DNA of 64,000 nt from Bryobacterales bacterium. Lineage in GTDB: Bacteria; Acidobacteriota; Terriglobia; Bryobacterales; Bryobacteraceae. Positions 1 through 64,000 of the stretch are shown here, one piece after another; position 1 is the stretch's first letter, and every line of letters begins with the position of its first letter. Made by a program: the position numbers and the translations under genes. The DNA lies in assembly GCA_020847975.1 (NCBI GenBank), contig JADLBD010000012.1, positions 62,001 through 126,000 of the forward strand. The letters run 5' to 3'. The notes below the pieces were generated by a model. The model saw nothing but the letters and a program-made list of their open reading frames with translations, made no database searches and was not told the DNA's origin.

Positions 1-1618
1 AAGAGCCCGCGATTTGGGCGGCCACCAGCACGTGCTGCGCGCGGCGGCGCGGTCCGCCCCCGCGGCCATTCTTTAGCGCGGGCATGACGTCCGGACGCGT
101 CGACTGAATCGCTGGAACGAGGCCAAATAACAGGCCGCAAACCACGGAGAGCGCCGCCGTCATGCCCAGCACGTTCCAGTTCAACTCCGCGTGCAGCGTA
201 AAGTTCTCCTGCCCCTTCGAGAACAGAAACGTCAGCGATCGCACGCCCCAGATCGCAAACAAGAACCCCAATACTCCGCCCAGCGACGCCAGCATCACAC
301 TCTCGGTAAGCAACTGCCGCACGACGCGGAACCTTCCCGCTCCCAGGCTGAGCCGCAGAGCCATTTCGCGGCGTCGCGCGGCCGCCCTTGCCAGCATCAG
401 GTTGGCGATGTTCGCGCACGCGATCGCCAGGATCAATCCCACCATCGTCAGGAGCACGTACAGAGGCTTGGAATACTGGCGGCGCAAACTGCCCAGACCG
501 GCGGCGCCGGGATTCAGAATCAGCGCGGGCAGTTTGGCGCGCTCCCCGTCGCTCGTCGCGGTGGTGGCTACCCATCGATGGAAACGGGGAGCCAGCGCTG
601 CCTGCGCCTGGGCCACGCTTACCCCGGGACGCAGACGGCCCATCATTTCGATCCAGTAGAAGTTCCCGTCGGGATACATACGTGCCGCCCGGGCGCCGTC
701 CACGAGCAGATTCGTGTGCAACGGAAGGTAGAGGTCCGGAGCCGCCGCCGGGTCGACTCCGAAGAATTCCGGCGGCGCCACGCCGATCACCGTAAAGGGC
801 ACGTTGTCGACGAGAATCGACTGTCCAATCGCATTCGACGGTCCCCCAAAGCGATTTTGGCTTGTCGGAAAGCTGATTACGGCGACCGGCGCTGCGCCTG
901 GACAGTCATCTTCGGAGTTGATCAGTCGTCCCGCGGCCGGCGGCACTGCCAGACCGCGGAAATACTCGCCGGTGACGTACTCCGTGCTGGCGCTCATGGC
1001 CTGCCCGCGGACGGCCAGGGTCTTGTTACGTCCGTTGAAGTATCCGAAAAGCGTGGAAAAGACGGGGTTCTCCTCGCGGAGCGTCTCGAACGCGCCGTAT
1101 GGGAACATCCCGGTGACCAGGCTGCCTTTGTCGCCCGGCCACATAATCCCTTGTACCCCGTGCACGACGTGGACCCATTCCTTGCCGGCGTCCTGGGGCG
1201 GTCGGCCATGCCAGTTCAGGACCACCAGCGACTCGGGATCGGCCACCGGCAGCGAGCGCAACAGGATCGATTCCATGAAGCTGTAGATCGTAGTATTGGC
1301 GCCGATGCCGAGCGCCAGCGACAAGACCGCCACAGCGCTGAATGCCTTGTTGGCCCTCATGGTGCGACAACCGTAGCGGACATCCTGGACAAGTTCCGGC
1401 CAAAACCGTGTCATCCAAATCTCCCGTGACTCTTCGTGCTTCAGTCCAACGTTGCCAAATCGCCGGTGCGCTTCCGTCCGCGCGCGATCCGCCGTCATAC
1501 CGTCTGCTTCGAGTTCCGCGGCTTTTTCCGCAAGGTGGAGTTCCATTTCCTCACGCAGCGCCTCGCCGCGCCTGGCGCTTTCTGTCCAATACTTCAGCCG
1601 CCGCAACACGTCCGTCAC
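1..1618 (-). CDS. ADOP-family ABC transporter permease (MacB/FtsX type), 3' end outside window
   Basis: I translated this frame by hand from a GTG at 1618, which overlaps the stop of the PadR gene (GTGA). The N-terminal ~75 residues are a charged cytoplasmic region rich in Glu and Arg, with heterodimer-like motifs ('RRFGNVGLKHEESR'). A first membrane segment follows ('AVAVLSLALGIGANTTIYSF'), then a MacB-type periplasmic domain and an FtsX core ('CANVANLMLARAAARRREMA'). This is the usual architecture of the acidobacterial duplicated orphan permeases, which have no ATPase gene beside them. The second FtsX half runs off the window. Substrate is unknown; efflux or mechanotransmission is inferred from the MacB family. 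Confidence 0.9.
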   Translation of the reverse strand, partial: MTDVLRRLKYWTESARRGEALREEMELHLAEKAAELEADGMTADRARTEAHRRFGNVGLKHEESREIWMTRFWPELVQDVRYGCRTMRANKAFSAVAVLSLALGIGANTTIYSFMESILLRSLPVADPESLVVLNWHGRPPQDAGKEWVHVVHGVQGIMWPGDKGSLVTGMFPYGAFETLREENPVFSTLFGYFNGRNKTLAVRGQAMSASTEYVTGEYFRGLAVPPAAGRLINSEDDCPGAAPVAVISFPTSQNRFGGPSNAIGQSILVDNVPFTVIGVAPPEFFGVDPAAAPDLYLPLHTNLLVDGARAARMYPDGNFYWIEMMGRLRPGVSVAQAQAALAPRFHRWVATTATSDGERAKLPALILNPGAAGLGSLRRQYSKPLYVLLTMVGLILAIACANIANLMLARAAARRREMALRLSLGAGRFRVVRQLLTESVMLASLGGVLGFLFAIWGVRSLTFLFSKGQENFTLHAELNWNVLGMTAALSVVCGLLFGLVPAIQSTRPDVMPALKNGRGGGPRRRAQHVLVAAQIAGS

Positions 1619-1953
1619 TCCGCTCCCATCACATGCGCGATCGCCAGCGTGAGCTTGGCGTACTTCCGGGTTTCAAGGGCCAACTGTTTACGGCCGGCCG
1701 CCGTGATCTTGTAGATCCTCGCCCGCCGATTTTTCGACGTCACGCCCCAAGCGCCGTGGATCCAGCCGTTTAGCTCCAGACGCTGGAGAGCGGGGTACAG
1801 CGACCCCTCCTCGACGAGGAGTTCATTGTCGGACGATTGTTGAATGAACTGGACTATGCCGTATCCGTGGAGGTCGCGCAGCGACAGCGTCCGCAGAATC
1901 AACATGTCCAGTGAACCAGGCAGACAATCGTTCTTTTGCGTCTTGCGCCCCAT
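1615..1953 (-). CDS. PadR-family transcriptional regulator
   Basis: 112 residues, the normal length for the short PadR class. It opens with 'LPGSLDMLILRTLSLRDLHGYGI', the PadR helix-turn-helix start, and contains 'VEEGSLYPALQRLELNGWI', the recognition helix and wing typical of the family (here EEGSLYPAL). The C-terminal helix would mediate dimer formation. The gene overlaps the ADOP permease start by 4 bases, so the two are translationally coupled. PadR genes next to ADOP permeases are a standard acidobacterial pair, and the protein most likely represses its own operon in response to a permease-related ligand. The ligand cannot be read from the sequence. Confidence 0.93.
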   Translation of the reverse strand: MGRKTQKNDCLPGSLDMLILRTLSLRDLHGYGIVQFIQQSSDNELLVEEGSLYPALQRLELNGWIHGAWGVTSKNRRARIYKITAAGRKQLALETRKYAKLTLAIAHVMGAE

Positions 1954-1956
1954 ACC

Positions 1957-1996
1957 TAGAATTCTTAGCTTACGGCGGAGAAATCACGCGAGTCAA
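1957..1996 (-). promoter_or_regulatory. Probable promoter and PadR operator upstream of padR-permease operon
   Basis: On the minus strand a -35 TTGACT (1996-1991) is followed after 18 bases by TAAGCT (1972-1967). Between the -10 and the ATG lies a near-palindrome CTAAGAATTCTAG (about 1957-1969), a reasonable site for PadR autoregulation. This is inferred from position and symmetry only. Confidence 0.4.
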
Positions 1997-2108
1997 CTGT
2001 CCGGGCGCTGCGATACCACACGCCTTCGACTGACGGAACCTTGTAATAGCCGGTACCCGCGCGAGTGCTCAGGTTCAGATCTGTGCCCACGGAAATGGGC
2101 AGGATGTC

Positions 2109-2290
2109 CTATTTCTTGTCCGCGTCCGGCGGCGGGGTGAAACCTTCAGCGAGGGTCAGTTTGTTTGTTGAAGGCATAATGCCGTCAGGGGTCGTTGGCG
2201 CCGCGGCTTTGGAATACCAGACAGGGTCGTGAACGTCTTTGGGCGAGCTGATAGGTTTCGCCAGCGGCGCCTTTTGACAGTAGTGCCGGG
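2109..2290 (-). pseudogene. Possible 3' remnant of an unidentified gene
   Basis: The minus frame ending at 2109 has protein-like composition in its last ~55 residues ('SSPKDVHDPVWYSKAAAP' ... 'TLAEGFTPPPDADKK'). Upstream, however, it runs straight into the 2274-2345 repeat, which in a different frame encodes the C-terminus of another protein. I therefore read it as the tail of a gene whose 5' part is gone. I do not recognise the family. The stretch 1997-2108 holds nothing I can support. Confidence 0.3.
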
Positions 2291-2345
2291 TGGAATCATG
2301 CCCGCGGAAAGTGAGTATCGCGCGGCGGGCGGAGGGCATGTTCAC
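2274..2345. repeat. Direct repeat DR1, left copy
   Basis: About 72 bases match 3522-3597 at roughly 80-85 percent by eye, beginning TTGACAGT and including GCCGGGTGG, ATCATGCCCGC and CGCGCGGCGGGCGG. On the minus strand it encodes 'RPPRDTHFPRA-stop', nearly the same as the C-terminus 'RPPRDTYFQRA-stop' of the gene at 3545-4774. It is therefore a copied 3' end of that gene, now detached. The two copies bracket the sugE-methyltransferase segment. Confidence 0.8.
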
Positions 2346-2420
2346 TTTTGGTTGACTTCAAATCAAAGAGATTGACAAAATAAGAATGCCCTACCGAAAA
2401 CGTCACTGCCGAACAGGGCA

Positions 2421-2464
2421 GAAGCGGGGACGACTTCGCTTCTTCCATCACCGGGGACGGCCCC
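2421..2464 (+). promoter_or_regulatory. Guanidine-II (mini-ykkC) riboswitch
   Basis: Two consecutive hairpins each present an ACGR tetraloop. P1 has GAAGCGGGG (2421-2429), loop ACGA (2430-2433) and CUUCGCUUC (2434-2442): nine base pairs including two G-U. P2 has GGGG (2453-2456), loop ACGG (2457-2460) and CCCC (2461-2464). The 10-base linker and the ribosome-binding site AAGAAGGA (2475-2482) just downstream fit the mini-ykkC design, in which guanidine stabilises pairing between the two loops and frees the Shine-Dalgarno. The next gene is an SMR guanidinium exporter, the classic target. Confidence 0.9.
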
Positions 2465-2492
2465 AACCCAATGTAAGAAGGATGTGGATACA

Positions 2493-2813
2493 ATGGCTTG
2501 GATCGCTCTTTTTGCCGCCGGAATTCTGGAAATCGGATGGGCCGTAGGCTTGAAATACACGGAAGGGTTTACCCGTCTCTGGCCCAGTGTCGCAACAATT
2601 TGCGCAATGGCGATCAGTATGACGTTGCTGGGAGTAGCAGTGCGAACCTTGCCCCTAGGTACGGCTTATGCGATATGGACGGGGATCGGCACAGTAGGAA
2701 CCGTGTTCGCCGGCATGTGGCTTTTTGGCGAGTCGGCTTCATTCCTTCGCTTGTTCTGCGTCATCCTGATAATGGGCGGCATTGCCGGCCTGAAACTCAT
2801 CACACCTCCTTGA
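2493..2813 (+). CDS. gdx: Guanidinium exporter, SMR family (Gdx/SugE)
   Basis: 106 residues with four predicted membrane helices, the usual SMR size. '[20 protein letters not shown]' matches the start of SugE/Gdx proteins, with the essential membrane Glu in helix 1 ([12 protein letters not shown]). The Gdx-type helix 3 sequence '[17 protein letters not shown]' and '[10 protein letters not shown]' near the end also fit. I chose ATG 2493 because AAGAAGGA ends 10 bases upstream; a GTG at 2484 would touch the Shine-Dalgarno. The guanidine-II riboswitch directly upstream supports guanidinium/proton exchange as the function rather than broad quaternary ammonium resistance. Confidence 0.95.
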
Positions 2814-2846
2814 GAGCCGGGATTGTGATGCCGTAGAATGTAGCGC

Positions 2847-3525
2847 ATGTCTATTCGCGTCGTGGAACTGGTTGCCGCGGGCCTCGTGCTGGCGGCTATC
2901 GCAGGGGGGCAATCCACACCTACGGACCGGGCGGACCTCAACAAACAGCGTGAATACTGGAATGACAAGTTTCGCTCAGGACTCCCTAACGTACGAAGAG
3001 AGCCGAGCCGCGTCCTGGTGGATGCCCTATCGGAACAGACGCTCCGGCCTGGATCCGCTCTTGATCTTGGATGTGGCGAAGGCAGAAACCTGTTGTACCT
3101 TACCGAACGCGGTTGGACGGTGACAGGCGTGGACCTCTCCGAGGTGGCTGTCGGGCAGGCAAAACAAGCGGTCGCCGCCAAAAAGCTCAGGGCAAATTTC
3201 GTGGTAGCCGGCCTGGATGAGTTTGACCTCGGAGAAAACCAGTGGGATCTGATTAGGTCGATCTATATGCAGGACTGGCATCTCAAGTCCCAGGACGAAC
3301 ACGTTTCTCCGGATGAAAAAAGCCCTCAAGCCCGGGGGCCTGGCAATCATTGAAGGATTCGGGCCGCCGAACGGCTTGAACCTCGACACCGTCCGGCGGG
3401 AATTTGACAGCTTCCTGATCGTGAGGGCTGAGGTGGCCGCCGGCGATCCGGATTGGGGCAAAGGGCGGGGCAACAGGCGGATTCTGCGCTTCGTTGCAGG
3501 AAAGAAGCCTGCTCTTCCGCGTTGA
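2847..3525 (+). pseudogene. SAM-dependent class I methyltransferase, frameshifted
   Basis: The frame from ATG 2847 has an apparent signal-like N-terminus, then 'ALDLGCGEGRNLLYL' and 'VTGVDLSEVAV' (motif I and the acidic loop that bind S-adenosylmethionine) and 'WDLIRSIYMQDW'. Around 3300 the homology moves to the +1 frame, which continues from about 3303 with 'MKKALKPGGLAIIEGF' (post-motif III) to a stop at 3525. Together they would give a ~225-residue tellurite-resistance/UbiE-like enzyme. One base has been gained or two lost. Either the gene is broken or the base call is wrong. It lies 33 bases after the exporter gene, probably in the same transcript. Confidence 0.8.
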
Positions 3526-3597
3526 CAGTGGTTGCCGGGTGGCATCATGCCCGCTGAAAGTAGGTGTCGCGCGGCGGGCGGTAGGCAATGTTCAGTT
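3522..3597. repeat. Direct repeat DR1, right copy
   Basis: Parent copy of the 2274-2345 repeat. It starts at the stop codon of the methyltransferase frame (TTGACAGT) and covers the last 53 bases of the minus-strand gene at 3545-4774. The segment 2346-3521 between the copies holds the riboswitch, exporter and methyltransferase, so the repeats delimit a candidate inserted cassette. Confidence 0.8.
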
Positions 3598-4774
3598 CCG
3601 GTGTTTCGATGCGCTTCCGCCAGGCGCGCGACTCGAAGAGAATGGAGAGCGCGCAGGTCGTGAGCAAGGTCCTTTCCACCGGATAGAGCGGCTTCCCTGT
3701 GATGAACATTTCTTCCATGCAGTGCACCAGGCCATCGAAGTGGGCCAATGGCCGGGAGTGCGCCGCTCCTCTTGGTTGGCCGAAATGGGCCGCTGCGGGT
3801 TCAGCGTTCCCTTTGATCTTTCCGGCGAAAGTCCATCCGCTGCTGTGGCCGTTGATCATATAGGCCACAGCCTTGAGACCATCGTGGTAGTCAATGAGGA
3901 ATGCGGATGGCTTTTTCGCGTTATCCTCCATGCGGCCGGGTTTGACAGTAGGGTCGCGGGCAAATGCGGCTTCGAGCAGCGGAATGCTCCAACTGCCCGC
4001 GCCATCGCGCCATTTCCAGACGGCATCGCCGTCCAGCCACTCCACGGAGCGAATCCCTGTCTCGCCGCCCTTGCGCCGCTCCACCATGCACTGAAGCGAC
4101 TCGAGCGTGTGGAAACCATAGGCGTCCAGGTCGCCGTATCCCAGCACTACAGCGCTTTCCATGGCCGCTCCGTACGGTATCTCGAGTTCGGGAGTGCGAA
4201 CCGTGAGAGGGATTGAGGAACCGGCCATCAAGGGGTACTTCAACTCGCGCGACCAGCGGTACATTTCCTTTGCCTTGAGCCAGGAATAGGACAGATGCTT
4301 GTCACTGAAAAGGGGGACCGTCTTACCAGTGCGGCGGAAGACTTCCACAATCTGCTCCATCAATTCGTAGCGCGGGTAGAGTTTCTGGCCGAGATGGTTG
4401 CTGGGGTAGTTCCCATGCTCGCCGACAAAGCAGACCGCATCCACGGCCAGATCGCTGCCGCCGCGCGTGAGCGCCTCACGGACGGTGGGAAAGATCTGGA
4501 ATCCATGTTTTTCCGCCAGGCCGCGGCTCAGGTCGGCCGGCGGAACCTGATCGGTGTACATGGAAACGATGCGAGTGCGCGGCTCGGTAAAGACTCCGTT
4601 CGCGGAATAGCCATTCAGCAGTCTACCGATGATCACGTTCGCATGGGTATTCAACCGGCCATCGTTGGTGTACATGGTGACGATGGCGGCAACGGTCTTC
4701 TTCGGGGGTTGGGCACTTGCCTGCGGTGCGGCGGCGGATGCGAGTCCGGCAATCACCTGGCGGCGGTTCATCAT
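3545..4774 (-). CDS. Secreted Gfo/Idh/MocA-like protein of unknown substrate
   Basis: 409 residues. The N-terminus 'MNRRQVIAGLASAAAPQASA' resembles a Tat signal (twin Arg, Ala-rich region, AxA site near residue 21). The mature part looks like a diverged NAD-binding Gfo/Idh/MocA fold: 'LAEKHGFQIFPTVREALTRG' resembles the beta-alpha unit where these enzymes place cofactor-adjacent residues, followed by 'AVCFVGEHGNYPSNHLGQ' and 'VPLFSDKHLSY'. Similar proteins of this length occur in acidobacteria and planctomycetes, mostly without a function. No clear GxGxxG motif remains, so dinucleotide binding is uncertain. The 3' end of this gene was copied to 2274-2345. Confidence 0.7.
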   Translation of the reverse strand: MMNRRQVIAGLASAAAPQASAQPPKKTVAAIVTMYTNDGRLNTHANVIIGRLLNGYSANGVFTEPRTRIVSMYTDQVPPADLSRGLAEKHGFQIFPTVREALTRGGSDLAVDAVCFVGEHGNYPSNHLGQKLYPRYELMEQIVEVFRRTGKTVPLFSDKHLSYSWLKAKEMYRWSRELKYPLMAGSSIPLTVRTPELEIPYGAAMESAVVLGYGDLDAYGFHTLESLQCMVERRKGGETGIRSVEWLDGDAVWKWRDGAGSWSIPLLEAAFARDPTVKPGRMEDNAKKPSAFLIDYHDGLKAVAYMINGHSSGWTFAGKIKGNAEPAAAHFGQPRGAAHSRPLAHFDGLVHCMEEMFITGKPLYPVERTLLTTCALSILFESRAWRKRIETPELNIAYRPPRDTYFQRA

Positions 4775-4903
4775 TCGTTCAGCTCCTTATCGGCGTTGCC
4801 ATCATTATGACGCAGCGCGCACTCATCAGGACGCGGCATCAGGACGCGACAATCAGGACGCGGCAACTTGCCTTCGGTGGCGGGATGTAATACGTTTGCG
4901 GTC

Positions 4904-5878
4904 ATGATGACGTATCCGCATAGAATCGCTTCGCTGGTTGCTGGAATCGCCCTCGCGGGCGGAGTGGCAATCACCTTGGCTCAGGCTCCGAAGCCCAAAC
5001 GCATCAACAGGGCGATCGAGCTTTTGGCCGAGGATCAGCCCGTCTACTATATGGGCTCTCACTCGGGCACAACCGGCACCTTCGAACAGGGCGTAAAAGA
5101 CGCACAGACGTATGCCGACTACATCAGCTACGACATGGAGCATGCTCCTTTCGACGTCAAAGGCCTGGCCGAATACATGCGCGGCCTCGTGAAGGGCGGA
5201 CCCACGAGAAGCGGACATCGCACGCCGGCTGTGATTGTGAATGTGCCGGTGAACGGGTTGGACGAAACTACGGTACGCGCCAACGCATGGATGTTCAATC
5301 AAGTGCTGGCGACGGGCGTCCACGGGGTGCTGCTGACGCATGCCGATGACCCCGGCGCGGTCAGGGCTTTTGTCGAGGCGATCCGGTTTCCCATTCATAA
5401 AGAAGGTGTCGGTGTAGACGGCCTGAAAGAAGGACGGAGAGGGGTCCATGGCGTTCCGACAGCGGCGGCGATCTGGGGAGTTTCGCAGGAGGAGTATCTG
5501 AAGAAGGCCGATGTCTGGCCGCTCAACCCCGAAGGCGAACTGCTGCTCGGGCTGAAACTGGAGGACAAGTACGCACTTGCCAACGCGGACGCGAACCTCA
5601 AGGTGCCCGGAATCGCCTTTGCGGAGTGGGGACCTGGGGACATGGCGCTCTCCTTGGGAGTAATGGGGAGCGGGCGCGCCGCACAAAATGATCCGCGGAT
5701 GAAGGACGCGCGGGCTACGGTGCTTTCCGCCTGCAAAGCCAACCACCGCTTCTTTCTGAATACGATGACCCCGACGGATGTCATCGAGATGATCAAGGAG
5801 GGAGTGAGGATCGGGCCGGCGGGTCCGGAGGCGGCGGAAATCGGACGTAAATTCACGAAGCGGCGAATGCCCTGGTGA
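4904..5878 (+). CDS. Secreted HpcH/HpaI aldolase-family protein
   Basis: 324 residues from ATG 4904 (a second ATG follows at 4907; an in-frame TTG at 4868 has no ribosome-binding site). Residues ~5-28 form a signal peptide ending near 'TLAQA'. The body is an HpcH/HpaI TIM barrel: 'YADYISYDMEHAPFDVKGLAEYM' corresponds to the segment carrying the metal/substrate acidic residues, 'THADDPGAVRAFVEAIR' and 'GIAFAEWGPGDMALSLG' are also family features. The family normally cleaves or forms 4-hydroxy-2-oxoacids in the cytoplasm, so an exported version is unusual. The 3' end is duplicated at 6715-6779. Confidence 0.8.
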   Translation: MMTYPHRIASLVAGIALAGGVAITLAQAPKPKRINRAIELLAEDQPVYYMGSHSGTTGTFEQGVKDAQTYADYISYDMEHAPFDVKGLAEYMRGLVKGGPTRSGHRTPAVIVNVPVNGLDETTVRANAWMFNQVLATGVHGVLLTHADDPGAVRAFVEAIRFPIHKEGVGVDGLKEGRRGVHGVPTAAAIWGVSQEEYLKKADVWPLNPEGELLLGLKLEDKYALANADANLKVPGIAFAEWGPGDMALSLGVMGSGRAAQNDPRMKDARATVLSACKANHRFFLNTMTPTDVIEMIKEGVRIGPAGPEAAEIGRKFTKRRMPW

Positions 5879-5934
5879 AGCAGCGGGCTGCCATCTCCCT
5901 CACTCTACTGAGCAGTGACCCACATGGGACTGGT
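5816..5934. repeat. Direct repeat DR2, left copy
   Basis: About 119 bases match 6715-6833 with roughly six mismatches (~95 percent identity). The segment spans the last ~63 bases of the HpcH/HpaI gene, the short intergenic spacer, and a copy of the last ~30 bases of the convergent gene at 6804-9920 ('CTGAGCAGTGACCCACATG'). The left copy therefore has the true aldolase end plus a fake end of the 1038-residue gene. Confidence 0.93.
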
Positions 5935-6060
5935 CGCGGTCCGGCTTTCCGGCCTCGAATTCTCTCCTTCTCCGGTTACCGCAGGGTGTTAATTAACAGG
6001 GTGTGGCATTCGGATAGGCCGAGCGCAACCGCGCCACCCCGCACGGTACAATTGAAGTCG

Positions 6061-6342
6061 ATGGCGACTGTAACCGAGATTGGCAGCCTCATCTCGCGGC
6101 ATCCTGAGATTCGCGACGGCAGGCCGTGCATTGCGGGAACCGGTGTGTCCGTTCGCCGGATCGCCGTCTTGCACAACATGGGCGAGGCGCCGGAGGAGAT
6201 CGCGAGCAATTTCGGACACCTGTCGCTGGCGCAAGTGCACGCCGCGCTTGCCTGCTACTACGCCAACATGGCCGGGATAGATGCCGATCTTGAAGCCGAG
6301 GAACGCGAGTACGACACACTCGCACGACAACACCCGCGCTAG
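6061..6342 (+). CDS. DUF433 antitoxin (VapB45-like)
   Basis: 93 residues starting at ATG 6061; upstream codons in the same frame lack protein character. 'SRHPEIRDGRPCIAGTGVSV' is the DUF433 signature, followed by a winged-helix-like region ('MGEAPEEIASNFGHLSLAQVHAAL'), where 'GHLSLAQVHAAL' forms the DNA-binding helix of VapB45-like antitoxins. Six bases separate it from the DUF5615 gene, the typical order for this toxin-antitoxin type. It should neutralise the partner and repress the operon. The pair lies between the two DR2 copies. Confidence 0.9.
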   Translation: MATVTEIGSLISRHPEIRDGRPCIAGTGVSVRRIAVLHNMGEAPEEIASNFGHLSLAQVHAALACYYANMAGIDADLEAEEREYDTLARQHPR

Positions 6343-6348
6343 TCTCCA

Positions 6349-6711
6349 GTGGACCTGATCCGGATTTACGTCGATGAGGACGCGGCACACAGAGCTCTCC
6401 TGGACGCCCTTCGCTCTCGCGGCGTGACAGTGATTACGGCGTTGGAAGCCGGGTTGACTGGCAAGCCTGACGAGGAGCAGTCAGCTTTCGCGGCGGAGCG
6501 CGCATGCGTCCTTTACTCGCACAATGCCTCCGATTTCCACCAACTGCACGGCGAGTGGGTCAGGGCCGGGCGCGAGCGCGCCGGAATGATCCTGGCCCCG
6601 CAACAGCGTTTCTCCGTCGGCGAGCAGTTACGCCGTATTCTCCGTATTCGGGCAACGGCCAGCGCCGAGAGTATGAGGAACCGGCTCGAGTTTCTCGCCA
6701 ATTGGGGTTGA
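6349..6711 (+). CDS. DUF5615 PIN-like toxin (VapC45-like)
   Basis: 120 residues from GTG 6349. The start 'IRIYVDEDAAHRALLDALRS' carries the first acidic residues of the PIN-like (Mut7-C-type) nuclease site; 'VLYSHNASDFHQLH' supplies the later Asp and the conserved 'T/S-x-N-x-x-D-F' pattern. The family is regarded as RNase-like toxins paired with DUF433 proteins, which is the arrangement here. The gene ends only 3 bases before the right DR2 copy, so the cassette has almost no spare sequence. Confidence 0.88.
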   Translation: MDLIRIYVDEDAAHRALLDALRSRGVTVITALEAGLTGKPDEEQSAFAAERACVLYSHNASDFHQLHGEWVRAGRERAGMILAPQQRFSVGEQLRRILRIRATASAESMRNRLEFLANWG

Positions 6712-6714
6712 CCG

Positions 6715-6833
6715 CCGGCGGGTCCTGAGGCGGCGGAAATCGGACGCAAATTCACGAAGCAGCGAATGCCCTGGTGAAGCAGCGGACTGGCATCTCCCTC
6801 ACTCTACTGAGCAGTGACCCACATGGGGCTGGT
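6715..6833. repeat. Direct repeat DR2, right copy
   Basis: Second copy of the 119-base repeat (see 5816-5934). Here the aldolase tail ('AGPEAAEIGRKFTKQRMPW-stop' in the plus frame) is an orphan, while the end of the 6804-9920 gene is the true one. The repeat pair flanks the toxin-antitoxin module exactly, so removing one copy plus the module would restore an ordinary convergent gene junction. Confidence 0.93.
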
Positions 6834-9800
6834 CCAGACCACCTGCCCGTTGGTTTGCACGCCGCGCACGTAGTAGTAGCTTTGCTTGCCCGCCTGTGAG
6901 TTGGTGTCCTGCCAGGTAAACACCAGGGGACTGGAGCCGCTGGTGGAGTAAACAACGGCCCCGTCCTTGACAACCACCGCGCTATCGAACGACGTAGTGC
7001 CGTGGAGCCTGACGCTGATGGTGGGCTGTCCGGTGACTGTGAACACCTCGCCCATGAAATGATTGCCGATGCGCACATCGGCAAGGATGAGGTCGGTGGC
7101 CGCGTAGACGCGGCGTTTGGAGAGAGCATCAAAGACGCCCTGGCGGGTCGTGTCGCTGACCCAGAGGTTGGTGTAAGAGATGTGAGTCGAGTGATGGTCG
7201 CTCGAGGATTCAAAGCCGAGCACGTAGCCTTTGTCGAGAGCGGCGGTGACGTAGCCGGCGCCCGGAGGTCCGCTGATAGGGGTGCAGTCGCTTCCCGCAA
7301 AGCCTGAGATGGAATCGGAACTGGAGTTGGCGCGAGGCCCGTTGGGCATCTCATAGGATTGGCGGGAGCCCTGAAAGATCTCGACCGAGGTTTCCACTTG
7401 CGGGTCGTTGTTGCGCCAGTCGGTACCCTGGCAGGTGCCGGTGGTGTGCGCCGCGTCGAGGCCCCCGAAGAAGTGAAGGTACTTGTAGAAAAAGGCCGTG
7501 TCATTCTCGGCCGGCGGGTTGATGCCCAATGGCAGGCGCGGCAAAGGACGGATGCCCCGCTTGGCGAAGACGACATTGCGGTGGCCTTCAGGATAGTTCA
7601 CGCTGCGCTCGTAGTTGAACATGGGCGTGTAACGCCCGCCGAGGAAATAGGCTTCGGTATACTTCTGGAGAAGCCACCAACTGTATTCACGGCTGCCGCC
7701 ATTGTCGTGGTCGCAGCAGCCGCTCCATTGGAGCGGCCCAACGTCGATCATGTAGCGGTAGGCATCGCTGAGAGAGCCATCGTGCCCTCCGTCGAAGGAG
7801 ATCTCCGTGTGGCGGTGGAAGTCTCCGCGCCACACCTGGTAGGTCTGTCCCGTGCCAAGGTTCGCGCGGTAGCTGGCCAGGGCATCCGCCGCGGCTTTTT
7901 CGGCAACCTCGTCCTGGGAGGCCTGCTCGACTACGGCTGGAGTCACGGTCAATTGGGCGGACTGCTGACTGGGTTTGACAGCCATTTCCAGGGCGTAGAT
8001 ATCGTAATTCACAGTGTCTTTGGAGGTCGTGCTGCCCGGAGGAGGAGAGAGGCGGTGATCGGTGGCCTGAGCGATGAGAAGGCGGCCCGCATCGAGGGGG
8101 ACAATGACGGGCCTGTTATCGAGCAACCCGTCGGACCCGGCGATAATGCCGGGGCCATTCCAGCGCGCTCCATCGAAATAAACCATCCGCTCGATCCAGA
8201 TCGAGCCTACGGAAATGCCTGTCGTGCTGTCGGTGGAGAGCGCGGCTCCGGCAGGTGTGCGGAAGGCAAGATATACCGTACCCCCCGGATCAACGGTCAG
8301 ACGAGGGAAGCTGTTGAGCGGCAGAACGGGGAAGCCCTGCTCTTGCGAGGGTTCCTTGTTCGGTTGGCGGTTTGCAGCGAGGCTGGGATCAGGAAAAGAT
8401 CCGGAAGGCTGCGGCGGCTTGGTGGTGAAGAGTTGGGCGGAAGGAGGGCCGGGAAGCGTTTTCGCCAAATCGTCGGTGGTGGCAAACTGGGTGTTCCCGT
8501 CGAGGACCCGCACGGCAACGTTGTGATCCAGGTACAGGCCCACGCCCGTGGTATCGAGAGCGCCGAAATCCTTGCCCCATCGCTGGGGAGCGGTTTCGTA
8601 AGCGATCCACAGGCGGTTCTGAGGATCGAAGGCGACGGAACTGCGCGCCTCGAAGGCGAGCGACGCGGCGACCGCCTGGGGCGGGTTCATCGAGATGCCA
8701 TTGGGAGGATTTGCACTGAGCCTGCGCACGTAGACGTCGTAGTCGCCTTTGTCATAGGTATCCCACGAAATGGCCACTTCACCTCGAGGGCTGACGGCAA
8801 TGGCGGGGTCCCAATCGCTGGCTTGCGAGGTGGAAACAATGGTTTCAGGGGAAAAGGCGTCGCCCTGCTGAACAGCGGCGAGAATTTCCAGGTTTCCGGC
8901 GCGGAAGCCTTGCCAGGCAACCCAAACCCTGCCGGCGGCGTCCGCGGCGGCCGCCGGGTTCAAGTCGGTTCCGGGCAGGGATGTAATCCTGACTTCGGAA
9001 GAGACCGATCCGCCGGCGCTGATGCGCCTGGCATAGATGTCGAAGTTGTTATTGCGCTGCGCGGAGTAGAAGACCCAGGCGCGCTTCTGGCTGTCCACGG
9101 CCACTGCGGTGCGCGCGATATCCTCGCCGGCGGAAGTAATGGGATACGGGCCGGTCCAGGTATGACTGGAGACGGAATAGTGCATCGCGAAGACACGGTC
9201 GCCTCCGGCGGGACGGGCGAGGAAGCCGAAATTGCCGTTCGTCACCCAATCCGGATAGGGAGGCCCTTTGACGCTTTGTCCCAGTTGCAGGGAACGGTCT
9301 CCGTGAACGAACTGGACGTAGGAAAGCCAGACATCGTCGCCGGAGCGCGCCAAGGCGGGAAAGTCTTCGTCTTCGAGAGAAGTGGTAAGCGCAGTGGAGG
9401 ATGCGGTTCTTGCCACGTAGACGCTGCCGTCGAGAAAGCGTTGCGAGGAGCCAAACGGCAACTGCGATGAGTGGAACGTAAAGCAGTCCTGAGGGCAGAC
9501 TGGGGGCGTGCCAGGCTTATGAGTAACGCTAACGTCGAAGGTGATATCCGTAGTTTGCGCGTCCACGGTGATTACGATTCCGTTTTCCGCCATCACACCG
9601 TTGCTGGAGGGCCCGCTGCTGACTTTTCTTGTGCTCAGGGTCCAGGCGGCTCCCTTCACGGAGTCACCCTTGGCCTGCCTCCAGATGCGCAGCCCAGTCA
9701 ACTTCGAGCCCGTAACTTTGACGTTTCCGTTCCAGACGGTGGCGGTCTTGTCCTGCGCGCCGAGGATGACCAGGAAGGACTCCACCTGAGGGGACGGGAT

Positions 9801-9920
9801 TTCGCCGGCCGCGGGCGGCTGTTGGGGGAATAAATAGATTCCCGTCCCGGCGGCGGCCAAGGCCAAGACTAATGCAACCCTTAGTCTTAGTCTTGATGAA
9901 AATGGATTCCGCCACGACAT
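6804..9920 (-). CDS. Large secreted protein with beta-propeller-like region and PHP/DUF3604-like C-terminal domain
   Basis: 1038 residues. An N-terminal hydrophobic stretch (residues ~13-31) is a signal peptide or anchor. Residues ~160-640 contain repeated beta-strand units of sialidase/propeller style ('VAVDSQKRAWVFYS', 'AADAAGRVWVAWQGF', 'IAVSPRGEVAISWDTY'). From ~residue 690, 'WRGDFHRHTEISFDGGHDG' gives a His-x-His metal site as in PHP/DUF3604 proteins, followed by 'CCDHDNG', 'SSDHHSTHIS' and 'DALSKRRVYAAT', the order seen in CehA/McbA-like hydrolases. Substrate unknown. A long antisense frame on the plus strand is a shadow. Confidence 0.8.
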   Translation of the reverse strand: MSWRNPFSSRLRLRVALVLALAAAGTGIYLFPQQPPAAGEIPSPQVESFLVILGAQDKTATVWNGNVKVTGSKLTGLRIWRQAKGDSVKGAAWTLSTRKVSSGPSSNGVMAENGIVITVDAQTTDITFDVSVTHKPGTPPVCPQDCFTFHSSQLPFGSSQRFLDGSVYVARTASSTALTTSLEDEDFPALARSGDDVWLSYVQFVHGDRSLQLGQSVKGPPYPDWVTNGNFGFLARPAGGDRVFAMHYSVSSHTWTGPYPITSAGEDIARTAVAVDSQKRAWVFYSAQRNNNFDIYARRISAGGSVSSEVRITSLPGTDLNPAAAADAAGRVWVAWQGFRAGNLEILAAVQQGDAFSPETIVSTSQASDWDPAIAVSPRGEVAISWDTYDKGDYDVYVRRLSANPPNGISMNPPQAVAASLAFEARSSVAFDPQNRLWIAYETAPQRWGKDFGALDTTGVGLYLDHNVAVRVLDGNTQFATTDDLAKTLPGPPSAQLFTTKPPQPSGSFPDPSLAANRQPNKEPSQEQGFPVLPLNSFPRLTVDPGGTVYLAFRTPAGAALSTDSTTGISVGSIWIERMVYFDGARWNGPGIIAGSDGLLDNRPVIVPLDAGRLLIAQATDHRLSPPPGSTTSKDTVNYDIYALEMAVKPSQQSAQLTVTPAVVEQASQDEVAEKAAADALASYRANLGTGQTYQVWRGDFHRHTEISFDGGHDGSLSDAYRYMIDVGPLQWSGCCDHDNGGSREYSWWLLQKYTEAYFLGGRYTPMFNYERSVNYPEGHRNVVFAKRGIRPLPRLPLGINPPAENDTAFFYKYLHFFGGLDAAHTTGTCQGTDWRNNDPQVETSVEIFQGSRQSYEMPNGPRANSSSDSISGFAGSDCTPISGPPGAGYVTAALDKGYVLGFESSSDHHSTHISYTNLWVSDTTRQGVFDALSKRRVYAATDLILADVRIGNHFMGEVFTVTGQPTISVRLHGTTSFDSAVVVKDGAVVYSTSGSSPLVFTWQDTNSQAGKQSYYYVRGVQTNGQVVWTSPMWVTAQ

Positions 9921-9953
9921 GGCGCACCCCTTATATGTCTGCTTACGAGCCTG

Positions 9954-10388
9954 TTACTGTAACTTCGCCGTACCGGTGAGCATGAAGTTAGGGTCGTAAT
10001 CGACCAACGAGATCTCCTTGCCACCGCTGGTCACTACAAGATCGAAATTGCTGTTCCCGGAATCAATGTTCATCGTGCCCGTGCAATCGGCATTGATGTT
10101 ATAAGTGCCGGCAAAGGACACTCCACGCGAGGGAGTTCCATCCAGGTTAATGGTCTGTGTACCGGTGATGCCGCCCGATCCGTCGGCGACGGCGCGCCCG
10201 GCGGCTGCATAAACACCCTGAAAGCCGTTGGGATCGTAGAAGAAGCCGCTCAGCGAAAATCCGTAGGCGCCCTGGAGGGTGGCGGCGGAACATCCACTTT
10301 GCGCGCGGGCCGCCGGTTGGTTAGTAAGCTTCCAAATACCAACTCCCGCAACAACTAACATCGAAATTGCGAGTACCGCGTTTTTCAA
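9954..10388 (-). CDS. Small secreted beta-rich hypothetical protein
   Basis: 144 residues with an N-terminal signal sequence ('LAISMLVVAGVGIWKL', cleavage near 'AARAQS'). The mature part is Gly/Thr/Asp-rich with 'CSAATLQGAYGFSLSGFFYD' and 'GRAVADGSGGITGTQTINLDG', a pattern common in secreted acidobacterial proteins that I expect to form a small beta-barrel. Two cysteines (in SGCSAA and NADCTG) could form a disulphide. It lies 33 bases upstream of the 1038-residue gene on the same strand and may be cotranscribed. No enzymatic motif is visible. Confidence 0.75.
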   Translation of the reverse strand: MKNAVLAISMLVVAGVGIWKLTNQPAARAQSGCSAATLQGAYGFSLSGFFYDPNGFQGVYAAAGRAVADGSGGITGTQTINLDGTPSRGVSFAGTYNINADCTGTMNIDSGNSNFDLVVTSGGKEISLVDYDPNFMLTGTAKLQ

Positions 10389-10490
10389 AGGAAATCTCCC
10401 TTCGCACGGTTGAGTGTAAGCTGAGGCGGAGGGAAACAGAATCCCTTTGTGAGGCTAATTGTAGTTACCGCGCCGAGGGGAGGCGGAGCG

Positions 10491-11837
10491 CTATAACGCA
10501 GCGCGGACAGCCTGCTCGACTTCGCGCCTGTAATCCTCGAGCAATTGCTGGTCTTCCGCTTCGAATCGCATGACGAGAATAGGCTGCGTGTTGGAGGCGC
10601 GCACGAGCCCCCATCCTTTCTCGAACAGGACGCGCACGCCGTCGACTTCGACGACGGGCCGCAGGTTGCGAAAGTGGGAGGCGACCCGTTCGACAACGGA
10701 GAATTTCGTTTCGTCCGGGCAATCGAAGCGGATTTCGGGGGTCGAGACAAGGCGGGGAACGCCGTCGAGTTGAGCGGACAGAGGCTTACCGGAAGCGGCC
10801 ACGATTTCCATGAGGCGGCAGGCGCTGTACAAGGCGTCGTCGAAGCCGTAGTAGCGGTCAGCGAAGAACATGTGGCCGCTCATTTCGCCGGCCAGTTCGG
10901 CATGCTCTTCCTTCATCTTGGACTTGATGAGGGAATGCCCTGTCTTGTACATGATGGGATTTCCCCCCAGGGCGCGGATGCCGTCATAGAGAGCCTGCGA
11001 GCATTTGACCTCGCCGATGAATGTGGCCCCGGGTTTGCGCGAGAGGATCTCGCGCGCGTAGATGAGGAGTAGCATATCGCCCCACACCACATTGCCCTGC
11101 TCGTCGACCGCGCCGATGCGGTCCCCGTCGCCATCAAAAGCAATGCCGAGTTCGGCGTGATGTTCCAGGACCGCGCGGCGGAGATGTTCGAGATTGTGCT
11201 CGACCGTGGGGTCGGGATGATGATTCGGGAAATGACCGTCCATTTCGAAGAACAGCTCGACCGGATCGGCATTCAACTTTGCGAGCAGGCGGCGCATGGT
11301 GGGACCGGCGGTTCCATTTCCCGCGTCGATGACCACCTTGATGCGGCGCTCCAAGGAGAATTGCGAAGCGACCTCTTCGACGTAAGGTGTGATGACATCC
11401 GCCCCGGACAACTTCCCTTCTCCGGAAGCGAAGTCCGCGGACTGAATGAGGCGCAGCAGGTCCTGGATCTTTTCTCCAAAAATGGTGCTCTTGCCGAGCA
11501 TCACCTTGAAGCCGTTGTAATCGGACGGATTGTGGCTGCCGGTGATCATCACGCCGCCGCCTGCCTGAAGATGGAAGACGGAGTAATAGAGCAGTGGCGT
11601 GGGAACGCAGCCGACGTCGGTGACATCGCATCCGGTGGAAAGGATGCCCTTGACGAGAGCATCCCGGAGACGTTGGCCGCTGAGGCGGCAGTCGCGGGCG
11701 ACATTGAGGCGGCTGACGCCGGCGCGGCGCAAATAGGTCCCGATGCCCCGGCCGAGAATTTCGATATCCGGGCTTAACAGATCGCGATCCGCAACGCCGC
11801 GGATATCGTATTCGCGAAAAATGTTGGGATTGAGCAC
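10491..11837 (-). CDS. manB: Phosphomannomutase/phosphoglucomutase
   Basis: 448 residues, the standard length for AlgC/ManB alpha-D-phosphohexomutases. Visible motifs in order are 'ITGSHNPSDYNG' with the phosphoserine at Ser101, the Mg-binding 'DGDGDR' at ~235-240, the sugar-recognition loop 'GEMSGH' at ~317-322, and the C-terminal phosphate-binding 'RASNTQPILVMRFEA'. It interconverts mannose-6-P and mannose-1-P (and probably the glucose equivalents), feeding nucleotide-sugar and polysaccharide synthesis. It is the last gene of a tight minus-strand group with kdgD (3 bases upstream) and an APC permease. Symbol by family; algC would be equally apt. Confidence 0.93.
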   Translation of the reverse strand: MLNPNIFREYDIRGVADRDLLSPDIEILGRGIGTYLRRAGVSRLNVARDCRLSGQRLRDALVKGILSTGCDVTDVGCVPTPLLYYSVFHLQAGGGVMITGSHNPSDYNGFKVMLGKSTIFGEKIQDLLRLIQSADFASGEGKLSGADVITPYVEEVASQFSLERRIKVVIDAGNGTAGPTMRRLLAKLNADPVELFFEMDGHFPNHHPDPTVEHNLEHLRRAVLEHHAELGIAFDGDGDRIGAVDEQGNVVWGDMLLLIYAREILSRKPGATFIGEVKCSQALYDGIRALGGNPIMYKTGHSLIKSKMKEEHAELAGEMSGHMFFADRYYGFDDALYSACRLMEIVAASGKPLSAQLDGVPRLVSTPEIRFDCPDETKFSVVERVASHFRNLRPVVEVDGVRVLFEKGWGLVRASNTQPILVMRFEAEDQQLLEDYRREVEQAVRAAL

Positions 11838-11840
11838 GAG

Positions 11841-12734
11841 TTACAGGTAGTCCTTGTAAAGCTCGACAATGCCCTTGACCATGTCCACTTCGGCGGCGTT
11901 CACATTTTCCAGCGGGGGACGAACCGGCCCGCCCTTGAGTCCGACGAGGTCCATCATGGTTTTCATGACGGAGACTTCATGCCCGCGCTTGCGGTCGCGC
12001 AGGGCGTAGAGCGGATGGACGTACTTGTTGAGCAGGCTATTGAGCGTGGCGAAATCCCGTTCCATGCCTGCCGCGCCAATGGCGAGCGAGAGCTTGGGGG
12101 CAACATTGGAAATGCTCGAGGTATAACCCTGCACGCCGATCGCGAAATAGCCCGCCGCGCAGTCGTCGCCAATGCCGCCGATCCAGGCAAGGCGGTCGCC
12201 CACCTTGGCCATGATGCGCTGATATTTGCGCATGTCGCCCTGGCCGTCTTTCCAGATTTGCAGAGTGGGCACTTTCTCGGCCAGACGCGCAACCATGTCC
12301 GGAGAGAAGACGGCCCAATCCCGGCTGTAAAGGGCGAGCGGCAGTCCGCTGGCCTTGCCGATGGCTTCATAGTAGCTGAGCAGGCCATCGACGGGAGCGC
12401 CCGTATAGTAAGGGGGCATGACCAGCAATGCGTCGGCGCCGGCCTTCTCCATTTCGCGAGCCATTTCGGAAGCAATGCGGGCGTTGAAGCCGACGCCGCC
12501 GATGACGGGCATCTTGCCGTTGGTGACAGCTACGGTGCGCCGGACCACTTCGACGTTTTCACTGGGCGTGAGGGAATAGATCTCACCGGTGCCGCCAACC
12601 GCCACGAGAGAGCAGAAAGGATGTTTGATCATCTCGATGACGTTGGATTCGAGAGCGTCGAGGTCGAGCGTGAGGTCCGTTTTGAATGGGGTGATGGGGA
12701 ATCCGACAACTCCCCGCAGTTTATCGCGCAGCAT
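11841..12734 (-). CDS. kdgD: 5-dehydro-4-deoxyglucarate dehydratase-like DapA-family enzyme
   Basis: 297 residues, a DHDPS/NAL-family TIM barrel. 'VAVGGTGEIYSLTPSE' replaces the DapA 'GTTGE' loop and matches the KdgD subgroup. Tyr136 ('ALYSRDWAVF') and the Schiff-base Lys162 ('LQIWKDGQGD') are present. KdgD converts 5-dehydro-4-deoxy-D-glucarate to 2-oxoglutarate semialdehyde with loss of water and CO2, in sugar-acid breakdown. Neighbouring genes do not include the rest of a glucarate pathway, so another oxo-acid lyase role is possible. Confidence 0.8.
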   Translation of the reverse strand: MLRDKLRGVVGFPITPFKTDLTLDLDALESNVIEMIKHPFCSLVAVGGTGEIYSLTPSENVEVVRRTVAVTNGKMPVIGGVGFNARIASEMAREMEKAGADALLVMPPYYTGAPVDGLLSYYEAIGKASGLPLALYSRDWAVFSPDMVARLAEKVPTLQIWKDGQGDMRKYQRIMAKVGDRLAWIGGIGDDCAAGYFAIGVQGYTSSISNVAPKLSLAIGAAGMERDFATLNSLLNKYVHPLYALRDRKRGHEVSVMKTMMDLVGLKGGPVRPPLENVNAAEVDMVKGIVELYKDYL

Positions 12735-12736
12735 GA

Positions 12737-14248
12737 TTACTCCGTTGATAGTTTGTGATCGGCCAGGGCACTGTTACGGCGGCCGAAAAAGTAGTACAAC
12801 ACAAGTCCGATGATGAGCCAAACGAAGAACCGGATCCAGGTCTCGAGCGGAAGGCTCATCATCAGCACGAAACAGAAGAAGATGGACAGGATGGGAAGAA
12901 CCGGCACGAAGGGGACGCGGAATCCGCGCGCGCGGGCGGGCTGCTTGCGGCGCAGCACGAGCACGCCGGCGGAGACCAGCGAGAAGGCAAAGAGCGTGCC
13001 GATGTTGCTCAAGTCAGCGAAGGTGCCGATGTCCCAGACGCCGGCGGGAATGCCGACGGCGAGTCCCGCTACCCACGTGCTGATGTAGGGGGTATGGAAC
13101 CGCGTGTGTACACGGGAGAACACGGACGGGAGCAAACCGTCCCGGGACATGGCGAACCAGACGCGCGCCTGCCCGTATTGGAACACGAGCATGGAACTGA
13201 GCATGCCGCCGAGCGCGCCCGTTGTCACTAGAGCCCGGATGTTATCCATGCCGATTGTCTTCAGAGCATTGGCCACGGGAGCGGCGTTATTCAAGTCTTT
13301 CCAGTTGACGATGCCGGTAAGAACGAGTGAGACCGAGACATAGAGCACGGCGCAGATCAACAACGAAGCGATGATCCCGAAAGGAAGATCCTTCTGGGGA
13401 TTACGGCACTCTTCGGCGGCGGTGGATACGGAATCGAACCCGATGTAGGTGAAGAAAACGATTGCGGCTCCAGTGAGAACGCCGCTGAAGCCGTTGGGAA
13501 AGAACGGACGCCAGTTCTCGGTGTGGATAGCCCGGGAAGCGGCGAAGATGAACAGCAGGATGGCGCAGATCTTGATGATCACCATGATGTTGTTCGCGCG
13601 GGCGCTCTCGCGGACGCCGCGTACCAGCACCATCGTCAACACCATGAGAATGAGAAACGAGGGGAGGTTGAACCAGCTTCCCGTAAGCTGACCGCTCGAG
13701 AAGATCGGCTCGGAGAGTTGTTTGGGAAGGTGGACTCCGAACACGCCATCGAGAATGTCATTGAAATATGCCGAAAACCCGACAGCGACGGCCATGTTCG
13801 AGACGGCATATTCGAGAATGAGGTCCCATCCGATGATCCAGGCGAAGATTTCGCCGAGCGTGGCGTAAGAGTAGGTGTAGGCGCTGCCGGCGATTGGGAT
13901 CATCGAGGCCAGTTCGGCGTAGCAGAGCCCGGCGAGGCCGCAGACGACGGCCACCAGAAAAAAAGACAAAGCGATCCCCGGACCCGCGCCCGGCCGGCCG
14001 ATGGTCGAGAGCGATCCGGGACCTTGCAGCAGCAGATCGAGCACGGGAGCGTGGAGAATCGAGTGAAAACTCAAAGTCTCGCCGGCCGCTGCCGTGCCCG
14101 TGAGGATGAAGATTCCCGAACCAATGACGGCGCCGATGCCAAGCGCGGTCAGGCTCCACGGCCCCAGCGAGCGGCTTAGCCTGCGGCCGGGTTCTTCGCT
14201 GGCCGCAATGAGCGCATCGATGGATTTGGTGCGGAGTAGCTGACTCAT
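12737..14248 (-). CDS. APC-superfamily amino acid permease (CAT-like)
   Basis: 503 residues with about 12 hydrophobic segments. The first helix carries 'LGIGAVIGSGIFILTGTAAA', the APC substrate-binding GSGIF turn, and 'AELASMIPIAGSAYTYSYATLGE' is the family's helix 3 region. 'FFTYIGFDSVSTAAEECRNPQKDLP' (helix 6 and following loop) is typical of the cationic amino acid transporter branch. It should import an amino acid with protons across the inner membrane. The gene sits 2 bases before the kdgD-like gene, so the three genes 14248-10491 probably form one operon. Substrate is not readable from the sequence. Confidence 0.93.
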   Translation of the reverse strand: MSQLLRTKSIDALIAASEEPGRRLSRSLGPWSLTALGIGAVIGSGIFILTGTAAAGETLSFHSILHAPVLDLLLQGPGSLSTIGRPGAGPGIALSFFLVAVVCGLAGLCYAELASMIPIAGSAYTYSYATLGEIFAWIIGWDLILEYAVSNMAVAVGFSAYFNDILDGVFGVHLPKQLSEPIFSSGQLTGSWFNLPSFLILMVLTMVLVRGVRESARANNIMVIIKICAILLFIFAASRAIHTENWRPFFPNGFSGVLTGAAIVFFTYIGFDSVSTAAEECRNPQKDLPFGIIASLLICAVLYVSVSLVLTGIVNWKDLNNAAPVANALKTIGMDNIRALVTTGALGGMLSSMLVFQYGQARVWFAMSRDGLLPSVFSRVHTRFHTPYISTWVAGLAVGIPAGVWDIGTFADLSNIGTLFAFSLVSAGVLVLRRKQPARARGFRVPFVPVLPILSIFFCFVLMMSLPLETWIRFFVWLIIGLVLYYFFGRRNSALADHKLSTE

Positions 14249-14319
14249 GGAGTTCCGGCGGCAAAGAATCCCGGCCCGGCGGGCTCAGTACTCCCGTTCG
14301 GAATTACGGTGACCGGCTT

Positions 14320-14355
14320 TCAGCCATTAGTCTAACCGCCTTGGCTAATGGCTGA
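14320..14355 (-). terminator. Strong hairpin between pcrA operon and APC permease operon
   Basis: TCAGCCATTAG (14320-14330) pairs perfectly with CTAATGGCTGA (14345-14355) around a 14-base loop. It lies 42 bases past the stop of the small basic gene and before the APC permease start. There is no U-tract, so it could terminate or protect RNA, or be an operator. Confidence 0.4.
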
Positions 14356-14397
14356 TCGCGGAAACCATGTACTGAGAGCCCGCATCGCCGCGCCTGG

Positions 14398-14556
14398 TTA
14401 GCGCTTGCGCTGGCCCTTGGCCATCTTCGGCACTTTCTTCTTCATGGAGCCGCGGGCAACGCCCTGTGCTCGCTTGGCCTTCGCCGGCGCCGCCTTGCGC
14501 GCCGCGCGTTTTGCTTTCTTGCGCTCTTCTGTGTCAGTGATGTTCTTCGTGTTCAT
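14398..14556 (-). CDS. Small Lys/Arg/Ala-rich basic protein coupled to pcrA
   Basis: A 52-residue frame found by reading the sequence directly. Its ATG (14556-14554) overlaps the pcrA stop codon in ATGA. The product starts 'MNTKNITDTEERKKAKRAAR', is about 40 percent Lys plus Arg, and ends 'KKKVPKMAKGQRKR'. There are no cysteines or membrane segments. The composition suggests a nucleic-acid-binding tail-like protein similar in style to the Ala/Lys-rich histone-H1-like proteins, but I cannot assign a family. Coupling to a DNA helicase gene suggests a DNA- or ribosome-related role. Confidence 0.65.
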   Translation of the reverse strand: MNTKNITDTEERKKAKRAARKAAPAKAKRAQGVARGSMKKKVPKMAKGQRKR

Positions 14557-16892
14557 TCGTCAGTCAGTCCTGCGTATTTCGCGATCAATTTCTTCAACCC
14601 GTGGCCGGGAAAACTCACGGTCAACTTCGCATCCGGCCCCTCTCCTTCCTTCCGCACGATTGTTCCCCGCCCCAGAGTGGGGTGGTTGATGGTGCTTCCG
14701 GCGGAGAGCTTCGATTTCCTGGCTGCGGGCTTGGCTGCCGCCGGCGGCGCCGGCCTTGAAGGGGCCGGGGCTTCGGGAGCAGCCTGCCGTTGCGGCTGGG
14801 CGTAAGCTCGCGGATCGGCCGCGGCTCCACGCTCCTTAAAAAACTGCGAGATGTTCTCTACGGAATTATACGTCTTCCCGGTGTAGAGATTCTTGCGGGC
14901 GGTGTGGCGCACCTCGAACTGCTCGGAGTAGAGGTCCACTTCCCGCGCCGCGGCGCCGGCGCCCTGCTTGCGCACCAGTGGGGGCGGAATCTCCTTCAGG
15001 AATTGCGAAGGCATGGCCGGCTCAGGCGGCCCGCCGAAGCGGCGCCGGAACTTGGCGTGGGTCACGTACAGCAGCTTTTCCGCCCGCGTCATGCCGACGT
15101 AGAACAGGCGGCGCTCCTCTTCGAGCATCGCGGCGGAATTGAGTGAGCGGCTGTGCGGGAACAAGCCTTCTTCCAGGCCGGCGATGAATACAGCCGGGAA
15201 CTCGAGGCCCTTCGCATTGTGGATGGTGAGCAGGGAAACCTGGGCCTTCTCGTCGAGTTGATCGGCATCGCTCACCAGGGCGGCGTGGTCGAGAAAATCC
15301 GAAATGGTTTCGCCGCGCTCAGCCGCTTCGGTGGCCGCGTTGAGCAGTTCCTGGACGTTGGCCAGCCGGTTTTCGGCATCCTCGCCTTTCGCCGTCTCGA
15401 GCATGAGGCGATAGCCGCTGCGATTGACAACACTTTCCAGCACCCCGTGAACGGGCATCGCGGCGGACTCATTGCGCAGTTCCAGAATCAGGTCACGGAA
15501 GGACCGCAGCGCCGATTCGGCGCGCGCACCCAGTTCGTGCGTTTCCAAAAGCTGGCCGATGGCATCCCATGCGCTCAGTTGCTTGGTGACGGCGCAATGT
15601 TCGATCGCTTCGATGGTGGAGCGGCCAAGGCCGCGCGCCGGCGTGTTGATGACGCGGTAGAGGCTGACGTTGTCCGACGGCGTCGTGAGCAGGCGCAGGT
15701 AGGCCACGATGTCCTTGACCTCCGCCCGCTGGTAGAAACTGAATCCGCCCACCACGACATACTTGCGGCCATAGCGGCGCAGCGCCTCTTCGATCTGCCG
15801 CGATTGGAAGTTCGTGCGATACAGAACGGCGACGCGATAACGGGGATGCTGGTGAATCACCTTCTCGATCTGATCGGCGATCCACAGCGCTTCGTTCTCG
15901 CCATCGGCGGCCGTATACTGGGTGATCTTTTCCCCGGCCTCACCAGCCGTCCAGAGCCGCTTGCCCTTGCGCTGCAGATTGTTGGCGACCACGCTGCCCG
16001 CCGCTTCGAGAATGGACTTGGTCGAGCGGTAGTTCTGCTCCAGGCGAATGACAGCGGCGTTGCGGAAGTCCTTCTCAAAATCGAGAATATTGCGAATATC
16101 GGCGCCGCGCCAGCTATAGATGGACTGGTCCTCATCGCCAACGACGCACACATTCTGCTTCGGTCCGGCGAGAAGCCTCATCAATTCGTACTGGTTGCGG
16201 TTGGTGTCCTGATATTCGTCAATCATCAGGTACTGAATACGCTCCTGAAAGCTTTCGCGAGTGGCGCGGTCGTGCTGGAGGAGCCTGACGGCTTCGAGAA
16301 GGAGATCATCGAAATCGAGGGCGTTGGCGGAGCGCAGACGCGCCTCGTAGTGCTCGTATAGCTTGCCGGCGGTCTTCGCCACCGGATCCTTTGCCGTGGC
16401 CTGAAAATCCTCCGGAGAGATCTTGTCGCACTTGGCATTGCTGATGATGGAGAGCGCCGTACGCGGGGCGAACGCCTTGTCATCGAGGCCGAATTGCTTG
16501 TAAAGCGACTTCAGAACCGAAACCTGGTCATCGTCATCATAGATGGTGAAACTGCGCGTGAAGCCAGGACGGATTTCGGCGAGTTTGTCGCCATAGCGGC
16601 GCAGAATGCGCACACAGAAGGAGTGGAAGGTGGATACGGTAGGGCCATCGCCCATGATGCGGCCCGCCAGCAGGCTCCGGACGCGCTGGCGCATCTCGTC
16701 AGCAGCCTTATTGGTGAAGGTGACGGCGAGGATAGACCACGGCGCGATACCGCGCTCGCAGATCATGTAGGCGATGCGGTGGGTGATGACACGGGTCTTG
16801 CCGCTGCCCGCTCCGGCCAGGAGAAGCAACGGGCCTTCCACGTGGCGGACGGCTTCGGCTTGCTGGGGATTCAACCCCGCGAGAAAATCCAT
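14553..16892 (-). CDS. pcrA: ATP-dependent DNA helicase PcrA/UvrD
   Basis: 779 residues, superfamily 1A helicase. 'GLNPQQAEAVRHVEGPLLLL' is the Q-motif region, 'LAGAGSGKTRVITHRI' (residues ~25-40) is Walker A, 'LMIDEYQDTNRNQYELM' is motif II, 'VVGDEDQSIYSWRGADI' motif III and 'LLTIHNAKGLEFPAVFIAGL' motif V; 'LFYVGMTRAEKLL' is motif VI. The C-terminal tail ends with a Tudor-like 'INHPTLGRGTIVRKEGEG', used by PcrA to contact RNA polymerase. It acts in nucleotide excision repair, replication-fork maintenance and transcription-conflict resolution. It lies 93 bases downstream of the deiodinase-like gene. Confidence 0.97.
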   Translation of the reverse strand: MDFLAGLNPQQAEAVRHVEGPLLLLAGAGSGKTRVITHRIAYMICERGIAPWSILAVTFTNKAADEMRQRVRSLLAGRIMGDGPTVSTFHSFCVRILRRYGDKLAEIRPGFTRSFTIYDDDDQVSVLKSLYKQFGLDDKAFAPRTALSIISNAKCDKISPEDFQATAKDPVAKTAGKLYEHYEARLRSANALDFDDLLLEAVRLLQHDRATRESFQERIQYLMIDEYQDTNRNQYELMRLLAGPKQNVCVVGDEDQSIYSWRGADIRNILDFEKDFRNAAVIRLEQNYRSTKSILEAAGSVVANNLQRKGKRLWTAGEAGEKITQYTAADGENEALWIADQIEKVIHQHPRYRVAVLYRTNFQSRQIEEALRRYGRKYVVVGGFSFYQRAEVKDIVAYLRLLTTPSDNVSLYRVINTPARGLGRSTIEAIEHCAVTKQLSAWDAIGQLLETHELGARAESALRSFRDLILELRNESAAMPVHGVLESVVNRSGYRLMLETAKGEDAENRLANVQELLNAATEAAERGETISDFLDHAALVSDADQLDEKAQVSLLTIHNAKGLEFPAVFIAGLEEGLFPHSRSLNSAAMLEEERRLFYVGMTRAEKLLYVTHAKFRRRFGGPPEPAMPSQFLKEIPPPLVRKQGAGAAAREVDLYSEQFEVRHTARKNLYTGKTYNSVENISQFFKERGAAADPRAYAQPQRQAAPEAPAPSRPAPPAAAKPAARKSKLSAGSTINHPTLGRGTIVRKEGEGPDAKLTVSFPGHGLKKLIAKYAGLTDE

Positions 16893-16985
16893 GAGACTAC
16901 GTTTTCGCTGATTCGGAAGAAGTGTGAATCTCTAGTTATTGTGGCATAGTCAGAGAGCTGACGCCCTACGAATTTCCGCCCTTGT

Positions 16986-17678
16986 TCAGAGAGCCTTACG
17001 CAACGCCTTCTCCATCTCCAGCGGCGCGAAACCGTAAGGTCCGGGGGCGCTCTTAAAGGTAACGCGTCCCTGCCTGTCAATGACATACAGACGGTCCGGC
17101 CAGCCGGTGTAGGTGCGCTCGGTACGATTATCAATGCCGTCGAGCAAGGCGGGGATGGCGATGTTCAATTTGCGGACACAGGCTCCGGCGACCTGCGAAC
17201 GCTCCTCGTCTGATTTCGGATTGGCGTAGATGACGTCCTGACGGAGATTCACCGGCAATTGCCAGCCGTCGCTTGCGTGCGCCTCTTCAATGTAGACGAT
17301 ATAGAAGTCCACACGGTCTTTGTAGTCGTGGTAGAGCCGGTTGAGGGCGGGAACCTCCCGCCGGAACGGCGGTCAAGTGTAACTGCCGAAGACGAGGACA
17401 ACCGGCCGGCCGAGGCTGGAGGACAGTTTCACGCGGCCGGAGTTGTCCTGCCGGGGCAGGTCAAAATCCGGAGCCATGTCTCCAGGATTCAGCCTGCCGG
17501 CGCGCGCGATCATCCAGAGTCTTTGGAACGGCATGGTCATCATCAACAGCGGCGCGGGCACGCGAGAGATGACGGAGCAGAACCGGCCCGGCGGCAGCCT
17601 CATGGCCGCGAAAAGCGCACCCGCCGCGAGGAGCCAGACGATGGCGAGGGCGACGGCGATTCGGGCCAGAAAACGCAT
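16986..17678 (-). CDS. Iodothyronine-deiodinase-like redox protein, probable selenoprotein (Sec102 encoded by TGA)
   Basis: Reading from ATG 17678 to TAA/TGA stop at 16986 gives 230 residues only if the in-frame TGA at 17375-17373 is read as selenocysteine 102. The context is 'VLVFGSYT-U-PPFRREVP', which matches the deiodinase active site GSxTUPxF. Further along, 'VDFYIVYIEEAHASDGWQLP' (residues 123-142) is the deiodinase-specific block, including the conserved Glu and His (E131, E132, H134). Residues ~5-25 form a membrane anchor, as in vertebrate deiodinases, and 'APDFDLPR' starts the thioredoxin fold. A SECIS-like hairpin follows the TGA. Both halves are in the same frame and share one domain. 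The alternative is a Cys-to-stop pseudogene. Substrate in bacteria is unknown. Confidence 0.85.
17346..17362 (-). promoter_or_regulatory. Bacterial SECIS-like hairpin in deiodinase-like mRNA
   Basis: On the minus strand, GGCGGG (17362-17357), loop AGGUU (17356-17352) and CCCGCC (17351-17346) form a perfect six-pair stem. The loop starts 16 bases after the UGA (17375-17373), within the spacing known for bacterial SECIS elements, and has a G at its second position, as the SelB-binding consensus requires. An alternative CCGCC-GUUCC-GGCGG hairpin directly after the UGA competes with it. Function is inferred from position and shape. Confidence 0.65.
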
Positions 17679-17766
17679 GATTTCGACTATTGTACCCGCT
17701 CCTTGGTGTGACGGAAGGCCAGCCGGTAGGGAACGTCTTGTGAAGGCAAGTTGTATACTGCACTGC

Positions 17767-18780
17767 GTGCTGATTCTGTTCTTCCTGCCGTTCGGGGCGT
17801 TGGTGGTGGCGCTGCTGCTGGCTCGGGCCTACTGGAGGTCCGCCCCGGTCCGGTGGATAACGGCAGGCGCCTTGATGCTCTCCGCTGCTGTAGGGGCAGG
17901 AGTCTTGTGGAGCATCTTCCGGTCCACTTCTTCCGCGGCGGCAATCGGGATTCTGTTCCTTCCACTGTGGATGATGCCTGGCGGCGTCATCGGAGGCGTG
18001 CTCGGATTGGTGGCGTACCAGGCAGCCAGGTTGCGGGAACAGGTTACGCCATTACGTGTGCTCTGCGCGCTGGCGCTGGCCTGCGTGGCGGCGTACGCGG
18101 CCGTCGCCGGGTGGCGCGTGGGCCAATTCTACGCGGATCAGCGGATGGAGGATGCGGCTGTGCTCGAACGGCGCGCACGGGAGGAACTCGCGCGGCACGA
18201 CTATTTCCTCCTGTCTGCCATCGCGCGCAATCCACACACAGACGCCCGGACGCTGCTCGAGATTGCACGGGATCCCGATCCGGGTCTTCACATGAAGCGC
18301 AGCGAGTGGATCAACATGGTGGACCGGGACAGCCTTGCGGTGGTGCGGAAGGTGATTCGAAACCCCAACTCGAATGTGGACGCGCTGGTAGCCCTCTCGG
18401 GTTCCACCAATGACTACGTCTTGGGCGACCTTGCCCAGGACAGACGCACGCCGGAACCGGTCCTGCGGCAGATCACGGCCAGGAGCCAATCGTACCTCGT
18501 ACATTGGGGGCTGGCGGCGAATGCGAACGCGCCGCCGGACCTGCTCGAGAAACTACCGCGGGGCAAGGACCTTTATGTCGCCATGGGACTGGCCTACAAT
18601 GAGGCGACGCCGCCGGAGATCCTGAGAGAACTGGCCTCACACAGTGACCCGCTCGTCCGGGAGCGCGTGGCCTTGAACAAAAACACGGAGATGGAGGTAT
18701 TGGAACAATTGATGCGTGACGGAAATGAAGTGGTGGCAAGGCGAGCCGCCACGCAATTCGGGAGCCGCAAGGTCAGATGA
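17767..18780 (+). CDS. Membrane protein with LRV/HEAT-like repeats
   Basis: About 337 residues from GTG 17767; an upstream GTG at 17740 is possible, and TATACT at 17753-17758 looks like a -10 box, which favours the later start. Four hydrophobic segments (residues ~1-125) precede a cytoplasmic or periplasmic repeat region with 'LLSAIARNPHTDARTLLEIA', 'VVRKVIRNPNSNVDALVALS', 'WGLAANANAPPDLLEKL' and 'AMGLAYNEATPPEILRELA'. These are leucine-rich-repeat-variant/HEAT-like units that would bind proteins. Transcribed divergently from the deiodinase-like gene, 88 bases away. Overlaps the next gene by 4 bases. Confidence 0.75.
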   Translation: MLILFFLPFGALVVALLLARAYWRSAPVRWITAGALMLSAAVGAGVLWSIFRSTSSAAAIGILFLPLWMMPGGVIGGVLGLVAYQAARLREQVTPLRVLCALALACVAAYAAVAGWRVGQFYADQRMEDAAVLERRAREELARHDYFLLSAIARNPHTDARTLLEIARDPDPGLHMKRSEWINMVDRDSLAVVRKVIRNPNSNVDALVALSGSTNDYVLGDLAQDRRTPEPVLRQITARSQSYLVHWGLAANANAPPDLLEKLPRGKDLYVAMGLAYNEATPPEILRELASHSDPLVRERVALNKNTEMEVLEQLMRDGNEVVARRAATQFGSRKVR

Positions 18781-21320
18781 AACGCCGGCATTTTCTCTCG
18801 CTCGCGGCCGCTTTGCCGGGAATTGGCGAGGAGTTGGAGGAGTCGAATCCGATTCCGGAGCCGCACTTCCCCTCGCGGCTGTATTGTTTTGTTTGGCGCA
18901 ATTGGGAACTGGCAAACACGGAGCGCCTCGCACAGGTGCTGCGCACGACAACGCGCAATGTGCTGGCACTGGGGCGGTCCATGGGACTGCCGCGCAAGCC
19001 TCGTCTGACGGACGATCAGCTCCGGCGGCTGTACATTACCGTCATCCGGCAAAACTGGCACCTGCTCCCCGAAGAGCAGTTGATGGGATTGCTCGGTTGG
19101 GACCGGAACAAGTTCGAATACACGCTGAAAGAAGATGATTTTCTGGATGTGAAGCTCGGGCGAAACAAGCCGCGCTGCGAGCGGCTGCGCTATGAGATGC
19201 CCAGCCCCGCCGAGCGGCAGCGGGCGGATGAAATCCGGCGAATCCTGGACCGGGTTTTCGGCAAATCGTTGCATCAACCGGGCCAGCCTCCGTTCCACTT
19301 CGTGGAGGAGTTGAGTTCGCTGGCGATTGAACCGTTAGGCGGCAGTGGAACAGCGAAGACGTCCGAGGTGGACTTGCGGGATGGATGGGGTATCCATCCC
19401 TTTCCTGGACCCGCGCGGGAACACCTGGCGCGGTACCTGGAGCAGCGGTTCGGCGTGCGGAGCCCGGCGGAGGCTGCACGCGGCATCCGGCTGCGCCTTT
19501 CCGGTCCCTTGCAATGGGACGTCCAACGGGATGCAGTGACTCTCCAGGCTCCCGACGAGGCGGGGCTGATGCAGGTGGTCTATCTGCTCCAGGATGCCCT
19601 CGAGAGGCGGGAGGCGCCCATTCTCCCGCTCGGCCGGCAGGAATTTCCAGCGCCATGGTCGCCGCGCTTCCTTTATTCCTACGTGGCTCTCTATGGCGAC
19701 CCGCTGGTGGATACTTCCGCCGATCCCTTCCCGCCCGGATATCTGGACAAACTGGCGCGCAGCGGAATCAACGGAGTGTGGCTGCAAGGAGTGCTGAATA
19801 CGCTGGCGCCTTCCCCGGTTTTTCCCGAGTTCGGCAACGGATGGGAGACGCGGTTGAAGAACCTGGCGGCTCTCTGTGACCGGGCGGCGCAGTTCGGGAT
19901 GAAGGTGTATCTCTACCAGAACGAACCCCGTTCCATGCCGGCATCGTTCTTCGAGAACCGGAGCGGATTGCGGGGCGCAAGCTTTCAGAACCTGTATTCG
20001 CTGTGCACCAGCACGAAGGAAGTGCGCCAATGGCTGTCGGATTCGCTCGCGCACGTCTTTCATCATGTGCCGCAACTCGGCGGTATATTCACGATCTCGA
20101 TGTCTGAAAATCACACCAACTGCTTCTCGCACGGGGGAGCCTGGCGTAAAGCGCCTCCCACAGCGGGCGATTGCCCCCGCTGCTCGAAGCGCGAAAGTTG
20201 GGAGGTGTTGGCGGAGATGTTCGCCGCAATGCGTGAAGGCGTCCGGCGGTCCAGCAACTCAGCGGAAATCATCCACTGGGACTGGGGCTGGGGAGACGAT
20301 CTGGCGGCGCAACTGATCCCGCGGCTCGACAAGGATGTCAAGTTCCAGAGCATCAGCGAATGGAGCAAGCCCGTGGAGCGAGGCGGAGTCAAAACGCAGG
20401 TCGGCGAGTATTCGATCTCGGTTCCGGGACCCGGTCCGCGCGCGCTGCGTAACTGGGGCATCGCCCGCAAAGCAGGGGTCACGGCCTTGGCCAAGGTGCA
20501 GTTCAATAACACCTGGGAGATGTCCGCCGTCCCCTACCTGCCCGTGCCGCACCTCATCCTGGAACACTGCGAGAACCTCAGTAAGACGGGCATTCAGGGG
20601 CTGATGGTGTCCTGGACGTGCGGCGGCTTTCCCTCGCCGAATCTCGAAGCCGCAAAGGCGTTCTACTACCACAAGGCCCCGAACCGGGAAGCGATTCTGC
20701 GCGACCTGGCATCGCAGCGATACGGGCCCGGGGCGCAGGAAGATGCGGTGGAGGCATGGCGCCTGTTCAGCGAGGCGTTCCGCGAATTCCCCTACGGCGT
20801 GCAGGTTTACATCATCCCGGCCCAACACGGCCCCGCCAACCTGCTGCGGGCCAAGCCCACGGGACACCGGCCGGGTATGATTCTGTTTCCCCATGACGCG
20901 ATGAAAGCCTGGTGCGGCGCTTATCCACCGGAGGTTGTGCAATCGCAATTCGCGCTGCTGGCCAGGAAATGGAAGGCGGGCCTGGAACGACTGGAGCGTG
21001 TGCCGGAGAAGGCCACGCCGGCAAAGCGCATCCATGCGACCACGGATTTGGCGGTGGCCCTCACTTGTTACCACCATTTTCAGAGCGTGGCGAACCAGGT
21101 GGAGTTTTACCGGCTGCGCGATTCCACGAACCCCGACCGCGGTCGGATGAAGGAACTGACGCTGGCGGAACGGGAACTGGCCCGCAGGCAGTATAGCGTG
21201 GCACGGTCGCTCTCCACCATTGCTTATGAAGCGTCGAATCATTACTACTACCGCCCGCTCGATCTGGCGGAGAAGGTCTTGAACTGCGAATGGCTGCTGG
21301 CCCAGGCGCGGATGCTTTAG
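18777..21320 (+). CDS. Glycoside-hydrolase-like protein (GH20-type layout)
   Basis: 847 residues. A basic Tat-like start ('MKRRHFLSLAAALPG') is followed by a ~100-residue helical region resembling a DNA-binding or regulatory fold ('RTTTRNVLALGRSMGLP'), which is unusual in a secreted enzyme. Residues ~195-280 resemble the alpha/beta domain that precedes the barrel in GH20/GH84/GH67 enzymes ('EAGLMQVVYLLQDAL'). From ~290 a TIM barrel follows ('LARSGINGVWLQGVLNTLA', 'FTISMSENHTNC', 'HWDWGWGDD'). The Cys-rich 'GDCPRCSKR' inside it may bind a metal or be disulphide-bonded. Substrate unassigned. ATGA overlap with the preceding gene. Confidence 0.7.
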   Translation: MKRRHFLSLAAALPGIGEELEESNPIPEPHFPSRLYCFVWRNWELANTERLAQVLRTTTRNVLALGRSMGLPRKPRLTDDQLRRLYITVIRQNWHLLPEEQLMGLLGWDRNKFEYTLKEDDFLDVKLGRNKPRCERLRYEMPSPAERQRADEIRRILDRVFGKSLHQPGQPPFHFVEELSSLAIEPLGGSGTAKTSEVDLRDGWGIHPFPGPAREHLARYLEQRFGVRSPAEAARGIRLRLSGPLQWDVQRDAVTLQAPDEAGLMQVVYLLQDALERREAPILPLGRQEFPAPWSPRFLYSYVALYGDPLVDTSADPFPPGYLDKLARSGINGVWLQGVLNTLAPSPVFPEFGNGWETRLKNLAALCDRAAQFGMKVYLYQNEPRSMPASFFENRSGLRGASFQNLYSLCTSTKEVRQWLSDSLAHVFHHVPQLGGIFTISMSENHTNCFSHGGAWRKAPPTAGDCPRCSKRESWEVLAEMFAAMREGVRRSSNSAEIIHWDWGWGDDLAAQLIPRLDKDVKFQSISEWSKPVERGGVKTQVGEYSISVPGPGPRALRNWGIARKAGVTALAKVQFNNTWEMSAVPYLPVPHLILEHCENLSKTGIQGLMVSWTCGGFPSPNLEAAKAFYYHKAPNREAILRDLASQRYGPGAQEDAVEAWRLFSEAFREFPYGVQVYIIPAQHGPANLLRAKPTGHRPGMILFPHDAMKAWCGAYPPEVVQSQFALLARKWKAGLERLERVPEKATPAKRIHATTDLAVALTCYHHFQSVANQVEFYRLRDSTNPDRGRMKELTLAERELARRQYSVARSLSTIAYEASNHYYYRPLDLAEKVLNCEWLLAQARML

Positions 21321-21354
21321 GCTAAGTACAGGGTTCGGTAGTTCGCCCAATGCT

Positions 21355-21379
21355 GGAACGAAGCACCCGGCATCGTTCC
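21355..21379 (+). promoter_or_regulatory. Inverted repeat upstream of Lon-like protease
   Basis: GGAACGA (21355-21361) and TCGTTCC (21373-21379) form a perfect 7-base inverted repeat with an 11-base spacer, 30 bases before the start codon. It could be an operator or a 5'UTR hairpin. It is not the CIRCE element. The ribosome-binding site GAAGGAG lies at 21391-21397. Confidence 0.35.
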
Positions 21380-21408
21380 GGGCATCCCACGAAGGAGCGT
21401 TAGCGAGC

Positions 21409-23832
21409 ATGGATACAGTGGACGAGAAGATCAAGGGGAGAGTGTTACCCCCGGAGGCATTGTACCGGCGGGTGGACATCGAGAAGTTCCCGTTCACAAG
21501 CACCGCGGATCTGGACGGCCAGACGGATTTCATCGGGCATGATCGCGCGCTGGAGGCGATGCAGTTCGGCATCGGCATTCGCAAGCACGGTTTCAATCTC
21601 TATCTGCTGGGCCCGGCGGGCGCGGGCAAATACAAGATCGCCCGGAGCTTTCTCGAAAAACGCGCGGCGGGAGAAGGGACGCCTGACGAGTGGTGCTACA
21701 TCAACAGCTTCGTCAGTCCGGACACGCCCAACGCCCTGCGGCTCCCGCCCGGGCGGGCTCTGCCGCTGCGGGATGACATGAACCGCCTGATCGAGGATCT
21801 TCGCTCCGCGATCCCTACCGCGTTTCAAAGCGAAAACTACCGGGCGCGGAAACACGTGATCGAGCAGGACGTGAAGGATCAGCAGGAGAAAGCCTTCGAA
21901 GAGGTGGCGGAAGAGGGCCAAAAGAGCGAGATTGCGATGATGCGGACCCCCACCGGGATCATTCTCGCTCCCATGAAAAAGGGCGAGGTGATGGAGCCGC
22001 AGGAGTTCGAGAACCTCCCCGCGGACGAACATCAGCGGTTGGAGAACAAGATTGTCGAACTGCAGAAGAAGCTGCGCAAGGTGTTGCTTCAGATTCCCAA
22101 ATGGGAGCAGGAAGGCCGGGAAAAGGTTCGGGAACTGAATAACGAAGTCGCCAAATTTGCCGTGAGCCACTTGTTGGAGGAACTGTCCAGGAAGTATACG
22201 GACCTGCCGCAGGTAGTCAGCTTTCTCAACGACGTCCAGGCGGATGTGATCGAGCACGTGGATGAGTTTCTGACGCCGCCCGAGCATCCCCTGGCGGCGC
22301 TGATGGGAGCGGGGCCCACGTTCTTCCGGCGCTACCAGGTGAACGTCCTGGTGGAACGGGAAACCACCGAGGGCGCTCCGGTGGTGTTTGAAGATCATCC
22401 CACCTACCAGAACCTCGTGGGGCAAGTGCAGTACCAGTCGCACATGGGGGCGCTGACAACTGACTTTACGTTGATTCGAAGAGGGGCGCTGCACCGCGCA
22501 AACGGCGGCTACCTGATCCTCGATGCCTACAAACTGCTGACGCAGCCCTATGCCTGGGACGCATTGAAGCGCTGTCTGGTCTCTTCGCAGATCCGTATCG
22601 AATCGCCGGGCGAGATGCTGGGCCTGGTAAGCACGGTCTCGCTGCGGCCGGAGCCGATCCCGGTGTCGGTGAAGGTGGTGCTGGTGGGAGAGCGGATGCT
22701 GTACTACATGCTTTCCTCGCTCGATTCGGAATTCCACGACCTGTTCAAGGTGGCAGCCGACTTCGAGGAAACCATGGACCGGACGGGCGAGACGGAGCTT
22801 CTCTTTGCCAAATGGATTGGAACGATCGCGCATTCCGAAGGGCTGCTGACGTTTGATCGCGGGGCGGTGGGGCGAGTGATCGAGCAATGCTCGCGAGCCG
22901 CGGAGGATTCGCGAAAAATTCTGACTTTGCGCCGCACACTCGGAGACCTGCTGCAAGAGGCCGACTATTGGGCAAGGGAATCGAAGCGCACAGTGGTGAG
23001 CAGAGAGGACGTTCAACGGGCCATTGATGCGCAAATCCGGCGCAAAGACCGGATTCGAGAGAGGATGCTCGAAGCCACGCTGCGCGGGACGCTGATGATT
23101 GACACGCACGGCGAACGGGTGGGGCAAATCAACGGTCTTTCCGTGGTGATGCTTTCGGATTTTTCGTTCGGGCACGCCAGCCGCATCACAGCGCGCGTCC
23201 GTCTTGGCAAAGGCGACGTCATCGACATCGAGCGGGAAGTGAAGCTCGGAGGGCCGCTGCATTCGAAGGGCGTGCTGATCCTCAGCGGCTTTCTGGGAGG
23301 GCGGTATGCGCCCGAGCAGCCGTTGTCGCTGCAGGCGAGCCTGGTGTTCGAGCAAACCTACGGCGGAGTGGAAGGAGACAGCGCCTCCTCGGCGGAGTTG
23401 TACGTGCTCTTGTCCGCGCTTTCCGGCCTGCCGCTGAAACAATCGCTTGCCGTGACGGGTTCCGTGAACCAGCACGGAGAGGTTCAGGCCATCGGCGGCG
23501 TGAATGAGAAGATCGAGGGGTTCTTTGACTTGTGCAAAGGGCGCGGCGAAATAGACGGGCAGGGCGTCATCATCCCGCGGTCAAACGTTGGCGACCTGAT
23601 GCTGCGCCAGGATGTCGTCGAGGCCGTACGCGAGGGGCGTTTTCGCGTGTTCGCGGTCACCACCATCGACGAAGGAATGGAAATTCTCACCGGAGTGCCG
23701 GCCGGCCAGCGCGATTCTTCCGGCAAGTTCCCGGAGGGAAGCGTGAACCATCGCGTCGAAGAGCGGCTGGTCTCTTTGGCGGAGCGGCAGATCGAGTTGG
23801 CGGCAAAGGCGAAGCAAGAGATGTCCCAATGA
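21409..23832 (+). CDS. Lon-like ATP-dependent protease (S16, LonB/YcbZ-type)
   Basis: 807 residues without the N-terminal LON domain. A split AAA+ domain has 'LLGPAGAGKYKIA' (residues 67-79) as Walker A; the residue after GK is Tyr rather than Thr/Ser, which is atypical. A long helical insert (~150-290, Glu/Lys-rich) interrupts the ATPase, as in YcbZ-type proteins. 'RRGALHRANGGYLILDAYKL' is the region around Walker B. The C-terminal protease has catalytic Ser658 in 'EGDSASSAELY' and Lys701 in 'GGVNEKIEGFF'. It degrades misfolded or regulatory proteins in the cytoplasm. It is coupled by ATGA overlap to a universal stress protein gene. Confidence 0.9.
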   Translation: MDTVDEKIKGRVLPPEALYRRVDIEKFPFTSTADLDGQTDFIGHDRALEAMQFGIGIRKHGFNLYLLGPAGAGKYKIARSFLEKRAAGEGTPDEWCYINSFVSPDTPNALRLPPGRALPLRDDMNRLIEDLRSAIPTAFQSENYRARKHVIEQDVKDQQEKAFEEVAEEGQKSEIAMMRTPTGIILAPMKKGEVMEPQEFENLPADEHQRLENKIVELQKKLRKVLLQIPKWEQEGREKVRELNNEVAKFAVSHLLEELSRKYTDLPQVVSFLNDVQADVIEHVDEFLTPPEHPLAALMGAGPTFFRRYQVNVLVERETTEGAPVVFEDHPTYQNLVGQVQYQSHMGALTTDFTLIRRGALHRANGGYLILDAYKLLTQPYAWDALKRCLVSSQIRIESPGEMLGLVSTVSLRPEPIPVSVKVVLVGERMLYYMLSSLDSEFHDLFKVAADFEETMDRTGETELLFAKWIGTIAHSEGLLTFDRGAVGRVIEQCSRAAEDSRKILTLRRTLGDLLQEADYWARESKRTVVSREDVQRAIDAQIRRKDRIRERMLEATLRGTLMIDTHGERVGQINGLSVVMLSDFSFGHASRITARVRLGKGDVIDIEREVKLGGPLHSKGVLILSGFLGGRYAPEQPLSLQASLVFEQTYGGVEGDSASSAELYVLLSALSGLPLKQSLAVTGSVNQHGEVQAIGGVNEKIEGFFDLCKGRGEIDGQGVIIPRSNVGDLMLRQDVVEAVREGRFRVFAVTTIDEGMEILTGVPAGQRDSSGKFPEGSVNHRVEERLVSLAERQIELAAKAKQEMSQ

Positions 23833-24695
23833 AACCCTCTAACCCGGTGCTTACGATACGGCGAATCCTGGTTGCGCTGGACACTTCCCCCTCGAGCCAG
23901 GCAGCCCTCGAGGCGGCGGTGGCTTTGGCGGAGCGGGTCAAAGCGGAAGTCTTCGGCCTGTTTGTGGAGGACGTGGATCTGTTGCGCGTGGCGGAATCTC
24001 CCTATGCGCGAGAGGTTCTGTATCCTTCCGCCCAGGAGGGACGGCTCACCCGCGGTGTGCTCGAGAGGCGGCTGCGCATTCAGGCTGAACAGGCGCGCCG
24101 GGCATTGATGGCCGCGGCGCAGCGGGTCAACGTGCCCTGTACGTTTCTTTGCGTCAGGGGCAAGGTCAGTTCGGAACTGCTGGCAGCGGCGGCAAAGACG
24201 GACCTGGTTGCCATCGGAAGGCTGGGATGGAGCATGGGGGCGCGGCTTCGCATCGGCTCCACGGCAATGGACCTGGTGGCGAGTACCGGTCCGGTGCTGC
24301 TGCTGTCGGAGTACCGCGTGCCCGGGCCGCTGCACTTCTTGCTTTACTTCGATGGTTCGGCGGATGCAAGGAAGGCGTTGCGGTGGGCGGCGGAGGTTGC
24401 GGGATCTGATTCAGGAAAGCTGACCGTGCTGCTGGCGGCGCAGAATGAGGAGCAGGCGGACGAGATGCGGGAAGAGGCCGAAAGCCTGCTGCCGGAAGCC
24501 GGACTGAAAGTCGCGTACCGGCCGATGGACCCCCGCGACAGAGCCGGCCTGCTCAGCTTCTTGAAGCAAGTGGAAAACGGGATGTTCGTTCTGGGAACAA
24601 AGGAGCCGTTCGAGAAACTGCCGATGCTTGAAGCTGTCCTGCGCGAGAGCAAGGTGGCGGTGCTGCTGTTCCGGTACGACGGGGAGCAGCAGTGA
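23829..24695 (+). CDS. Universal stress protein with two UspA-like domains
   Basis: 288 residues from ATG 23829, which overlaps the protease stop. 'IRRILVALDTSPSSQAALEAAVALAERVKAEV' is the beta1-alpha1 start of a UspA fold, and 'LLAAAAKTDLVAIGRLGWSM' with 'GSTAMDLVASTGPVLLLS' is the C-terminal portion of the first domain, where ATP-binding Usp proteins have G-x2-G-x9-G-S. The second domain ('FLLYFDGSADARKALRWA') is more diverged. Pairing with a protease suggests a stress-protein-quality operon. Ligand binding is not proven. Confidence 0.8.
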   Translation: MKPSNPVLTIRRILVALDTSPSSQAALEAAVALAERVKAEVFGLFVEDVDLLRVAESPYAREVLYPSAQEGRLTRGVLERRLRIQAEQARRALMAAAQRVNVPCTFLCVRGKVSSELLAAAAKTDLVAIGRLGWSMGARLRIGSTAMDLVASTGPVLLLSEYRVPGPLHFLLYFDGSADARKALRWAAEVAGSDSGKLTVLLAAQNEEQADEMREEAESLLPEAGLKVAYRPMDPRDRAGLLSFLKQVENGMFVLGTKEPFEKLPMLEAVLRESKVAVLLFRYDGEQQ

Positions 24696-24733
24696 AATAA
24701 GGTATACAATACCGTCTCAAAGGAACTTCTCCG

Positions 24734-26122
24734 GTGACCGCCTTCGTCTCTCGTGCCTGTTTGCTTGCGCTCACGGCCGTGCCTGTGCTGGCCCAGAATC
24801 CCGCCAGGCCCGCGCTGGACTACACATTCTTCAAGGAACGCGTACAGCCCATCCTGCTCGAGAAGCGGCCTGGCCATGCGCGCTGCGTCGCCTGTCATGA
24901 GCATGGCAGCCCGCCTCTGCAGCCGCTGGCAGCGGGGGCTGCGAACTGGAGCGAAGAACAGTCCCGCAAGAATTTCGCCATATGGAAGATGTTTGTCGTT
25001 CCCGGAGAGCCGCTAAAGAGCCCCCTGCTGCTGCATCCGCTGGCGAGAGAGGCGGGCGGCGACCGCTTTCATGCGGGAGGGAAACACTGGAAATCGCAGA
25101 GTGATCCGGAATGGCAGACGCTGGCCGCCTGGGTCCGCGGCCGGACGATGGCATTCGGCGGCGCGGTGCGCGTTTTGCAAACCAACGCCGCCGGGGATAA
25201 CGTCCATGTCATCGACCCCGCCACGAACCGCGTGGTGGCGGCCATCGAAGACATCGAGGTGCCGCACGGAGTGGCCATCGCGCCGGACGGCGCGCGGATC
25301 TACATTACCGATGAGGCGCTGCGAACGCTGGATGTAGTGGACGCAAGAACGCTGAAAGTATTCCAACGGATTCCGCTCAGCGGCCGGCCCAACAATCTCG
25401 ATGTGGCCAGGGATGGCTCGAAGGTCTACGTGGGCATCCGCCAGGCTCCGGGAGCGGTGGACGTCATCCACACGAAGTCGCTGACGAACGTGAAGAGCGT
25501 TCCGGTGAAGGGCGAGATTCACAACGTCTACGTGACGCCGGATGGAAAGTACGCCGTGGCCGGCTCGATTGCTTCGAGCACTATCAGCGTCATCGATACG
25601 TCCACCGATACACTGGCATGGACTCTGACGCTCGATGCGGGCATCCGGCCGATGGCTTTCACGCGAAACAGGGACGGGTCCACGAAAGATATCATCGTCC
25701 AGCTTTCCAACTTCCACGGATTCGCCGTCGTGGATTTCGCCGCGCGGAAAGAGGTGCGGCGGATCACGCTCCCCGATGTTCCGGGCCGCGAGAAAGAAAC
25801 ACAGGGTTTGCAGGGATCGCCATCCCACGGGCTGGCAATTACGCCGGATGGAAAAATGCTTTGGGCCACCAGCAAATACTACGACTCGGTGGCCGCCTAC
25901 TCGCTGCCGGATTATCAACTCCTCAAGGTGATTCCCGTAGGTCTGCACCCCGAGTGGCTGACCATCCCGCCCGACGGCAGCAAGCTATACGTGGCCATTG
26001 CGGGAGACGACGCCGCGGCGGTAGTGGACATCCGCAAGATGGAGCTTGTGAAAAAAATTCCGGTGGGAGCGGTTCCGAAGCGCAACACGAGCGGGATGCT
26101 GCTCACCGCATCATCGAACTGA
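24734..26122 (+). CDS. Secreted c-type cytochrome fused to YVTN beta-propeller
   Basis: 462 residues from GTG 24734. Signal peptide (residues 1-20, cleavage near 'VLAQ'). One haem-binding motif CVACH (C51, C54, H55) sits in an N-terminal cytochrome-like domain resembling the planctomycete PSCyt type ('FFKERVQPILLEKRPGHARC'). From ~150 to the end are YVTN propeller blades ('VHVIDPATNRVVAAIEDIEV', 'PDGKYAVAGSIASSTISVID', 'GDDAAAVVDIRKM'). Likely periplasmic; electron-transfer or binding role is inferred. The sixth haem ligand is not identifiable. Confidence 0.85.
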   Translation: MTAFVSRACLLALTAVPVLAQNPARPALDYTFFKERVQPILLEKRPGHARCVACHEHGSPPLQPLAAGAANWSEEQSRKNFAIWKMFVVPGEPLKSPLLLHPLAREAGGDRFHAGGKHWKSQSDPEWQTLAAWVRGRTMAFGGAVRVLQTNAAGDNVHVIDPATNRVVAAIEDIEVPHGVAIAPDGARIYITDEALRTLDVVDARTLKVFQRIPLSGRPNNLDVARDGSKVYVGIRQAPGAVDVIHTKSLTNVKSVPVKGEIHNVYVTPDGKYAVAGSIASSTISVIDTSTDTLAWTLTLDAGIRPMAFTRNRDGSTKDIIVQLSNFHGFAVVDFAARKEVRRITLPDVPGREKETQGLQGSPSHGLAITPDGKMLWATSKYYDSVAAYSLPDYQLLKVIPVGLHPEWLTIPPDGSKLYVAIAGDDAAAVVDIRKMELVKKIPVGAVPKRNTSGMLLTASSN

Positions 26123-26323
26123 GGCTCGCGAGAACGCGAATATTTAGAAGGTTCCCTGGCTTGGTTCTTATTGCTCCGCGCCCAGACTGTAGGGCTGACC
26201 CGTCGGCATGTCCGTTCCGATTCTCCAAAACGCCCCTGTGTTTGCTATCCTTGTCTTGGATGATGTTGCCTTCCGTGCAGCGTTGTCCTATTTCCGCTAC
26301 GCTCGTATGGCGAGCACAAATCC

Positions 26324-26349
26324 GGGGCCCGCAGGCAACTGCGGGCCCC
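26324..26349 (+). promoter_or_regulatory. GC-rich 11-base-pair hairpin with GCAA tetraloop in 5'UTR of NYN gene
   Basis: GGGGCCCGCAG (26324-26334), GCAA (26335-26338) and CTGCGGGCCCC (26339-26349) form a perfect stem closed by a GNRA tetraloop. It ends 16 bases before the ATG and 8 before GGAG (26358-26361). There is no U-tract, so it is not a standard terminator for the upstream gene. It may control translation or stability of the NYN mRNA. The rest of 26123-26323 has no gene I can support. Confidence 0.55.
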
Positions 26350-26365
26350 AACCATTTGGAGCCAT

Positions 26366-26950
26366 ATGAGCAAGAAAATCACCGTGCTGATCGACGGCGG
26401 CCACCTGCGCAGCTACCTCAAAAAGGCAAGGAAGACGATCGATGCAGACTACATCGAGAAAGTAGGCCTGTCCTGTCCCCTGGCAACGGAAGAAATCATG
26501 CGCATCCTCTACTATGACTGCGCTCTTTTCAACGGACAGACCAAATTGCCCGTTTCCCGCGCGGTTCAGACGTTCAACCAGACTACGCCATACCTCCACG
26601 ACCTTGCCCGCAAGGACCTTTTCGCAGTTCGCCGCGGCGTACTTAAGTTTCGTGGATACGTAGTCAAAAGGGGTCATCAACCGTCGAATCCTCCAGTCGA
26701 TTCTGACTTCACTCCCAAGTTCGAACAGAAGGGCGTGGACATGCGGATCGGCCTTGACATGGCCACGATTGCAGCGAACCGCTCCGTGGATTTGATCGCC
26801 CTCATGAATAACGACACCGATTGTGTTCCAGCAATGAAACTGGTTCGTCGGGCCGGCATTCAGGTCGCACTGGTGTGCATTCCAGGATGCAACCCTACTC
26901 CCGAGCTTCTGGCGCATTCTGATTTCAAGCGGTCGATACCCTGGCCGTAG
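26366..26950 (+). CDS. NYN-domain (PIN-like) RNase-family protein
   Basis: 194 residues. 'KITVLIDGGHLRSYLKK' gives the first catalytic Asp (D10) of the NYN/LabA-like fold. 'KGVDMRIGLDMATIAAN' provides the second acidic position and 'DLIALMNNDTDCVPAMKLVRRAGIQVALV' the third and fourth, with the Rossmann-like strand. The length and the 'ILYYDCALFNGQ' segment match bacterial NYN proteins thought to cleave RNA. Nothing nearby suggests a partner, and the gene is flanked by spacers of ~240 and ~305 bases, so it may be a recent arrival. Confidence 0.85.
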   Translation: MSKKITVLIDGGHLRSYLKKARKTIDADYIEKVGLSCPLATEEIMRILYYDCALFNGQTKLPVSRAVQTFNQTTPYLHDLARKDLFAVRRGVLKFRGYVVKRGHQPSNPPVDSDFTPKFEQKGVDMRIGLDMATIAANRSVDLIALMNNDTDCVPAMKLVRRAGIQVALVCIPGCNPTPELLAHSDFKRSIPWP

Positions 26951-27255
26951 CACACATCACCTTGCGAAGCTGGCCGGGCAGCCGATGGCGTTTGGACCGG
27001 CCCCAGCGTCCGGCAGATCCTTTTCTCGCGAAAGTTCCGCTCGCAGCTGGCAGCTTTTCAGGACCGCAACCTGTGCGGCCGTGTCCTGATCATCCGTGGA
27101 TACGCGAGCGTGGCCGATGAGCATGGCGTAAATCTATCGCCCTCCGTGGTAATGCCAGCACCAAGCTGACCGGGGCGTCACCCTCGAGACGGTCACGCGC
27201 GCCGAATAGCGTGCAAAGCATTAAGTCAAATAAAATGCATACTGAGGGACAAGCC
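26951..27255. other. Intergenic stretch with no recognised gene
   Basis: I find no frame here with convincing protein character. A few bases before 27256 (GAGG at 27244-27247) could serve as the ribosome-binding site of the next gene. The segment 27066-27125 looks weakly coding ('RVLIIRGYASVADEHG'), possibly an old gene fragment, but I cannot assign it. Confidence 0.5.
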
Positions 27256-28272
27256 ATGAAACCAAGACTTGGCGTGATTGTGCTGGTCACAGCGCTGGCA
27301 GCGGCGTTTGCTGAAGCAGCGGAAACACCGCGAACCGCGCTGCTCGTGTTGGCCAAGACGGACCTGACCCTGTCCATTGTGGATCCCGTGAGCCTGAAGG
27401 TGGTGGCACGCATGCCTTCCGGACCGGACCCGCACGAGGTAGTGGCCTCGAACGATGGCAGGTTCGCCTATATCTCGAACTACGGAGGCGGCGCCTATCA
27501 CACGTTAACGGTGGTGGATCTGGTGGAGCAGAAGACGTTGTCGACGGTGGATCTCGGGCCGCTTTGGGGACCACACGGGCTGATGTTTGCCGGGGGCAAG
27601 GTATGGTTCACCGCGGAAGCAGCTAAGGCGATCGGAAGCTATGATCCGTCAGCGAAGAGCGTGGATTGGATCATGGGAACCGGCCAGGACGGAACTCACA
27701 TGATCCACGTTTTCGAAGGCCTTCCGCGCATTGCGACCTCGAATATCCGTTCGGGCACCGTGTCAATCCTGAACAAAGCGGCGCGAGCGCCCAACGCGCG
27801 GCGGCGCGGCGCCCCAGGCGGCGAATGGGAGCAAACGGTGATTCCCACAGGAAGAGGAACGGAAGGCTTCGACGTCACTAGGAACGGGCGGGAACTCTGG
27901 GCCGCCAACGCACAGGAAGGCACGATTGCGGTGATTGACGTCGAAGCCGGAAAAGTCGTTCAGACGATCGTGGGAAACGTGAAGGGGGCCAACCGGCTGA
28001 AGTTCACGCCCGACGGAAAGCACGTCTTCGTCTCGACCCTGGGAGGACCCGAGGTGGTGATCTTCGATGCCGCGGCGCGGCGCGAGATCAAGAGGCTGAA
28101 GACAGGCCGCGGAGCGGCGGGAATTCAGATGCAGCCTGACGGAAAGCGCGCCTACGTCTCCTGCACGCCGGATAATTACGTGGCCGTCGTGGATTTGCGC
28201 ACGCTCGAAATCGTGGGGAAGTTCGAGGTTGGCAAAGAGCCGGACGGCCTGGCTTGGGCCGTGCGGCAATGA
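27256..28272 (+). CDS. Secreted YVTN beta-propeller protein
   Basis: 338 residues from ATG 27256 (signal peptide to about 'AAFAEAAE'); a more distal in-frame start at 27211 would put non-signal sequence in front of it. Blades are visible as 'LTLSIVDPVSLKVVARMPSG', 'ANAQEGTIAVIDVEAGKVVQ', 'DGKHVFVSTLGGPEVVIFDA' and 'DGKRAYVSCTPDNYVAVVD'. These proteins form seven-bladed propellers of unknown ligand. Related to the propeller part of the cytochrome fusion at 24734, so the two may have arisen by duplication. Confidence 0.85.
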   Translation: MKPRLGVIVLVTALAAAFAEAAETPRTALLVLAKTDLTLSIVDPVSLKVVARMPSGPDPHEVVASNDGRFAYISNYGGGAYHTLTVVDLVEQKTLSTVDLGPLWGPHGLMFAGGKVWFTAEAAKAIGSYDPSAKSVDWIMGTGQDGTHMIHVFEGLPRIATSNIRSGTVSILNKAARAPNARRRGAPGGEWEQTVIPTGRGTEGFDVTRNGRELWAANAQEGTIAVIDVEAGKVVQTIVGNVKGANRLKFTPDGKHVFVSTLGGPEVVIFDAAARREIKRLKTGRGAAGIQMQPDGKRAYVSCTPDNYVAVVDLRTLEIVGKFEVGKEPDGLAWAVRQ

Positions 28273-28368
28273 AGGGCTCCGCGAGTTGATTCGAGCTGCG
28301 CACCGGCCTTGGCGCGGCATGCGGAATGGCGGGCCTAATCTGTTTTTTTCTTCCCTGAGGAGGCTATT

Positions 28369-31032
28369 GTGAAGTCGAAATCGCTCTTGCTGTGGACGGT
28401 ATTCTTCGCCGGTGCGCTCTCCGCCGCCGACGGACGGCGCATCGCCGTCGAATGGCGCGGCGGGCAGCCGGAGGGTGAGCTGAGTGTGACGGGCGGCTCC
28501 CTGGCCGGCCTGAGCGTCGCGCGCGGGCGCGGCGCGGTGACGGGCAACAACCGCTTCGGCGCAACTGCCCCCGGGCCGTTCCGCCTCGAAATCCAGCTCA
28601 GCGGTTCCGAAGCGGCGTACGGCCCCGCCTCCGCCATCGTTACCGTGAACACCACGCGCAACCCCGTGAGCTTCTTCCTGCGTGATGTGCGCGCCGGCTA
28701 CCCCATCTACATCCCGGCGTATGGTGTAGCGGTGACCGATGCGTCCGACGCGCGCTCCTACCAGCAGATCGAGAACGCCGTGCGCGCCCGCGGCCTGCAA
28801 ACGAAGCTGGAAAGCGTGGCGGCCGAACCCGAGGCCGATTTCGAGTCGGCGGCCGCCAATACGCGCAGCTTGATGTGCCAGACCTGGCTGGGGCTGGGCC
28901 GCGATGTCCGCATCTTCGGCGTCAGCGAACGGCTGGACTGGATTCAGCCCCGATTTCACGGCCGTGAAGTCCCGCTGCCCGAAACCGGCGACAAGCCCAC
29001 GCGCTACAACTTCCTTATGGGCCGCGGCTGGGGCGCGGTCGACAAGATCACTCGCCGCCTGGAAAACGGAGCCCTGCCGATCCTGCGCGGGACCCTGGTG
29101 GACGATGACATCACCTACAACATGACGGCGTTCGTGGCCCTCGAATCCCGGTCGCTCACGCGCGAAAATGTGCGCGGTACCCACTTCCTGGTTGCCGATG
29201 GCTACGGCGCCGGGCATATGTTCACCAAACAGCAACAGGCCGAGCACGATTCCCTCCTCCCCGCCGAGATGAACCAACCCGAAGAGACCGTGCTGTTCGT
29301 GCGCATCACCGCCGTGAACACGTCCGCGGTGCCGCGCTACGCGTTCTTTAAGAACCCCGCCCCAACCGCCACCCGCGGCTACCAGTTCGACGGAGCCGAG
29401 GGCTTTGCCGCCTATCCATCCGGCCGGGTTTTCGCCGTGTCGCTGGTCAATGGCAAACCTCTCTCCGCGGAGGAAGTGGCCATAGACTTGAAGCCCGGCG
29501 AAGCCGCTCAGATCGAATTCCGCCTCCCCAACCGGCCCATCTCCCGCGAGCGCGCCATGAAGCTGCGCTCGGCGTCGTTCGAGGAACGCCACGGCGAGTG
29601 CCGCCTTTACTGGCAACAGAAGTTGGACGCCGCGGCACAGATCCGCCTTCCCGAACAGCGCATCACCGAAATGTTGCGGGCCGGATTGCTGCACCTCGAC
29701 CTCATTACCTACGGTCTCGAGCCTGAGGGCACCCTGACCTCCACTATCGGCGTCTACAGCGCCATCGGCTCGGAGAGTTCCCCCATCATCCAGTTCATGG
29801 ACTCGATGGGCTGGCACGATACCGCCCGCCGCGCCCTGATGTACTTCCTCGACAAGCAGCACGACGACGGCTTTATCCAGAATTTCGGCGGCTACATGCT
29901 CGAAACCGGCGCTGTCTTGTGGTCGATCGGCGAGCACTACCGCTACACGCATGACGATGCCTGGGTGCGGCAGATCGCGCCAAAGCTCATCAAAGCCTGC
30001 GAATACCTGCGGAAATGGCGCGCGCGCAACCTGCGCGACGACCTGCGCGGCAAGGGCTACGGAATGCTCGAAGGCAAGACCGCCGACCCTGAGGACCCTT
30101 TCCGCTCTTTCATGCTCAACGGCTACGCCTACCTGGGCATGGCGCGGGTGGCGGAGACGCTGGCCACTACGGATCCGGCGCAGTCCGAAAAGTGGCGCAA
30201 GGAAGCGGACGCGCTGAAGAGCGATATTCGCGCGGCCCTGTTTGGCGTGATGGGCCGCTCGCCCGTCGTCTCCCTGGCCAACGGGACCTGGTCTCCCACC
30301 GCCCCTCCCTGGGTCGAGTATCGCGGGCCATTGATGTTGTTTGCCGACGGCGGTAATTGGTTCACGCACGGCGCAATGGTGAGCCGCGATTCCCTGCTGG
30401 GACCGGTCTACCTGATCTTCCAGGAAGTGCTGGAACCGAACGAGGACGCCTCCACCTTCCTGCTCAACTTCCACAATGATCTGATGACCACCCGTAACGT
30501 CGCTTTCAGTCAGCCTTATTACAGCCGCCATCCGATCTCCCACCTGCGGCGCGGAGAGGTGAAGGCGTTCCTCAAGGCGTACTACAACACCTTGTCCAGC
30601 CTCGCCGACCGCCAGACCTATACCTTCTGGGAGCACTACTTCGGCGCCAGCCCGCACAAGACGCACGAAGAAGGCTGGTTCCTGATGGACAGCCGCTGGA
30701 TGCTCTACATGGAGCGCGGCGCAGGCATCGACCTGCTGCCGGGCATCCCGCGCGCCTACCTGGGGAACGGCAAGCGCATCGAACTGAACAAGGTGGCTAC
30801 CTACTTCGGCCCTCTTTCACTCCGCGTGGATTCCGACCTCGATCGCGGCCGCATTCAAGCCACGGTGGACTGTCCGGGCGACCGGAAACCAGCCTTCGTG
30901 GATGTGCGTCTCCCGCACCCCCAGGGCAGAAAGGCTACCCGGGTCGAGGGCGGAAAATACAACCCCGAAACCGAGCGGGTCCGTGTCGAGCCCTTCACCG
31001 GCCGCGCTGACATCGCGGTCACATTCGAATAG
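28369..31032 (+). CDS. Secreted six-hairpin (alpha/alpha-barrel) glycosidase-like protein
   Basis: 887 residues from GTG 28369 with a signal peptide ending near 'GALSA'. The N-terminal third is beta-rich. Residues ~420-830 look like an (alpha/alpha)6 barrel: 'SSPIIQFMDSMGWHDTARRALMYFLDKQHDDGFIQNF', 'GAVLWSIGEHYRYTHDDAWV', 'RSFMLNGYAYLGMARVAETLA' and 'TFWEHYFGASPHKTHEEGW' are typical of GH78/GH95/GH127-like enzymes. The likely catalytic acids cannot be fixed by eye. A 967-codon antisense open frame overlaps it, but its composition is that of a GC-skew shadow. Confidence 0.75.
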   Translation: MKSKSLLLWTVFFAGALSAADGRRIAVEWRGGQPEGELSVTGGSLAGLSVARGRGAVTGNNRFGATAPGPFRLEIQLSGSEAAYGPASAIVTVNTTRNPVSFFLRDVRAGYPIYIPAYGVAVTDASDARSYQQIENAVRARGLQTKLESVAAEPEADFESAAANTRSLMCQTWLGLGRDVRIFGVSERLDWIQPRFHGREVPLPETGDKPTRYNFLMGRGWGAVDKITRRLENGALPILRGTLVDDDITYNMTAFVALESRSLTRENVRGTHFLVADGYGAGHMFTKQQQAEHDSLLPAEMNQPEETVLFVRITAVNTSAVPRYAFFKNPAPTATRGYQFDGAEGFAAYPSGRVFAVSLVNGKPLSAEEVAIDLKPGEAAQIEFRLPNRPISRERAMKLRSASFEERHGECRLYWQQKLDAAAQIRLPEQRITEMLRAGLLHLDLITYGLEPEGTLTSTIGVYSAIGSESSPIIQFMDSMGWHDTARRALMYFLDKQHDDGFIQNFGGYMLETGAVLWSIGEHYRYTHDDAWVRQIAPKLIKACEYLRKWRARNLRDDLRGKGYGMLEGKTADPEDPFRSFMLNGYAYLGMARVAETLATTDPAQSEKWRKEADALKSDIRAALFGVMGRSPVVSLANGTWSPTAPPWVEYRGPLMLFADGGNWFTHGAMVSRDSLLGPVYLIFQEVLEPNEDASTFLLNFHNDLMTTRNVAFSQPYYSRHPISHLRRGEVKAFLKAYYNTLSSLADRQTYTFWEHYFGASPHKTHEEGWFLMDSRWMLYMERGAGIDLLPGIPRAYLGNGKRIELNKVATYFGPLSLRVDSDLDRGRIQATVDCPGDRKPAFVDVRLPHPQGRKATRVEGGKYNPETERVRVEPFTGRADIAVTFE

Positions 31033-31074
31033 TCCATCTGAGGGAGAGTTCCCCATCCCAGCCTTGGGCTAGTG

Positions 31075-32619
31075 CTAGTCGGAAAGCGCAACGTACTCGA
31101 ACGTCATCTGATCCCAGCCTTGTAGCTTTCCCGGCCCACTTTGAGCGGCCCCGGATGGGGAGTTGAACACCGGAAGCGCGATCTCCTCGGACATCGGATC
31201 AACCTTCCACAGATTGGGAATGGGGGAGGATTCCGGCACCGCACGCGGACCGGACGGGATTCGGGGAGCCAGTGAAGACCCGGGCCCGAAAGGCGACGTG
31301 GCGGGCAGGGGCGGAGCCGCGAGCCCGGCAGGGGCGTCGCAAATGCCGGCGGGAAACATTTCGGAAATACCCGCGCCGGGTTCCAGAACGGCGCCCAATT
31401 CGGGACCGTCTGGGAAAGCAGCCGGAAAGGAAGGGAGCATCCCTTCCTCGGACGAAACCGGCTGAAACATTTCCGCTTCCTTGAATACGGACGCCTGCTC
31501 GCCCTTGGGAAGATAGGCCTGTATACGGCCCAGCATGCGGGTGTTGGCTTCCAGGGCGGCGGCATAATAATTAGGATTCTGCTCGTACAGCCGCCTCGCC
31601 TTACGTAGCGAGACATCGGCGTCCTCGAAACGCCCGCAAGCCGCGTACACTTCTCCCAGCCGTTCCAGAGCCTGCGAGAGGCCCGGGTCGCGGACTCCTT
31701 CCAGTTTGCCCACAGCCTGCTGGAGCAACTCCATCGCCGGACCGTATCTGCCCATGTCCGTCTGTACCCCGGCAATTTTCATGAGAATCTCGGCCGAGCC
31801 AGAGGCCGAAGCTCCAAGCTGCCTCTCCCTCAGCGCCAGCGCGGTTTCGTAGTAGCCTACCGCGGCTTCGAGATCCTCGGCGGCCTGAGCCGCCACTGCC
31901 AGCAGGTGCAGGTCGCGAATGCTGGTTTCCGACTCCGCCCCATTCAACTCCTGGTGGATGCGAAGGGCGCGCTCCAGGTAGCCCCGGGCGGTGGCGTGCC
32001 GCCCCCGCTCGGTTTCGCATTCGCCCAACTGGATCAGACAATCGGCCGTCGCCGGATGCACTTTGCCCAGGCTGTGATCTGCCTGATCCAGAACCGTTTC
32101 CAGTAGGCCTGTCGCTTCGTCCAGACGCCCCTTCCGCTGCATGGCCCCCGCCAGGTGGCATGTGCGGTCGACAATTGCCGGAACATCCAGCGGCAGAACC
32201 GCCTTCTGCGTTTCCAGCGCTTCCGTGAACAGCTCGAGAGCCTCGTCCAGTTCTCCCTCTTCGGCTTTCATCCTCCCCAGAAGATCCAGAGAACTGGAAA
32301 GCGGCGTGCTCGGTTTCTGCTTTTGCCCGCTGAGCAATTCGCGAACCGCGTCCGCCGTGATCCACGCGTCGCGGAACTTGTTCAGCTTGAACTGAGCTGT
32401 GGCCAGACAGACAAGCACGTGCCCATGCGGGGGACGAATGGCAGCCCTCGCCTTCAAGTCGCCGGCGATGCGGAGGAAGCAGCGTTCCGCCTCCGGAAAT
32501 TTGCCCGCCTCGAGCAGGCTTTCCCCTTCCCGGCTTTCTGCGCTGGACCAGACCTTGGCCTCAGGCATCACTTGGCGAACGGCCTGGGCAGCGAGGCGAA
32601 GTTTCTCGAAGGTACTCAT
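31075..32619 (-). CDS. TPR-repeat protein
   Basis: 514 residues from ATG 32619, chosen because GGGGTGAG lies 9 bases upstream; an in-frame start 14 codons earlier has no such site. Tetratricopeptide-like helix pairs run from ~residue 20 to 400 ('FPEAERCFLRIAGDLKARAA', 'GELDEALELFTEALETQKAV', 'RYGPAMELLQQAVGKLEG', 'GRFEDADVSLRKARRLYE'). The tail (~400-514) is Pro/Ala-rich and disordered, ending in a conserved-looking 'WDQMTFEYVALSD'. No signal peptide, so it is a cytoplasmic scaffold. Faces away from the zinc-ribbon gene; the 168-base spacer is shared. Confidence 0.8.
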   Translation of the reverse strand: MSTFEKLRLAAQAVRQVMPEAKVWSSAESREGESLLEAGKFPEAERCFLRIAGDLKARAAIRPPHGHVLVCLATAQFKLNKFRDAWITADAVRELLSGQKQKPSTPLSSSLDLLGRMKAEEGELDEALELFTEALETQKAVLPLDVPAIVDRTCHLAGAMQRKGRLDEATGLLETVLDQADHSLGKVHPATADCLIQLGECETERGRHATARGYLERALRIHQELNGAESETSIRDLHLLAVAAQAAEDLEAAVGYYETALALRERQLGASASGSAEILMKIAGVQTDMGRYGPAMELLQQAVGKLEGVRDPGLSQALERLGEVYAACGRFEDADVSLRKARRLYEQNPNYYAAALEANTRMLGRIQAYLPKGEQASVFKEAEMFQPVSSEEGMLPSFPAAFPDGPELGAVLEPGAGISEMFPAGICDAPAGLAAPPLPATSPFGPGSSLAPRIPSGPRAVPESSPIPNLWKVDPMSEEIALPVFNSPSGAAQSGPGKLQGWDQMTFEYVALSD

Positions 32620-32786
32620 AGGGCTCACCCCTCCATCGGCAGCAGACGCGAACATCTCCATGGAGGCCGCGCCTGAAAAATGCGGGGGTGGAATTGACAG
32701 TACCTTCCCTTAGAATTCTCTCAATTTCGCCCTAGACCGCTGCAAACTAGCCAAGTTGGCCTAGTATCGAAGTTGGGGGTACAGGA

Positions 32787-33671
32787 GTGCCGAAATGTCT
32801 GTATTGCGATGAGCCTCTTTCGCTCATGGAGTGCCTGTGGGACCAGCAGTTCTGCACCGAAGAACACCGCCGCAGCTACATGCGCGAGAGCCGCTGGCAT
32901 GGGGTTCCCCTGCGGGTGGAGCGCCAGCAGCCTAGATTTTGTCCGGTTCTGCAGTACACTCCGGCAATGGAGCCGCATGACTGGAACCATGGGCCGCTCG
33001 CGCCGAAACCCACGTCATTCTCCAAGCGGGAGTACGTCTGGCCGGCGATGACGCCTTGTCCGGCGCCGCGATTTGCCCCCTCCACCGAGCAGCCATTTTC
33101 TCTTCCCATGCCCGCCATTCGTACCGCGCCGCGCCGGCGCTTCGTTTACGGCTGGGGCAACCAGGCGATTGTGCGAGGCCTGTTGAAAGAGGCGGTCTCG
33201 AGATTGGAAATGCCTCGCGCGGCGGGAAGAATCCCAATTTGCGAACCGGCGGGAGAGACTATACCGATGGAAATCGGGCCGCTACCACTGCTTGGGGGCG
33301 GCACAAACCTTCCTTTCCAGGCGCTCGACGGGTTGGATGAGAGTTCGCTCGAAGCCATCCCGGCGGGAGGATTCATCCGTACACAGATGAGCCTTTCCAG
33401 TTTTCCCCATATACCCGCTGTTGGAGGCCCCGCAAGCCCGCAGCCTTGCGTTCAGCCCCTAAAGACGGAGACTCCGCTGGCCCCTGTCGAGTCCACTCGA
33501 GCTTTGCGTGGCGTGTTTATTCCGCAGATCTCCTTGCCGCTGCTGAGGCCACGCATTGCCTTTGCGCCGCGGGCGGGCGGATCTCGCACCGAAAACCGGC
33601 AAAGCAGCATTATCCCGATCAGCGATTTTCAACCCGTTGAGCGGAAAGAACCACTGGCGCGTACCAGCTAG
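32787..33671 (+). CDS. Zinc-ribbon protein with disordered tail, function unknown
   Basis: 294 residues from GTG 32787. The N-terminus 'MPKCLYCDEPLSLMECLWDQQFC' has C4-x2-C7 and C16, followed by 'QFCTEEHRR' (C23, H27), a treble-clef-like zinc knuckle seen at the start of several acidobacterial proteins. The remaining ~250 residues are Pro-rich without hydrophobic segments. Its neighbours on both sides are TPR proteins, and the C-terminus is 80 bases before the next TPR gene, so a shared multi-protein assembly is possible but not shown. Confidence 0.6.
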   Translation: MPKCLYCDEPLSLMECLWDQQFCTEEHRRSYMRESRWHGVPLRVERQQPRFCPVLQYTPAMEPHDWNHGPLAPKPTSFSKREYVWPAMTPCPAPRFAPSTEQPFSLPMPAIRTAPRRRFVYGWGNQAIVRGLLKEAVSRLEMPRAAGRIPICEPAGETIPMEIGPLPLLGGGTNLPFQALDGLDESSLEAIPAGGFIRTQMSLSSFPHIPAVGGPASPQPCVQPLKTETPLAPVESTRALRGVFIPQISLPLLRPRIAFAPRAGGSRTENRQSSIIPISDFQPVERKEPLARTS

Positions 33672-33751
33672 CGGCAGCCCCCCTCGGCGAATCGCCGCTG
33701 CGCCCTGATGTTCCGGCAAGATTCTGACGATGTATTGCAGAGGATTACTCT

Positions 33752-35335
33752 ATGAACAACTTCGCCGGACAGTGGCTGTGGTTCTTCGATGATCAACTGG
33801 TGCATTCGCTGCTCAATGTGCAGCCGGATGATCCTCGCCTCGCACGCCGTGCCGCATCCCACCCCTCCGTTGTGGTGGCAATGCGATTGTGGATGGAGCG
33901 GCTTCCCGAAGAGGCCCTTCAGGAGTTGGCGGCTCCGGTACGGCAATCGGACCACGACGCCATGGCGCTGGCCGGGCAGATCCTGTTCGAAATGGGCAAG
34001 ATCGAGGAGGCGGCACAGTTGTTCGCCAAACTGGCGGCCATCTTTCCCGGGCATCCCTTCGCCAGCATGAACCTGGGACTCTGCCAGGCCCGGATGCGAG
34101 CTTGGGCGGAGGCAACCGAAAATCTCAAGAGCGCGCTGGCGCTGCATCCTGACCGGGCGGAGGTCTGGTTTGCCCTGGGCGTCGCCCTGGTGAACCAAAA
34201 GCGGGCCACGGAAGCGCGATCGGCCTTCACCCGGAGTCTGCGGCTGAACAGCGAATACGCTCCCGCCTGGTTCGGCCAGGGGGTCGCCTGCCAGTTGGAA
34301 GGTAACCACGGTGAGGCGCTGCGCATTTATGACAAATTGCTCGAGGCCCAGCCGGACCGCGAGGAATTGCTCGCCAATGCTCTCGTTGCGGCGGCCGAAC
34401 TGCGCGATTCAGCAAAGATCCGCACCCTCGCGCCGCGTCTGCTGCAATTGAATCCCAAATCGACACACGCCCGCCTGGCGCTGTGCTGGGTCGCTCTCGA
34501 GCAGGGGAACCTCGAAGAAGCCAACAGGCATTGCGCCATAGTCGCGCAAGCGAATCCGGGTGATTACCGTCACTGGTACAACCTTGGCGTTTGCCTGCTG
34601 AGGCTGGGGCAGCCGGATAAAGCGGGTGCGGCATTTGACAACGCGGCCCGTCTCCAGCCTGATGACGCGGGAACAGCGGAGGGGCTGGCAAGGTCGCTGT
34701 CGGCGGTTGGGCGAATAGAAGATGCGCGCAAGGCCTGGGAGCGCGCGCTGCGCCTGGCGCCGGACCGGGAAGAGGCTTGGTACCGCCTGGGGTTGCTGCT
34801 GTACGAAGCTGGCGAGCATTCCGAGGCTTCAGCGGCCTTTGACAGATGCGTGCGGCTCCGGCCGGACTGGCTGGACGCCTGGTCGAACCTGGGCAACGCA
34901 AGATGGTCATCAGGCGACTTCGCCGGAGCGGTGACGGCATTTCAGCGGGTCCTGGACGCGAGCCCCTTTCATTCGGCCGCCCGCAGAGCCATGGCCGCGC
35001 TGGCGGTCGACACCGGAAATCTTACCGAAGCCGAGCGCTACATCGAGGGCCTCTCGGGCAAGGACTGGGAGATCCTGTATAACCTTGCCATGCTGTTCCA
35101 CTCCTCCGGAAAATTGCAGCGCGCCGCGGCTCTCTACCGCGAAGTGCTGGCCACGAAGCCGGATTTCACAGAGGCGCGCTTCAACCTGGGTAGCGTCCTC
35201 TTCGGACTGGGCCGGGTCATGGAAGGCCAGGACAGTTGGAAAGCCGCTGTGGCGATGAAGCCGGAACTGGCCGGGGAGATCCTCAAATGGATGGGCAGCG
35301 GCCCGCTCTGCGAGGATGAACCAGCCACGGTGTGA
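33752..35335 (+). CDS. TPR-repeat protein
   Basis: 527 residues made almost entirely of TPR units from ~residue 70 ('MGKIEEAAQLFAKLAAIFPGHPF', 'RAWAEATENLKSALALHPDRAEV', 'GNHGEALRIYDKLLEAQPDREE', 'GEHSEASAAFDRCVRLRPDWLD', 'GDFAGAVTAFQRVLDASPFHS', 'GKLQRAAALYREVLATKPDFTE'). It has the canonical Gly8-Tyr/Ala20-Pro32 spacing. No signal peptide or catalytic domain. It is not an obvious paralogue of the TPR gene at 31075, whose repeats are less regular. Role: protein-protein scaffold. Confidence 0.85.
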   Translation: MNNFAGQWLWFFDDQLVHSLLNVQPDDPRLARRAASHPSVVVAMRLWMERLPEEALQELAAPVRQSDHDAMALAGQILFEMGKIEEAAQLFAKLAAIFPGHPFASMNLGLCQARMRAWAEATENLKSALALHPDRAEVWFALGVALVNQKRATEARSAFTRSLRLNSEYAPAWFGQGVACQLEGNHGEALRIYDKLLEAQPDREELLANALVAAAELRDSAKIRTLAPRLLQLNPKSTHARLALCWVALEQGNLEEANRHCAIVAQANPGDYRHWYNLGVCLLRLGQPDKAGAAFDNAARLQPDDAGTAEGLARSLSAVGRIEDARKAWERALRLAPDREEAWYRLGLLLYEAGEHSEASAAFDRCVRLRPDWLDAWSNLGNARWSSGDFAGAVTAFQRVLDASPFHSAARRAMAALAVDTGNLTEAERYIEGLSGKDWEILYNLAMLFHSSGKLQRAAALYREVLATKPDFTEARFNLGSVLFGLGRVMEGQDSWKAAVAMKPELAGEILKWMGSGPLCEDEPATV

Positions 35336-35391
35336 TCCCCGTTTCCCGAAACGCACTGCAAGAAGACCCGGAGAGTGATCCGTCATCCTCC

Positions 35392-35446
35392 AACTCCTGC
35401 CAGACATAATCCTTGACGGCGAGGACTGCTGTGGAAAGTGGAGTTG
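35392..35446. repeat. Direct repeat DR3, left copy
   Basis: About 55 bases match 37259-37312 at roughly 80 percent, including AACTCCTGCCA, then an identical TTGACGGCGAGGACTGCT, then TGGA.AGTG. It sits ~60 bases after the TPR stop. The two copies bracket 35447-37258 (SLH-like protein, TIGR03437-like protein, DUF1569 remnant). The sequence is not obviously coding. Confidence 0.7.
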
Positions 35447-35543
35447 GAAGGAAAGGGGGACGTCGCTACTCGCCTCTTCTCGCCCGAGTGGATCACATCC
35501 GGGTAGCGGACTGTAGCGGACGATCATAGAGATGAAATAACAA

Positions 35544-35572
35544 TTGACTTCCTGACTTTTGCGCCTTACTAT
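35544..35572 (+). promoter_or_regulatory. Strong sigma-70-type promoter
   Basis: TTGACT (35544-35549), an exact 17-base spacer, and TACTAT (35567-35572). This is the best -35/-10 pair I see in the window, and it points at the small SLH-like gene at 35609, which has GAGGA 9 bases before its ATG. The base composition here is unusually AT-rich for the window. Confidence 0.6.
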
Positions 35573-35608
35573 CTGGGTCATGAATGCACGCCTGCGGTGA
35601 GGATAACA

Positions 35609-35935
35609 ATGAACTTCGTTGAACTCCCCCTCACGCGAGTCGCCGGAAATCCTTCGATCCTCGTCCTCGATTTAGCTGTACCAATCTTGATCGCTTTTGT
35701 GCTATTCAGTCCGAGTTCGAAGCCATCGACATTCTTTGCTGACGTTTACGCATCCGATCCGTATTACAACATCGTAAATGAAATGGGTTTGAAGGGTATC
35801 TCCAGTGCGTGCTCCCCAGGGTACTACTGCCCAAGCGCGGTTGCTGTCCGCCAAGATGCTGCGGTTTTCTTCGTTCGAGGGAATCAATTAAAATGCGACG
35901 CCTCGTTGTTTTATCCTCGATCCTGGCGATTCTAG
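35609..35935 (+). CDS. Small membrane-anchored protein with a single SLH-like domain
   Basis: 108 residues from ATG 35609. One hydrophobic helix ('ILVLDLAVPILIAFVLF', ~residues 21-37) is followed by 'FFADVYASDPYYNIVNEMGL' and 'GYYCPSAVAVRQDAAVFFVRG', which matches the shape of S-layer-homology-like domains ('F.DVP..HPFY..I..M...GIT.GC....YCP...VTR.QMA.FI.R'). SLH-like units normally come in threes at the C-terminus of large surface proteins, so a single unit on a 108-residue protein is odd: either a gene remnant or a real small anchor. Its last 43 bases overlap the next gene. Confidence 0.5.
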   Translation: MNFVELPLTRVAGNPSILVLDLAVPILIAFVLFSPSSKPSTFFADVYASDPYYNIVNEMGLKGISSACSPGYYCPSAVAVRQDAAVFFVRGNQLKCDASLFYPRSWRF

Positions 35936-36954
35936 CCCCGTTCGTGCCCGGTCAGCAGGCAGCGCAGCCCAACGCCGTCATCTTCAGCACTAGCTATCAG
36001 CCCCACTGGCCCATCGACGTCAACATATCTCCAGGCCAGGTGCTGCCGCTCGCCGTGCACGGGCTTGGACTGCAACTCGAGCGCGACGTCAAGGCCGGAG
36101 GGTATCCGCTGCCCACGGAACTTGCCGGAGTCTCCGTCCGGTATGGTCAATTGAATGACAGCAAGCCCATACCGATCCTTGGGATCCGGCGGGCTTACAC
36201 CTCGCTCTGGTCAACCTCAGCCTCCGGAGGTCCGGACAGCAGTTTTGTCGTTATTACCGTGCAAATTCCTTTCGAGATCTTCGTTGGTCCGTTTGACCAG
36301 GCGCGGTACCAGTTTCTCTTGATTTACGAAAATGGGGTACTAATCGGTGCGGCTTCGGTGTTGCCAAGTACCGCGGAACCGCATGTTGCCGGCGCGGGTG
36401 ATACGGTGAGTTGGGTCTTCCCCGCAATTCAGGGCAGAAGCGATCTCCCGCTGGTACAACACGCGGATGGCCCTCAAGTCACCATGGACAACCCTGCCGG
36501 GCCAGGGGAAGTCCTCGCGCTCTATGCTTATGGTTTGGGGCTGAGCGAGCGTCATCCTCGCCCCAATACAGGGGAACCCTCCCCGGCGGGATATGACATG
36601 GACCTGGGAATAAGCTTTGAATTTGGCCGCAATCCGAAGCCAGCTCCGATTCCGCGGTATCAATCGAACGAGCAGCCCCCCATGGACGGCTTGGTTTTTG
36701 CCGGGCTTGCCGAAGGGATGGCCGGCGTATATGTGGTGAGATTCAAGGTCCCCACCATTGTTCCGGAGGGAACACCGCGATGCGCCCCAGCAACGCCCGG
36801 AACAATCGATCCCGGCGTGGTCAACAATCTGATGGTGAACATCGGCTACACGGTTCTCTCGCCGAGACCAGACCGCTATGACGGCGCTGGCATTTGCGTG
36901 GCGGTCCCTACAACCCGAACTGCCGTAATTGATGATCCGGATGCCGCCAGGTGA
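35893..36954 (+). CDS. Secreted protein with duplicated TIGR03437-like (Solibacter C-terminal) region
   Basis: 353 residues from ATG 35893 with a signal peptide ending near 'FVPGQQ'. Two related halves are visible: 'NISPGQVLPLAVHGLGLQL' and 'AGPGEVLALYAYGLGLSER', each the beta-strand turn of the TIGR03437 domain. 'VFAGLAEGMAGVYVVRFKVP' is close to that family's hallmark. The last ~15 codons overlap the antisense end of a decayed DUF1569 gene, so the C-terminus may be an accidental read-through after a deletion. The domain is best known from acidobacteria of the Solibacter group. No enzymatic role known. Confidence 0.75.
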   Translation: MRRLVVLSSILAILAPFVPGQQAAQPNAVIFSTSYQPHWPIDVNISPGQVLPLAVHGLGLQLERDVKAGGYPLPTELAGVSVRYGQLNDSKPIPILGIRRAYTSLWSTSASGGPDSSFVVITVQIPFEIFVGPFDQARYQFLLIYENGVLIGAASVLPSTAEPHVAGAGDTVSWVFPAIQGRSDLPLVQHADGPQVTMDNPAGPGEVLALYAYGLGLSERHPRPNTGEPSPAGYDMDLGISFEFGRNPKPAPIPRYQSNEQPPMDGLVFAGLAEGMAGVYVVRFKVPTIVPEGTPRCAPATPGTIDPGVVNNLMVNIGYTVLSPRPDRYDGAGICVAVPTTRTAVIDDPDAAR

Positions 36955-37260
36955 GACATCGCCAATCCCCCGCGACAAGCCCCCGAACGCCGGATGCGGC
37001 TTCACCGTCTCTGCCTTCGCAAACCGCTCCAGCGCTTCTCCAACCGCCTGCGGGTTCTTCCGCGAATCCTCCTCGCCCGATTGAATGAATTCCGGAGCCG
37101 TCGGCGCGCCCTTCGGCCCCGGCATCACGCAAATAATCAGATAGCGGATCAGCGGGTTCCGGAACGGCCCGGGCTTATCGGCCACTTTCATCTCCCCCAT
37201 AACCCCGCGCATCGGGATCGCCAGATGCGCCACCATCCGCGCCGCGTTCACCCCCCGAAA
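36908..37260 (-). pseudogene. DUF1569 protein, truncated and frameshifted
   Basis: On the minus strand, 'MVAHLAIPMRGVMGEMKVAD', 'PLIRYLIICVMPGPKGAPTA' and 'RKNPQAVGEALERFAKAETV' fit DUF1569, continuing to 'HPAFGGLSRG'. Then the frame shifts near 36970 and resumes as 'CLTWRHPDHQLRQFGL-stop', the conserved DUF1569 end (HxxHHxRQFG; here the motif reads HPDHQLRQFG). The N-terminal ~45 residues are missing because the DR3 right copy abuts at 37260. DUF1569 proteins are DinB-like metalloproteins; the His motif partly survives. Non-functional. Confidence 0.65.
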
Positions 37261-37312
37261 CTCCTGCCAAGCATACCCTTGACGGCGAGGACTGCTCTGG
37301 AGAGTGCCGTTG
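37259..37312. repeat. Direct repeat DR3, right copy
   Basis: Partner of 35392-35446. It starts where the DUF1569 remnant loses its N-terminus, so the repeat marks a recombination edge. The following 55 bases up to the VapC stop carry nothing recognisable. Confidence 0.7.
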
Positions 37313-37367
37313 ACTTAACGCCGGGGCTTTCACGGGCATCAGTTTCAGTCTCCGGTGTACGTCCGAG

Positions 37368-37781
37368 CTAAAACTGAATGACGTTCAGACCGGGGATCAG
37401 TTGAAAGTGACGGACGTTGGCGGTTCCCACTCCGTAGCCGAGTTCCAGGGCGCTCGCCCCGACCAGCAGATCCGATAGCGGAATGCGGACACCCTTCGCC
37501 TGACTCTGGCCGTCGATCTGTCCGGCGCGGAGAGCAATCGGCACCGTCACCGGCTGGATGGGAACGCCAGTGAGCAATTCGTCAAGAAAGCGTTGCCTGC
37601 GCGCGCGGCGTTCGGGTGTGTCGGCGCGCGTAATACCGTGGGCGAGTTCAAGCACGGTGATGACGGAAACAGCGATTCCTTCATCGCCGGTTTCCAGCAC
37701 CACAGCTTCCAGGAGTTGGCGGGCGTTCTTGCCTTGGCGTTCGGCGGCAACGGCGGCCGTCGAGTCAAGCATCAGTCCCAA
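37368..37781 (-). CDS. VapC-type PIN-domain toxin
   Basis: 137 residues. The preferred start is TTG 37781 ('MGLMLDSTAAVAAERQ'), because the truncated paralogue at 39553 begins 'MGLILDSSVVIAGERR' at an ATG in the same place; an ATG at 37772 is the alternative. PIN acidic residues: D in 'LMLDS', E in 'SVITVLELAHGI', D in 'IPLSDLLVGASAL', and the closing 'TANVRHFQLIPGL'. Such toxins cleave tRNA or rRNA. The gene overlaps the antitoxin by 10 bases (3 if the ATG is used). It is intact, unlike its paralogue 1.8 kb away. Confidence 0.9.
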   Translation of the reverse strand: MGLMLDSTAAVAAERQGKNARQLLEAVVLETGDEGIAVSVITVLELAHGITRADTPERRARRQRFLDELLTGVPIQPVTVPIALRAGQIDGQSQAKGVRIPLSDLLVGASALELGYGVGTANVRHFQLIPGLNVIQF

Positions 37782-38056
37782 GCGGGCGGCTCCAGCGGCT
37801 CCCGGTGGGCGGCGATAGCCGCTTCGACATCCTTCGCGAAGTCGGGATCGATGGTCGCCGTGGAGTCCGCCGGCATCAGGGCAATACACTCCGAGATCTT
37901 GCGGCGCACCGGTTCGGCCGGACGGATCACAGCCACCGGCTGCGCGTCGCGCTCGATGATGACCTCGCCTCCCGTCTCGACCCGTTTCAGAATCGACCGG
38001 ACATCCCTGGCCAGGTCGCCTTCGCTGATGCGCAGCGGCTCCATAGCTGGGATCAT
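37772..38056 (-). CDS. VapB-type antitoxin (Phd/YefM-like)
   Basis: 94 residues. 'RISEGDLARDVRSILKRVETGGEVIIERDAQPVAVIRP' is the Phd/YefM DNA-binding N-terminal fold, and the acidic C-terminal half ('IDPDFAKDVEAAIAAHREPLEPPAWD') would wrap the toxin's active site. It precedes vapC with overlap. About 55 percent alike, by eye, to the antitoxin at 39544-39846, so the two modules are recent-to-moderate paralogues. It should autorepress transcription. Confidence 0.88.
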   Translation of the reverse strand: MIPAMEPLRISEGDLARDVRSILKRVETGGEVIIERDAQPVAVIRPAEPVRRKISECIALMPADSTATIDPDFAKDVEAAIAAHREPLEPPAWD

Positions 38057-38212
38057 AGCGCTTCTTCCCCCTCGTCGTCAGCTTACCCGCTGAGTGTGGC
38101 GTTCCGTCAGTGCCTTGGCCTATCGAGTCTCCCGCCCGGATACGATGGTACATTCGGAAACATTTTCAGGCCTCCGTGGCCGCTGCACGCGACCCGAAAC
38201 GATCAAGCCCAA

Positions 38213-39053
38213 ATGGACCAAGCTGCACACAGCAAAATCGTATCCTTCATCTGGGGCATTGCGGACGACGTGCTGCGCGACCTGTTCAAGCGCGGTAAGT
38301 ACCCCGACGTCATTCTTCCCATGTGCGTCCTGCGCCGCTTGGACGCCGTGCTGGAACCTACAAAGAGCGCTGTCCTCGATATGAAGAGGATGCTGGATAC
38401 AGCCGGAATCACGGAACAACGGGCCGCGCTCTGTGAGGCGGCAGGACAGGCGTTCTACAATACCTCCAAGTTCACACTTCGCGACTTGAAAGCCCGCGCC
38501 AGCCAGCAGCAACTCCGCCAGGATCGAAGCCTACCTCGACGGCTTCTCGCCCAACGTCCAAGATATCCTCGACAACTTCAAGTTTCGGAACCAGATCACC
38601 ACTCTCTCGAAGGCGGACGCGATCGGGAGCCTGATTGAGAAGTTCCTCGATCCAGAGATCAACCTCGGCCCCGATCCCGTACTCAATGGCGACGGCTCCG
38701 TAATACAACCGGCGATGGACAACCACGCAATGGGCACGGTGTTCGAGGAGTTGGTTCGGAAGTTCAATGAGGACAACAACGAGGAGGCCGGCGAGCACTG
38801 GCCCCCGCGCGACGCGGTCAGGCTAATGGCCAACCTCGTGTTCCTGCCTGTGGCCGATGCCATCCAGTCTGGGACGTATCGGCTCTACGATGGCGCCTGC
38901 GGGACCGGCGGCATGTTGACAGCGGCGGAGGAGACCCTGCGCGGCCTCGCGAAAGTTCGAGGCAAGCAGGCATCGATCCGCGCCGACATTCTGGCAGTGC
39001 AGAAGGAGGCGGAGGGACTGCTGGATGAAATCCTTGAAGGAGCCGCAAAGTGA
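38213..39053 (+). pseudogene. hsdM: Type I restriction methyltransferase HsdM, frameshifted and internally deleted
   Basis: From ATG 38213, 'SKIVSFIWGIADDVLRDLFKRG' and 'YPDVILPMCVLRRLDAVLEPTK' are the helical N-terminus of large HsdM proteins. Near 38505 the frame shifts +1 and continues with 'YLDGFSPNVQDILDNFKFRN', 'LSKADAIGSLIEKFLD' and motif I 'LYDGACGTGGMLTAAEETL'. Then the NPPY region is missing and the frame jumps to a C-terminal tail ('ADILAVQKEAEGLLDEIL'). Perhaps 1.3-1.5 kb of the gene has been lost. This belongs to a different HsdM family from the one at 44619-46172, so it is the relic of a second system. Confidence 0.85.
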
Positions 39054-39328
39054 GCGCCGAATCGAACGATAGCAATCGCCCTCCTGGAGCCGCCTCGCCG
39101 GAAGGAACCGGGCAAGTGGTGCTGTACCGGACGGAAGACGGGCAGACTCGGCTTCAGGTCAGACTCGTCCGCGATTCCGCTTGGCTGAACCTGAATCAGA
39201 TTGCGGACCTCTTTCAGCGCGACAAGTCGGTCATCTCCAAGCACATCAAGAACATCTTCGACGAGGGAGAGATCGATCCCGCTGGAACTGTTGCAAAATT
39301 TGCAACAGTTCAAACCGAGGGTGCGTTG
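39050..39328 (+). pseudogene. rhuM: RhuM-family N-terminal fragment
   Basis: GTG 39050 overlaps the hsdM stop (GTGA), the coupling seen in intact hsdM-rhuM operons. 'GQVVLYRTEDGQTRLQVRLV', 'WLNLNQIADLFQRDKSVISK' (Bro-N/HTH-like domain) and 'HIKNIFDEGEIDPAGTVAKFATVQTEG' match RhuM/virulence-protein family members. Homology ends at ~39328, where the sequence passes into an antisense VapC fragment. About two-thirds of the normal ~330-residue protein is lost. Confidence 0.8.
39285..39311. promoter_or_regulatory. 27-base perfect palindrome inside rhuM coding sequence
   Basis: GAACTGTTGCAAA (39285-39297), one central A, then TTTGCAACAGTTC (39299-39311): both 13-base arms match exactly. In the RhuM frame it spells 'TVAKFATVQ', the most conserved block of these proteins, so coding and palindromic constraint coincide. 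It could be an operator bound by RhuM's own Bro-N domain, or a recombination hot spot, since the deletion edge lies ~20 bases away. Confidence 0.6.
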
Positions 39329-39333
39329 CACGG

Positions 39334-39553
39334 GCACGTCGCGGACCAACTCATCCACGAAAGCCTGCCGGCGTCGCCGGCGTTCTTCCGTTCCGGCGCG
39401 CTGGATGCCGTGGACCAGTTCCACGATGGTCACCACGGATAAGCCGATTTCGATGTCTCCGTAGTCGCTCTTAAACTGTTCCAGGATCTGCCGGACTGTG
39501 TGGCTCCGCCGCTCACCCGCGATGACCACGCTGGAATCGAGGATCAGCCCCAT
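39334..39553 (-). pseudogene. VapC toxin, C-terminally truncated
   Basis: ATG 39553 begins 'MGLILDSSVVIAGERRSHTV' and continues through 'EIGLSVVTIVELVHGIQRAG' to 'RQAFVDELVRDVPVQ'. After this (~39334) the frame runs into antisense rhuM, losing the last ~60 residues, including the fourth PIN acidic residue and the 'NVRHF' end. The first Asp and the Glu remain, but the toxin should be inactive. It overlaps its antitoxin gene by 10 bases. Confidence 0.85.
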
Positions 39554-39846
39554 GTCGGCGGATTCCACGGCTTGCGGTTGCGGACGATCTCCTCCACGTC
39601 GGCGGCGAAGTCCGGATCGAGCACCGGGCTGTCGCCGGATTCCTTCTCGTTGGCTTCCGCCAGGGCAATGCACTCGGAGATCGTGCGCCGCTCCGGAGCG
39701 GCGGCGCGGATGATCGCGAGCGGCTGCGCATCTCGCTCGATGACCACTTCCGTACCGGCCTGCACACGTCGCAGGATGGCCGCGAGATCGCGCACCGCGT
39801 CGGCTTCACTCACGTGCAGGATTCGCGGTTCCATCACTTCGATCAT
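39544..39846 (-). CDS. VapB-type antitoxin next to a dead toxin
   Basis: 100 residues, intact. 'HVSEADAVRDLAAILRRVQA' and 'TEVVIERDAQPLAIIRAA' are the DNA-binding fold; the C-terminal 'LDPDFAADVEEIVRNRKPWNPPTWG' is the toxin-binding tail, parallel to the antitoxin at 37772-38056. With its toxin truncated, it may act as an orphan antitoxin or cross-regulator of the intact VapBC pair 1.8 kb away. Its start codon lies in a tandem 23-base duplication. Confidence 0.85.
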   Translation of the reverse strand: MIEVMEPRILHVSEADAVRDLAAILRRVQAGTEVVIERDAQPLAIIRAAAPERRTISECIALAEANEKESGDSPVLDPDFAADVEEIVRNRKPWNPPTWG

Positions 39847-39886
39847 AGCCTCTCACCTTCCTCGATCATAGCCTCTCATCTTCCTC
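39841..39886 (-). repeat. Tandem duplication of antitoxin start region (2 x 23 bases)
   Basis: Units 39841-39863 and 39864-39886 differ by one base. Each, read on the minus strand, carries GAGGAAG, AGAGGC and ATGATC, that is a Shine-Dalgarno and the start codon of the antitoxin gene. Because 23 is not a multiple of 3, the upstream ATG opens an 8-codon frame (MIEEGERL) whose TGA overlaps the true ATG. The stretch 39887-40142 has no gene I can support. Confidence 0.75.
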
Positions 39887-40142
39887 GCTGTCCTCCTCGC
39901 CTTCGGTGGCTCGTCTTCGGTATCCAGCGTTTGCTTAGCGTATCGAACAGTTCCGCTGAGGCCGCGCCGAGACCCCGCGACGAATCAGACGATCCGGGGA
40001 GACGTGAAGCGCCAGTACGCATGACCTCTTCGAACGTCTTTGCCGACTTCCCTGAGGACTCATCCTGCAAAGACGCTCTGAACCACCGCATGATGATAGT
40101 ATTTGGAACCTGAAATGTCGTGAGCGCAGCGAACGGCTGGTT

Positions 40143-43100
40143 TCAATTCACCGCATACACGCTCTGCCCCTGCCCCATGTACGCCTCATAGATGTGCTGG
40201 TACACGACATCGCACTTCTGCTCGTAGAGTTCCTTCGAGTACGCCCTCGGAAGCTGATCGAGGATGTCCTTGATCGTCGTGAACACCATCGCTCGGGTCG
40301 TTTGCTGCTTCCGCCAGTCGAGAACCAACTTCTCCTGCTTTAGCTTCTCCAGCAGCGACCTTGCCACCTTTTTCACTTCCCCCGACTCCTGCTTCGTCAG
40401 ACAGATTTCGGGCTTCGTCAGCAGATCGAAAATCACCAGTTCTTCTTCCGTCAGGTTCTCGGCAATGCCCCGTTTCTCTTCGGCATTCAGCTTCTTCGTG
40501 AACGCCATCAGCTTGGCGAAGAACGCCTCCACGTTGGATGACCCGGCGTTGTACTCGTCAATCATCTTCTGGAACTCTTCAAGGAAGTCGATCCGGGTCC
40601 GGTTCAGCTTCACCATCTGCGCCAATTTCACGGCGATCCTGGCCCGTAGCTTCTGGACCTCGATGGCTTTGCGGCCCTTATCGAATTGCGCCTTCAACCC
40701 CTCGAAGTCGATCTGGCTCAAGTCGACGTAGCGTGCCGGGTCGTTCCACACGGGCGGCATCACGTAGCCGTCCGCTGCGATGGATCTGTTCAGCAGGGCT
40801 TCCACTTCACCCATCACCGCTGAAATGTCCACCACCGGAAGCTCCGACCGGATCTTCTCGGCCACCACTTTGAATACGTTCGAGATCGGGCTGAACTCGA
40901 AAGCTGAGGCATCCGGCAGGAGTGACTGGAACAGCGCACCCACCGCAGTCGCCAGATTCAGGTATTGCCCCCTCGTTTCGTCGTTCACCACCAAAGCGGC
41001 GACGGCGTCTTCCTTCAACCTCTCCCGCTCGTAGCCTCGGGCATCCCGGATCGCAGCCGGATCAACCTTCCGCTCCAGGCAGAATGCCGTGGTTGTGGCA
41101 ATGGCTTCCCGCAGTTGCCGCACCAGTTCGCTCTTGTCGTGGATCGGCGTATCACCAGGACCGTCGCCGTCCTGTGGCGCCCCATAAATCGCCAGCGCCT
41201 TCTGAAGATTTCGGAACACGCCTACGTAGTCCACGATCAGGCCGTTCTGTTTGTCCTTCCACACTCGGTTGGCCCTTGCGATGGTCTGCATGAGCGTGTG
41301 ATTCTTCATCGGCTTGTCGAGATAGATGGTGGAGCACGAAGGCACGTCGAACCCGGTAATCCACATGGCGCACACGAACACGATGCGGAGCGGGTCATCA
41401 GAGTTCTTGAACTTCGTTTCCAGGTCTTCCTTCACCATTCTCTTTCGATGAGTGGCGATGTCGAGACCCTTCTTCTTGAACTCCTCGATTTCGTTCTGCG
41501 ACTGCGACACGACGACCGCCATGTCGGTTTCCTCGAAGAACTTCAGCCGTCGTTCGAGTTCCCGCTTGTCCACCAAACCATCAGGCAATGATTCGGCGGC
41601 GGCAACCTCCTTCCTCAACTTGGCGATTGCCGTCCTCCAGTGCGCCTGTACCTTGTCGAATGTGCGAACCGCCGTTGCCTTGTCAATCGAGATGACCATC
41701 GCTTTCGCAAGAACACCCCGGCCCACGTAATGCGCCACGATGTCTTCACCGACCCGTTCCAGACGGTCTTCTCTGGTGATGAGATGGTACTCTCTGGCAA
41801 ACTCCCGCTCCAGCTTGCGTTCCTGATCGTCGTCCAGGTCGGCAACTTCAATGATCGCCGCTATCTGTTCATTCAGATCGTCATTGATAAGCTGCATCTC
41901 CGGGATGCGGTTCTCGTAGTACAGGGGAACCGTGTTCACGTCGTCCACGGATTCCCGGAAGTTGTACACCGAGACGTAATCGCCAAAGACTTCCTTGGTC
42001 AGTTCCTCCCCGGCCATCAGCGGCGTTCCGGTGAAGCCGATGAATGCGGCGTTCGGCAGGGCGCTCCGCATGTTGGCGGCAAAGATGTCGTACTGGCTCC
42101 GGTGCGCCTCGTCGGTGATGACGATGATGTCCGGCCGGGTCGAGAGCACCGGGTAGCGTTCGCCATGCTCCGTGCGGAATTTCTGAATCAGCGTGAAGAC
42201 GTATCGGTGGTCTTCCTGGTTCAACATCCGCTTCAGGCTTTCGCCGCTGTCGGCCCGGACCCGCTTCTCGTCTTCGAGCACCGCCCCGGTGTTGGCAAAG
42301 TTCCGGTAGATTTGGCCGTCCAGGTCGTCCCGGTCGGTCACGATCACGAACGTCCAGTTGCCCGGTATGGTCCGCAACACCTTCTGGCTGAAGAAGACCA
42401 TCGGGTACGACTTGCCGCTGCCCTGTGTGTGCCAAAACACGCCGAGCTTGCCCTTGTTGCCTCTGATCTCCCGGACGGCGGCGATGGCATTGTTGACGCC
42501 GAGAAACTGGTGGTTTTTGGCAACCAGCTTGTTGAGTTCGCCCTTGCGCTCATCGAACAGCGTGAAGTTCTCAACGAGGTCCAGCAGTTTCCGCCTCTCG
42601 CAGGTGCCCCGGATCATCGTCTCCAGGCTGATGAGGCCGGGTTCCTTCTCCTCGTCAATCTTCTTCCACTCCGCAAAGTGCTCGATGCCGGCGGTCATGC
42701 TTCCGATCCGGGCTTTTGAGCCGTTGGAAAGGATGACCACGCCGTTGTACCAGAACACCTGTGGGATCGTGTCCTTGTAGTCGGAAAGGTTCTTCTCGTA
42801 GGCGAGTTCGAGTTTCTTGTGGGACGCCTTCAGTTCGATGAAAACAAGCGGGATGCCGTTGACGAAACCGACGAGATCCGCACGCTTCTTCCCGTAGTCG
42901 CCGCTGATCCAGAACTGTGACGCCAGCAGGAAATCGTTGTTGCCCCCGCCAATAGATGACCCGTTCCAGTCAATCAGCTTGATGTTTTCGACTACTTCTT
43001 CCTCGTCATCGCCACGCTTGTAGGCGACCTTCACTCCGTCCCTGAGAATCCGGTAGACCTCTTGATTGGCTCGGGCAGGACTCATGGCGCTGCGGTCCTT

Positions 43101-43337
43101 CGTTAACTCCTGGATGGCGACCTCGATAGCGTTCGGAGAAACGGCTGGATTCAGCTTCTCGATTGCAGGACGGAGACGACTCGGCAGAACGACATCGGCC
43201 ATCGTCTCCCGACCGAGCAGGGAAAGCGGCCCGAAGTTCTCGTGGTAGCAGTTCAGCGTCTCCCATCCCAACTCTGCGAAGAGAGCAATCGTGGGCTGTT
43301 CGATGGCGGCGTCTTCGGAGTCGGGCTTGTAGGTCAT
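40143..43337 (-). CDS. hsdR: Type I restriction endonuclease subunit R
   Basis: 1064 residues. The N-terminal HSDR_N nuclease region includes 'YGKKRADLVGFVNGIPLVFIELKAS', where the D and ExK (LVFIELK) form the PD-(D/E)xK site. The translocase has Walker A 'WHTQGSGKSYPMVFFSQ' (~310), 'FVIVTDRDDLDGQIYRNF' (motif Ia), 'ITDEAHRSQYDIFAANMR' (DEAH box) and 'AAFIGFTGTPL' (motif III), and later 'VFVCAMWITGFDVPSC' and 'QTIARANRVWKDK' (motifs V-VI). All key residues are present, so this subunit looks functional. It overlaps hsdS by 4 bases (ATGA). Confidence 0.95.
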   Translation of the reverse strand: MTYKPDSEDAAIEQPTIALFAELGWETLNCYHENFGPLSLLGRETMADVVLPSRLRPAIEKLNPAVSPNAIEVAIQELTKDRSAMSPARANQEVYRILRDGVKVAYKRGDDEEEVVENIKLIDWNGSSIGGGNNDFLLASQFWISGDYGKKRADLVGFVNGIPLVFIELKASHKKLELAYEKNLSDYKDTIPQVFWYNGVVILSNGSKARIGSMTAGIEHFAEWKKIDEEKEPGLISLETMIRGTCERRKLLDLVENFTLFDERKGELNKLVAKNHQFLGVNNAIAAVREIRGNKGKLGVFWHTQGSGKSYPMVFFSQKVLRTIPGNWTFVIVTDRDDLDGQIYRNFANTGAVLEDEKRVRADSGESLKRMLNQEDHRYVFTLIQKFRTEHGERYPVLSTRPDIIVITDEAHRSQYDIFAANMRSALPNAAFIGFTGTPLMAGEELTKEVFGDYVSVYNFRESVDDVNTVPLYYENRIPEMQLINDDLNEQIAAIIEVADLDDDQERKLEREFAREYHLITREDRLERVGEDIVAHYVGRGVLAKAMVISIDKATAVRTFDKVQAHWRTAIAKLRKEVAAAESLPDGLVDKRELERRLKFFEETDMAVVVSQSQNEIEEFKKKGLDIATHRKRMVKEDLETKFKNSDDPLRIVFVCAMWITGFDVPSCSTIYLDKPMKNHTLMQTIARANRVWKDKQNGLIVDYVGVFRNLQKALAIYGAPQDGDGPGDTPIHDKSELVRQLREAIATTTAFCLERKVDPAAIRDARGYERERLKEDAVAALVVNDETRGQYLNLATAVGALFQSLLPDASAFEFSPISNVFKVVAEKIRSELPVVDISAVMGEVEALLNRSIAADGYVMPPVWNDPARYVDLSQIDFEGLKAQFDKGRKAIEVQKLRARIAVKLAQMVKLNRTRIDFLEEFQKMIDEYNAGSSNVEAFFAKLMAFTKKLNAEEKRGIAENLTEEELVIFDLLTKPEICLTKQESGEVKKVARSLLEKLKQEKLVLDWRKQQTTRAMVFTTIKDILDQLPRAYSKELYEQKCDVVYQHIYEAYMGQGQSVYAVN

Positions 43338-44635
43338 GCGGTCTGCTCCGCAAGTTCGGCGGCGGTCTCGTCAGAGGCTTCGACCGGAATCTCGCCAGAA
43401 ATCAGCTTCGGTAGCAGGAGGTCTCGGGTTGTGCGGAGGTTGGCGTTCTTCGTGGACAGGGAGTGAATAAGGCGGAACATCGGCGTGACGGCCTCCCGGA
43501 ACCTCGCCAATGTCGTCCCATCGGGTTCGGCTAGGAAGAAGCGCCCGAAGCATGCCTCCTGCACTCGTTGTCGCCCCGTCGCACCAGACATGCTCTTGAT
43601 AGCGTTGTCCCGGAACTCGTTGGAGCGTGCCATTAGGTAGACGTATTCGGGGCAGACTGTCTTTGACCGAAGGACGATGAACTCGGTGGAACCGAAAGCT
43701 ACTGCGTCATCAGAGGACAAGAACTGAATGAACCCGGTCTTGCCGTTCTCCAGACATGGCGTGATCCGTGCGAAGAGCGTATCGCCGTTCTTGAACTTGG
43801 AGCCGCTATTGCCTTCTCGCTCTTCCACGCTTGTGATGAGCATCGAACCGTCTGAAAGGCTTCCCATTGGCACGAACGGCTTTGTGCCTTCTTTCGGAAC
43901 TTTTGTTGAAGGATTCACGTTGACGGCATCGGTTACGCACTTCGCAGTCCAACCCTCCGGTATCGGTCCCAACTCCGACTCGACCATCCGCACCTTTTCG
44001 TGGCCGGGGAAGCGGAAGTTGACGAACCACTCCCGGTAGAGCATCTGCGCCATCTCTTCGAGAATCTTGATGCGCCGGGCGTTGTTCTCGATCAGGTCGT
44101 CGTAGGCGGAAAGGATGGATGCAATGCGGCGCTGAACGGGAAGTGGCGGCGCGGTTAACAGCATTCGCCGCTGATCGGACAGGCTAACATAATCGGCCAT
44201 GTCGGTCAGCCCTTTCACGCTCTGAACCTGATCCAAGAACTCGGCACTCTGCATCCAGTAGAAGAGGAATCGAGGTTCAACGACGGACAAGTCGAGCACA
44301 CGCCAGAAGCATAGTTGCGGTGAATACACAAATCTCGGCGTCTGCGCCCGAACGAACGCAAATCGCCCCACAGTGCCTTTTGACGTGAAGACTATATCGT
44401 CTGGCCGGGACACCTTCTCGCCAGCCTTGGGTACGTTATCTTGATCCAGCAGGTCTGCGTCATCAAATAGGAAGCCACCGTTGATGTTCCCGGCCCTCGC
44501 AAACGGCAATCCCTCGCTACCCATCTCGGAGTTCTTGGCACGATAGCCGTCACCGATGTAGAGAGCCTTTTGTGCGATGAGATCGGCGGCACTCCGACGA
44601 GGCCATTGAGACTTGGATCTAGGCATTCGATTCAC
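43334..44635 (-). CDS. hsdS: Type I restriction specificity subunit S
   Basis: 433 residues with two target-recognition domains, each followed by a conserved helix. The first is '[40 protein letters not shown]', a strong HsdS central-spacer signature; the second ends in '[39 protein letters not shown]', the C-terminal spacer. It would set the bipartite recognition sequence, which cannot be read from the protein. The start overlaps the end of hsdM by 17 bases. Confidence 0.92.
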
Positions 44636-46172
44636 TCAAGACCTGTTGCACGTTCTCCGCAATCCGATCCTCCAACTCCCTCGCTTCAGCGTTCAGCGTC
44701 TCCAGTTCTTCGCTCAGTTCCTCCAGGCGCTCTGCAAACTCGAAGTCGTCTGCGGCCCGTTCCGCCACGCCGACGTAACGGCCTGGATTCAGACTCCAAC
44801 CCTGCGCCTCGATCTCGGCCAACGTCGCAACCTTGCACAACCCGGCGACATCGGCGTACTTGCTGTTCGGGAAGCTCTCCTTCATCAACTTCTGGCTTCC
44901 GGCCTCAGTCTCGACTACTTCGCCCCGGTACAGCCTCACGATGTTGCAGATGAACTCGATTTGATCCGGCGTCCAATCCCGGTGCGCCCGGTCGATCTGC
45001 CGGAAGATGTGGCGTGCGTCGATGAAGAGAACCTTGTCCTTGCGCCCGGTCTTCCTCTTGCCACGATCCAGGAACCACAACGTACACGGCAGCGTGACGG
45101 TGTAGAAGAAGTTCGGCCCGACCGAGATCATTACGTCCACCGCCCGGTTTTCGAGCATTTTCCTGCGGATTTCAAGCTCGGACCCTCGTGCATCGCCAGC
45201 GGAGTTTGCCATCACGAAGCCAGCCCGTCCGGTTTCGTTAAGCGCCGAGTAGAAGATTTGCATCCAGAGGTAGTTGGCGTTGTCCGTTTTTGGCAAGCCG
45301 AACGGGTAGCGGGGATCGTCCTTCAGTCTCTCCTTGTCCACCTTGTCCACGTTGAACGGAGGATTAGCCATCACAAAATCGAACTTGCCTGGACTCTTGT
45401 GAAGATCCTCGTAGTACGTCACGCCTTACCGGATGTCGCCGGCGAGACCATGGACGGCGAGGTTCATCTTGCACAGCCGGATTGTCTCGGCAACCTTCTC
45501 CTGCCCGTAGATTGAGATGTCTGTGACGGCTTTCTTGTGGTGTTCCACAAAGGCGGCAGACTGCACGAACATACCGCCTGAACCCGCTGCGGGGTCCAGC
45601 AGCCTTCCGTGATAAGGCTCGATGATTTCAACGATCAACTTGACGATGCTGGTCGGAGTGAAGAACTCGCCTCCCTTCTGCCCTTCCGACATGGCGAACT
45701 TGCCAAGGAAGTATTCGTAAATCTTCCCGAACGCATCGCCTTCGATGTCCATCGGCACTGCTGCGAAATTCTTCAGAAGCGAGACAAGGAGTTCTTTGTC
45801 CAGGCGGTTGTACGTCCGGGGAAGAACCTCCTTCAGGTCTTCGTTGTCGGCCTCAATTACCTTCATTGCATCGTTGATTGCCTTGCCGATGTCGGCGCCT
45901 TCGGGCAAGTTGAGCAATGTCGAGAACCGTGCGGCTTGCGGCAGGTACAGAACGCCCTGCGCTTGGTAGTCAGCCTTGCCAATGGTCCGCCGCCCGGTCC
46001 CTTGGCTGTCGAGCTTCGCTTTCGCCTTCGTGAACTTGTGGTCGGCGTAGCGAAGGAAGATGAGGCCGAGAACAGGAACGCTGTACTGCGACGATTTCAA
46101 TTTGGAGTTCGCCCGGAGTTCGTCGGCTGCTCCCCACAGGCGCTTTTCCAGTTCGGTTGTGTTGGCTGGCAT
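44619..46172 (-). pseudogene. hsdM: Type I restriction methyltransferase HsdM interrupted by an in-frame TAA
   Basis: Read through, the frame from ATG 46172 gives 517 residues, the normal HsdM length. Codon 249 is TAA (45428-45426), between 'HGLAGDIR' and '[19 protein letters not shown]', where relatives have a coding residue. Motif I '[18 protein letters not shown]' is upstream of it and motif IV 'NPPF' downstream. Both halves are otherwise clean, so the change is young or a sequencing error. A GTG at 45422, directly after the stop (TAAGGCGTG), could restart translation and give a split enzyme. Losing HsdM while keeping HsdR would normally be dangerous or silence the system. Confidence 0.85.
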
Positions 46173-46177
46173 GCTCG

Positions 46178-46405
46178 TTATCGGCTTGCGGAAGCCAGTT
46201 CCTTCTCTAGTTCCTTGCGGTGCTGCTCAATGAGACCCACCAGGAGCGCCGAAACGCTGGCCCTCCCGCCCCGCTGCCTGGAACGCTCCCATGCCACTCT
46301 GTTCAAGAGCACGTAGAGGTCTTCAGCGATGTTGATTCCGGTCATCTTATGCGGTCGCCCTGATCGTTCAGGACGAGATCGCGATTCGCCCGTCCGCTTT
46401 GTCAT
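46178..46405 (-). CDS. Small ribbon-helix-helix-like protein leading the hsd operon
   Basis: 75 residues. After a basic N-terminus ('[13 protein letters not shown]'), '[20 protein letters not shown]' and '[24 protein letters not shown]' fit the strand-helix-helix plan of CopG/Arc-type DNA-binding proteins. Five bases separate it from hsdM, and nothing else precedes the operon, so it is a plausible regulator of the restriction genes. Family assignment is by pattern only; it could equally be an orphan antitoxin. Confidence 0.6.
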
Positions 46406-46591
46406 TCCCGACGATTGTACCTCTTGTGAGTTGGCAATTGGCAGCAGAGTTTCAGAATTGGTACTCTGCTGCTCGTAACAGGTCAGCAGACGACGACGGC
46501 CCCGCGGGTGCGCCTCGCCTGGCCGTCACGGCTGGCCCCGCCGTTGGCCCTCCTGGCGCGCCCGAGGAGGCGCCAAGAACCCCACCGCAGC

Positions 46592-46611
46592 TATATCCAT
46601 TCGGATATAAT
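46592..46611 (+). promoter_or_regulatory. Promoter with overlapping operator for the HigBA module
   Basis: TATATCC (46592-46598) and GGATATA (46603-46609) form a 7-base inverted repeat with a 4-base spacer. Its right arm runs into TATAAT (46606-46611), a consensus -10 box, 6 bases before the toxin ATG at 46618. Binding by the XRE antitoxin here would block RNA polymerase, the usual HigA autoregulation. Confidence 0.6.
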
Positions 46612-46617
46612 CGGGGG

Positions 46618-46944
46618 ATGAAGCCTGTGTGTTTCCTCGGCAACTCGCTGCAGTGCCTGCGAGACTTCCCCGAGGATGCGCGGCACGACGCGGGCTATCA
46701 ACTGGATAAAGTGCAGCGAGGGGAGCATCCTGACGATTTCAAACCAATACCCGCTATCGGCAAGGGAGTCGAGGAAATCCGCGTGACGGACGAAAGCGGC
46801 GCCTACCGCGTGATCTACTTTGCCCGCCGCGCGGAGGCTGTGTACGTGCTGCACGCTTTCCAAAAGAAGACGCAAGCGACCTCGCAGCCTGACATCGATG
46901 CCGCCAAGAGACGTTTCGCACAACTGCCAAGAGGTGGGAGATGA
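46618..46944 (+). CDS. HigB/Gp49-like (RelE superfamily) toxin
   Basis: 108 residues from ATG 46618, which sits right after the TATAAT box; longer readings of the frame lack coding character. 'FLGNSLQCLRDFPEDARHDAGYQLDKVQRG' is the N-terminal helix pair of phage-derived Gp49-like toxins, and 'IRVTDESGAYRVIYFAR' with 'VYVLHAFQKKTQATSQPDID' is the beta-sheet with the conserved H-x-F-x-K-K motif. It should cleave mRNA on the ribosome. The toxin-first order and 4-base overlap (ATGA) with the XRE gene are typical of HigBA. Confidence 0.92.
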   Translation: MKPVCFLGNSLQCLRDFPEDARHDAGYQLDKVQRGEHPDDFKPIPAIGKGVEEIRVTDESGAYRVIYFARRAEAVYVLHAFQKKTQATSQPDIDAAKRRFAQLPRGGR

Positions 46945-47222
46945 AGAAACCTGAGAGCTATGAAAGCATCTGGGACGCCATTGCGGACACGCCCGGTCAA
47001 GCGACGAACCTGCGCGTGCGGGCCGAACTGATGCGGCAGATCGCCGCCTTCGTGAAAAACCAGGGCTGGACGCAGGCCGAGGCGGCGCAGCACTGCGGGG
47101 TGACTCAGCCGAGGATCAACGATCTGCTACGCGGCCGGGTTTCGCGCTTCTCGTTGGACGCGCTCGTGAACATCTCCTCCGCTCTGGGGTGCCGCGTGCG
47201 GATCGATCTCGAAGCCGCGTGA
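46941..47222 (+). CDS. XRE-family antitoxin (HigA-like)
   Basis: 93 residues. 'AAFVKNQGWTQAEAAQHCGVTQPRINDLLRGRVSRFSLDALVNISSALG' is a complete HigA/XRE helix-turn-helix with the recognition helix 'TQPRINDLL'. The N-terminal 'ESIWDAIADTPGQATNLRVR' is the usual lead in Gp49-associated antitoxins. It neutralises the upstream toxin and very likely binds the palindrome at 46592-46609. Confidence 0.92.
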   Translation: MKKPESYESIWDAIADTPGQATNLRVRAELMRQIAAFVKNQGWTQAEAAQHCGVTQPRINDLLRGRVSRFSLDALVNISSALGCRVRIDLEAA

Positions 47223-47686
47223 GGCGCCGCGTTGGGACCCTTCCCCATCACTTCCGCCGGCATGATCTTCAAGAAGGCATCGGTCAAGCTATTCCTCGAG
47301 CAAAGGAACGGACAACGGCGTTACCTGAAAGTGGCCCTCATCTCCTGCTCGCTCGAACTCTGGGCGGATAACGTTGTGCTGGCGCCTCAGAGCGATAGGT
47401 TCTGCACGAGCCGTCGTATTCGGAAATCCGTATCACACCCGCACGCCCAGCGGCAGGCATTTGCAACACCGCCTGAAATCGCTGCGCCCTCTGCGCCTCT
47501 GCGCGACCCCTTTTTCCTCCAAGCCACCGCACAACCGACGAAGGCGTTCACAAATTTTCCCACTTTCTTTTTCCCCTGATTTCAACCACTTCCCTCAAAT
47601 ATTCCCTGCGAGAACCACCACCCCGCGCTACCCTGAAACCGGAAAAGGCCACAAGCCTTCTCCCAAATCTCCAGGAGGTTTCTCCC
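47223..47686. other. 464-base stretch without a supported gene
   Basis: Open frames here have no recognisable domain and their composition is that of non-coding sequence. Pyrimidine-rich tracts (about 47570-47680) precede the next gene, whose likely ribosome-binding site is AGGAGG at 47671-47676. This stretch may mark the right edge of the accessory island. Confidence 0.5.
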
Positions 47687-48385
47687 ATGTTCGGCTCTCT
47701 TTTCCGTAAATCCCGCGCCCAAATCAATCGCGAGAACGCGCAGAAATCTACAGGCCCCCAAACCCCCGCCGGCAAAGCTGCTTCCAGCCGCAACGCCCTC
47801 AAGGAAGGCTTCTCCGCCTCCTTTGCCATCGTCGCCCCCGAAGACCAGCAATGCTACGACGAATTCCTTACCGGGCTCCGCGAGGAACTCCAGCCGCAAG
47901 GCGTCCAGGAAGAAGACCTCTTCCGCCGCATCAGCCTCGCCTCCTGGAACATCCGCCGCATCGAAAAACTCACCTGCGCCCTCTATGAAGAAACCGGAGC
48001 CGACCCGCTCGCCTCCGACGACTCCGCCATCGTCACCAAACTCGAACGCTACACTCGCCACCAGACCCTCAATGAACGCTCCTACTACCGCGGCGTGAAA
48101 CAACTCCGGCTCCTTCAGGATTCCCGTCCGTCCATCGTCCCACCCACCCCGGAAAGCGTCCCCGTCGAAACCGCGCCGGAACCCGCAATAGAACCTGGCC
48201 AGCCACCCTCCGAACCCCTGCAAACCACAGATTCCAAAAGTGACAAAACGAAGCCTGCCGAATCCCCGGATTCGCCCCCTCAAAACCAGCCGGCGAACCA
48301 GGAAGACAACCACGGCGGCCCCGAGCCTGGCTCCGAACAGCCGGATTCCCCCAAACCCAACCACCTCTACCTGGTCATCCGGTGA
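47687..48385 (+). CDS. Acidobacterial INRENAQKSTGP-family protein of unknown function
   Basis: 232 residues. The N-terminus 'RAQINRENAQKSTGPQTPAG' and 'KAASSRNALKEGFSA' is the signature of a family common in acidobacteria and planctomycetes, with unknown function. A helical part ('YDEFLTGLREELQPQG', 'ISLASWNIRRIEKLTCAL', 'RYTRHQTLNERSYYRGVKQL') follows. The last ~85 residues are Pro/Glu/Ser-rich and disordered. AGGAGG lies 11 bases before the ATG. In other genomes this family occurs in many copies, which raises the possibility of a mobile or repeat-associated gene. Confidence 0.75.
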   Translation: MFGSLFRKSRAQINRENAQKSTGPQTPAGKAASSRNALKEGFSASFAIVAPEDQQCYDEFLTGLREELQPQGVQEEDLFRRISLASWNIRRIEKLTCALYEETGADPLASDDSAIVTKLERYTRHQTLNERSYYRGVKQLRLLQDSRPSIVPPTPESVPVETAPEPAIEPGQPPSEPLQTTDSKSDKTKPAESPDSPPQNQPANQEDNHGGPEPGSEQPDSPKPNHLYLVIR

Positions 48386-48567
48386 AGGTGCTCTCATTCA
48401 ATCCTCATGTGACTTATGACCAGCAACCACATAGCCCAAGGCACGCACCGTGATTTCGGCGCCGCTCGCCACGCCGCGCGCACGACTTCCGGCTCATCGG
48501 AAACCTACCGTTCGGCGTATCTCCGCTCGACCCGCTGGCGCTTGAGCGCTGCCCCCTTCGAGTCGCG

Positions 48568-48583
48568 TGGTACGCTCATACCA
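48568..48583. promoter_or_regulatory. Inverted repeat upstream of the fad operon
   Basis: TGGTA (48568-48572) and TACCA (48579-48583) flank six bases, 45 bases before the fadB-like ATG. Short symmetric sites of this kind are used by TetR/FadR-like repressors of beta-oxidation genes, but the arms are only 5 bases long. Confidence 0.25.
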
Positions 48584-48627
48584 TTCGATTCCGACGACAC
48601 CTTGTATAGGAGCACTCGACAAACCAC

Positions 48628-50745
48628 ATGAGCGAACTCGTACAATACGCGCTCGCCGGCGGCGTCGCCGTCATTACGATTCAAAATCCTCCGGTGAACG
48701 CCCTGAGCCCCGGGGTTCCGGAAGGCATCCTCGATGGCCTGGGCAAAGCGAACGCCGATGATACCGTACGCGCGGTGGTGCTCATCGGCGGCGGCCGCTC
48801 GTTCATCGCCGGAGCGGATATCAAGGAGTTCGGAAAGATCACTTCAGGAGAGAAGAAGCGAGGCGTGGGTCTGCACCCCTTGCTCTACGCGCTCGAGGAC
48901 TCCCCAAAACCCGTGATAGCGGCCATCCACGGACAGGCGTTCGGAGGCGGGCTCGAGGTGGCGATGTCGTGCGCTTACCGGGTGGCGGTCCCCACCGCGC
49001 AGGTGGGGCAGCCCGAGGTCAAGCTGGGCATCATTCCCGGAGCGGCCGGCACGCAGCGACTTCCCCGCCTGGTCGGGGTGGCCAAGGCAGTCGAGATGTG
49101 CCAGTTCGGGAACCCGCTGAAAGTCCCGGCTGCCGCCGCGCTCGGCCTCATTGACCGTGTCATCGAAGGAGACTTGCTCGAAGGCGCCGTAGCGTTCGCG
49201 CGGGAGGCCGCCGGGAAGCCCTTCGTCAAAGTGCGCGAGCGGAACGGGAAGCTCCGCACGCCGGACGCCAACGCCGCGATTTTTGCTTCTGCCCGCGAAG
49301 CGGCACGGAAGCGCCAGCGGGGTCTGCTGGCGCCTCTGGCCGCGATCAATGCCGTCGAGGCGGCGACAAGGCTTCCCTTCGAGGACGGCGTCAAGGAAGA
49401 ACAGCGCCTGTTTGAGGATTGCCTCTTCTCCACGCAATCGAAAGCGCTGATCCACGTCTTCTTCGGAGAGCGCGCGGTGGCGAAGATACCCGGCGTACCC
49501 AGCGAGACACCCGCCTATCCCATCCGCCGCGCGGCCATTATCGGAGCCGGAACCATGGGCGGCGGCATTGCCATGACCTACGCCAATGCCGGCATTCCGG
49601 TGTTGCTCAAAGAGGCCACGCGGCAGGCGCTCGATCGCGGCATGGACGTGATTCGCAAGAACTACGCCGCCTCCGTCGCCAAAGGGCGGTTCTCTCAGGA
49701 GGTGATGGACCAGCGCTTGGCGCTCGTCACGCCGGCTCTGAACTATGAGGGCTTCGAAGAGGCCGACATCATCGTCGAAGCGGTGTTTGAAGGCATGGCG
49801 CTGAAGAAGCAGGTTTTCGCCGAAATCGACTCCATCGCCAAACCCGAGTGCGTTCTCGCCTCGAACACTTCCACGCTCAGCATTGACGAGATCGCCTCAG
49901 CCACCACAAGGCCGCACATGGTGATTGGCCATCACTTCTTCAGCCCCGCCAATGTGATGCGCCTGCTCGAGATCGTTCGCGGCAAAGCCACCGGCAAGGA
50001 AGTGATCGCCACATCCATGGCCCTTGCCAGGACGTTAGGCAAGGTTGGCGTTCTGGTGGGAAACTGCCGCGGGTTTGTGGGTAACCGCATGTTCGGCCCT
50101 TACCGGCGCGAAGCTCAATTCCTGGTGGAGGAGGGCGCGGATATCGAGGCCGTGGACCGCGCCATGTATGACTTCGGTATGGCAATGGGACCGCTGGCGG
50201 TGGGCGATCTTGCAGGCCTCGACGTGGGCTGGAGGATCCGCAAGGAGTTCCGTCATCTGGAGATCCCCGGCGTTCGCAAGCCGCTGCTCGAGGATCGGTT
50301 GGCCGGGATGGGCCGCTTCGGGCAGAAGACCGGAAGCGGCTGGTACCATTACGATGAAAACCGGCGGCCTTCGAAGGACCTCATCGTCGAGGAACTCATT
50401 GCCAGAGTCCGCGAGGAGGCGGGCATCACGCCACGCCACATCTCTCAGGAAGAGATTACGGACCGGCTGCTCTACTCGCTGGTGAACGAAGGCGCGCGCA
50501 TTCTCGAGGAAGGCATCGCGCTGTGGCCGGTGGATATCGACATCGTCTACATCAACGGGTACGGGTTTCCCGCTCATCGCGGAGGGCCGATGTTCCACGC
50601 GGATACCGTGGGCCTGGATAAAGTGCTCGCCCGCATCCGCGAATTTCACGACCGGCACGGGGCTCTGTGGACTCCGGCGCCGCTGCTCGAGCGCCTGGCG
50701 CGGGAAGGGAAGACATTCACCCAAGAAGGGAGCAAACATGCGTGA
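48628..50745 (+). CDS. fadB: Bifunctional enoyl-CoA hydratase/3-hydroxyacyl-CoA dehydrogenase (FadB-like)
   Basis: 705 residues. The N-terminal crotonase fold has 'SFIAGADIKEFG' and 'IHGQAFGGGLEVAMSCAYRVA' with the oxyanion-hole glycines, and 'GIIPGAAGTQRLPRLVG', where the catalytic Glu region lies. Residues ~300-480 are the NAD-binding domain: 'AAIIGAGTMGGGIAMTYANAG' (GxGxxGG), and 'VIGHHFFSPANVMRLLEIVRG' with the catalytic His. It carries out steps two and three of fatty-acid beta-oxidation in the cytoplasm. It overlaps the thiolase gene by 8 bases, so the alpha2beta2 complex is probably made from one mRNA. Confidence 0.95.
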   Translation: MSELVQYALAGGVAVITIQNPPVNALSPGVPEGILDGLGKANADDTVRAVVLIGGGRSFIAGADIKEFGKITSGEKKRGVGLHPLLYALEDSPKPVIAAIHGQAFGGGLEVAMSCAYRVAVPTAQVGQPEVKLGIIPGAAGTQRLPRLVGVAKAVEMCQFGNPLKVPAAAALGLIDRVIEGDLLEGAVAFAREAAGKPFVKVRERNGKLRTPDANAAIFASAREAARKRQRGLLAPLAAINAVEAATRLPFEDGVKEEQRLFEDCLFSTQSKALIHVFFGERAVAKIPGVPSETPAYPIRRAAIIGAGTMGGGIAMTYANAGIPVLLKEATRQALDRGMDVIRKNYAASVAKGRFSQEVMDQRLALVTPALNYEGFEEADIIVEAVFEGMALKKQVFAEIDSIAKPECVLASNTSTLSIDEIASATTRPHMVIGHHFFSPANVMRLLEIVRGKATGKEVIATSMALARTLGKVGVLVGNCRGFVGNRMFGPYRREAQFLVEEGADIEAVDRAMYDFGMAMGPLAVGDLAGLDVGWRIRKEFRHLEIPGVRKPLLEDRLAGMGRFGQKTGSGWYHYDENRRPSKDLIVEELIARVREEAGITPRHISQEEITDRLLYSLVNEGARILEEGIALWPVDIDIVYINGYGFPAHRGGPMFHADTVGLDKVLARIREFHDRHGALWTPAPLLERLAREGKTFTQEGSKHA

Positions 50746-51925
50746 AGCCGTCATCGTGGATAGCGTAAGGACGCCGCTCGCGAAGTCGTTCCGCGGTTCC
50801 TTCAACCGCACCCATCCCGCCGGCCTCGCCGCCCATGCGATCCGGGAGGTGGTGAAGCGCCATCCGGAGCTGGACCCCTCGGAAATCGAGGACGTCATTT
50901 TCGGGTGCGGACAGCCGCACGGCCAGCAGGGGATGAACGTCGCCCGCGTGGCCTCGATCGTCGCCGGCCTGCCCATCACCGTAGCTGCCACAACAGTGAA
51001 CCGCTTTTGCTCCTCGGGCCTGCAATCCGTGGCGATGGCCGCGCACCAGATTGTGATCGAAGGCGCGGACGCCGCAATCGGCGGCGGCGTGGAAAGCATC
51101 ACCATGTCGCCGCGCGACTCGCAGCCTCACCCCTACGTGAAGCAGCACAAGCCGGGCATCTATATGGTGATGGGGGTGACGGCCGAGGTGGTGGCGAAGC
51201 GCTACCAGATCGGCCGGCTGGCGCAGGACGAGTACTCGCTGCTCAGCCAGCAGCGCACCGCCCGGGCACAGAACGAGGGCTTCTTCCGCGAAGAGATTGC
51301 GCCGATGCAGGTGACGCGCGCCATCCTCGACAAGAAGACCGGCGAAGTAACAGGCGAGGAGCAAGTGACGGTCGAAGGCGACGAGTGCAACCGTCCGGAC
51401 ACCACGATCGAGGGCTTGCTGAAACTGAAGCCGCACTTCGATCCCGACAGCGGACAGGGCACGGTGACAGCGGGCAATTCCTCGCAGCTCTCGGACGGAG
51501 CCTCGGCGACGCTGCTGATGTCGCGCCGGCGCGCGGACGAACTCAGGATTCCCTACAAGCTGATCTATCGCGGATTCGCTGTCGCCGGATTAGAGCCGGA
51601 CGAGATGGGCATCGGCCCTGTGTACGCCGTTCCGAAACTGCTCAGACGGCACGGCCTGAAGATTGACGACATCGACCTTTGGGAACTCAACGAAGCCTTC
51701 GCCGTGCAGGTGGTGTATTGCCGCGACCGGCTGGGCCTCGATCCCGCGAAGCTGAACGTGAACGGCGGCTCTATCTCCATCGGGCATCCGTTCGGGATGA
51801 CCGGGTCGCGCCTCGTGGGCACGCTGGCCAATGAAATGCGCCGCCGCAAAGCCCGCTACGGAGTGGTCACGATGTGCGTGGGCGGCGGACAGGGGGCGGC
51901 GGGGCTGTTCGAACTGGCCAACTAG
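50738..51925 (+). CDS. fadA: Acetyl-CoA acyltransferase (3-ketoacyl-CoA thiolase)
   Basis: 395 residues. The nucleophile Cys91 is in 'TTVNRFCSSGLQSVAMAA', and the closing signature 'GGSISIGHPFGMTGSRLVGT' with 'MCVGGGQGAAGLFEL' supplies the catalytic His and second Cys. It cleaves 3-ketoacyl-CoA with CoA to acetyl-CoA and a shortened acyl-CoA. Length and motifs are complete. It is coupled to fadB and ends 4 bases into the convergent DUF302 gene. Confidence 0.96.
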   Translation: MREAVIVDSVRTPLAKSFRGSFNRTHPAGLAAHAIREVVKRHPELDPSEIEDVIFGCGQPHGQQGMNVARVASIVAGLPITVAATTVNRFCSSGLQSVAMAAHQIVIEGADAAIGGGVESITMSPRDSQPHPYVKQHKPGIYMVMGVTAEVVAKRYQIGRLAQDEYSLLSQQRTARAQNEGFFREEIAPMQVTRAILDKKTGEVTGEEQVTVEGDECNRPDTTIEGLLKLKPHFDPDSGQGTVTAGNSSQLSDGASATLLMSRRRADELRIPYKLIYRGFAVAGLEPDEMGIGPVYAVPKLLRRHGLKIDDIDLWELNEAFAVQVVYCRDRLGLDPAKLNVNGGSISIGHPFGMTGSRLVGTLANEMRRRKARYGVVTMCVGGGQGAAGLFELAN

Positions 51926-52302
51926 GCCGCATCGCGAATCATCTCCGTAACCACGTCCTCCACTTCCTTGGCCACCGGTTCCAGTTCGGGATTTCCGAAC
52001 ATCTTCATCAGGGCCGTGGGCAGCAGGGTGGCGATATGATAGCCGCCGGGGACTTCATAGACGGAGATGCGGCACGGCAGGGCCGTCGAGACGGCTCCGT
52101 TCGATTCGAGGACCTTCTTCGCCTGATGAGGGTTGCAGACCTCATATACCATGCACGCCTTCGAGAACTCGACTCCCTTGTTTTTCATGGTCGCCTGAAG
52201 ATCGTGGACAGTAATGATCCCGAACTTGTGGCGCGCGGCGGAATCGCGCAAAGCGGCATCGATCTGTTCCAGACTCTTCCCAGAGTTCATTTCGTAGAGC
52301 AT
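51922..52302 (-). CDS. DUF302 domain protein
   Basis: 126 residues from ATG 52302; upstream codons in this frame lie antisense to the glycosylase gene and are non-coding. 'SLEQIDAALRDSAARHKFGIITVHDLQATMKNKGVEF' and 'ACMVYEVCNPHQAKKVLESN' match DUF302, with 'ALPCRISVYEVPGGYHIATLLPTALMKMF' as the family's core beta-strand and active-site-like region. Function of DUF302 is not established. It is transcribed divergently from the uracil-DNA glycosylase (57-base gap). Confidence 0.88.
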   Translation of the reverse strand: MLYEMNSGKSLEQIDAALRDSAARHKFGIITVHDLQATMKNKGVEFSKACMVYEVCNPHQAKKVLESNGAVSTALPCRISVYEVPGGYHIATLLPTALMKMFGNPELEPVAKEVEDVVTEMIRDAA

Positions 52303-52359
52303 ACTCTGAGGATGCAGCAGCTCCCCGGAAGGTGACAGCCCGGGTATCCTGAAAGATCG

Positions 52360-53085
52360 ATGGCCGCCGCACTCAACGTCCTCCAACAGCAGGTGATTGC
52401 CTGTACTCGCTGCCCGCGCCTGCGAGCCTACTGTCTCGAAGTGGCGCGAAAGAAGCGCCGCGCCTATCTCGACTGGGAGTACTGGGGAAAACCCGTGCCC
52501 GCCTTCGGCGACCCGGAGGCGCGTGTTCTCATCGTCGGCCTGGCTCCGGCGGCCCACGGCGCGAACCGGACGGGGCGCATGTTCACGGGCGACGCATCGG
52601 GCGACTTCCTCTACCGCGTGCTGCACGGAACGGGGTTCGCCTCACAGGCGGAGAGCCGTTCGCGGGACGATGGATTGACGCTGCGCGATGTCTGGATCAC
52701 CGCCTCGGCCCGCTGCGCGCCGCCGGACAATAAGCCTACGCGCGAGGAACTGGCCAATTGCCGCCCGTATCTCGAGGGAGAGATCGGCCTTCTCGCCGGC
52801 GTGCGTGTGGTGGTGGCGCTGGGACGTATCGCGTTCGACACCTATCTGTCGATCCTTCAGGATCATGGGCGGATTGCACGCAAGTCCGGTTTCGCCTTCG
52901 GCCATGGAGTGGAGCACGAAATGGGTGACGGCCTGCCCACGCTGATTGCTTCCTACCATCCGAGCCGGCAGAACACCTCCACGGGACGGCTGACGGAAGC
53001 GATGCTGCGGGACGTGTTCACGCGTACTCGGGATCTGCTTGCGGATCGTAGTCCACGTTCACGACGTACGTCCTCTCGAGGGTAG
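52360..53085 (+). CDS. udgB: Type 5 uracil-DNA glycosylase (UdgB)
   Basis: 241 residues. Iron-sulphur ligands are C15 and C18 ('ACTRCPRL') with C119 ('SARCAPPDNKP') and C134 ('LANCRPYL'). The catalytic loop 'VGLAPAAHGANRTGRMFTGD' replaces the Asp of type 4 enzymes with Ala/His-Gly, as in UdgB, and 'IASYHPSRQNTSTGRLTEAML' is the DNA-intercalation motif. It removes uracil and other deaminated bases to start base-excision repair. Its last 68 bases overlap the convergent gene at 53018. Confidence 0.93.
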   Translation: MAAALNVLQQQVIACTRCPRLRAYCLEVARKKRRAYLDWEYWGKPVPAFGDPEARVLIVGLAPAAHGANRTGRMFTGDASGDFLYRVLHGTGFASQAESRSRDDGLTLRDVWITASARCAPPDNKPTREELANCRPYLEGEIGLLAGVRVVVALGRIAFDTYLSILQDHGRIARKSGFAFGHGVEHEMGDGLPTLIASYHPSRQNTSTGRLTEAMLRDVFTRTRDLLADRSPRSRRTSSRG

Positions 53086-53554
53086 CCCAGAGGCTGGTCA
53101 TCCGATATTCGGCATCGGAGAGATTGGGCAGAAAGATCTGCTCGGCGCCGCCGTTCCAGACCACGTGCTTCATGCGTGCGAAGCTCTCTTTCTGCTCGCG
53201 CGCCGGGCCCACCCACCCATACACCGGTTGCGTCAGGCGGATCTGAATGATGTGACGCATCCCGGCGCTCCAGGTCATCTTCACCGCCAGATGGTCCCGC
53301 GCGATCTTGAGAAACTTCACGCGGTCTCCTCCAGCCTCCGCCAGGAGGGCTGTATAGACCGCCTCGCTCATCCACCACACGCCGCGGAATGGATGGCAAT
53401 CGAGCAGCGTCGCCATGCGGAACAGACGCTGGCCCGGATCGAGCAGCGTCTTTCTCGGCTTGCCGTGAAAGGCCTTGGCCATGGAACTCAGCCCGTTTTG
53501 AAACAGGAGGCGCCGGAAAAGCTGCTCATCCTTCAAGTCTTCGTTCAGGATCAT
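53018..53554 (-). CDS. Hypothetical protein, function unknown
   Basis: 178 residues, no signal peptide or membrane segment. It is Trp- and Arg-rich with 'HPFRGVWWMSEAVYTALLAEAG', 'IARDHLAVKMTWSAGMRHI' and 'EYRMTSLWATLERTYVVNVDYD'. I do not recognise the family. Codon and residue composition are clearly protein-like, and the reading frame is uninterrupted. It overlaps the end of udgB tail-to-tail by 68 bases, which is long for two conserved genes, so the 3' end of one may be a later extension. Confidence 0.7.
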   Translation of the reverse strand: MILNEDLKDEQLFRRLLFQNGLSSMAKAFHGKPRKTLLDPGQRLFRMATLLDCHPFRGVWWMSEAVYTALLAEAGGDRVKFLKIARDHLAVKMTWSAGMRHIIQIRLTQPVYGWVGPAREQKESFARMKHVVWNGGAEQIFLPNLSDAEYRMTSLWATLERTYVVNVDYDPQADPEYA

Positions 53555-53599
53555 TGACCACTCCCCTGCCCTGAACGCGGAATCCCGCCCCCGAACCCG

Positions 53600-56014
53600 T
53601 CACTGTGCGGTGATGGAGACGTCTCTGGTCAGATTGCCGATCGTCACACGGTAGACGTTCGGACCAGCCGTGGGCCCCAGCACCACATCCACGCTGAACA
53701 CCCCCGGAATCTGCGCGTCAGCGGAGGCAATGGTGCGGACACTTCCCCCGCCGGAGACCACGGAGACATCCGGAACCAGGTTCGGCATCGCAACGCCGGA
53801 AACATCGGTAATGCGGAAGTCGAATGCGTCCTGAATCAATCTTCCCCGCCTGCCTGTATCCGTCGTCGAGAGGATCGTGATGTGCGCCGGGACATCCGAT
53901 GTGACGGCGTACCAGTAGGGCGCCCTGACCACGGCTCCGGTGGAAGCCGCGGTGATGGTGACGAAACCTTCGTAAGTGCCGGGCGTCATGCCCGTGGCGT
54001 TCCACAGGAGCGGGACGTCCACGGAAGCGCCGGAGTCGAGATCCACGCTTTGGGCGCCGGGAGAGGGCGCTGAATCACCCAGCGAAGGCGCCACGGCGAT
54101 GGCGAATGTGTCCTTCTTTCCGCTGAGGTTCGTCACGGTAACCGTCTTCGAGAATTGAATATCCGCCCCGCCGGCCCCGAAGCTGACCGTCGCGGGAACC
54201 GCGCTCGCCGGAGAGTTCAATGCCGCCAACGCATCCAGCACGCCTGCGCCGCCCTGCTGAATGGTAGCTGACCCTCCCGAAGTGGTTTGCACTGTAGCTG
54301 CGGTGTTGATGAGCAGGGAGCGATACTGATTCACCGTCAACCCGGGCCGTGCGCCCTTGAGCAGCGCAGCGGCGCCGGCGATCAGGGGAGTGGAAAAGCT
54401 GGTCCCATCCACGAGAATGTAGCCGCTCGGGTCATACATGTCCCCTTTCTGGTCAAAGCTCTGAGTAGCCACGTAAATGCTCTCGCCCACGGCGCTGATC
54501 TCGGGCTTGATCAATCCGGAAACGCTCGGCCCGGCGGCCGAGAAATCCGCCAGCCGGTTCGGCGGGATCGGAACGGCGCTTAACGTGAAGTGAATGGTGG
54601 CCACAACATCCTGCGAGGCCAGCGCATTCCTGATGCTGACGCCATCCTGGTTGGAGATCATTTCCGCGGGCAGCGTCGCCGCGCCCACAGCCATGGGAAT
54701 AGGGCTCGGGGAACTCTCCGCGGCATACACTATGGCCGCAATCGCGCCCGCTGCCTGCGCGTTGGCCAGCTTTGCCTCGAACGTGCACGTACCTCGCAGG
54801 ATGAGCGCAATCTTCCCGGTTAGGCTGGAAGCGGGGAGTGGAGAGCAGGCAAGACCATTCTGGTCCAGGGCGGACACGTCCGCCATAGAACCAGTCACCG
54901 GGGCTCCTGGAGCGGCGCCGTCGCCGTTGATCGCTGTGAACAAGCCGAGCCCCGGCACATCCAGGCCAGAAGCAAACGTGCGGTCGTTGGTGGAGGCGCC
55001 GGCGCTGATGGCGGAGGGCGCCGTCGCCGGCGAGGAGATGGTGTTCAAGTCCGGGCCATTATTGCCGGCGGCCACCACCACAATCACTCCTGCCTGCGTG
55101 ATCCGCTCCACGGCGGCCACATCTAAGTCATCCGCCAGCCGCGGAGCGAAATCGTCGCCGAAACTCAGGCTGATGATATCCATGCCATCCGCCACCGCAT
55201 CATCGAGCGCTTTCAGAATCGCATCGTCGGAGGCGCTGTCGTTGAACCCTGGCGTCCCGAACACCTTGTAATTGCCGAGCCACGCCTTGGGAGCGATCCC
55301 CGTGATGGTTGCCAGCGGCCCCGCATTGCGCACTCCGGCGGCAACCATGGCCAGCGCAGTTCCATGCCCCACGCGGTCGCGAGCCGAAAGGTCCGGATCG
55401 CGGCTTGGCAGCAGGTCCACGTAACTCCGCGCCACAATCACCTTGCTGTTGGTGAAGACGGCGTCAGTATCCACGTTGGTCTTGGGGAACCCGGCCGGCA
55501 TCGTCAGCGACGTATCGTTGAATCCGGGATGCCCTACATCGATACCCGTATCCACAATGGCAACCTTGACGCCCTTGCCGGCGTTGGCGTCTCCAATCTG
55601 GTTCCACGCATCGGCTACTTTGTGGACGATTACCGCCCGGTCCAGGAGCAGGTGCATCAGACGCACCTGCTGAACCCGCTTCACACCCGGCAGCGCAGCC
55701 AGTTGCGCGGCATCCGCATCGGGTATCTGCACAAACATTGCGTTCGCCACCGTATCCACGGAACCGAGCACCTTCGCAGTGCGCTGCTCAATTCGGGCGC
55801 GCATCTGCTGCTGCTGGTTCCGAACCCGGGTACGCTGCGAAATCGCCGCGGCGCTGCGCATGCCGGTTTTCCCCGCCGATTTGGCCACCTGCTCGGAAAC
55901 CGGCTCCGTGGTGAGTTCGACAATGTAGCGGCCGGGAACACGCTGCGCGCTGACCAGCGGCGCGAGGATGAACACCATGGCTGACAGACCGGTCAGCCGG
56001 ACGAGCTTTTTCAT
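53600..56014 (-). CDS. Secreted subtilisin-family serine protease (S8) with PA insert
   Basis: 804 residues from ATG 56014, which has GGAGG 5 bases upstream; the longer open frame is antisense-like. Signal peptide (1-25, 'LVSA'), then an I9-like propeptide ('GRYIVELTTEPVSEQ'). Catalytic triad: Asp in 'VKVAIVDTGIDVGHPGF', His in 'DRVGHGTALAMVAAG', Ser in 'LVDGTSFSTPLIAGAAALL', with oxyanion Asn in 'VVVAAGNNGPD'. A PA domain is inserted ('ILRGTCTFEAKLANAQAAGA'). The C-terminal ~200 residues are beta-sandwich repeats. Propeptide removal activates it outside the cell. Confidence 0.95.
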   Translation of the reverse strand: MKKLVRLTGLSAMVFILAPLVSAQRVPGRYIVELTTEPVSEQVAKSAGKTGMRSAAAISQRTRVRNQQQQMRARIEQRTAKVLGSVDTVANAMFVQIPDADAAQLAALPGVKRVQQVRLMHLLLDRAVIVHKVADAWNQIGDANAGKGVKVAIVDTGIDVGHPGFNDTSLTMPAGFPKTNVDTDAVFTNSKVIVARSYVDLLPSRDPDLSARDRVGHGTALAMVAAGVRNAGPLATITGIAPKAWLGNYKVFGTPGFNDSASDDAILKALDDAVADGMDIISLSFGDDFAPRLADDLDVAAVERITQAGVIVVVAAGNNGPDLNTISSPATAPSAISAGASTNDRTFASGLDVPGLGLFTAINGDGAAPGAPVTGSMADVSALDQNGLACSPLPASSLTGKIALILRGTCTFEAKLANAQAAGAIAAIVYAAESSPSPIPMAVGAATLPAEMISNQDGVSIRNALASQDVVATIHFTLSAVPIPPNRLADFSAAGPSVSGLIKPEISAVGESIYVATQSFDQKGDMYDPSGYILVDGTSFSTPLIAGAAALLKGARPGLTVNQYRSLLINTAATVQTTSGGSATIQQGGAGVLDALAALNSPASAVPATVSFGAGGADIQFSKTVTVTNLSGKKDTFAIAVAPSLGDSAPSPGAQSVDLDSGASVDVPLLWNATGMTPGTYEGFVTITAASTGAVVRAPYWYAVTSDVPAHITILSTTDTGRRGRLIQDAFDFRITDVSGVAMPNLVPDVSVVSGGGSVRTIASADAQIPGVFSVDVVLGPTAGPNVYRVTIGNLTRDVSITAQ

Positions 56015-56140
56015 GCAAACCTCCAGAAAGGCGCACACGGAACATCGGCACGCCCGCGGCGTACTCGGTTCTGTGTGTCGGGAAACTCCTCCACCTAATT
56101 TTTCAACGCGTCCCGTAATCATCCCGTTTGTAAAAATTTG

Positions 56141-57217
56141 TTAAGGGACGCCCGCCGGCTGCTGTTGCGTGGCGCAGTTTAACGTCCCCAACCCAAGCAC
56201 TAAATCTCCACTGAACACAGGCACAATTTCGCGGTCCGGAAACACGCGCGCCAGCACTTCGAGCGCAATGCGGTCGGCTGGATCGTTGAACACGGGCGCC
56301 AGCACCAATCCGTTGGCGATATAGAAGTTCGCGTAGCTTGCGGGCAGTCTCTGGCCCGCGAAAATCACCGGGCGCGGCATGGGCAGTTTCACCACTTCGA
56401 GCGGCTTGCCGTCCTGATCGGACATCTTTCGCAGCAAACGGAAATTCTCTGCGAGTGCGGAATAATTCGCCTCCTCTTTGTCTGCTTCCGAGACGATCAC
56501 CACCGTCCGGGGTCCAACGAATCGGGCCAGATCATCCACGTGTCCGTGGGTATCGTCGCCTGCAATTCCATTCCTGAGCCAGAGCACGTGGTTGACCCCA
56601 AGGTAGTCCGCGAACAGCCGCTCCAATTCCTCGCGGGACATCCCCGGATTGCGCGCCTGGACGGGGCTAAGCAGGCACTCTTCCGTGGTGAGCAGCGCGC
56701 CGCGGCCATTCACATCGATGCTGCCGCCCTCGAGCACGACATGACGTTTTCCCGCCATGGGCTTGAAATAGGGCAACTTCATCCGCACGCGCAGCCGCGC
56801 CGGGATGACGCTGTCGTGCTTGTGGTTCGCATATTTCGCCCAGCCATTGAAGCGCCAGTGAGTCATCGCAACCTGTCCGTCCTCGCGCCGCACGAAGATG
56901 GGGCAATAGTCCCTTGTCCAACTTCTATCGGTGGGCAGGTGGAAAAACTCCACTCGCTCCATACGGGCTCCGCATTTGTCGAGAACCCCGCGCGCAGATC
57001 GCTCGGCTCGTTCATCGCCGATCAGAATGCGCACCTTTTCGACACGCGAAAGATAGCGCACCATCTCCCCGTACACCCAAGGTATGGGCGCGAACTTGCC
57101 CGGCCAGTCCGAGCGCTCGTGAGGCCAGGCAATCCACGTCGCTTCATGCGGTTCCCACTCGGCCGGCATCCGGTAGCCGAGCGCCGCCGGAGTCTTCTCT
57201 GCCACTACTTGCTCCAC
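56141..57217 (-). CDS. aguA: Agmatine deiminase
   Basis: 358 residues. 'MPAEWEPHEATWIAWPH' is the family start, 'TDRSWTRDYCPIFV' and 'VLEGGSIDVNGRGALLTT' carry substrate-binding residues, 'NGIAGDDTHGHVDDLARF' has the catalytic His and Asp, and the nucleophile is Cys348 in 'LGTLNCATQQQP'. It hydrolyses agmatine to N-carbamoylputrescine and ammonia. Together with the overlapping amidase gene (13 bases) it gives the bacterial agmatine-to-putrescine route. Confidence 0.96.
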   Translation of the reverse strand: MEQVVAEKTPAALGYRMPAEWEPHEATWIAWPHERSDWPGKFAPIPWVYGEMVRYLSRVEKVRILIGDERAERSARGVLDKCGARMERVEFFHLPTDRSWTRDYCPIFVRREDGQVAMTHWRFNGWAKYANHKHDSVIPARLRVRMKLPYFKPMAGKRHVVLEGGSIDVNGRGALLTTEECLLSPVQARNPGMSREELERLFADYLGVNHVLWLRNGIAGDDTHGHVDDLARFVGPRTVVIVSEADKEEANYSALAENFRLLRKMSDQDGKPLEVVKLPMPRPVIFAGQRLPASYANFYIANGLVLAPVFNDPADRIALEVLARVFPDREIVPVFSGDLVLGLGTLNCATQQQPAGVP

Positions 57218-58098
57218 CGCTGGAGCACCGGTCCGTAGGCATCAATGCGGCGGTCGCGGAAGAACGGCCAGTTGCGCCGTACCTCCTCGCAGCGCCGCGG
57301 ATCGATCCCGGCAATCAGAATCTCTTCCTGATCCACGGAGGCCTCGGCAATCACCTGGCCGAAGGGGTCGGCGACAAAGGAGGAGCCCCAGAATTCGATG
57401 CCGGCGTCCGCTGGGCCCTTCTCGAAACCGACACGGTTCACCGCCGCCACGTAGACTCCATTTGCAATCGCGTGAGCGCGCTGGATGGTGCGCCAGGCAT
57501 CACGCTGGGCTGCTCCGAACTCCGCCTTCTCATGCGGATGCCACCCGATGGCCGTCGGATAGAACAGCACGCTCGCCCCCAGCATCGCCGTCGCCCGCGC
57601 CCCCTCCGGATACCACTGGTCCCAGCAGACCTGGACGCCGATGCGGCCGTAACGGGTGTCGAAATTCAGAAACCCCAGATCGCCGGGAGTGAAGTAAAAC
57701 TTTTCATAGTAGGAAGGGTCATCAGGGATGTGCATCTTCCGGTAGATGCCCTGTAATTCGCCATCCGCGCCGATCACGGCAGCCGTATTGTGGTAGAGTC
57801 CCGGGGCGCGCTTCTCGAACAGCGAGGCCACTACCACCACTCCCAATTGTTTTGCCAGCTTTCCCAACCGCGCCGTGGCCGGTCCCGGAACGGGTTCCGC
57901 AAGATCAAACAGCGCCGCGTCCTCGACGCGGCAGAAATACTGGGACCGGAACAGTTCCTGAAGGCAGATGACTTGCGCGGACCGCGAGGCTGCCTCCCGG
58001 ACTCGTTCTTCCGCTTTTTCCAGGTTTTCTTCCGGGTTGGCGGAGCAGGACATCTGCACCAAACCAACCCGAAACTTCTGTTCCTCGGTGGACGGCAT
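57205..58098 (-). CDS. aguB: N-carbamoylputrescine amidase
   Basis: 297 residues from ATG 58098. Nitrilase-superfamily triad: Glu48 ('ICLQELFRSQYFC'), Lys121 ('GIYRKMHIPDDPSYYEKFYF') and Cys158 ('IGVQVCWDQWYPEGAR'). The sequence 'PDDPSYYEKFYFTPGD' and the length match N-carbamoylputrescine amidases rather than generic nitrilases. It makes putrescine, CO2 and ammonia. First of the overlapping aguB-aguA pair, 22 bases after the DUF3108 gene. Confidence 0.96.
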   Translation of the reverse strand: MPSTEEQKFRVGLVQMSCSANPEENLEKAEERVREAASRSAQVICLQELFRSQYFCRVEDAALFDLAEPVPGPATARLGKLAKQLGVVVVASLFEKRAPGLYHNTAAVIGADGELQGIYRKMHIPDDPSYYEKFYFTPGDLGFLNFDTRYGRIGVQVCWDQWYPEGARATAMLGASVLFYPTAIGWHPHEKAEFGAAQRDAWRTIQRAHAIANGVYVAAVNRVGFEKGPADAGIEFWGSSFVADPFGQVIAEASVDQEEILIAGIDPRRCEEVRRNWPFFRDRRIDAYGPVLQRWSK

Positions 58099-58120
58099 AA
58101 ACTCCCATTTTAGCCGTCTC

Positions 58121-58906
58121 TTATCCGGGGCCGAGCTTCTCCAATTGCAGGGAAATGGTGCCCACGGGGAACCCGAGGCGGACACGCACCTGCACCAGCA
58201 GTTTGCGGTCGTCGTCCGAGAGCCAGAGAAAGAGCCTGCCCTTGCGCTTGTAGAGCACATCGTTGAAGAGATTCGCTTCGTAGCGCACGGTGTCGAAGGC
58301 CCCCGCCGGAGTGGTGATCTTCTCTTTCTCCTGCGCCTCGATCCTGGCGGAAACAACGCGCTTGCCGTCGGTGACGGGCAGTTGCACCGATTGGCCAACC
58401 GGCAGTTTCATGGCGCGCAAACGATTCAGGGCCGCCACGACGTCATGCACGCAATCGGGTATGTCGAGTTCCTTTTGCAGGGCGATGGAGTTCTTCACCA
58501 GGTCGCGCTCGAGGTAGCTGAGTTTCTTCGTGTTCCGGTGATAGATGACGGAGGTTTCGCGCCTCCGGCTCCCCTCCTCGGCCTTCATGTAGGTGGCATC
58601 CGCACAGAACCCGGAATCGTAGAAGGTGCGGTAAGCGTCGTTCACGCGGTAGAGTTTCGATACCAGGCCAACCGATTCCAGATGCAAGTCCGATTGCCAG
58701 GATCCTCCCGGCTGAGGAGTGCGCGTAAGCGTTGCCGTGCCGGCGCGGACCAGGCGCCATTCCACGCTCAGTTGGAGGGACTCGACGGGCTTCGCCTGCC
58801 CGTACATCTCAGGCTGGGGATGCGAAGGCGCCTGACCTTGCGCAGGCCCCAACAGAGCGGCGCAGGCCAGCCACAGGATCCAGCGATGGTTGCCGGGGCG
58901 TGTCAT
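58121..58906 (-). CDS. Secreted DUF3108 protein
   Basis: 261 residues from ATG 58906 with a signal peptide ending near 'PAQGQ'. 'LQLSVEWRLVRAGTATLTRTP', 'LHLESVGLVSKLYRVNDAYRTFYD' and 'HDVVAALNRLRAMKLPVGQSVQLPVTDG' are DUF3108 features, an exported beta-rich fold that may bind lipid or polysaccharide. 'GRLFLWLSDDDRKLLVQVRV' closes the domain. Codons upstream of this start are antisense to nothing obvious but lack a ribosome-binding site. It heads the agu gene group but has no known link to polyamine metabolism. Confidence 0.85.
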   Translation of the reverse strand: MTRPGNHRWILWLACAALLGPAQGQAPSHPQPEMYGQAKPVESLQLSVEWRLVRAGTATLTRTPQPGGSWQSDLHLESVGLVSKLYRVNDAYRTFYDSGFCADATYMKAEEGSRRRETSVIYHRNTKKLSYLERDLVKNSIALQKELDIPDCVHDVVAALNRLRAMKLPVGQSVQLPVTDGKRVVSARIEAQEKEKITTPAGAFDTVRYEANLFNDVLYKRKGRLFLWLSDDDRKLLVQVRVRLGFPVGTISLQLEKLGPG

Positions 58907-59100
58907 GAACTCATTGAGTTTGGCAGACCAGACGCGGCATTGGCAACCTTGTCTCTCCTTCTCCAGAAGCCCCAGTCCACCGAAATCCGCGCCTACGGTT
59001 AGGGTAGACGCGCCGCACTCCGCTCGCGTTTCGCCGCCTGCCAATAGCCATTCACCGGAGCGTGCTAGTTTAATAAGGAGCAAAGGAAACCCCACACTCC

Positions 59101-59898
59101 ATGCGCCGCATCGCCTGGCTCACCGATCCTCACCTGAGCTATGTTCCGCCTCAAACCTCATCGGAATTTCTCGAGTCGCTGAACGACCTCCCCGTCGATG
59201 CCATCTTTCTCGGAGGAGACATCAGCGAGGCCTCGCGCCTGCTGCTGGATCTATCCGAGCTTTCCGCCCGTGTTCACAAACCGGTTTACTTCGTCCTAGG
59301 CAGCCACGACTACTATCGCAGTTCCATCGCCTCGGTCCGTTTTCAAACGGCGCAACTGTGCGCGCGGATGCCGAACCTCACATGGCTCAACCAGGCGGGA
59401 GTAGTGGAACTGACGCCGCAAACCGCGCTGGTGGGCCATGACGGCTGGGGGGATGGGCTTCTGGGATCCATCGAGGAAGCGGTCCCGATGAACGATGAGT
59501 TGCAGATCGAAGAGTTGACCTCGTTTGACCGGCACACGCTCTTTGCCAAACTCAATGAGCTTGGCAGGGAGGCAGCGAGCCATCTGCACCGGACCCTTTC
59601 CACCGCCGTCGAGAACTATCCGAACATCTGTCTGCTCACACACGTGCCGCCGTTCCGCGAGGCGTGCTGGTTCGAGGGTGCGATTGCCTCGGACGGCATA
59701 CTGGCGCGCGCCGTCTGCGCCGCCGCCGGCACGGCGATCCAGCAGGTGATGAAAGACCATCCGGAACGCCAACTCACCGTGCTTTGCGGCCACACGCATA
59801 GCCCGGGCTTCGCCCAGGTTCTACCGAACATACAGGTATGGACGGGAGCGGCGCAGTATGGCCAGCCCCGCGTACAGCGGCTGTTCTGGGTGCCCTGA
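59101..59898 (+). CDS. Calcineurin-like metallophosphoesterase
   Basis: 265 residues. Metal ligands are in 'IAWLTDPHLSY' (DxH), 'DAIFLGGDISEAS' (GGD), 'VLGSHDYYRSS' (normally GNHD/E; here Ser replaces Asn), 'LLTHVPPF' and 'VLCGHTHSPGF' (GHxH). The Asn-to-Ser change in the GNHD motif could weaken the bimetal site. No signal peptide. Substrate unknown; cyclic nucleotide or phosphoprotein phosphatase are both possible. Confidence 0.85.
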   Translation: MRRIAWLTDPHLSYVPPQTSSEFLESLNDLPVDAIFLGGDISEASRLLLDLSELSARVHKPVYFVLGSHDYYRSSIASVRFQTAQLCARMPNLTWLNQAGVVELTPQTALVGHDGWGDGLLGSIEEAVPMNDELQIEELTSFDRHTLFAKLNELGREAASHLHRTLSTAVENYPNICLLTHVPPFREACWFEGAIASDGILARAVCAAAGTAIQQVMKDHPERQLTVLCGHTHSPGFAQVLPNIQVWTGAAQYGQPRVQRLFWVP

Positions 59899-59906
59899 CA
59901 TTTGCC

Positions 59907-60815
59907 ATGTATTTTGTTTTATTGCTATTGACGGCCGCGGCTGTGCTTCCCGCACAGCCGGCCAAAGCTCCCGGGGGTTTCGAGGAGCGCATCGCGAACG
60001 CGATCGCGCAGGCTCCAGGCACGGTCAGCCTGTTTGCGAAGAACCTCGACACGGGGCAGAGTTATGGAGTGCGCGCGGACGACAAAGTGCGCACTGCCAG
60101 TACCATCAAACTCCCCATCATGGTTGCCGTGTTTGGGGAGGTGCAGGCGGGCCGGGTCCACTGGACGGACGAAACCACTCTGCGCGAGCAGGACAAGATC
60201 TCCGGCTCCGGAATCCTGCGCGAGTTCTCCCCAGGCGACAAAATACCGCTCATCGATTTAGTCCACCTGATGATCGTTGTCAGCGACAACACAGCCACCA
60301 ACCTGGTGTTGGACCACGTCTCCGCGGACACCGTGAACCGCTACATGGATCAATACGGCCTGCCGAACACGCGCTGCCTGCGAAAGATTCTCGGGGATCG
60401 CAATCAACTCAAGCCGGCCGCGAGCGGCTTCAGCCAGGCAGGCGGACTCGAGCGAAACAAGCGCTACGGAATTGGCGTCTCCACGCCGCGGGAGATGGTT
60501 ATGCTGCTTGAAAAGATCGAGCGAGGCCAGGCAGTCAGCCCTGCCGCTTCGAAGGAGATGATCGCGATTCTCAAACGGCAGCATTACACCGAGGGTATTG
60601 GACGCCGCCTTGGCGATATGCCGGTCGCCTCCAAATCCGGCGCCCTGGATGCGCTGCGAAGCGACGTGGGTATAGTCTACTCGAAGCACGGCCGTATCGC
60701 GATGGCCATCACTGTCGATGGCATGAAGAAGGTGGATTGGTCCCCCGACAACCCGGGGCATCTCACCATATCCGAGATTGCCGGCATCCTGCTCGAGGGG
60801 CTCGCCACGCCGTAG
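59907..60815 (+). CDS. Class A beta-lactamase-like serine hydrolase
   Basis: 302 residues from ATG 59907 with a signal peptide ending at 'AQPA'. Catalytic Ser65-Thr-Ile-Lys68 (S-x-x-K), Ser126-Asp-Asn128 (SDN) and Lys243-Ser-Gly245 (K-S/T-G) occur in the right order and spacing. The omega-loop Glu166 equivalent is not obvious by eye, so it may be a penicillin-binding-type esterase or peptidase rather than a true resistance enzyme. It starts 8 bases after the metallophosphoesterase gene. Confidence 0.85.
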   Translation: MYFVLLLLTAAAVLPAQPAKAPGGFEERIANAIAQAPGTVSLFAKNLDTGQSYGVRADDKVRTASTIKLPIMVAVFGEVQAGRVHWTDETTLREQDKISGSGILREFSPGDKIPLIDLVHLMIVVSDNTATNLVLDHVSADTVNRYMDQYGLPNTRCLRKILGDRNQLKPAASGFSQAGGLERNKRYGIGVSTPREMVMLLEKIERGQAVSPAASKEMIAILKRQHYTEGIGRRLGDMPVASKSGALDALRSDVGIVYSKHGRIAMAITVDGMKKVDWSPDNPGHLTISEIAGILLEGLATP

Positions 60816-60866
60816 AAATTCATCACTTCGGCGGAACCATTCCGCGAACGTCTCGTATATACGGCT

Positions 60867-63311
60867 ATGCGCGACCTCCAGTACGCCTTGCGGATGCTTC
60901 TGCGCAGCCCGGGTTTCACCGCCGCCGCCGTTCTCTGCCTCGCTCTCGGCATCGGGGCCACCACCGCCATCTTCAGCATCGTCAACGCCGTGGTTCTGCG
61001 CCCCCTGCCCTATCGCGATCCGCAGCGCCTGGTCCGCCTGTATACGGAATTCCCCACCTTTCCCAATGGCGGCCTGAGGCGGTTCTGGACTTCGCCTCCG
61101 GAATTCCTGGAGTTGCGGCGCGACCTGAAATCGTGGTCCTCTCTGGATGCCTGGACCACCAGCGGAATCAATCTCGGCGGAGGCCAGGAACCTGTGCGTC
61201 TCCAGGGGGCCTACGTTTCCGGAGGCCTGCTTCGGGAACTCGGCGTTTCGCCCGTGAAAGGCCGGTTGCTGACGCCTCAGGACGACACACCGCAAGCCCC
61301 GCTCACCGCAGTCATTTCCTTCGGGGTCTGGCAGCGTGTCTTCGGAGGCGATCCCGGCATCATGAACCGGGAAGTGAAACTGAACGGCGCGCCTTGCAAT
61401 ATCGTGGGTGTCATGCCGGAGGGCTTTCAGTTTCCGCCCGGCGAGGTGGATGCCGCGGAAGTCTGGGCGCCTCTTCAGATCAACCCTGCGAGTCCGGGCG
61501 GGCGAGGCTCACATTTCCTCTACCTGCTGGGGCGGGTCCGCGACGGCGTCAGTGTCGAACGCGCGCGGCAGGAACTCTCACAGTACGTGAACGCGGAAGG
61601 CGCCAAGGCTTCGCCCAACACGCACACGTTCCATCCGAAATTCCACCCGCTTGTCAGCTATCCGCTCCACGATGAAGTAGTGGGTAACGTGCGGCCGGCC
61701 ATGCTGACGATGCTCGCCGCGGTAGTCTTTGTTCTGCTCATCTCCTGCGGCAACGTCGCCAATCTGCTGCTGGCGCGGGCAGAAGGGCGCCAGCGGGAGA
61801 TCAGCATCCGCACCGCGATGGGCGCGGACTTTGGCATGCTGTTGCGGCAGTTCCTCACGGAAGGCGTGCTGTTATCGCTGTTCGGGGCGGCGCTTGGTCT
61901 GCTTCTGGCAACCGGCGGACTGCGGCTGATCGTGCGCCTGAATGCGGGCAGCATTCCGCGAGCGGCGGAAATCGGCGTGGATTGGCGTGTGCTCCTGTTT
62001 ACGCTGGGCGTTTCGGTGGCGACGGGCATCTCTTTCGGTCTGGCGCCGTTGCTGCATCGCTTTGGGAAGACCGTCGCCGAATCCCTGAAAGCCGCCGGCG
62101 GCCGCACCACGGCGTCCGTTGAGGCCAATCGATTCCGCCATGCCATGGCCGCCGGAGAGCTTGCGCTGGCCCTGGTATTGTTGATCGGCGCCGGGCTCAT
62201 GATGCGGGCATTCTGGAAACTGCAGGCCGTCGACATCGGGATGCGGCCGGATCATGTACTCACCATGGCAATCGCCCTGCCGCAGACTGTATACAAGGAG
62301 AACGAACGCGTCGTACAGTTCTGGGACCAGGCGCTGCAGCGTGTCAACGCTCTCCCGGGCGTCACCGCGGCCACCATGCTGAGCGGCACACCGCCCATAC
62401 GGCCGCTGAACGCCAACGACACCCAGATCGAGGGCTTCGTCCAACAGGAAGGCGGTCCGCGCCAGAACATCGATTTCTACCAGGTTACAGGCGGCCGTTT
62501 TCTCGAAGCCACCGGAGCGCGGCTCATCGAAGGCCGCGTCTTTGACCAGAGGGACGGCGCCGCCGCCCCGCCCGTGGTTGTGGTGAACCAGACCATGGCC
62601 CGCACATACTGGTCCGGGCAGAGCCCGATCGGGAAGCGCATCCGGCCGGGTTTTCGCGGTCCCTGGCTGACCGTCATCGGCGTCGTAGGGGATGTGAAAA
62701 ATGCAGGCATCGATAAGCCCACGGGCAGCGAACTTTTCTTTGACTACCGCCAGACGCAGGGCTTCGGGATTCGCAGCGCGCTGCTGTGCGTCCGCACGCG
62801 CGGGGAACCGCTGGACCTTTACCGCCTCGTGCGGGGCGAAGTGGCCGCTGTTGACCCGAACCTGCCTGTCGCCAAGGTACGCACGTTCGAGGACATTGTG
62901 GAGGCGGCCAACGCGCGGCCGCGCTTCCTCACGTTTCTACTGTCGCTATTTTCGGGGGTAGCGCTGCTGCTGGCCGCACTTGGCATCTATGGCGTCATGT
63001 CGTATCTTGTGGCGCTTCGCACGAACGAATTCGGAATCCGCATGGCTATCGGCGCCCAACGGACAGATGTGCTGAAGCTGGTGCTCCGGCAGGGATTGGT
63101 TCTCGGGACCATCGGCATTGCCGCCGGAGCCATGGGCGCACTTGGCCTGACAGGCTTCCTGCGCGGGCTTCTCTATGGCGTGGACACCTTTGATCCGCTC
63201 ACGTTTGCGGCGATGGCCGGAGCATTGGCCGCCACGGTGCTGCTGGCCTGTATCCTGCCGGCGCGCCGCGCCGCGAGAGTGGACCCAATGACGGCGCTGC
63301 GGTACGAATAA
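60867..63311 (+). CDS. ADOP-family ABC transporter permease (MacB/FtsX type)
   Basis: 814 residues, complete. It starts directly at the first membrane segment ('YALRMLLRSPGFTAAAVLCLALGIGATTAIF') with no preceding cytoplasmic extension, unlike the copy at 1-1618. A MacB-PCD domain with 'VSGGLLRELGVSPVKGRLLTP' follows, then FtsX cores ('LISCGNVANLLLARAEGRQREISIRTAMGA' and 'LVALRTNEFGIRMAIGAQRTDVLKLVL'). No PadR or ATPase gene adjoins. 'DPMTALRYE' is the usual ADOP end. Confidence 0.93.
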   Translation: MRDLQYALRMLLRSPGFTAAAVLCLALGIGATTAIFSIVNAVVLRPLPYRDPQRLVRLYTEFPTFPNGGLRRFWTSPPEFLELRRDLKSWSSLDAWTTSGINLGGGQEPVRLQGAYVSGGLLRELGVSPVKGRLLTPQDDTPQAPLTAVISFGVWQRVFGGDPGIMNREVKLNGAPCNIVGVMPEGFQFPPGEVDAAEVWAPLQINPASPGGRGSHFLYLLGRVRDGVSVERARQELSQYVNAEGAKASPNTHTFHPKFHPLVSYPLHDEVVGNVRPAMLTMLAAVVFVLLISCGNVANLLLARAEGRQREISIRTAMGADFGMLLRQFLTEGVLLSLFGAALGLLLATGGLRLIVRLNAGSIPRAAEIGVDWRVLLFTLGVSVATGISFGLAPLLHRFGKTVAESLKAAGGRTTASVEANRFRHAMAAGELALALVLLIGAGLMMRAFWKLQAVDIGMRPDHVLTMAIALPQTVYKENERVVQFWDQALQRVNALPGVTAATMLSGTPPIRPLNANDTQIEGFVQQEGGPRQNIDFYQVTGGRFLEATGARLIEGRVFDQRDGAAAPPVVVVNQTMARTYWSGQSPIGKRIRPGFRGPWLTVIGVVGDVKNAGIDKPTGSELFFDYRQTQGFGIRSALLCVRTRGEPLDLYRLVRGEVAAVDPNLPVAKVRTFEDIVEAANARPRFLTFLLSLFSGVALLLAALGIYGVMSYLVALRTNEFGIRMAIGAQRTDVLKLVLRQGLVLGTIGIAAGAMGALGLTGFLRGLLYGVDTFDPLTFAAMAGALAATVLLACILPARRAARVDPMTALRYE

Positions 63312-63422
63312 GGCCGGATGGCCGCTCCGTAGAACGGCCTAAGCGAAACTCGCTTGCCGGATTAGGGAATACTCGTCTGGAATTCGCTCCGCCGCTCCTC
63401 CATACTGACTCCACGAAGGGTC

Positions 63423-64000
63423 ATGGACGCTCCCGCTTACCTTGACGCGCTATTCCCGGCAGCGGAACTGTCGGATGAGCGCGCCTCGATGGTGAAGAAG
63501 GGCTATCTTTGGTTCATCGCGTCCATGGGCTTTTCCTCGGTGGGCGGTTATTTCGGCGCCTCCACAGAGTGGTGGGTCCGCTTGTTTTCCGGCTCCGCGG
63601 GATGGGTGCTCGCCGTAGCGCTGTTACTGGTCATTCCGCGGATCGGTGAAGCCTGCCGCGACCACCCGGTGAAGGGCGCGTTCGCCCTGGCGTTCAATGG
63701 CCTGCTCTATGGGTTTCTCATGGCTCCCATAGCAGGGAAGGTATCGCGACATCTCCCGGAACTGATCCCGCACGCAACCGCGGTGACATTGCTGGTGTTC
63801 GTTTCGGTGACCGCCTTTGTGTTTGTCAGCGGCAAGCGGTTCGCCGTCTCGAGCGGGCTCGCCTATGGCCTGGGGATCAGCATCCCTGGGGCGTTGCTGA
63901 TGAACCTGGTATTGGGCTTCGGTTGGGTCACGTTCGCCCTGGCGCTGCTTACAGGGACATTTGGGGTGGTCCTGCTGGTCACCGTGACTTCGGATCTGCT
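63423..64000 (+). CDS. Bax-inhibitor-1-like membrane protein, 3' end outside window
   Basis: Translated by hand from ATG 63423. After ~40 residues of cytoplasmic sequence with 'KKGYLWFIASMGFSSVGGYFG', at least six hydrophobic segments follow ('AFALAFNGLLYGFLMAPIA', 'AVTLLVFVSVTAFVFVSG', 'WVTFALALLTGTFGVVLLVT'). The layout is like YccA/BI-1 (UPF0005) proteins: 'FLMAPI' resembles the conserved G-x-x-x-A-P block. Such proteins form pH-dependent Ca-leak channels or FtsH modulators. About 192 residues are visible. Confidence 0.6.
   Translation, partial: MDAPAYLDALFPAAELSDERASMVKKGYLWFIASMGFSSVGGYFGASTEWWVRLFSGSAGWVLAVALLLVIPRIGEACRDHPVKGAFALAFNGLLYGFLMAPIAGKVSRHLPELIPHATAVTLLVFVSVTAFVFVSGKRFAVSSGLAYGLGISIPGALLMNLVLGFGWVTFALALLTGTFGVVLLVTVTSDL

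Follow-up and report, generated by a model that had tools for sequence, protein, structure and literature searches.

A deiodinase-like selenoprotein gene in a Bryobacteraceae genome: in-frame TGA, hairpin, active site and candidate function

One frame across a TGA codon

The stretch of DNA analysed here (the window) comprises 64,000 nucleotides from the genome of a soil-type acidobacterium of the Bryobacterales (contig JADLBD010000012.1). In a plain frame listing one of its genes is split into two minus-strand frames, 17678-17376 and 17372-16989, with a single TGA between them. Are these two genes or one gene for a selenoprotein and, if one, what might its product do? An earlier note, made from the sequence alone, proposed a single deiodinase-like selenoprotein. 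From an ATG at 17678, 101 codons lead to a TGA at 17375-17373, and 128 further codons in the same frame lead to a terminal TGA at 16988-16986. The whole selenoprotein gene (16986-17678, minus strand) encodes 230 residues if the internal TGA is read as selenocysteine, at residue 102 (17373-17375).

The read-through protein matches PF00837 (T4_deiodinase) with 107 bits (E 1.2e-30, cut-off 27). The match crosses the TGA and covers residues 62-228 (16995-17495, minus strand). Scanned separately, the part downstream of the TGA gives 79.7 bits, and the upstream part lacks a PF00837 match, with only an AhpC-TSA match under the cut-off. None of 14 control genomes contains a PF00837 match. AhpC-TSA (46.2 bits, cut-off 26) and Redoxin also exceed their own Pfam cut-offs in the read-through protein. 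The closest solved structures in the PDB are mouse DIO3 (4tr3, E 6.5e-21) and DIO2 (9h48, E 1.5e-19), and a profile of 15 relatives matches them with E 1.4e-39 and 8.4e-36, respectively; matches to ResA-type and DsbE-type structures are present and weaker. We assign residues 62-228 to a thioredoxin/peroxiredoxin-type deiodinase-like domain. The TGA aligns with the catalytic residue of DIO2 and DIO3, in the motif GSYT-U-PPF, which is where the earlier note had placed it.

The bare pattern of two frames joined by TGA is common. With more than 90 codons required per side, 43 such pairs occur in the 64-kb window, the selenoprotein pair included. Ten of the other 42 were scanned against Pfam; five had no match and none had a match crossing the TGA. 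The significance of the join lies therefore in homology and conservation rather than in the pattern alone, and these rule out a chance join of two frames. Domains of a type I restriction enzyme R subunit (window 40146-43706, minus strand) were met in the same Pfam scan.

We searched a species genomes collection and used the best 80 of the 340 relatives found (a few of these loci are near-copies or lie in the same genome as another). The catalytic codon is TGA in all 80. Since the catalytic place is Cys in one of the two search patterns printed, retrieval leaned, if anything, against TGA. The nearest of the best 80 is L058, with an 89% identical protein. Compared with L058, dN is 0.056 and dS 0.381 before the TGA, and dN is 0.063 and dS 0.747 after it (dN/dS about 0.08). 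Thus the two short frames form one protein, as proposed, with PF00837 spanning the joining TGA and this codon kept in relatives. Gene callers stopping at TGA would cut such genes in two. The record titles of the best 80 name acidobacterial groups, with L099 (titled Nevskia soli) as the sole exception. The L099 gene is 54% identical to the acidobacterial one, and the title may be wrong.

The SECIS hairpin and selenocysteine decoding

A hairpin with stem GGCGGG/CCCGCC and loop AGGUU follows the TGA (17345-17362, minus strand). In the window its stem has six pairs, 17362-17357 with 17351-17346; for the outer two pairs, the best fit across relatives leaves one base unpaired, at 17347. A six-pair hairpin with a G-containing loop had been predicted, and it is there. 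However, the predicted start, 16 bases past the TGA, has to be corrected to a gap of 10 bases. The GG of the loop forms the 18th and 19th bases after the TGA. In four stretches the single-sequence fold stands only modestly above shuffles (z -1.15 to -1.55), so the hairpin is established by comparison with relatives and not by this folding check.

The comparison used 101 sequences (the window, the best 80 of 340 relatives, and 20 TGA loci from a draw of genomes across the phylum), of which some are apparently the same contigs and 98 rows are distinct. A structure with column 29 unpaired has 92.3% of cells paired, versus 81.8% for the straight register (14-30 to 19-25), which was rejected, and at most 66.2% when the partners are slid by 1 to 3 columns. 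Both sides changed in 54 cells, compared with 19.6 in shuffles, and covariation is 0.296 versus 0.105 (none of 500 shuffles was as high). In the best 80 relatives, codons +4 and +9 (counted from the TGA) have the third bases C-G in 33, G-C in 32, G-U in 11, A-C in 2 and G-G in 2; these differences are mostly synonymous. All 80 have CGG at codon +5 (elsewhere in these genes, CGG makes up 23% of Arg codons) and, where codon +7 encodes Val, it is GTT in 74 of 77 (15.5% elsewhere). A GG-loop hairpin with at least four Watson-Crick pairs is found in 95 of the 101 real sequences; 200 synonymous recodings keep it in 12.8 of 101 on average and in 22 at most. L026, one of the six misses, has three pairs, and L030 and L039 have other loops. 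The remaining misses (L031, L035 and L038) have, by eye, AAGATC-GG(U/C)-GATCTT a few bases further downstream. Pairing, covariation and the recoding results agree that the hairpin is a bacterial SECIS element.

The earlier note also called for a search for the selenocysteine machinery, whose absence would have spoken against its proposal; the proposal withstood this check. We identified selA (494.1 bits), selB (387.6 bits) and selD (365.3 bits), each above its curated cut-off, and tRNA-Sec, all in the same assembly (8.67 Mb, 302 contigs, 89% complete, 7% contaminated). The tRNA-Sec model gives 78.2 bits (it also matches all 14 control genomes, above cut-off in 5), and ARAGORN confirms tRNA-SeC(tca), with anticodon TCA. 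The four loci are on four different contigs; their G+C content (0.595-0.629) is similar to that of the window (0.613), which is no proof of a single organism. Because the selD match (L055, G000:C28:7143-8060) contains a single in-frame TGA, SelD itself is probably also a selenoprotein.

From these computational results, selenocysteine at codon 102 is nearly certain. They strongly support a mechanism in which SelB and tRNA-Sec, guided by the downstream hairpin, would decode UGA codon 102 as selenocysteine. It is extremely improbable that the UGA is instead a real stop, a pseudogene mutation, a sequencing error or a codon for another amino acid. Such a reading could appeal to the single draft assembly, with its 89% completeness and 7% contamination, and to L138 (G404:C284), where the catalytic codon is GGA (Gly) while the hairpin is kept. 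It would have to account for TGA at all 80 of the best relatives, a few of which share a genome, for the dN/dS of about 0.08 past the TGA and for SECIS covariation at synonymous bases. General reassignment of UGA is ruled out, because 22 of the same 80 relatives use TGA as their terminal codon. In L138 the rest of the gene looks intact and selA is present in the genome; its GGA may be a mutation or an error.

In the draw across the phylum (396 genomes), PF00837 is above cut-off in 30 genomes and the TGA form is present in 23. In a second draw, from the window's family (150 genomes), the corresponding counts are 65 and 52 (the window's own genome is included in both draws). Within the genus, three of the four other members in the family draw have a PF00837 match. 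The gene is thus widespread yet patchy. The earlier note described deiodinase-like selenoproteins as known from metagenomes but from few cultured bacteria. The first part agrees with marine metagenome reports of 2005 and 2008 (PMC1088965; PMC2398784); in its own group the protein is not rare, given the TGA form in 52 of 150 family genomes. The protein is dispensable, as 85 of the 150 family genomes have no PF00837 match above cut-off. In the phylum draw, selA is above cut-off in 21 of 23 TGA-form genomes and in 229 of the 373 others (p 0.003); in the family draw the counts are 48 of 52 and 76 of 98 (p 0.024). These p-values overstate the support because the sampled genomes are related. The TGA-form genomes in which selA is not above cut-off (G314 and G341 in the phylum draw; G424, G478, G489 and G536 in the family draw) are perhaps incomplete assemblies.

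The active site and the second thiol

The block EEAHASDGW (17262-17288, minus strand), with the His134 that the earlier note had singled out, is confirmed downstream of the TGA. Its Glu132, His134 and Trp139 correspond to DIO3 Glu200, His202 and Trp207. By alignment, Ser99, Thr101, Sec102 and Tyr129 correspond to DIO3 Ser167, Thr169, Sec170 and Tyr197, and Arg160 to Arg225. All eight are identical at all 81 loci (the window and the best 80 of 340 relatives). These residues have been assigned to a proton network, an omega-loop anchor and a loop-controlling Trp, and several mutants are inactive (PMC11592359; PMC7506546). The core catalytic network is thus shared with animal deiodinases, as are GSxTUPPF, an EAHxSDGW-type block and, by homology, the thioredoxin fold (compared with 9h48 and 4tr3). 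In eight Cys or other forms, Ser, Tyr and Glu are kept in 8, His in 7 and Trp in 5; the Thr position has Thr in 4 and Ser in 4, and the Arg position has Arg in 5 and Lys in 3.

Other DIO3 residues have no equivalent among the same 81 loci. His219 and Arg275 are each replaced by Pro in 75 and Ala in 6, Cys168 by Tyr in 79 and His in 2, and no equivalent of Cys239 is found in the alignment. DIO3 His219 is His174 of DIO1, which is important for activity of the rat enzyme (PMC7506546), and DIO3 Arg275 (DIO2 Lys241) is a proposed holder of the amino-acid end of the hormone (PMC11592359; PMC7506546). The centre of the chemistry is kept and the thyronine-holding part is not. We therefore do not file the protein as an iodothyronine deiodinase; together with a second thiol of its own (below), this makes it deiodinase-like rather than a thyroid-hormone deiodinase. 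As a deiodinase-like selenoprotein of an acidobacterium the original proposal stands, with PF00837, the catalytic Sec, the SECIS and the sel machinery all present. A clade with an intact catalytic network and without the thyronine-holding residues is common in the family (52 of 150 genomes). Our tree places the two animal sequences with L026-L029 (83/98, open, on a long branch) rather than with the window's clade. This placement rests on two fragments and a long branch, and we do not rely on it.

Cys167 (17178-17180, minus strand) is the single other thiol in the window's domain and is our proposed partner of Sec102. It is present at 81 of 81 loci (the window and the best 80 of 340), and in 79 of these the domain has no further Cys besides position 102. 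Cys is at 150 instead in L026-L029 (4 of 4), at 100 instead in L031, L035 and L038 (3 of 3), and at 168 in L046 and L047. The Sec forms L030, L050 and L053 have no Cys at 100, 150, 167/168 or 175, and L052 ends before position 167. In the same numbering, DIO3 has Cys at 100 and 175, and DIO2 has Cys at 175 and three other places. Three Cys forms whose N-terminal part is long retain the Cys167 equivalent (L041, and by eye L139 and L140). In these three, the deiodinase-like domain lies behind TPR-like repeats (by eye) and has the motif GSY(S/T)CPNF.

In human DIO1, the Cys two residues before Sec forms a selenenyl-sulfide with it (PMC9141512). A simulation placed DIO3 Cys239 too distant from Sec170 for direct resolution (PMC7506546). 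In window numbering, Cys239 falls eight residues past Cys167, which counts against Cys167 as a resolving thiol, as do the Sec forms L030, L050 and L053, which fit none of the placements. The differing positions suggest that bacterial subfamilies use different resolving thiols, Cys167 in the window's clade. In PrxQ-type peroxiredoxins, too, the place of the resolving Cys differs between subgroups. The window protein resembles these in its AhpC-TSA match above cut-off and in one further thiol whose place varies by subfamily. Unlike them, it has Leu rather than Pro at -7 relative to the catalytic residue, Sec, and the deiodinase-type block. The peroxiredoxin motif is PxxxT/SxxC. In the selenoprotein this motif is absent: Ser99 is at -3 at all 81 loci (best 80 of 340 relatives and window), and -7 is Leu95, invariant in 15 aligned rows. 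The Sec form, the Cys form and several placements of the second thiol make a compact test set for deiodinase chemistry outside thyroid hormone.

We regard the selenoprotein as a distinct variant within a known bacterial deiodinase-like family. Bacterial members of PF00837 were described in 2005 from the Sargasso Sea, with a table giving four unique sequences (PMC1088965), and from the Global Ocean Sampling in 2008, with a table row reading 22, 12 and 21 (PMC2398784). For these proteins the 2005 paper proposes redox activity on something other than thyroid hormone. The window's gene shares with these marine selenoproteins the PF00837 domain, the catalytic Sec, a bacterial SECIS and the occurrence of both Sec and Cys forms. 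However, those came from marine metagenomes and this one from assembled acidobacterial genomes, in a clade that carries Cys167. Two reviews, of 2022 and 2026, tabulate bacterial members without a function and with the motif UxxC (PMC9312934; PMC13188914), and the 2008 table gives no motif. At all 81 loci (window and best 80 of 340) PPF follows the catalytic residue, and UxxC does not occur. Since mouse DIO3 also has PPF and the 2008 table is without a motif, we take UxxC as the label of one representative and not as defining. NCBIfam NF038285 (deiodinase family protein) matches residues 66-226 with 197 bits, but this is under its 250-bit cut-off and covers only model positions 179-340 of 347.

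Among the matches listed in a search of open-access literature (titles and beginnings of abstracts), none was a biochemical study of a bacterial member, and none dealt with a member from Acidobacteria. The word deiodinase is absent from the searched text of PMC5029168 and PMC12013277. For the acidobacterium Occallatibacter riparius, the latter gives three selenoprotein genes as known, and for Acidobacteria as a group PMC1794560 gives three selenoprotein families. Thus, an acidobacterial deiodinase-like member may already be among those counted.

Location, gene neighbourhood and possible function

Residues 7-25 (17604-17660, minus strand) form a hydrophobic segment (mean hydropathy 2.55 over 19 residues), and hydropathy of at least 1.6 in this N-terminal segment was found at 80 of 81 loci (the window and the best 80 of 340). 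This makes the N-terminal membrane anchor of the earlier note probable. The flank before the anchor is more positive than the flank after it at 53 of these 81 loci, less positive at 8 and equal at 20; the difference is small (mean net charge 2.9 versus 1.5), with start codons chosen by rule. The pattern suggests export and a periplasmic domain. Animal deiodinases are membrane-anchored (PMC9141512); the bacterial protein is probably anchored too but, unlike them, is probably exported. By eye, the hydrophobic stretch of L046, L047, L143 and L144 ends in (Ala or Val)-X-Ala-Gln, which is signal-peptide-like, and the hydrophobic core of L042, L049 and L051 ends with Cys, followed by Phe-Pro.

Neighbouring frames of at least 110 codons were compared at the same 81 loci, over 12 kb on each side in the window and up to 10 kb (for many, less) in the relatives. 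No gene is conserved beside the selenoprotein gene, so that a conserved operon partner is rejected for these loci, and no neighbour hints at a substrate or reductant. The commonest neighbour cluster, encoding a protein of about 1,100 amino acids, occurs at 22 of 81 loci in scattered positions. The neighbours in the window recur in L058; beyond that, L072 matches one window frame and L059 one antisense frame. Phage records contain no match to the selenoprotein, and plasmid records contain nine, at up to about 40% identity over 31-64% of the query.

We moderately favour a Sec/Cys oxidoreductase that is exported, is tethered to the membrane and closes a bridge between Sec102 and Cys167. One N-terminal helix would hold the product in the membrane, with the thioredoxin-fold domain probably in the periplasm. 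Sec102, within the network of Ser99, Thr101, Tyr129, Glu132 and His134, would attack a substrate that is oxidised or electrophilic, with a peroxide or disulfide as the likeliest. As conservation suggests, Cys167 would capture the oxidised selenium as a selenenyl-sulfide, and a thioredoxin-like partner would reduce this bond.

The seven network residues with DIO3 equivalents that are identical at all 81 loci (the window and the best 80 of 340) are those of the deiodinase proton network, omega-loop anchor and loop control (PMC11592359; PMC7506546), and they would also fit an exported reductive dehalogenase. Sec102 would then take iodine or bromine from a soil organohalogen, and Cys167 would regenerate the selenol. 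We consider this possible but unlikely, with Pro or Ala in place of DIO3 His219 and Arg275 and no gene of any kind conserved alongside at these loci. In addition, most of the network persists in the eight Cys or other forms, and thus it may serve any electrophile. Peroxide or disulfide turnover seems likelier than dehalogenation, although both roles named in the earlier note, dehalogenation and peroxide reduction, are still candidates.

A protein of the same build could instead, in a TlpA/ResA-like manner, exchange thiols and disulfides with one particular partner or repair it, with neither peroxide nor halogen chemistry. The AhpC-TSA and Redoxin matches above cut-off, the weaker ResA-type and DsbE-type structures and the N-terminal anchor are consistent with this. 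However, the PPF after Sec leaves no CXXC-type pair and deiodinases are by far the best solved relatives, and we regard this role as rather doubtful, and prefer the oxidoreductase acting on peroxide or disulfide.

A broader proposal is that exported selenoenzymes widespread in Acidobacteria use the deiodinase network for reductive dehalogenation of natural organohalogens, each subfamily with its own resolving Cys, and retain the ancestral deiodinase chemistry. This is speculative and, in our judgement, rather improbable. If true, the chemistry from which the animal thyroid-hormone deiodinases arose would be preserved in an acidobacterial family.

Elsewhere in the window, a guanidine-II riboswitch (mini-ykkC) was identified at 2422-2464 on the plus strand (35 bits, gathering score 32).
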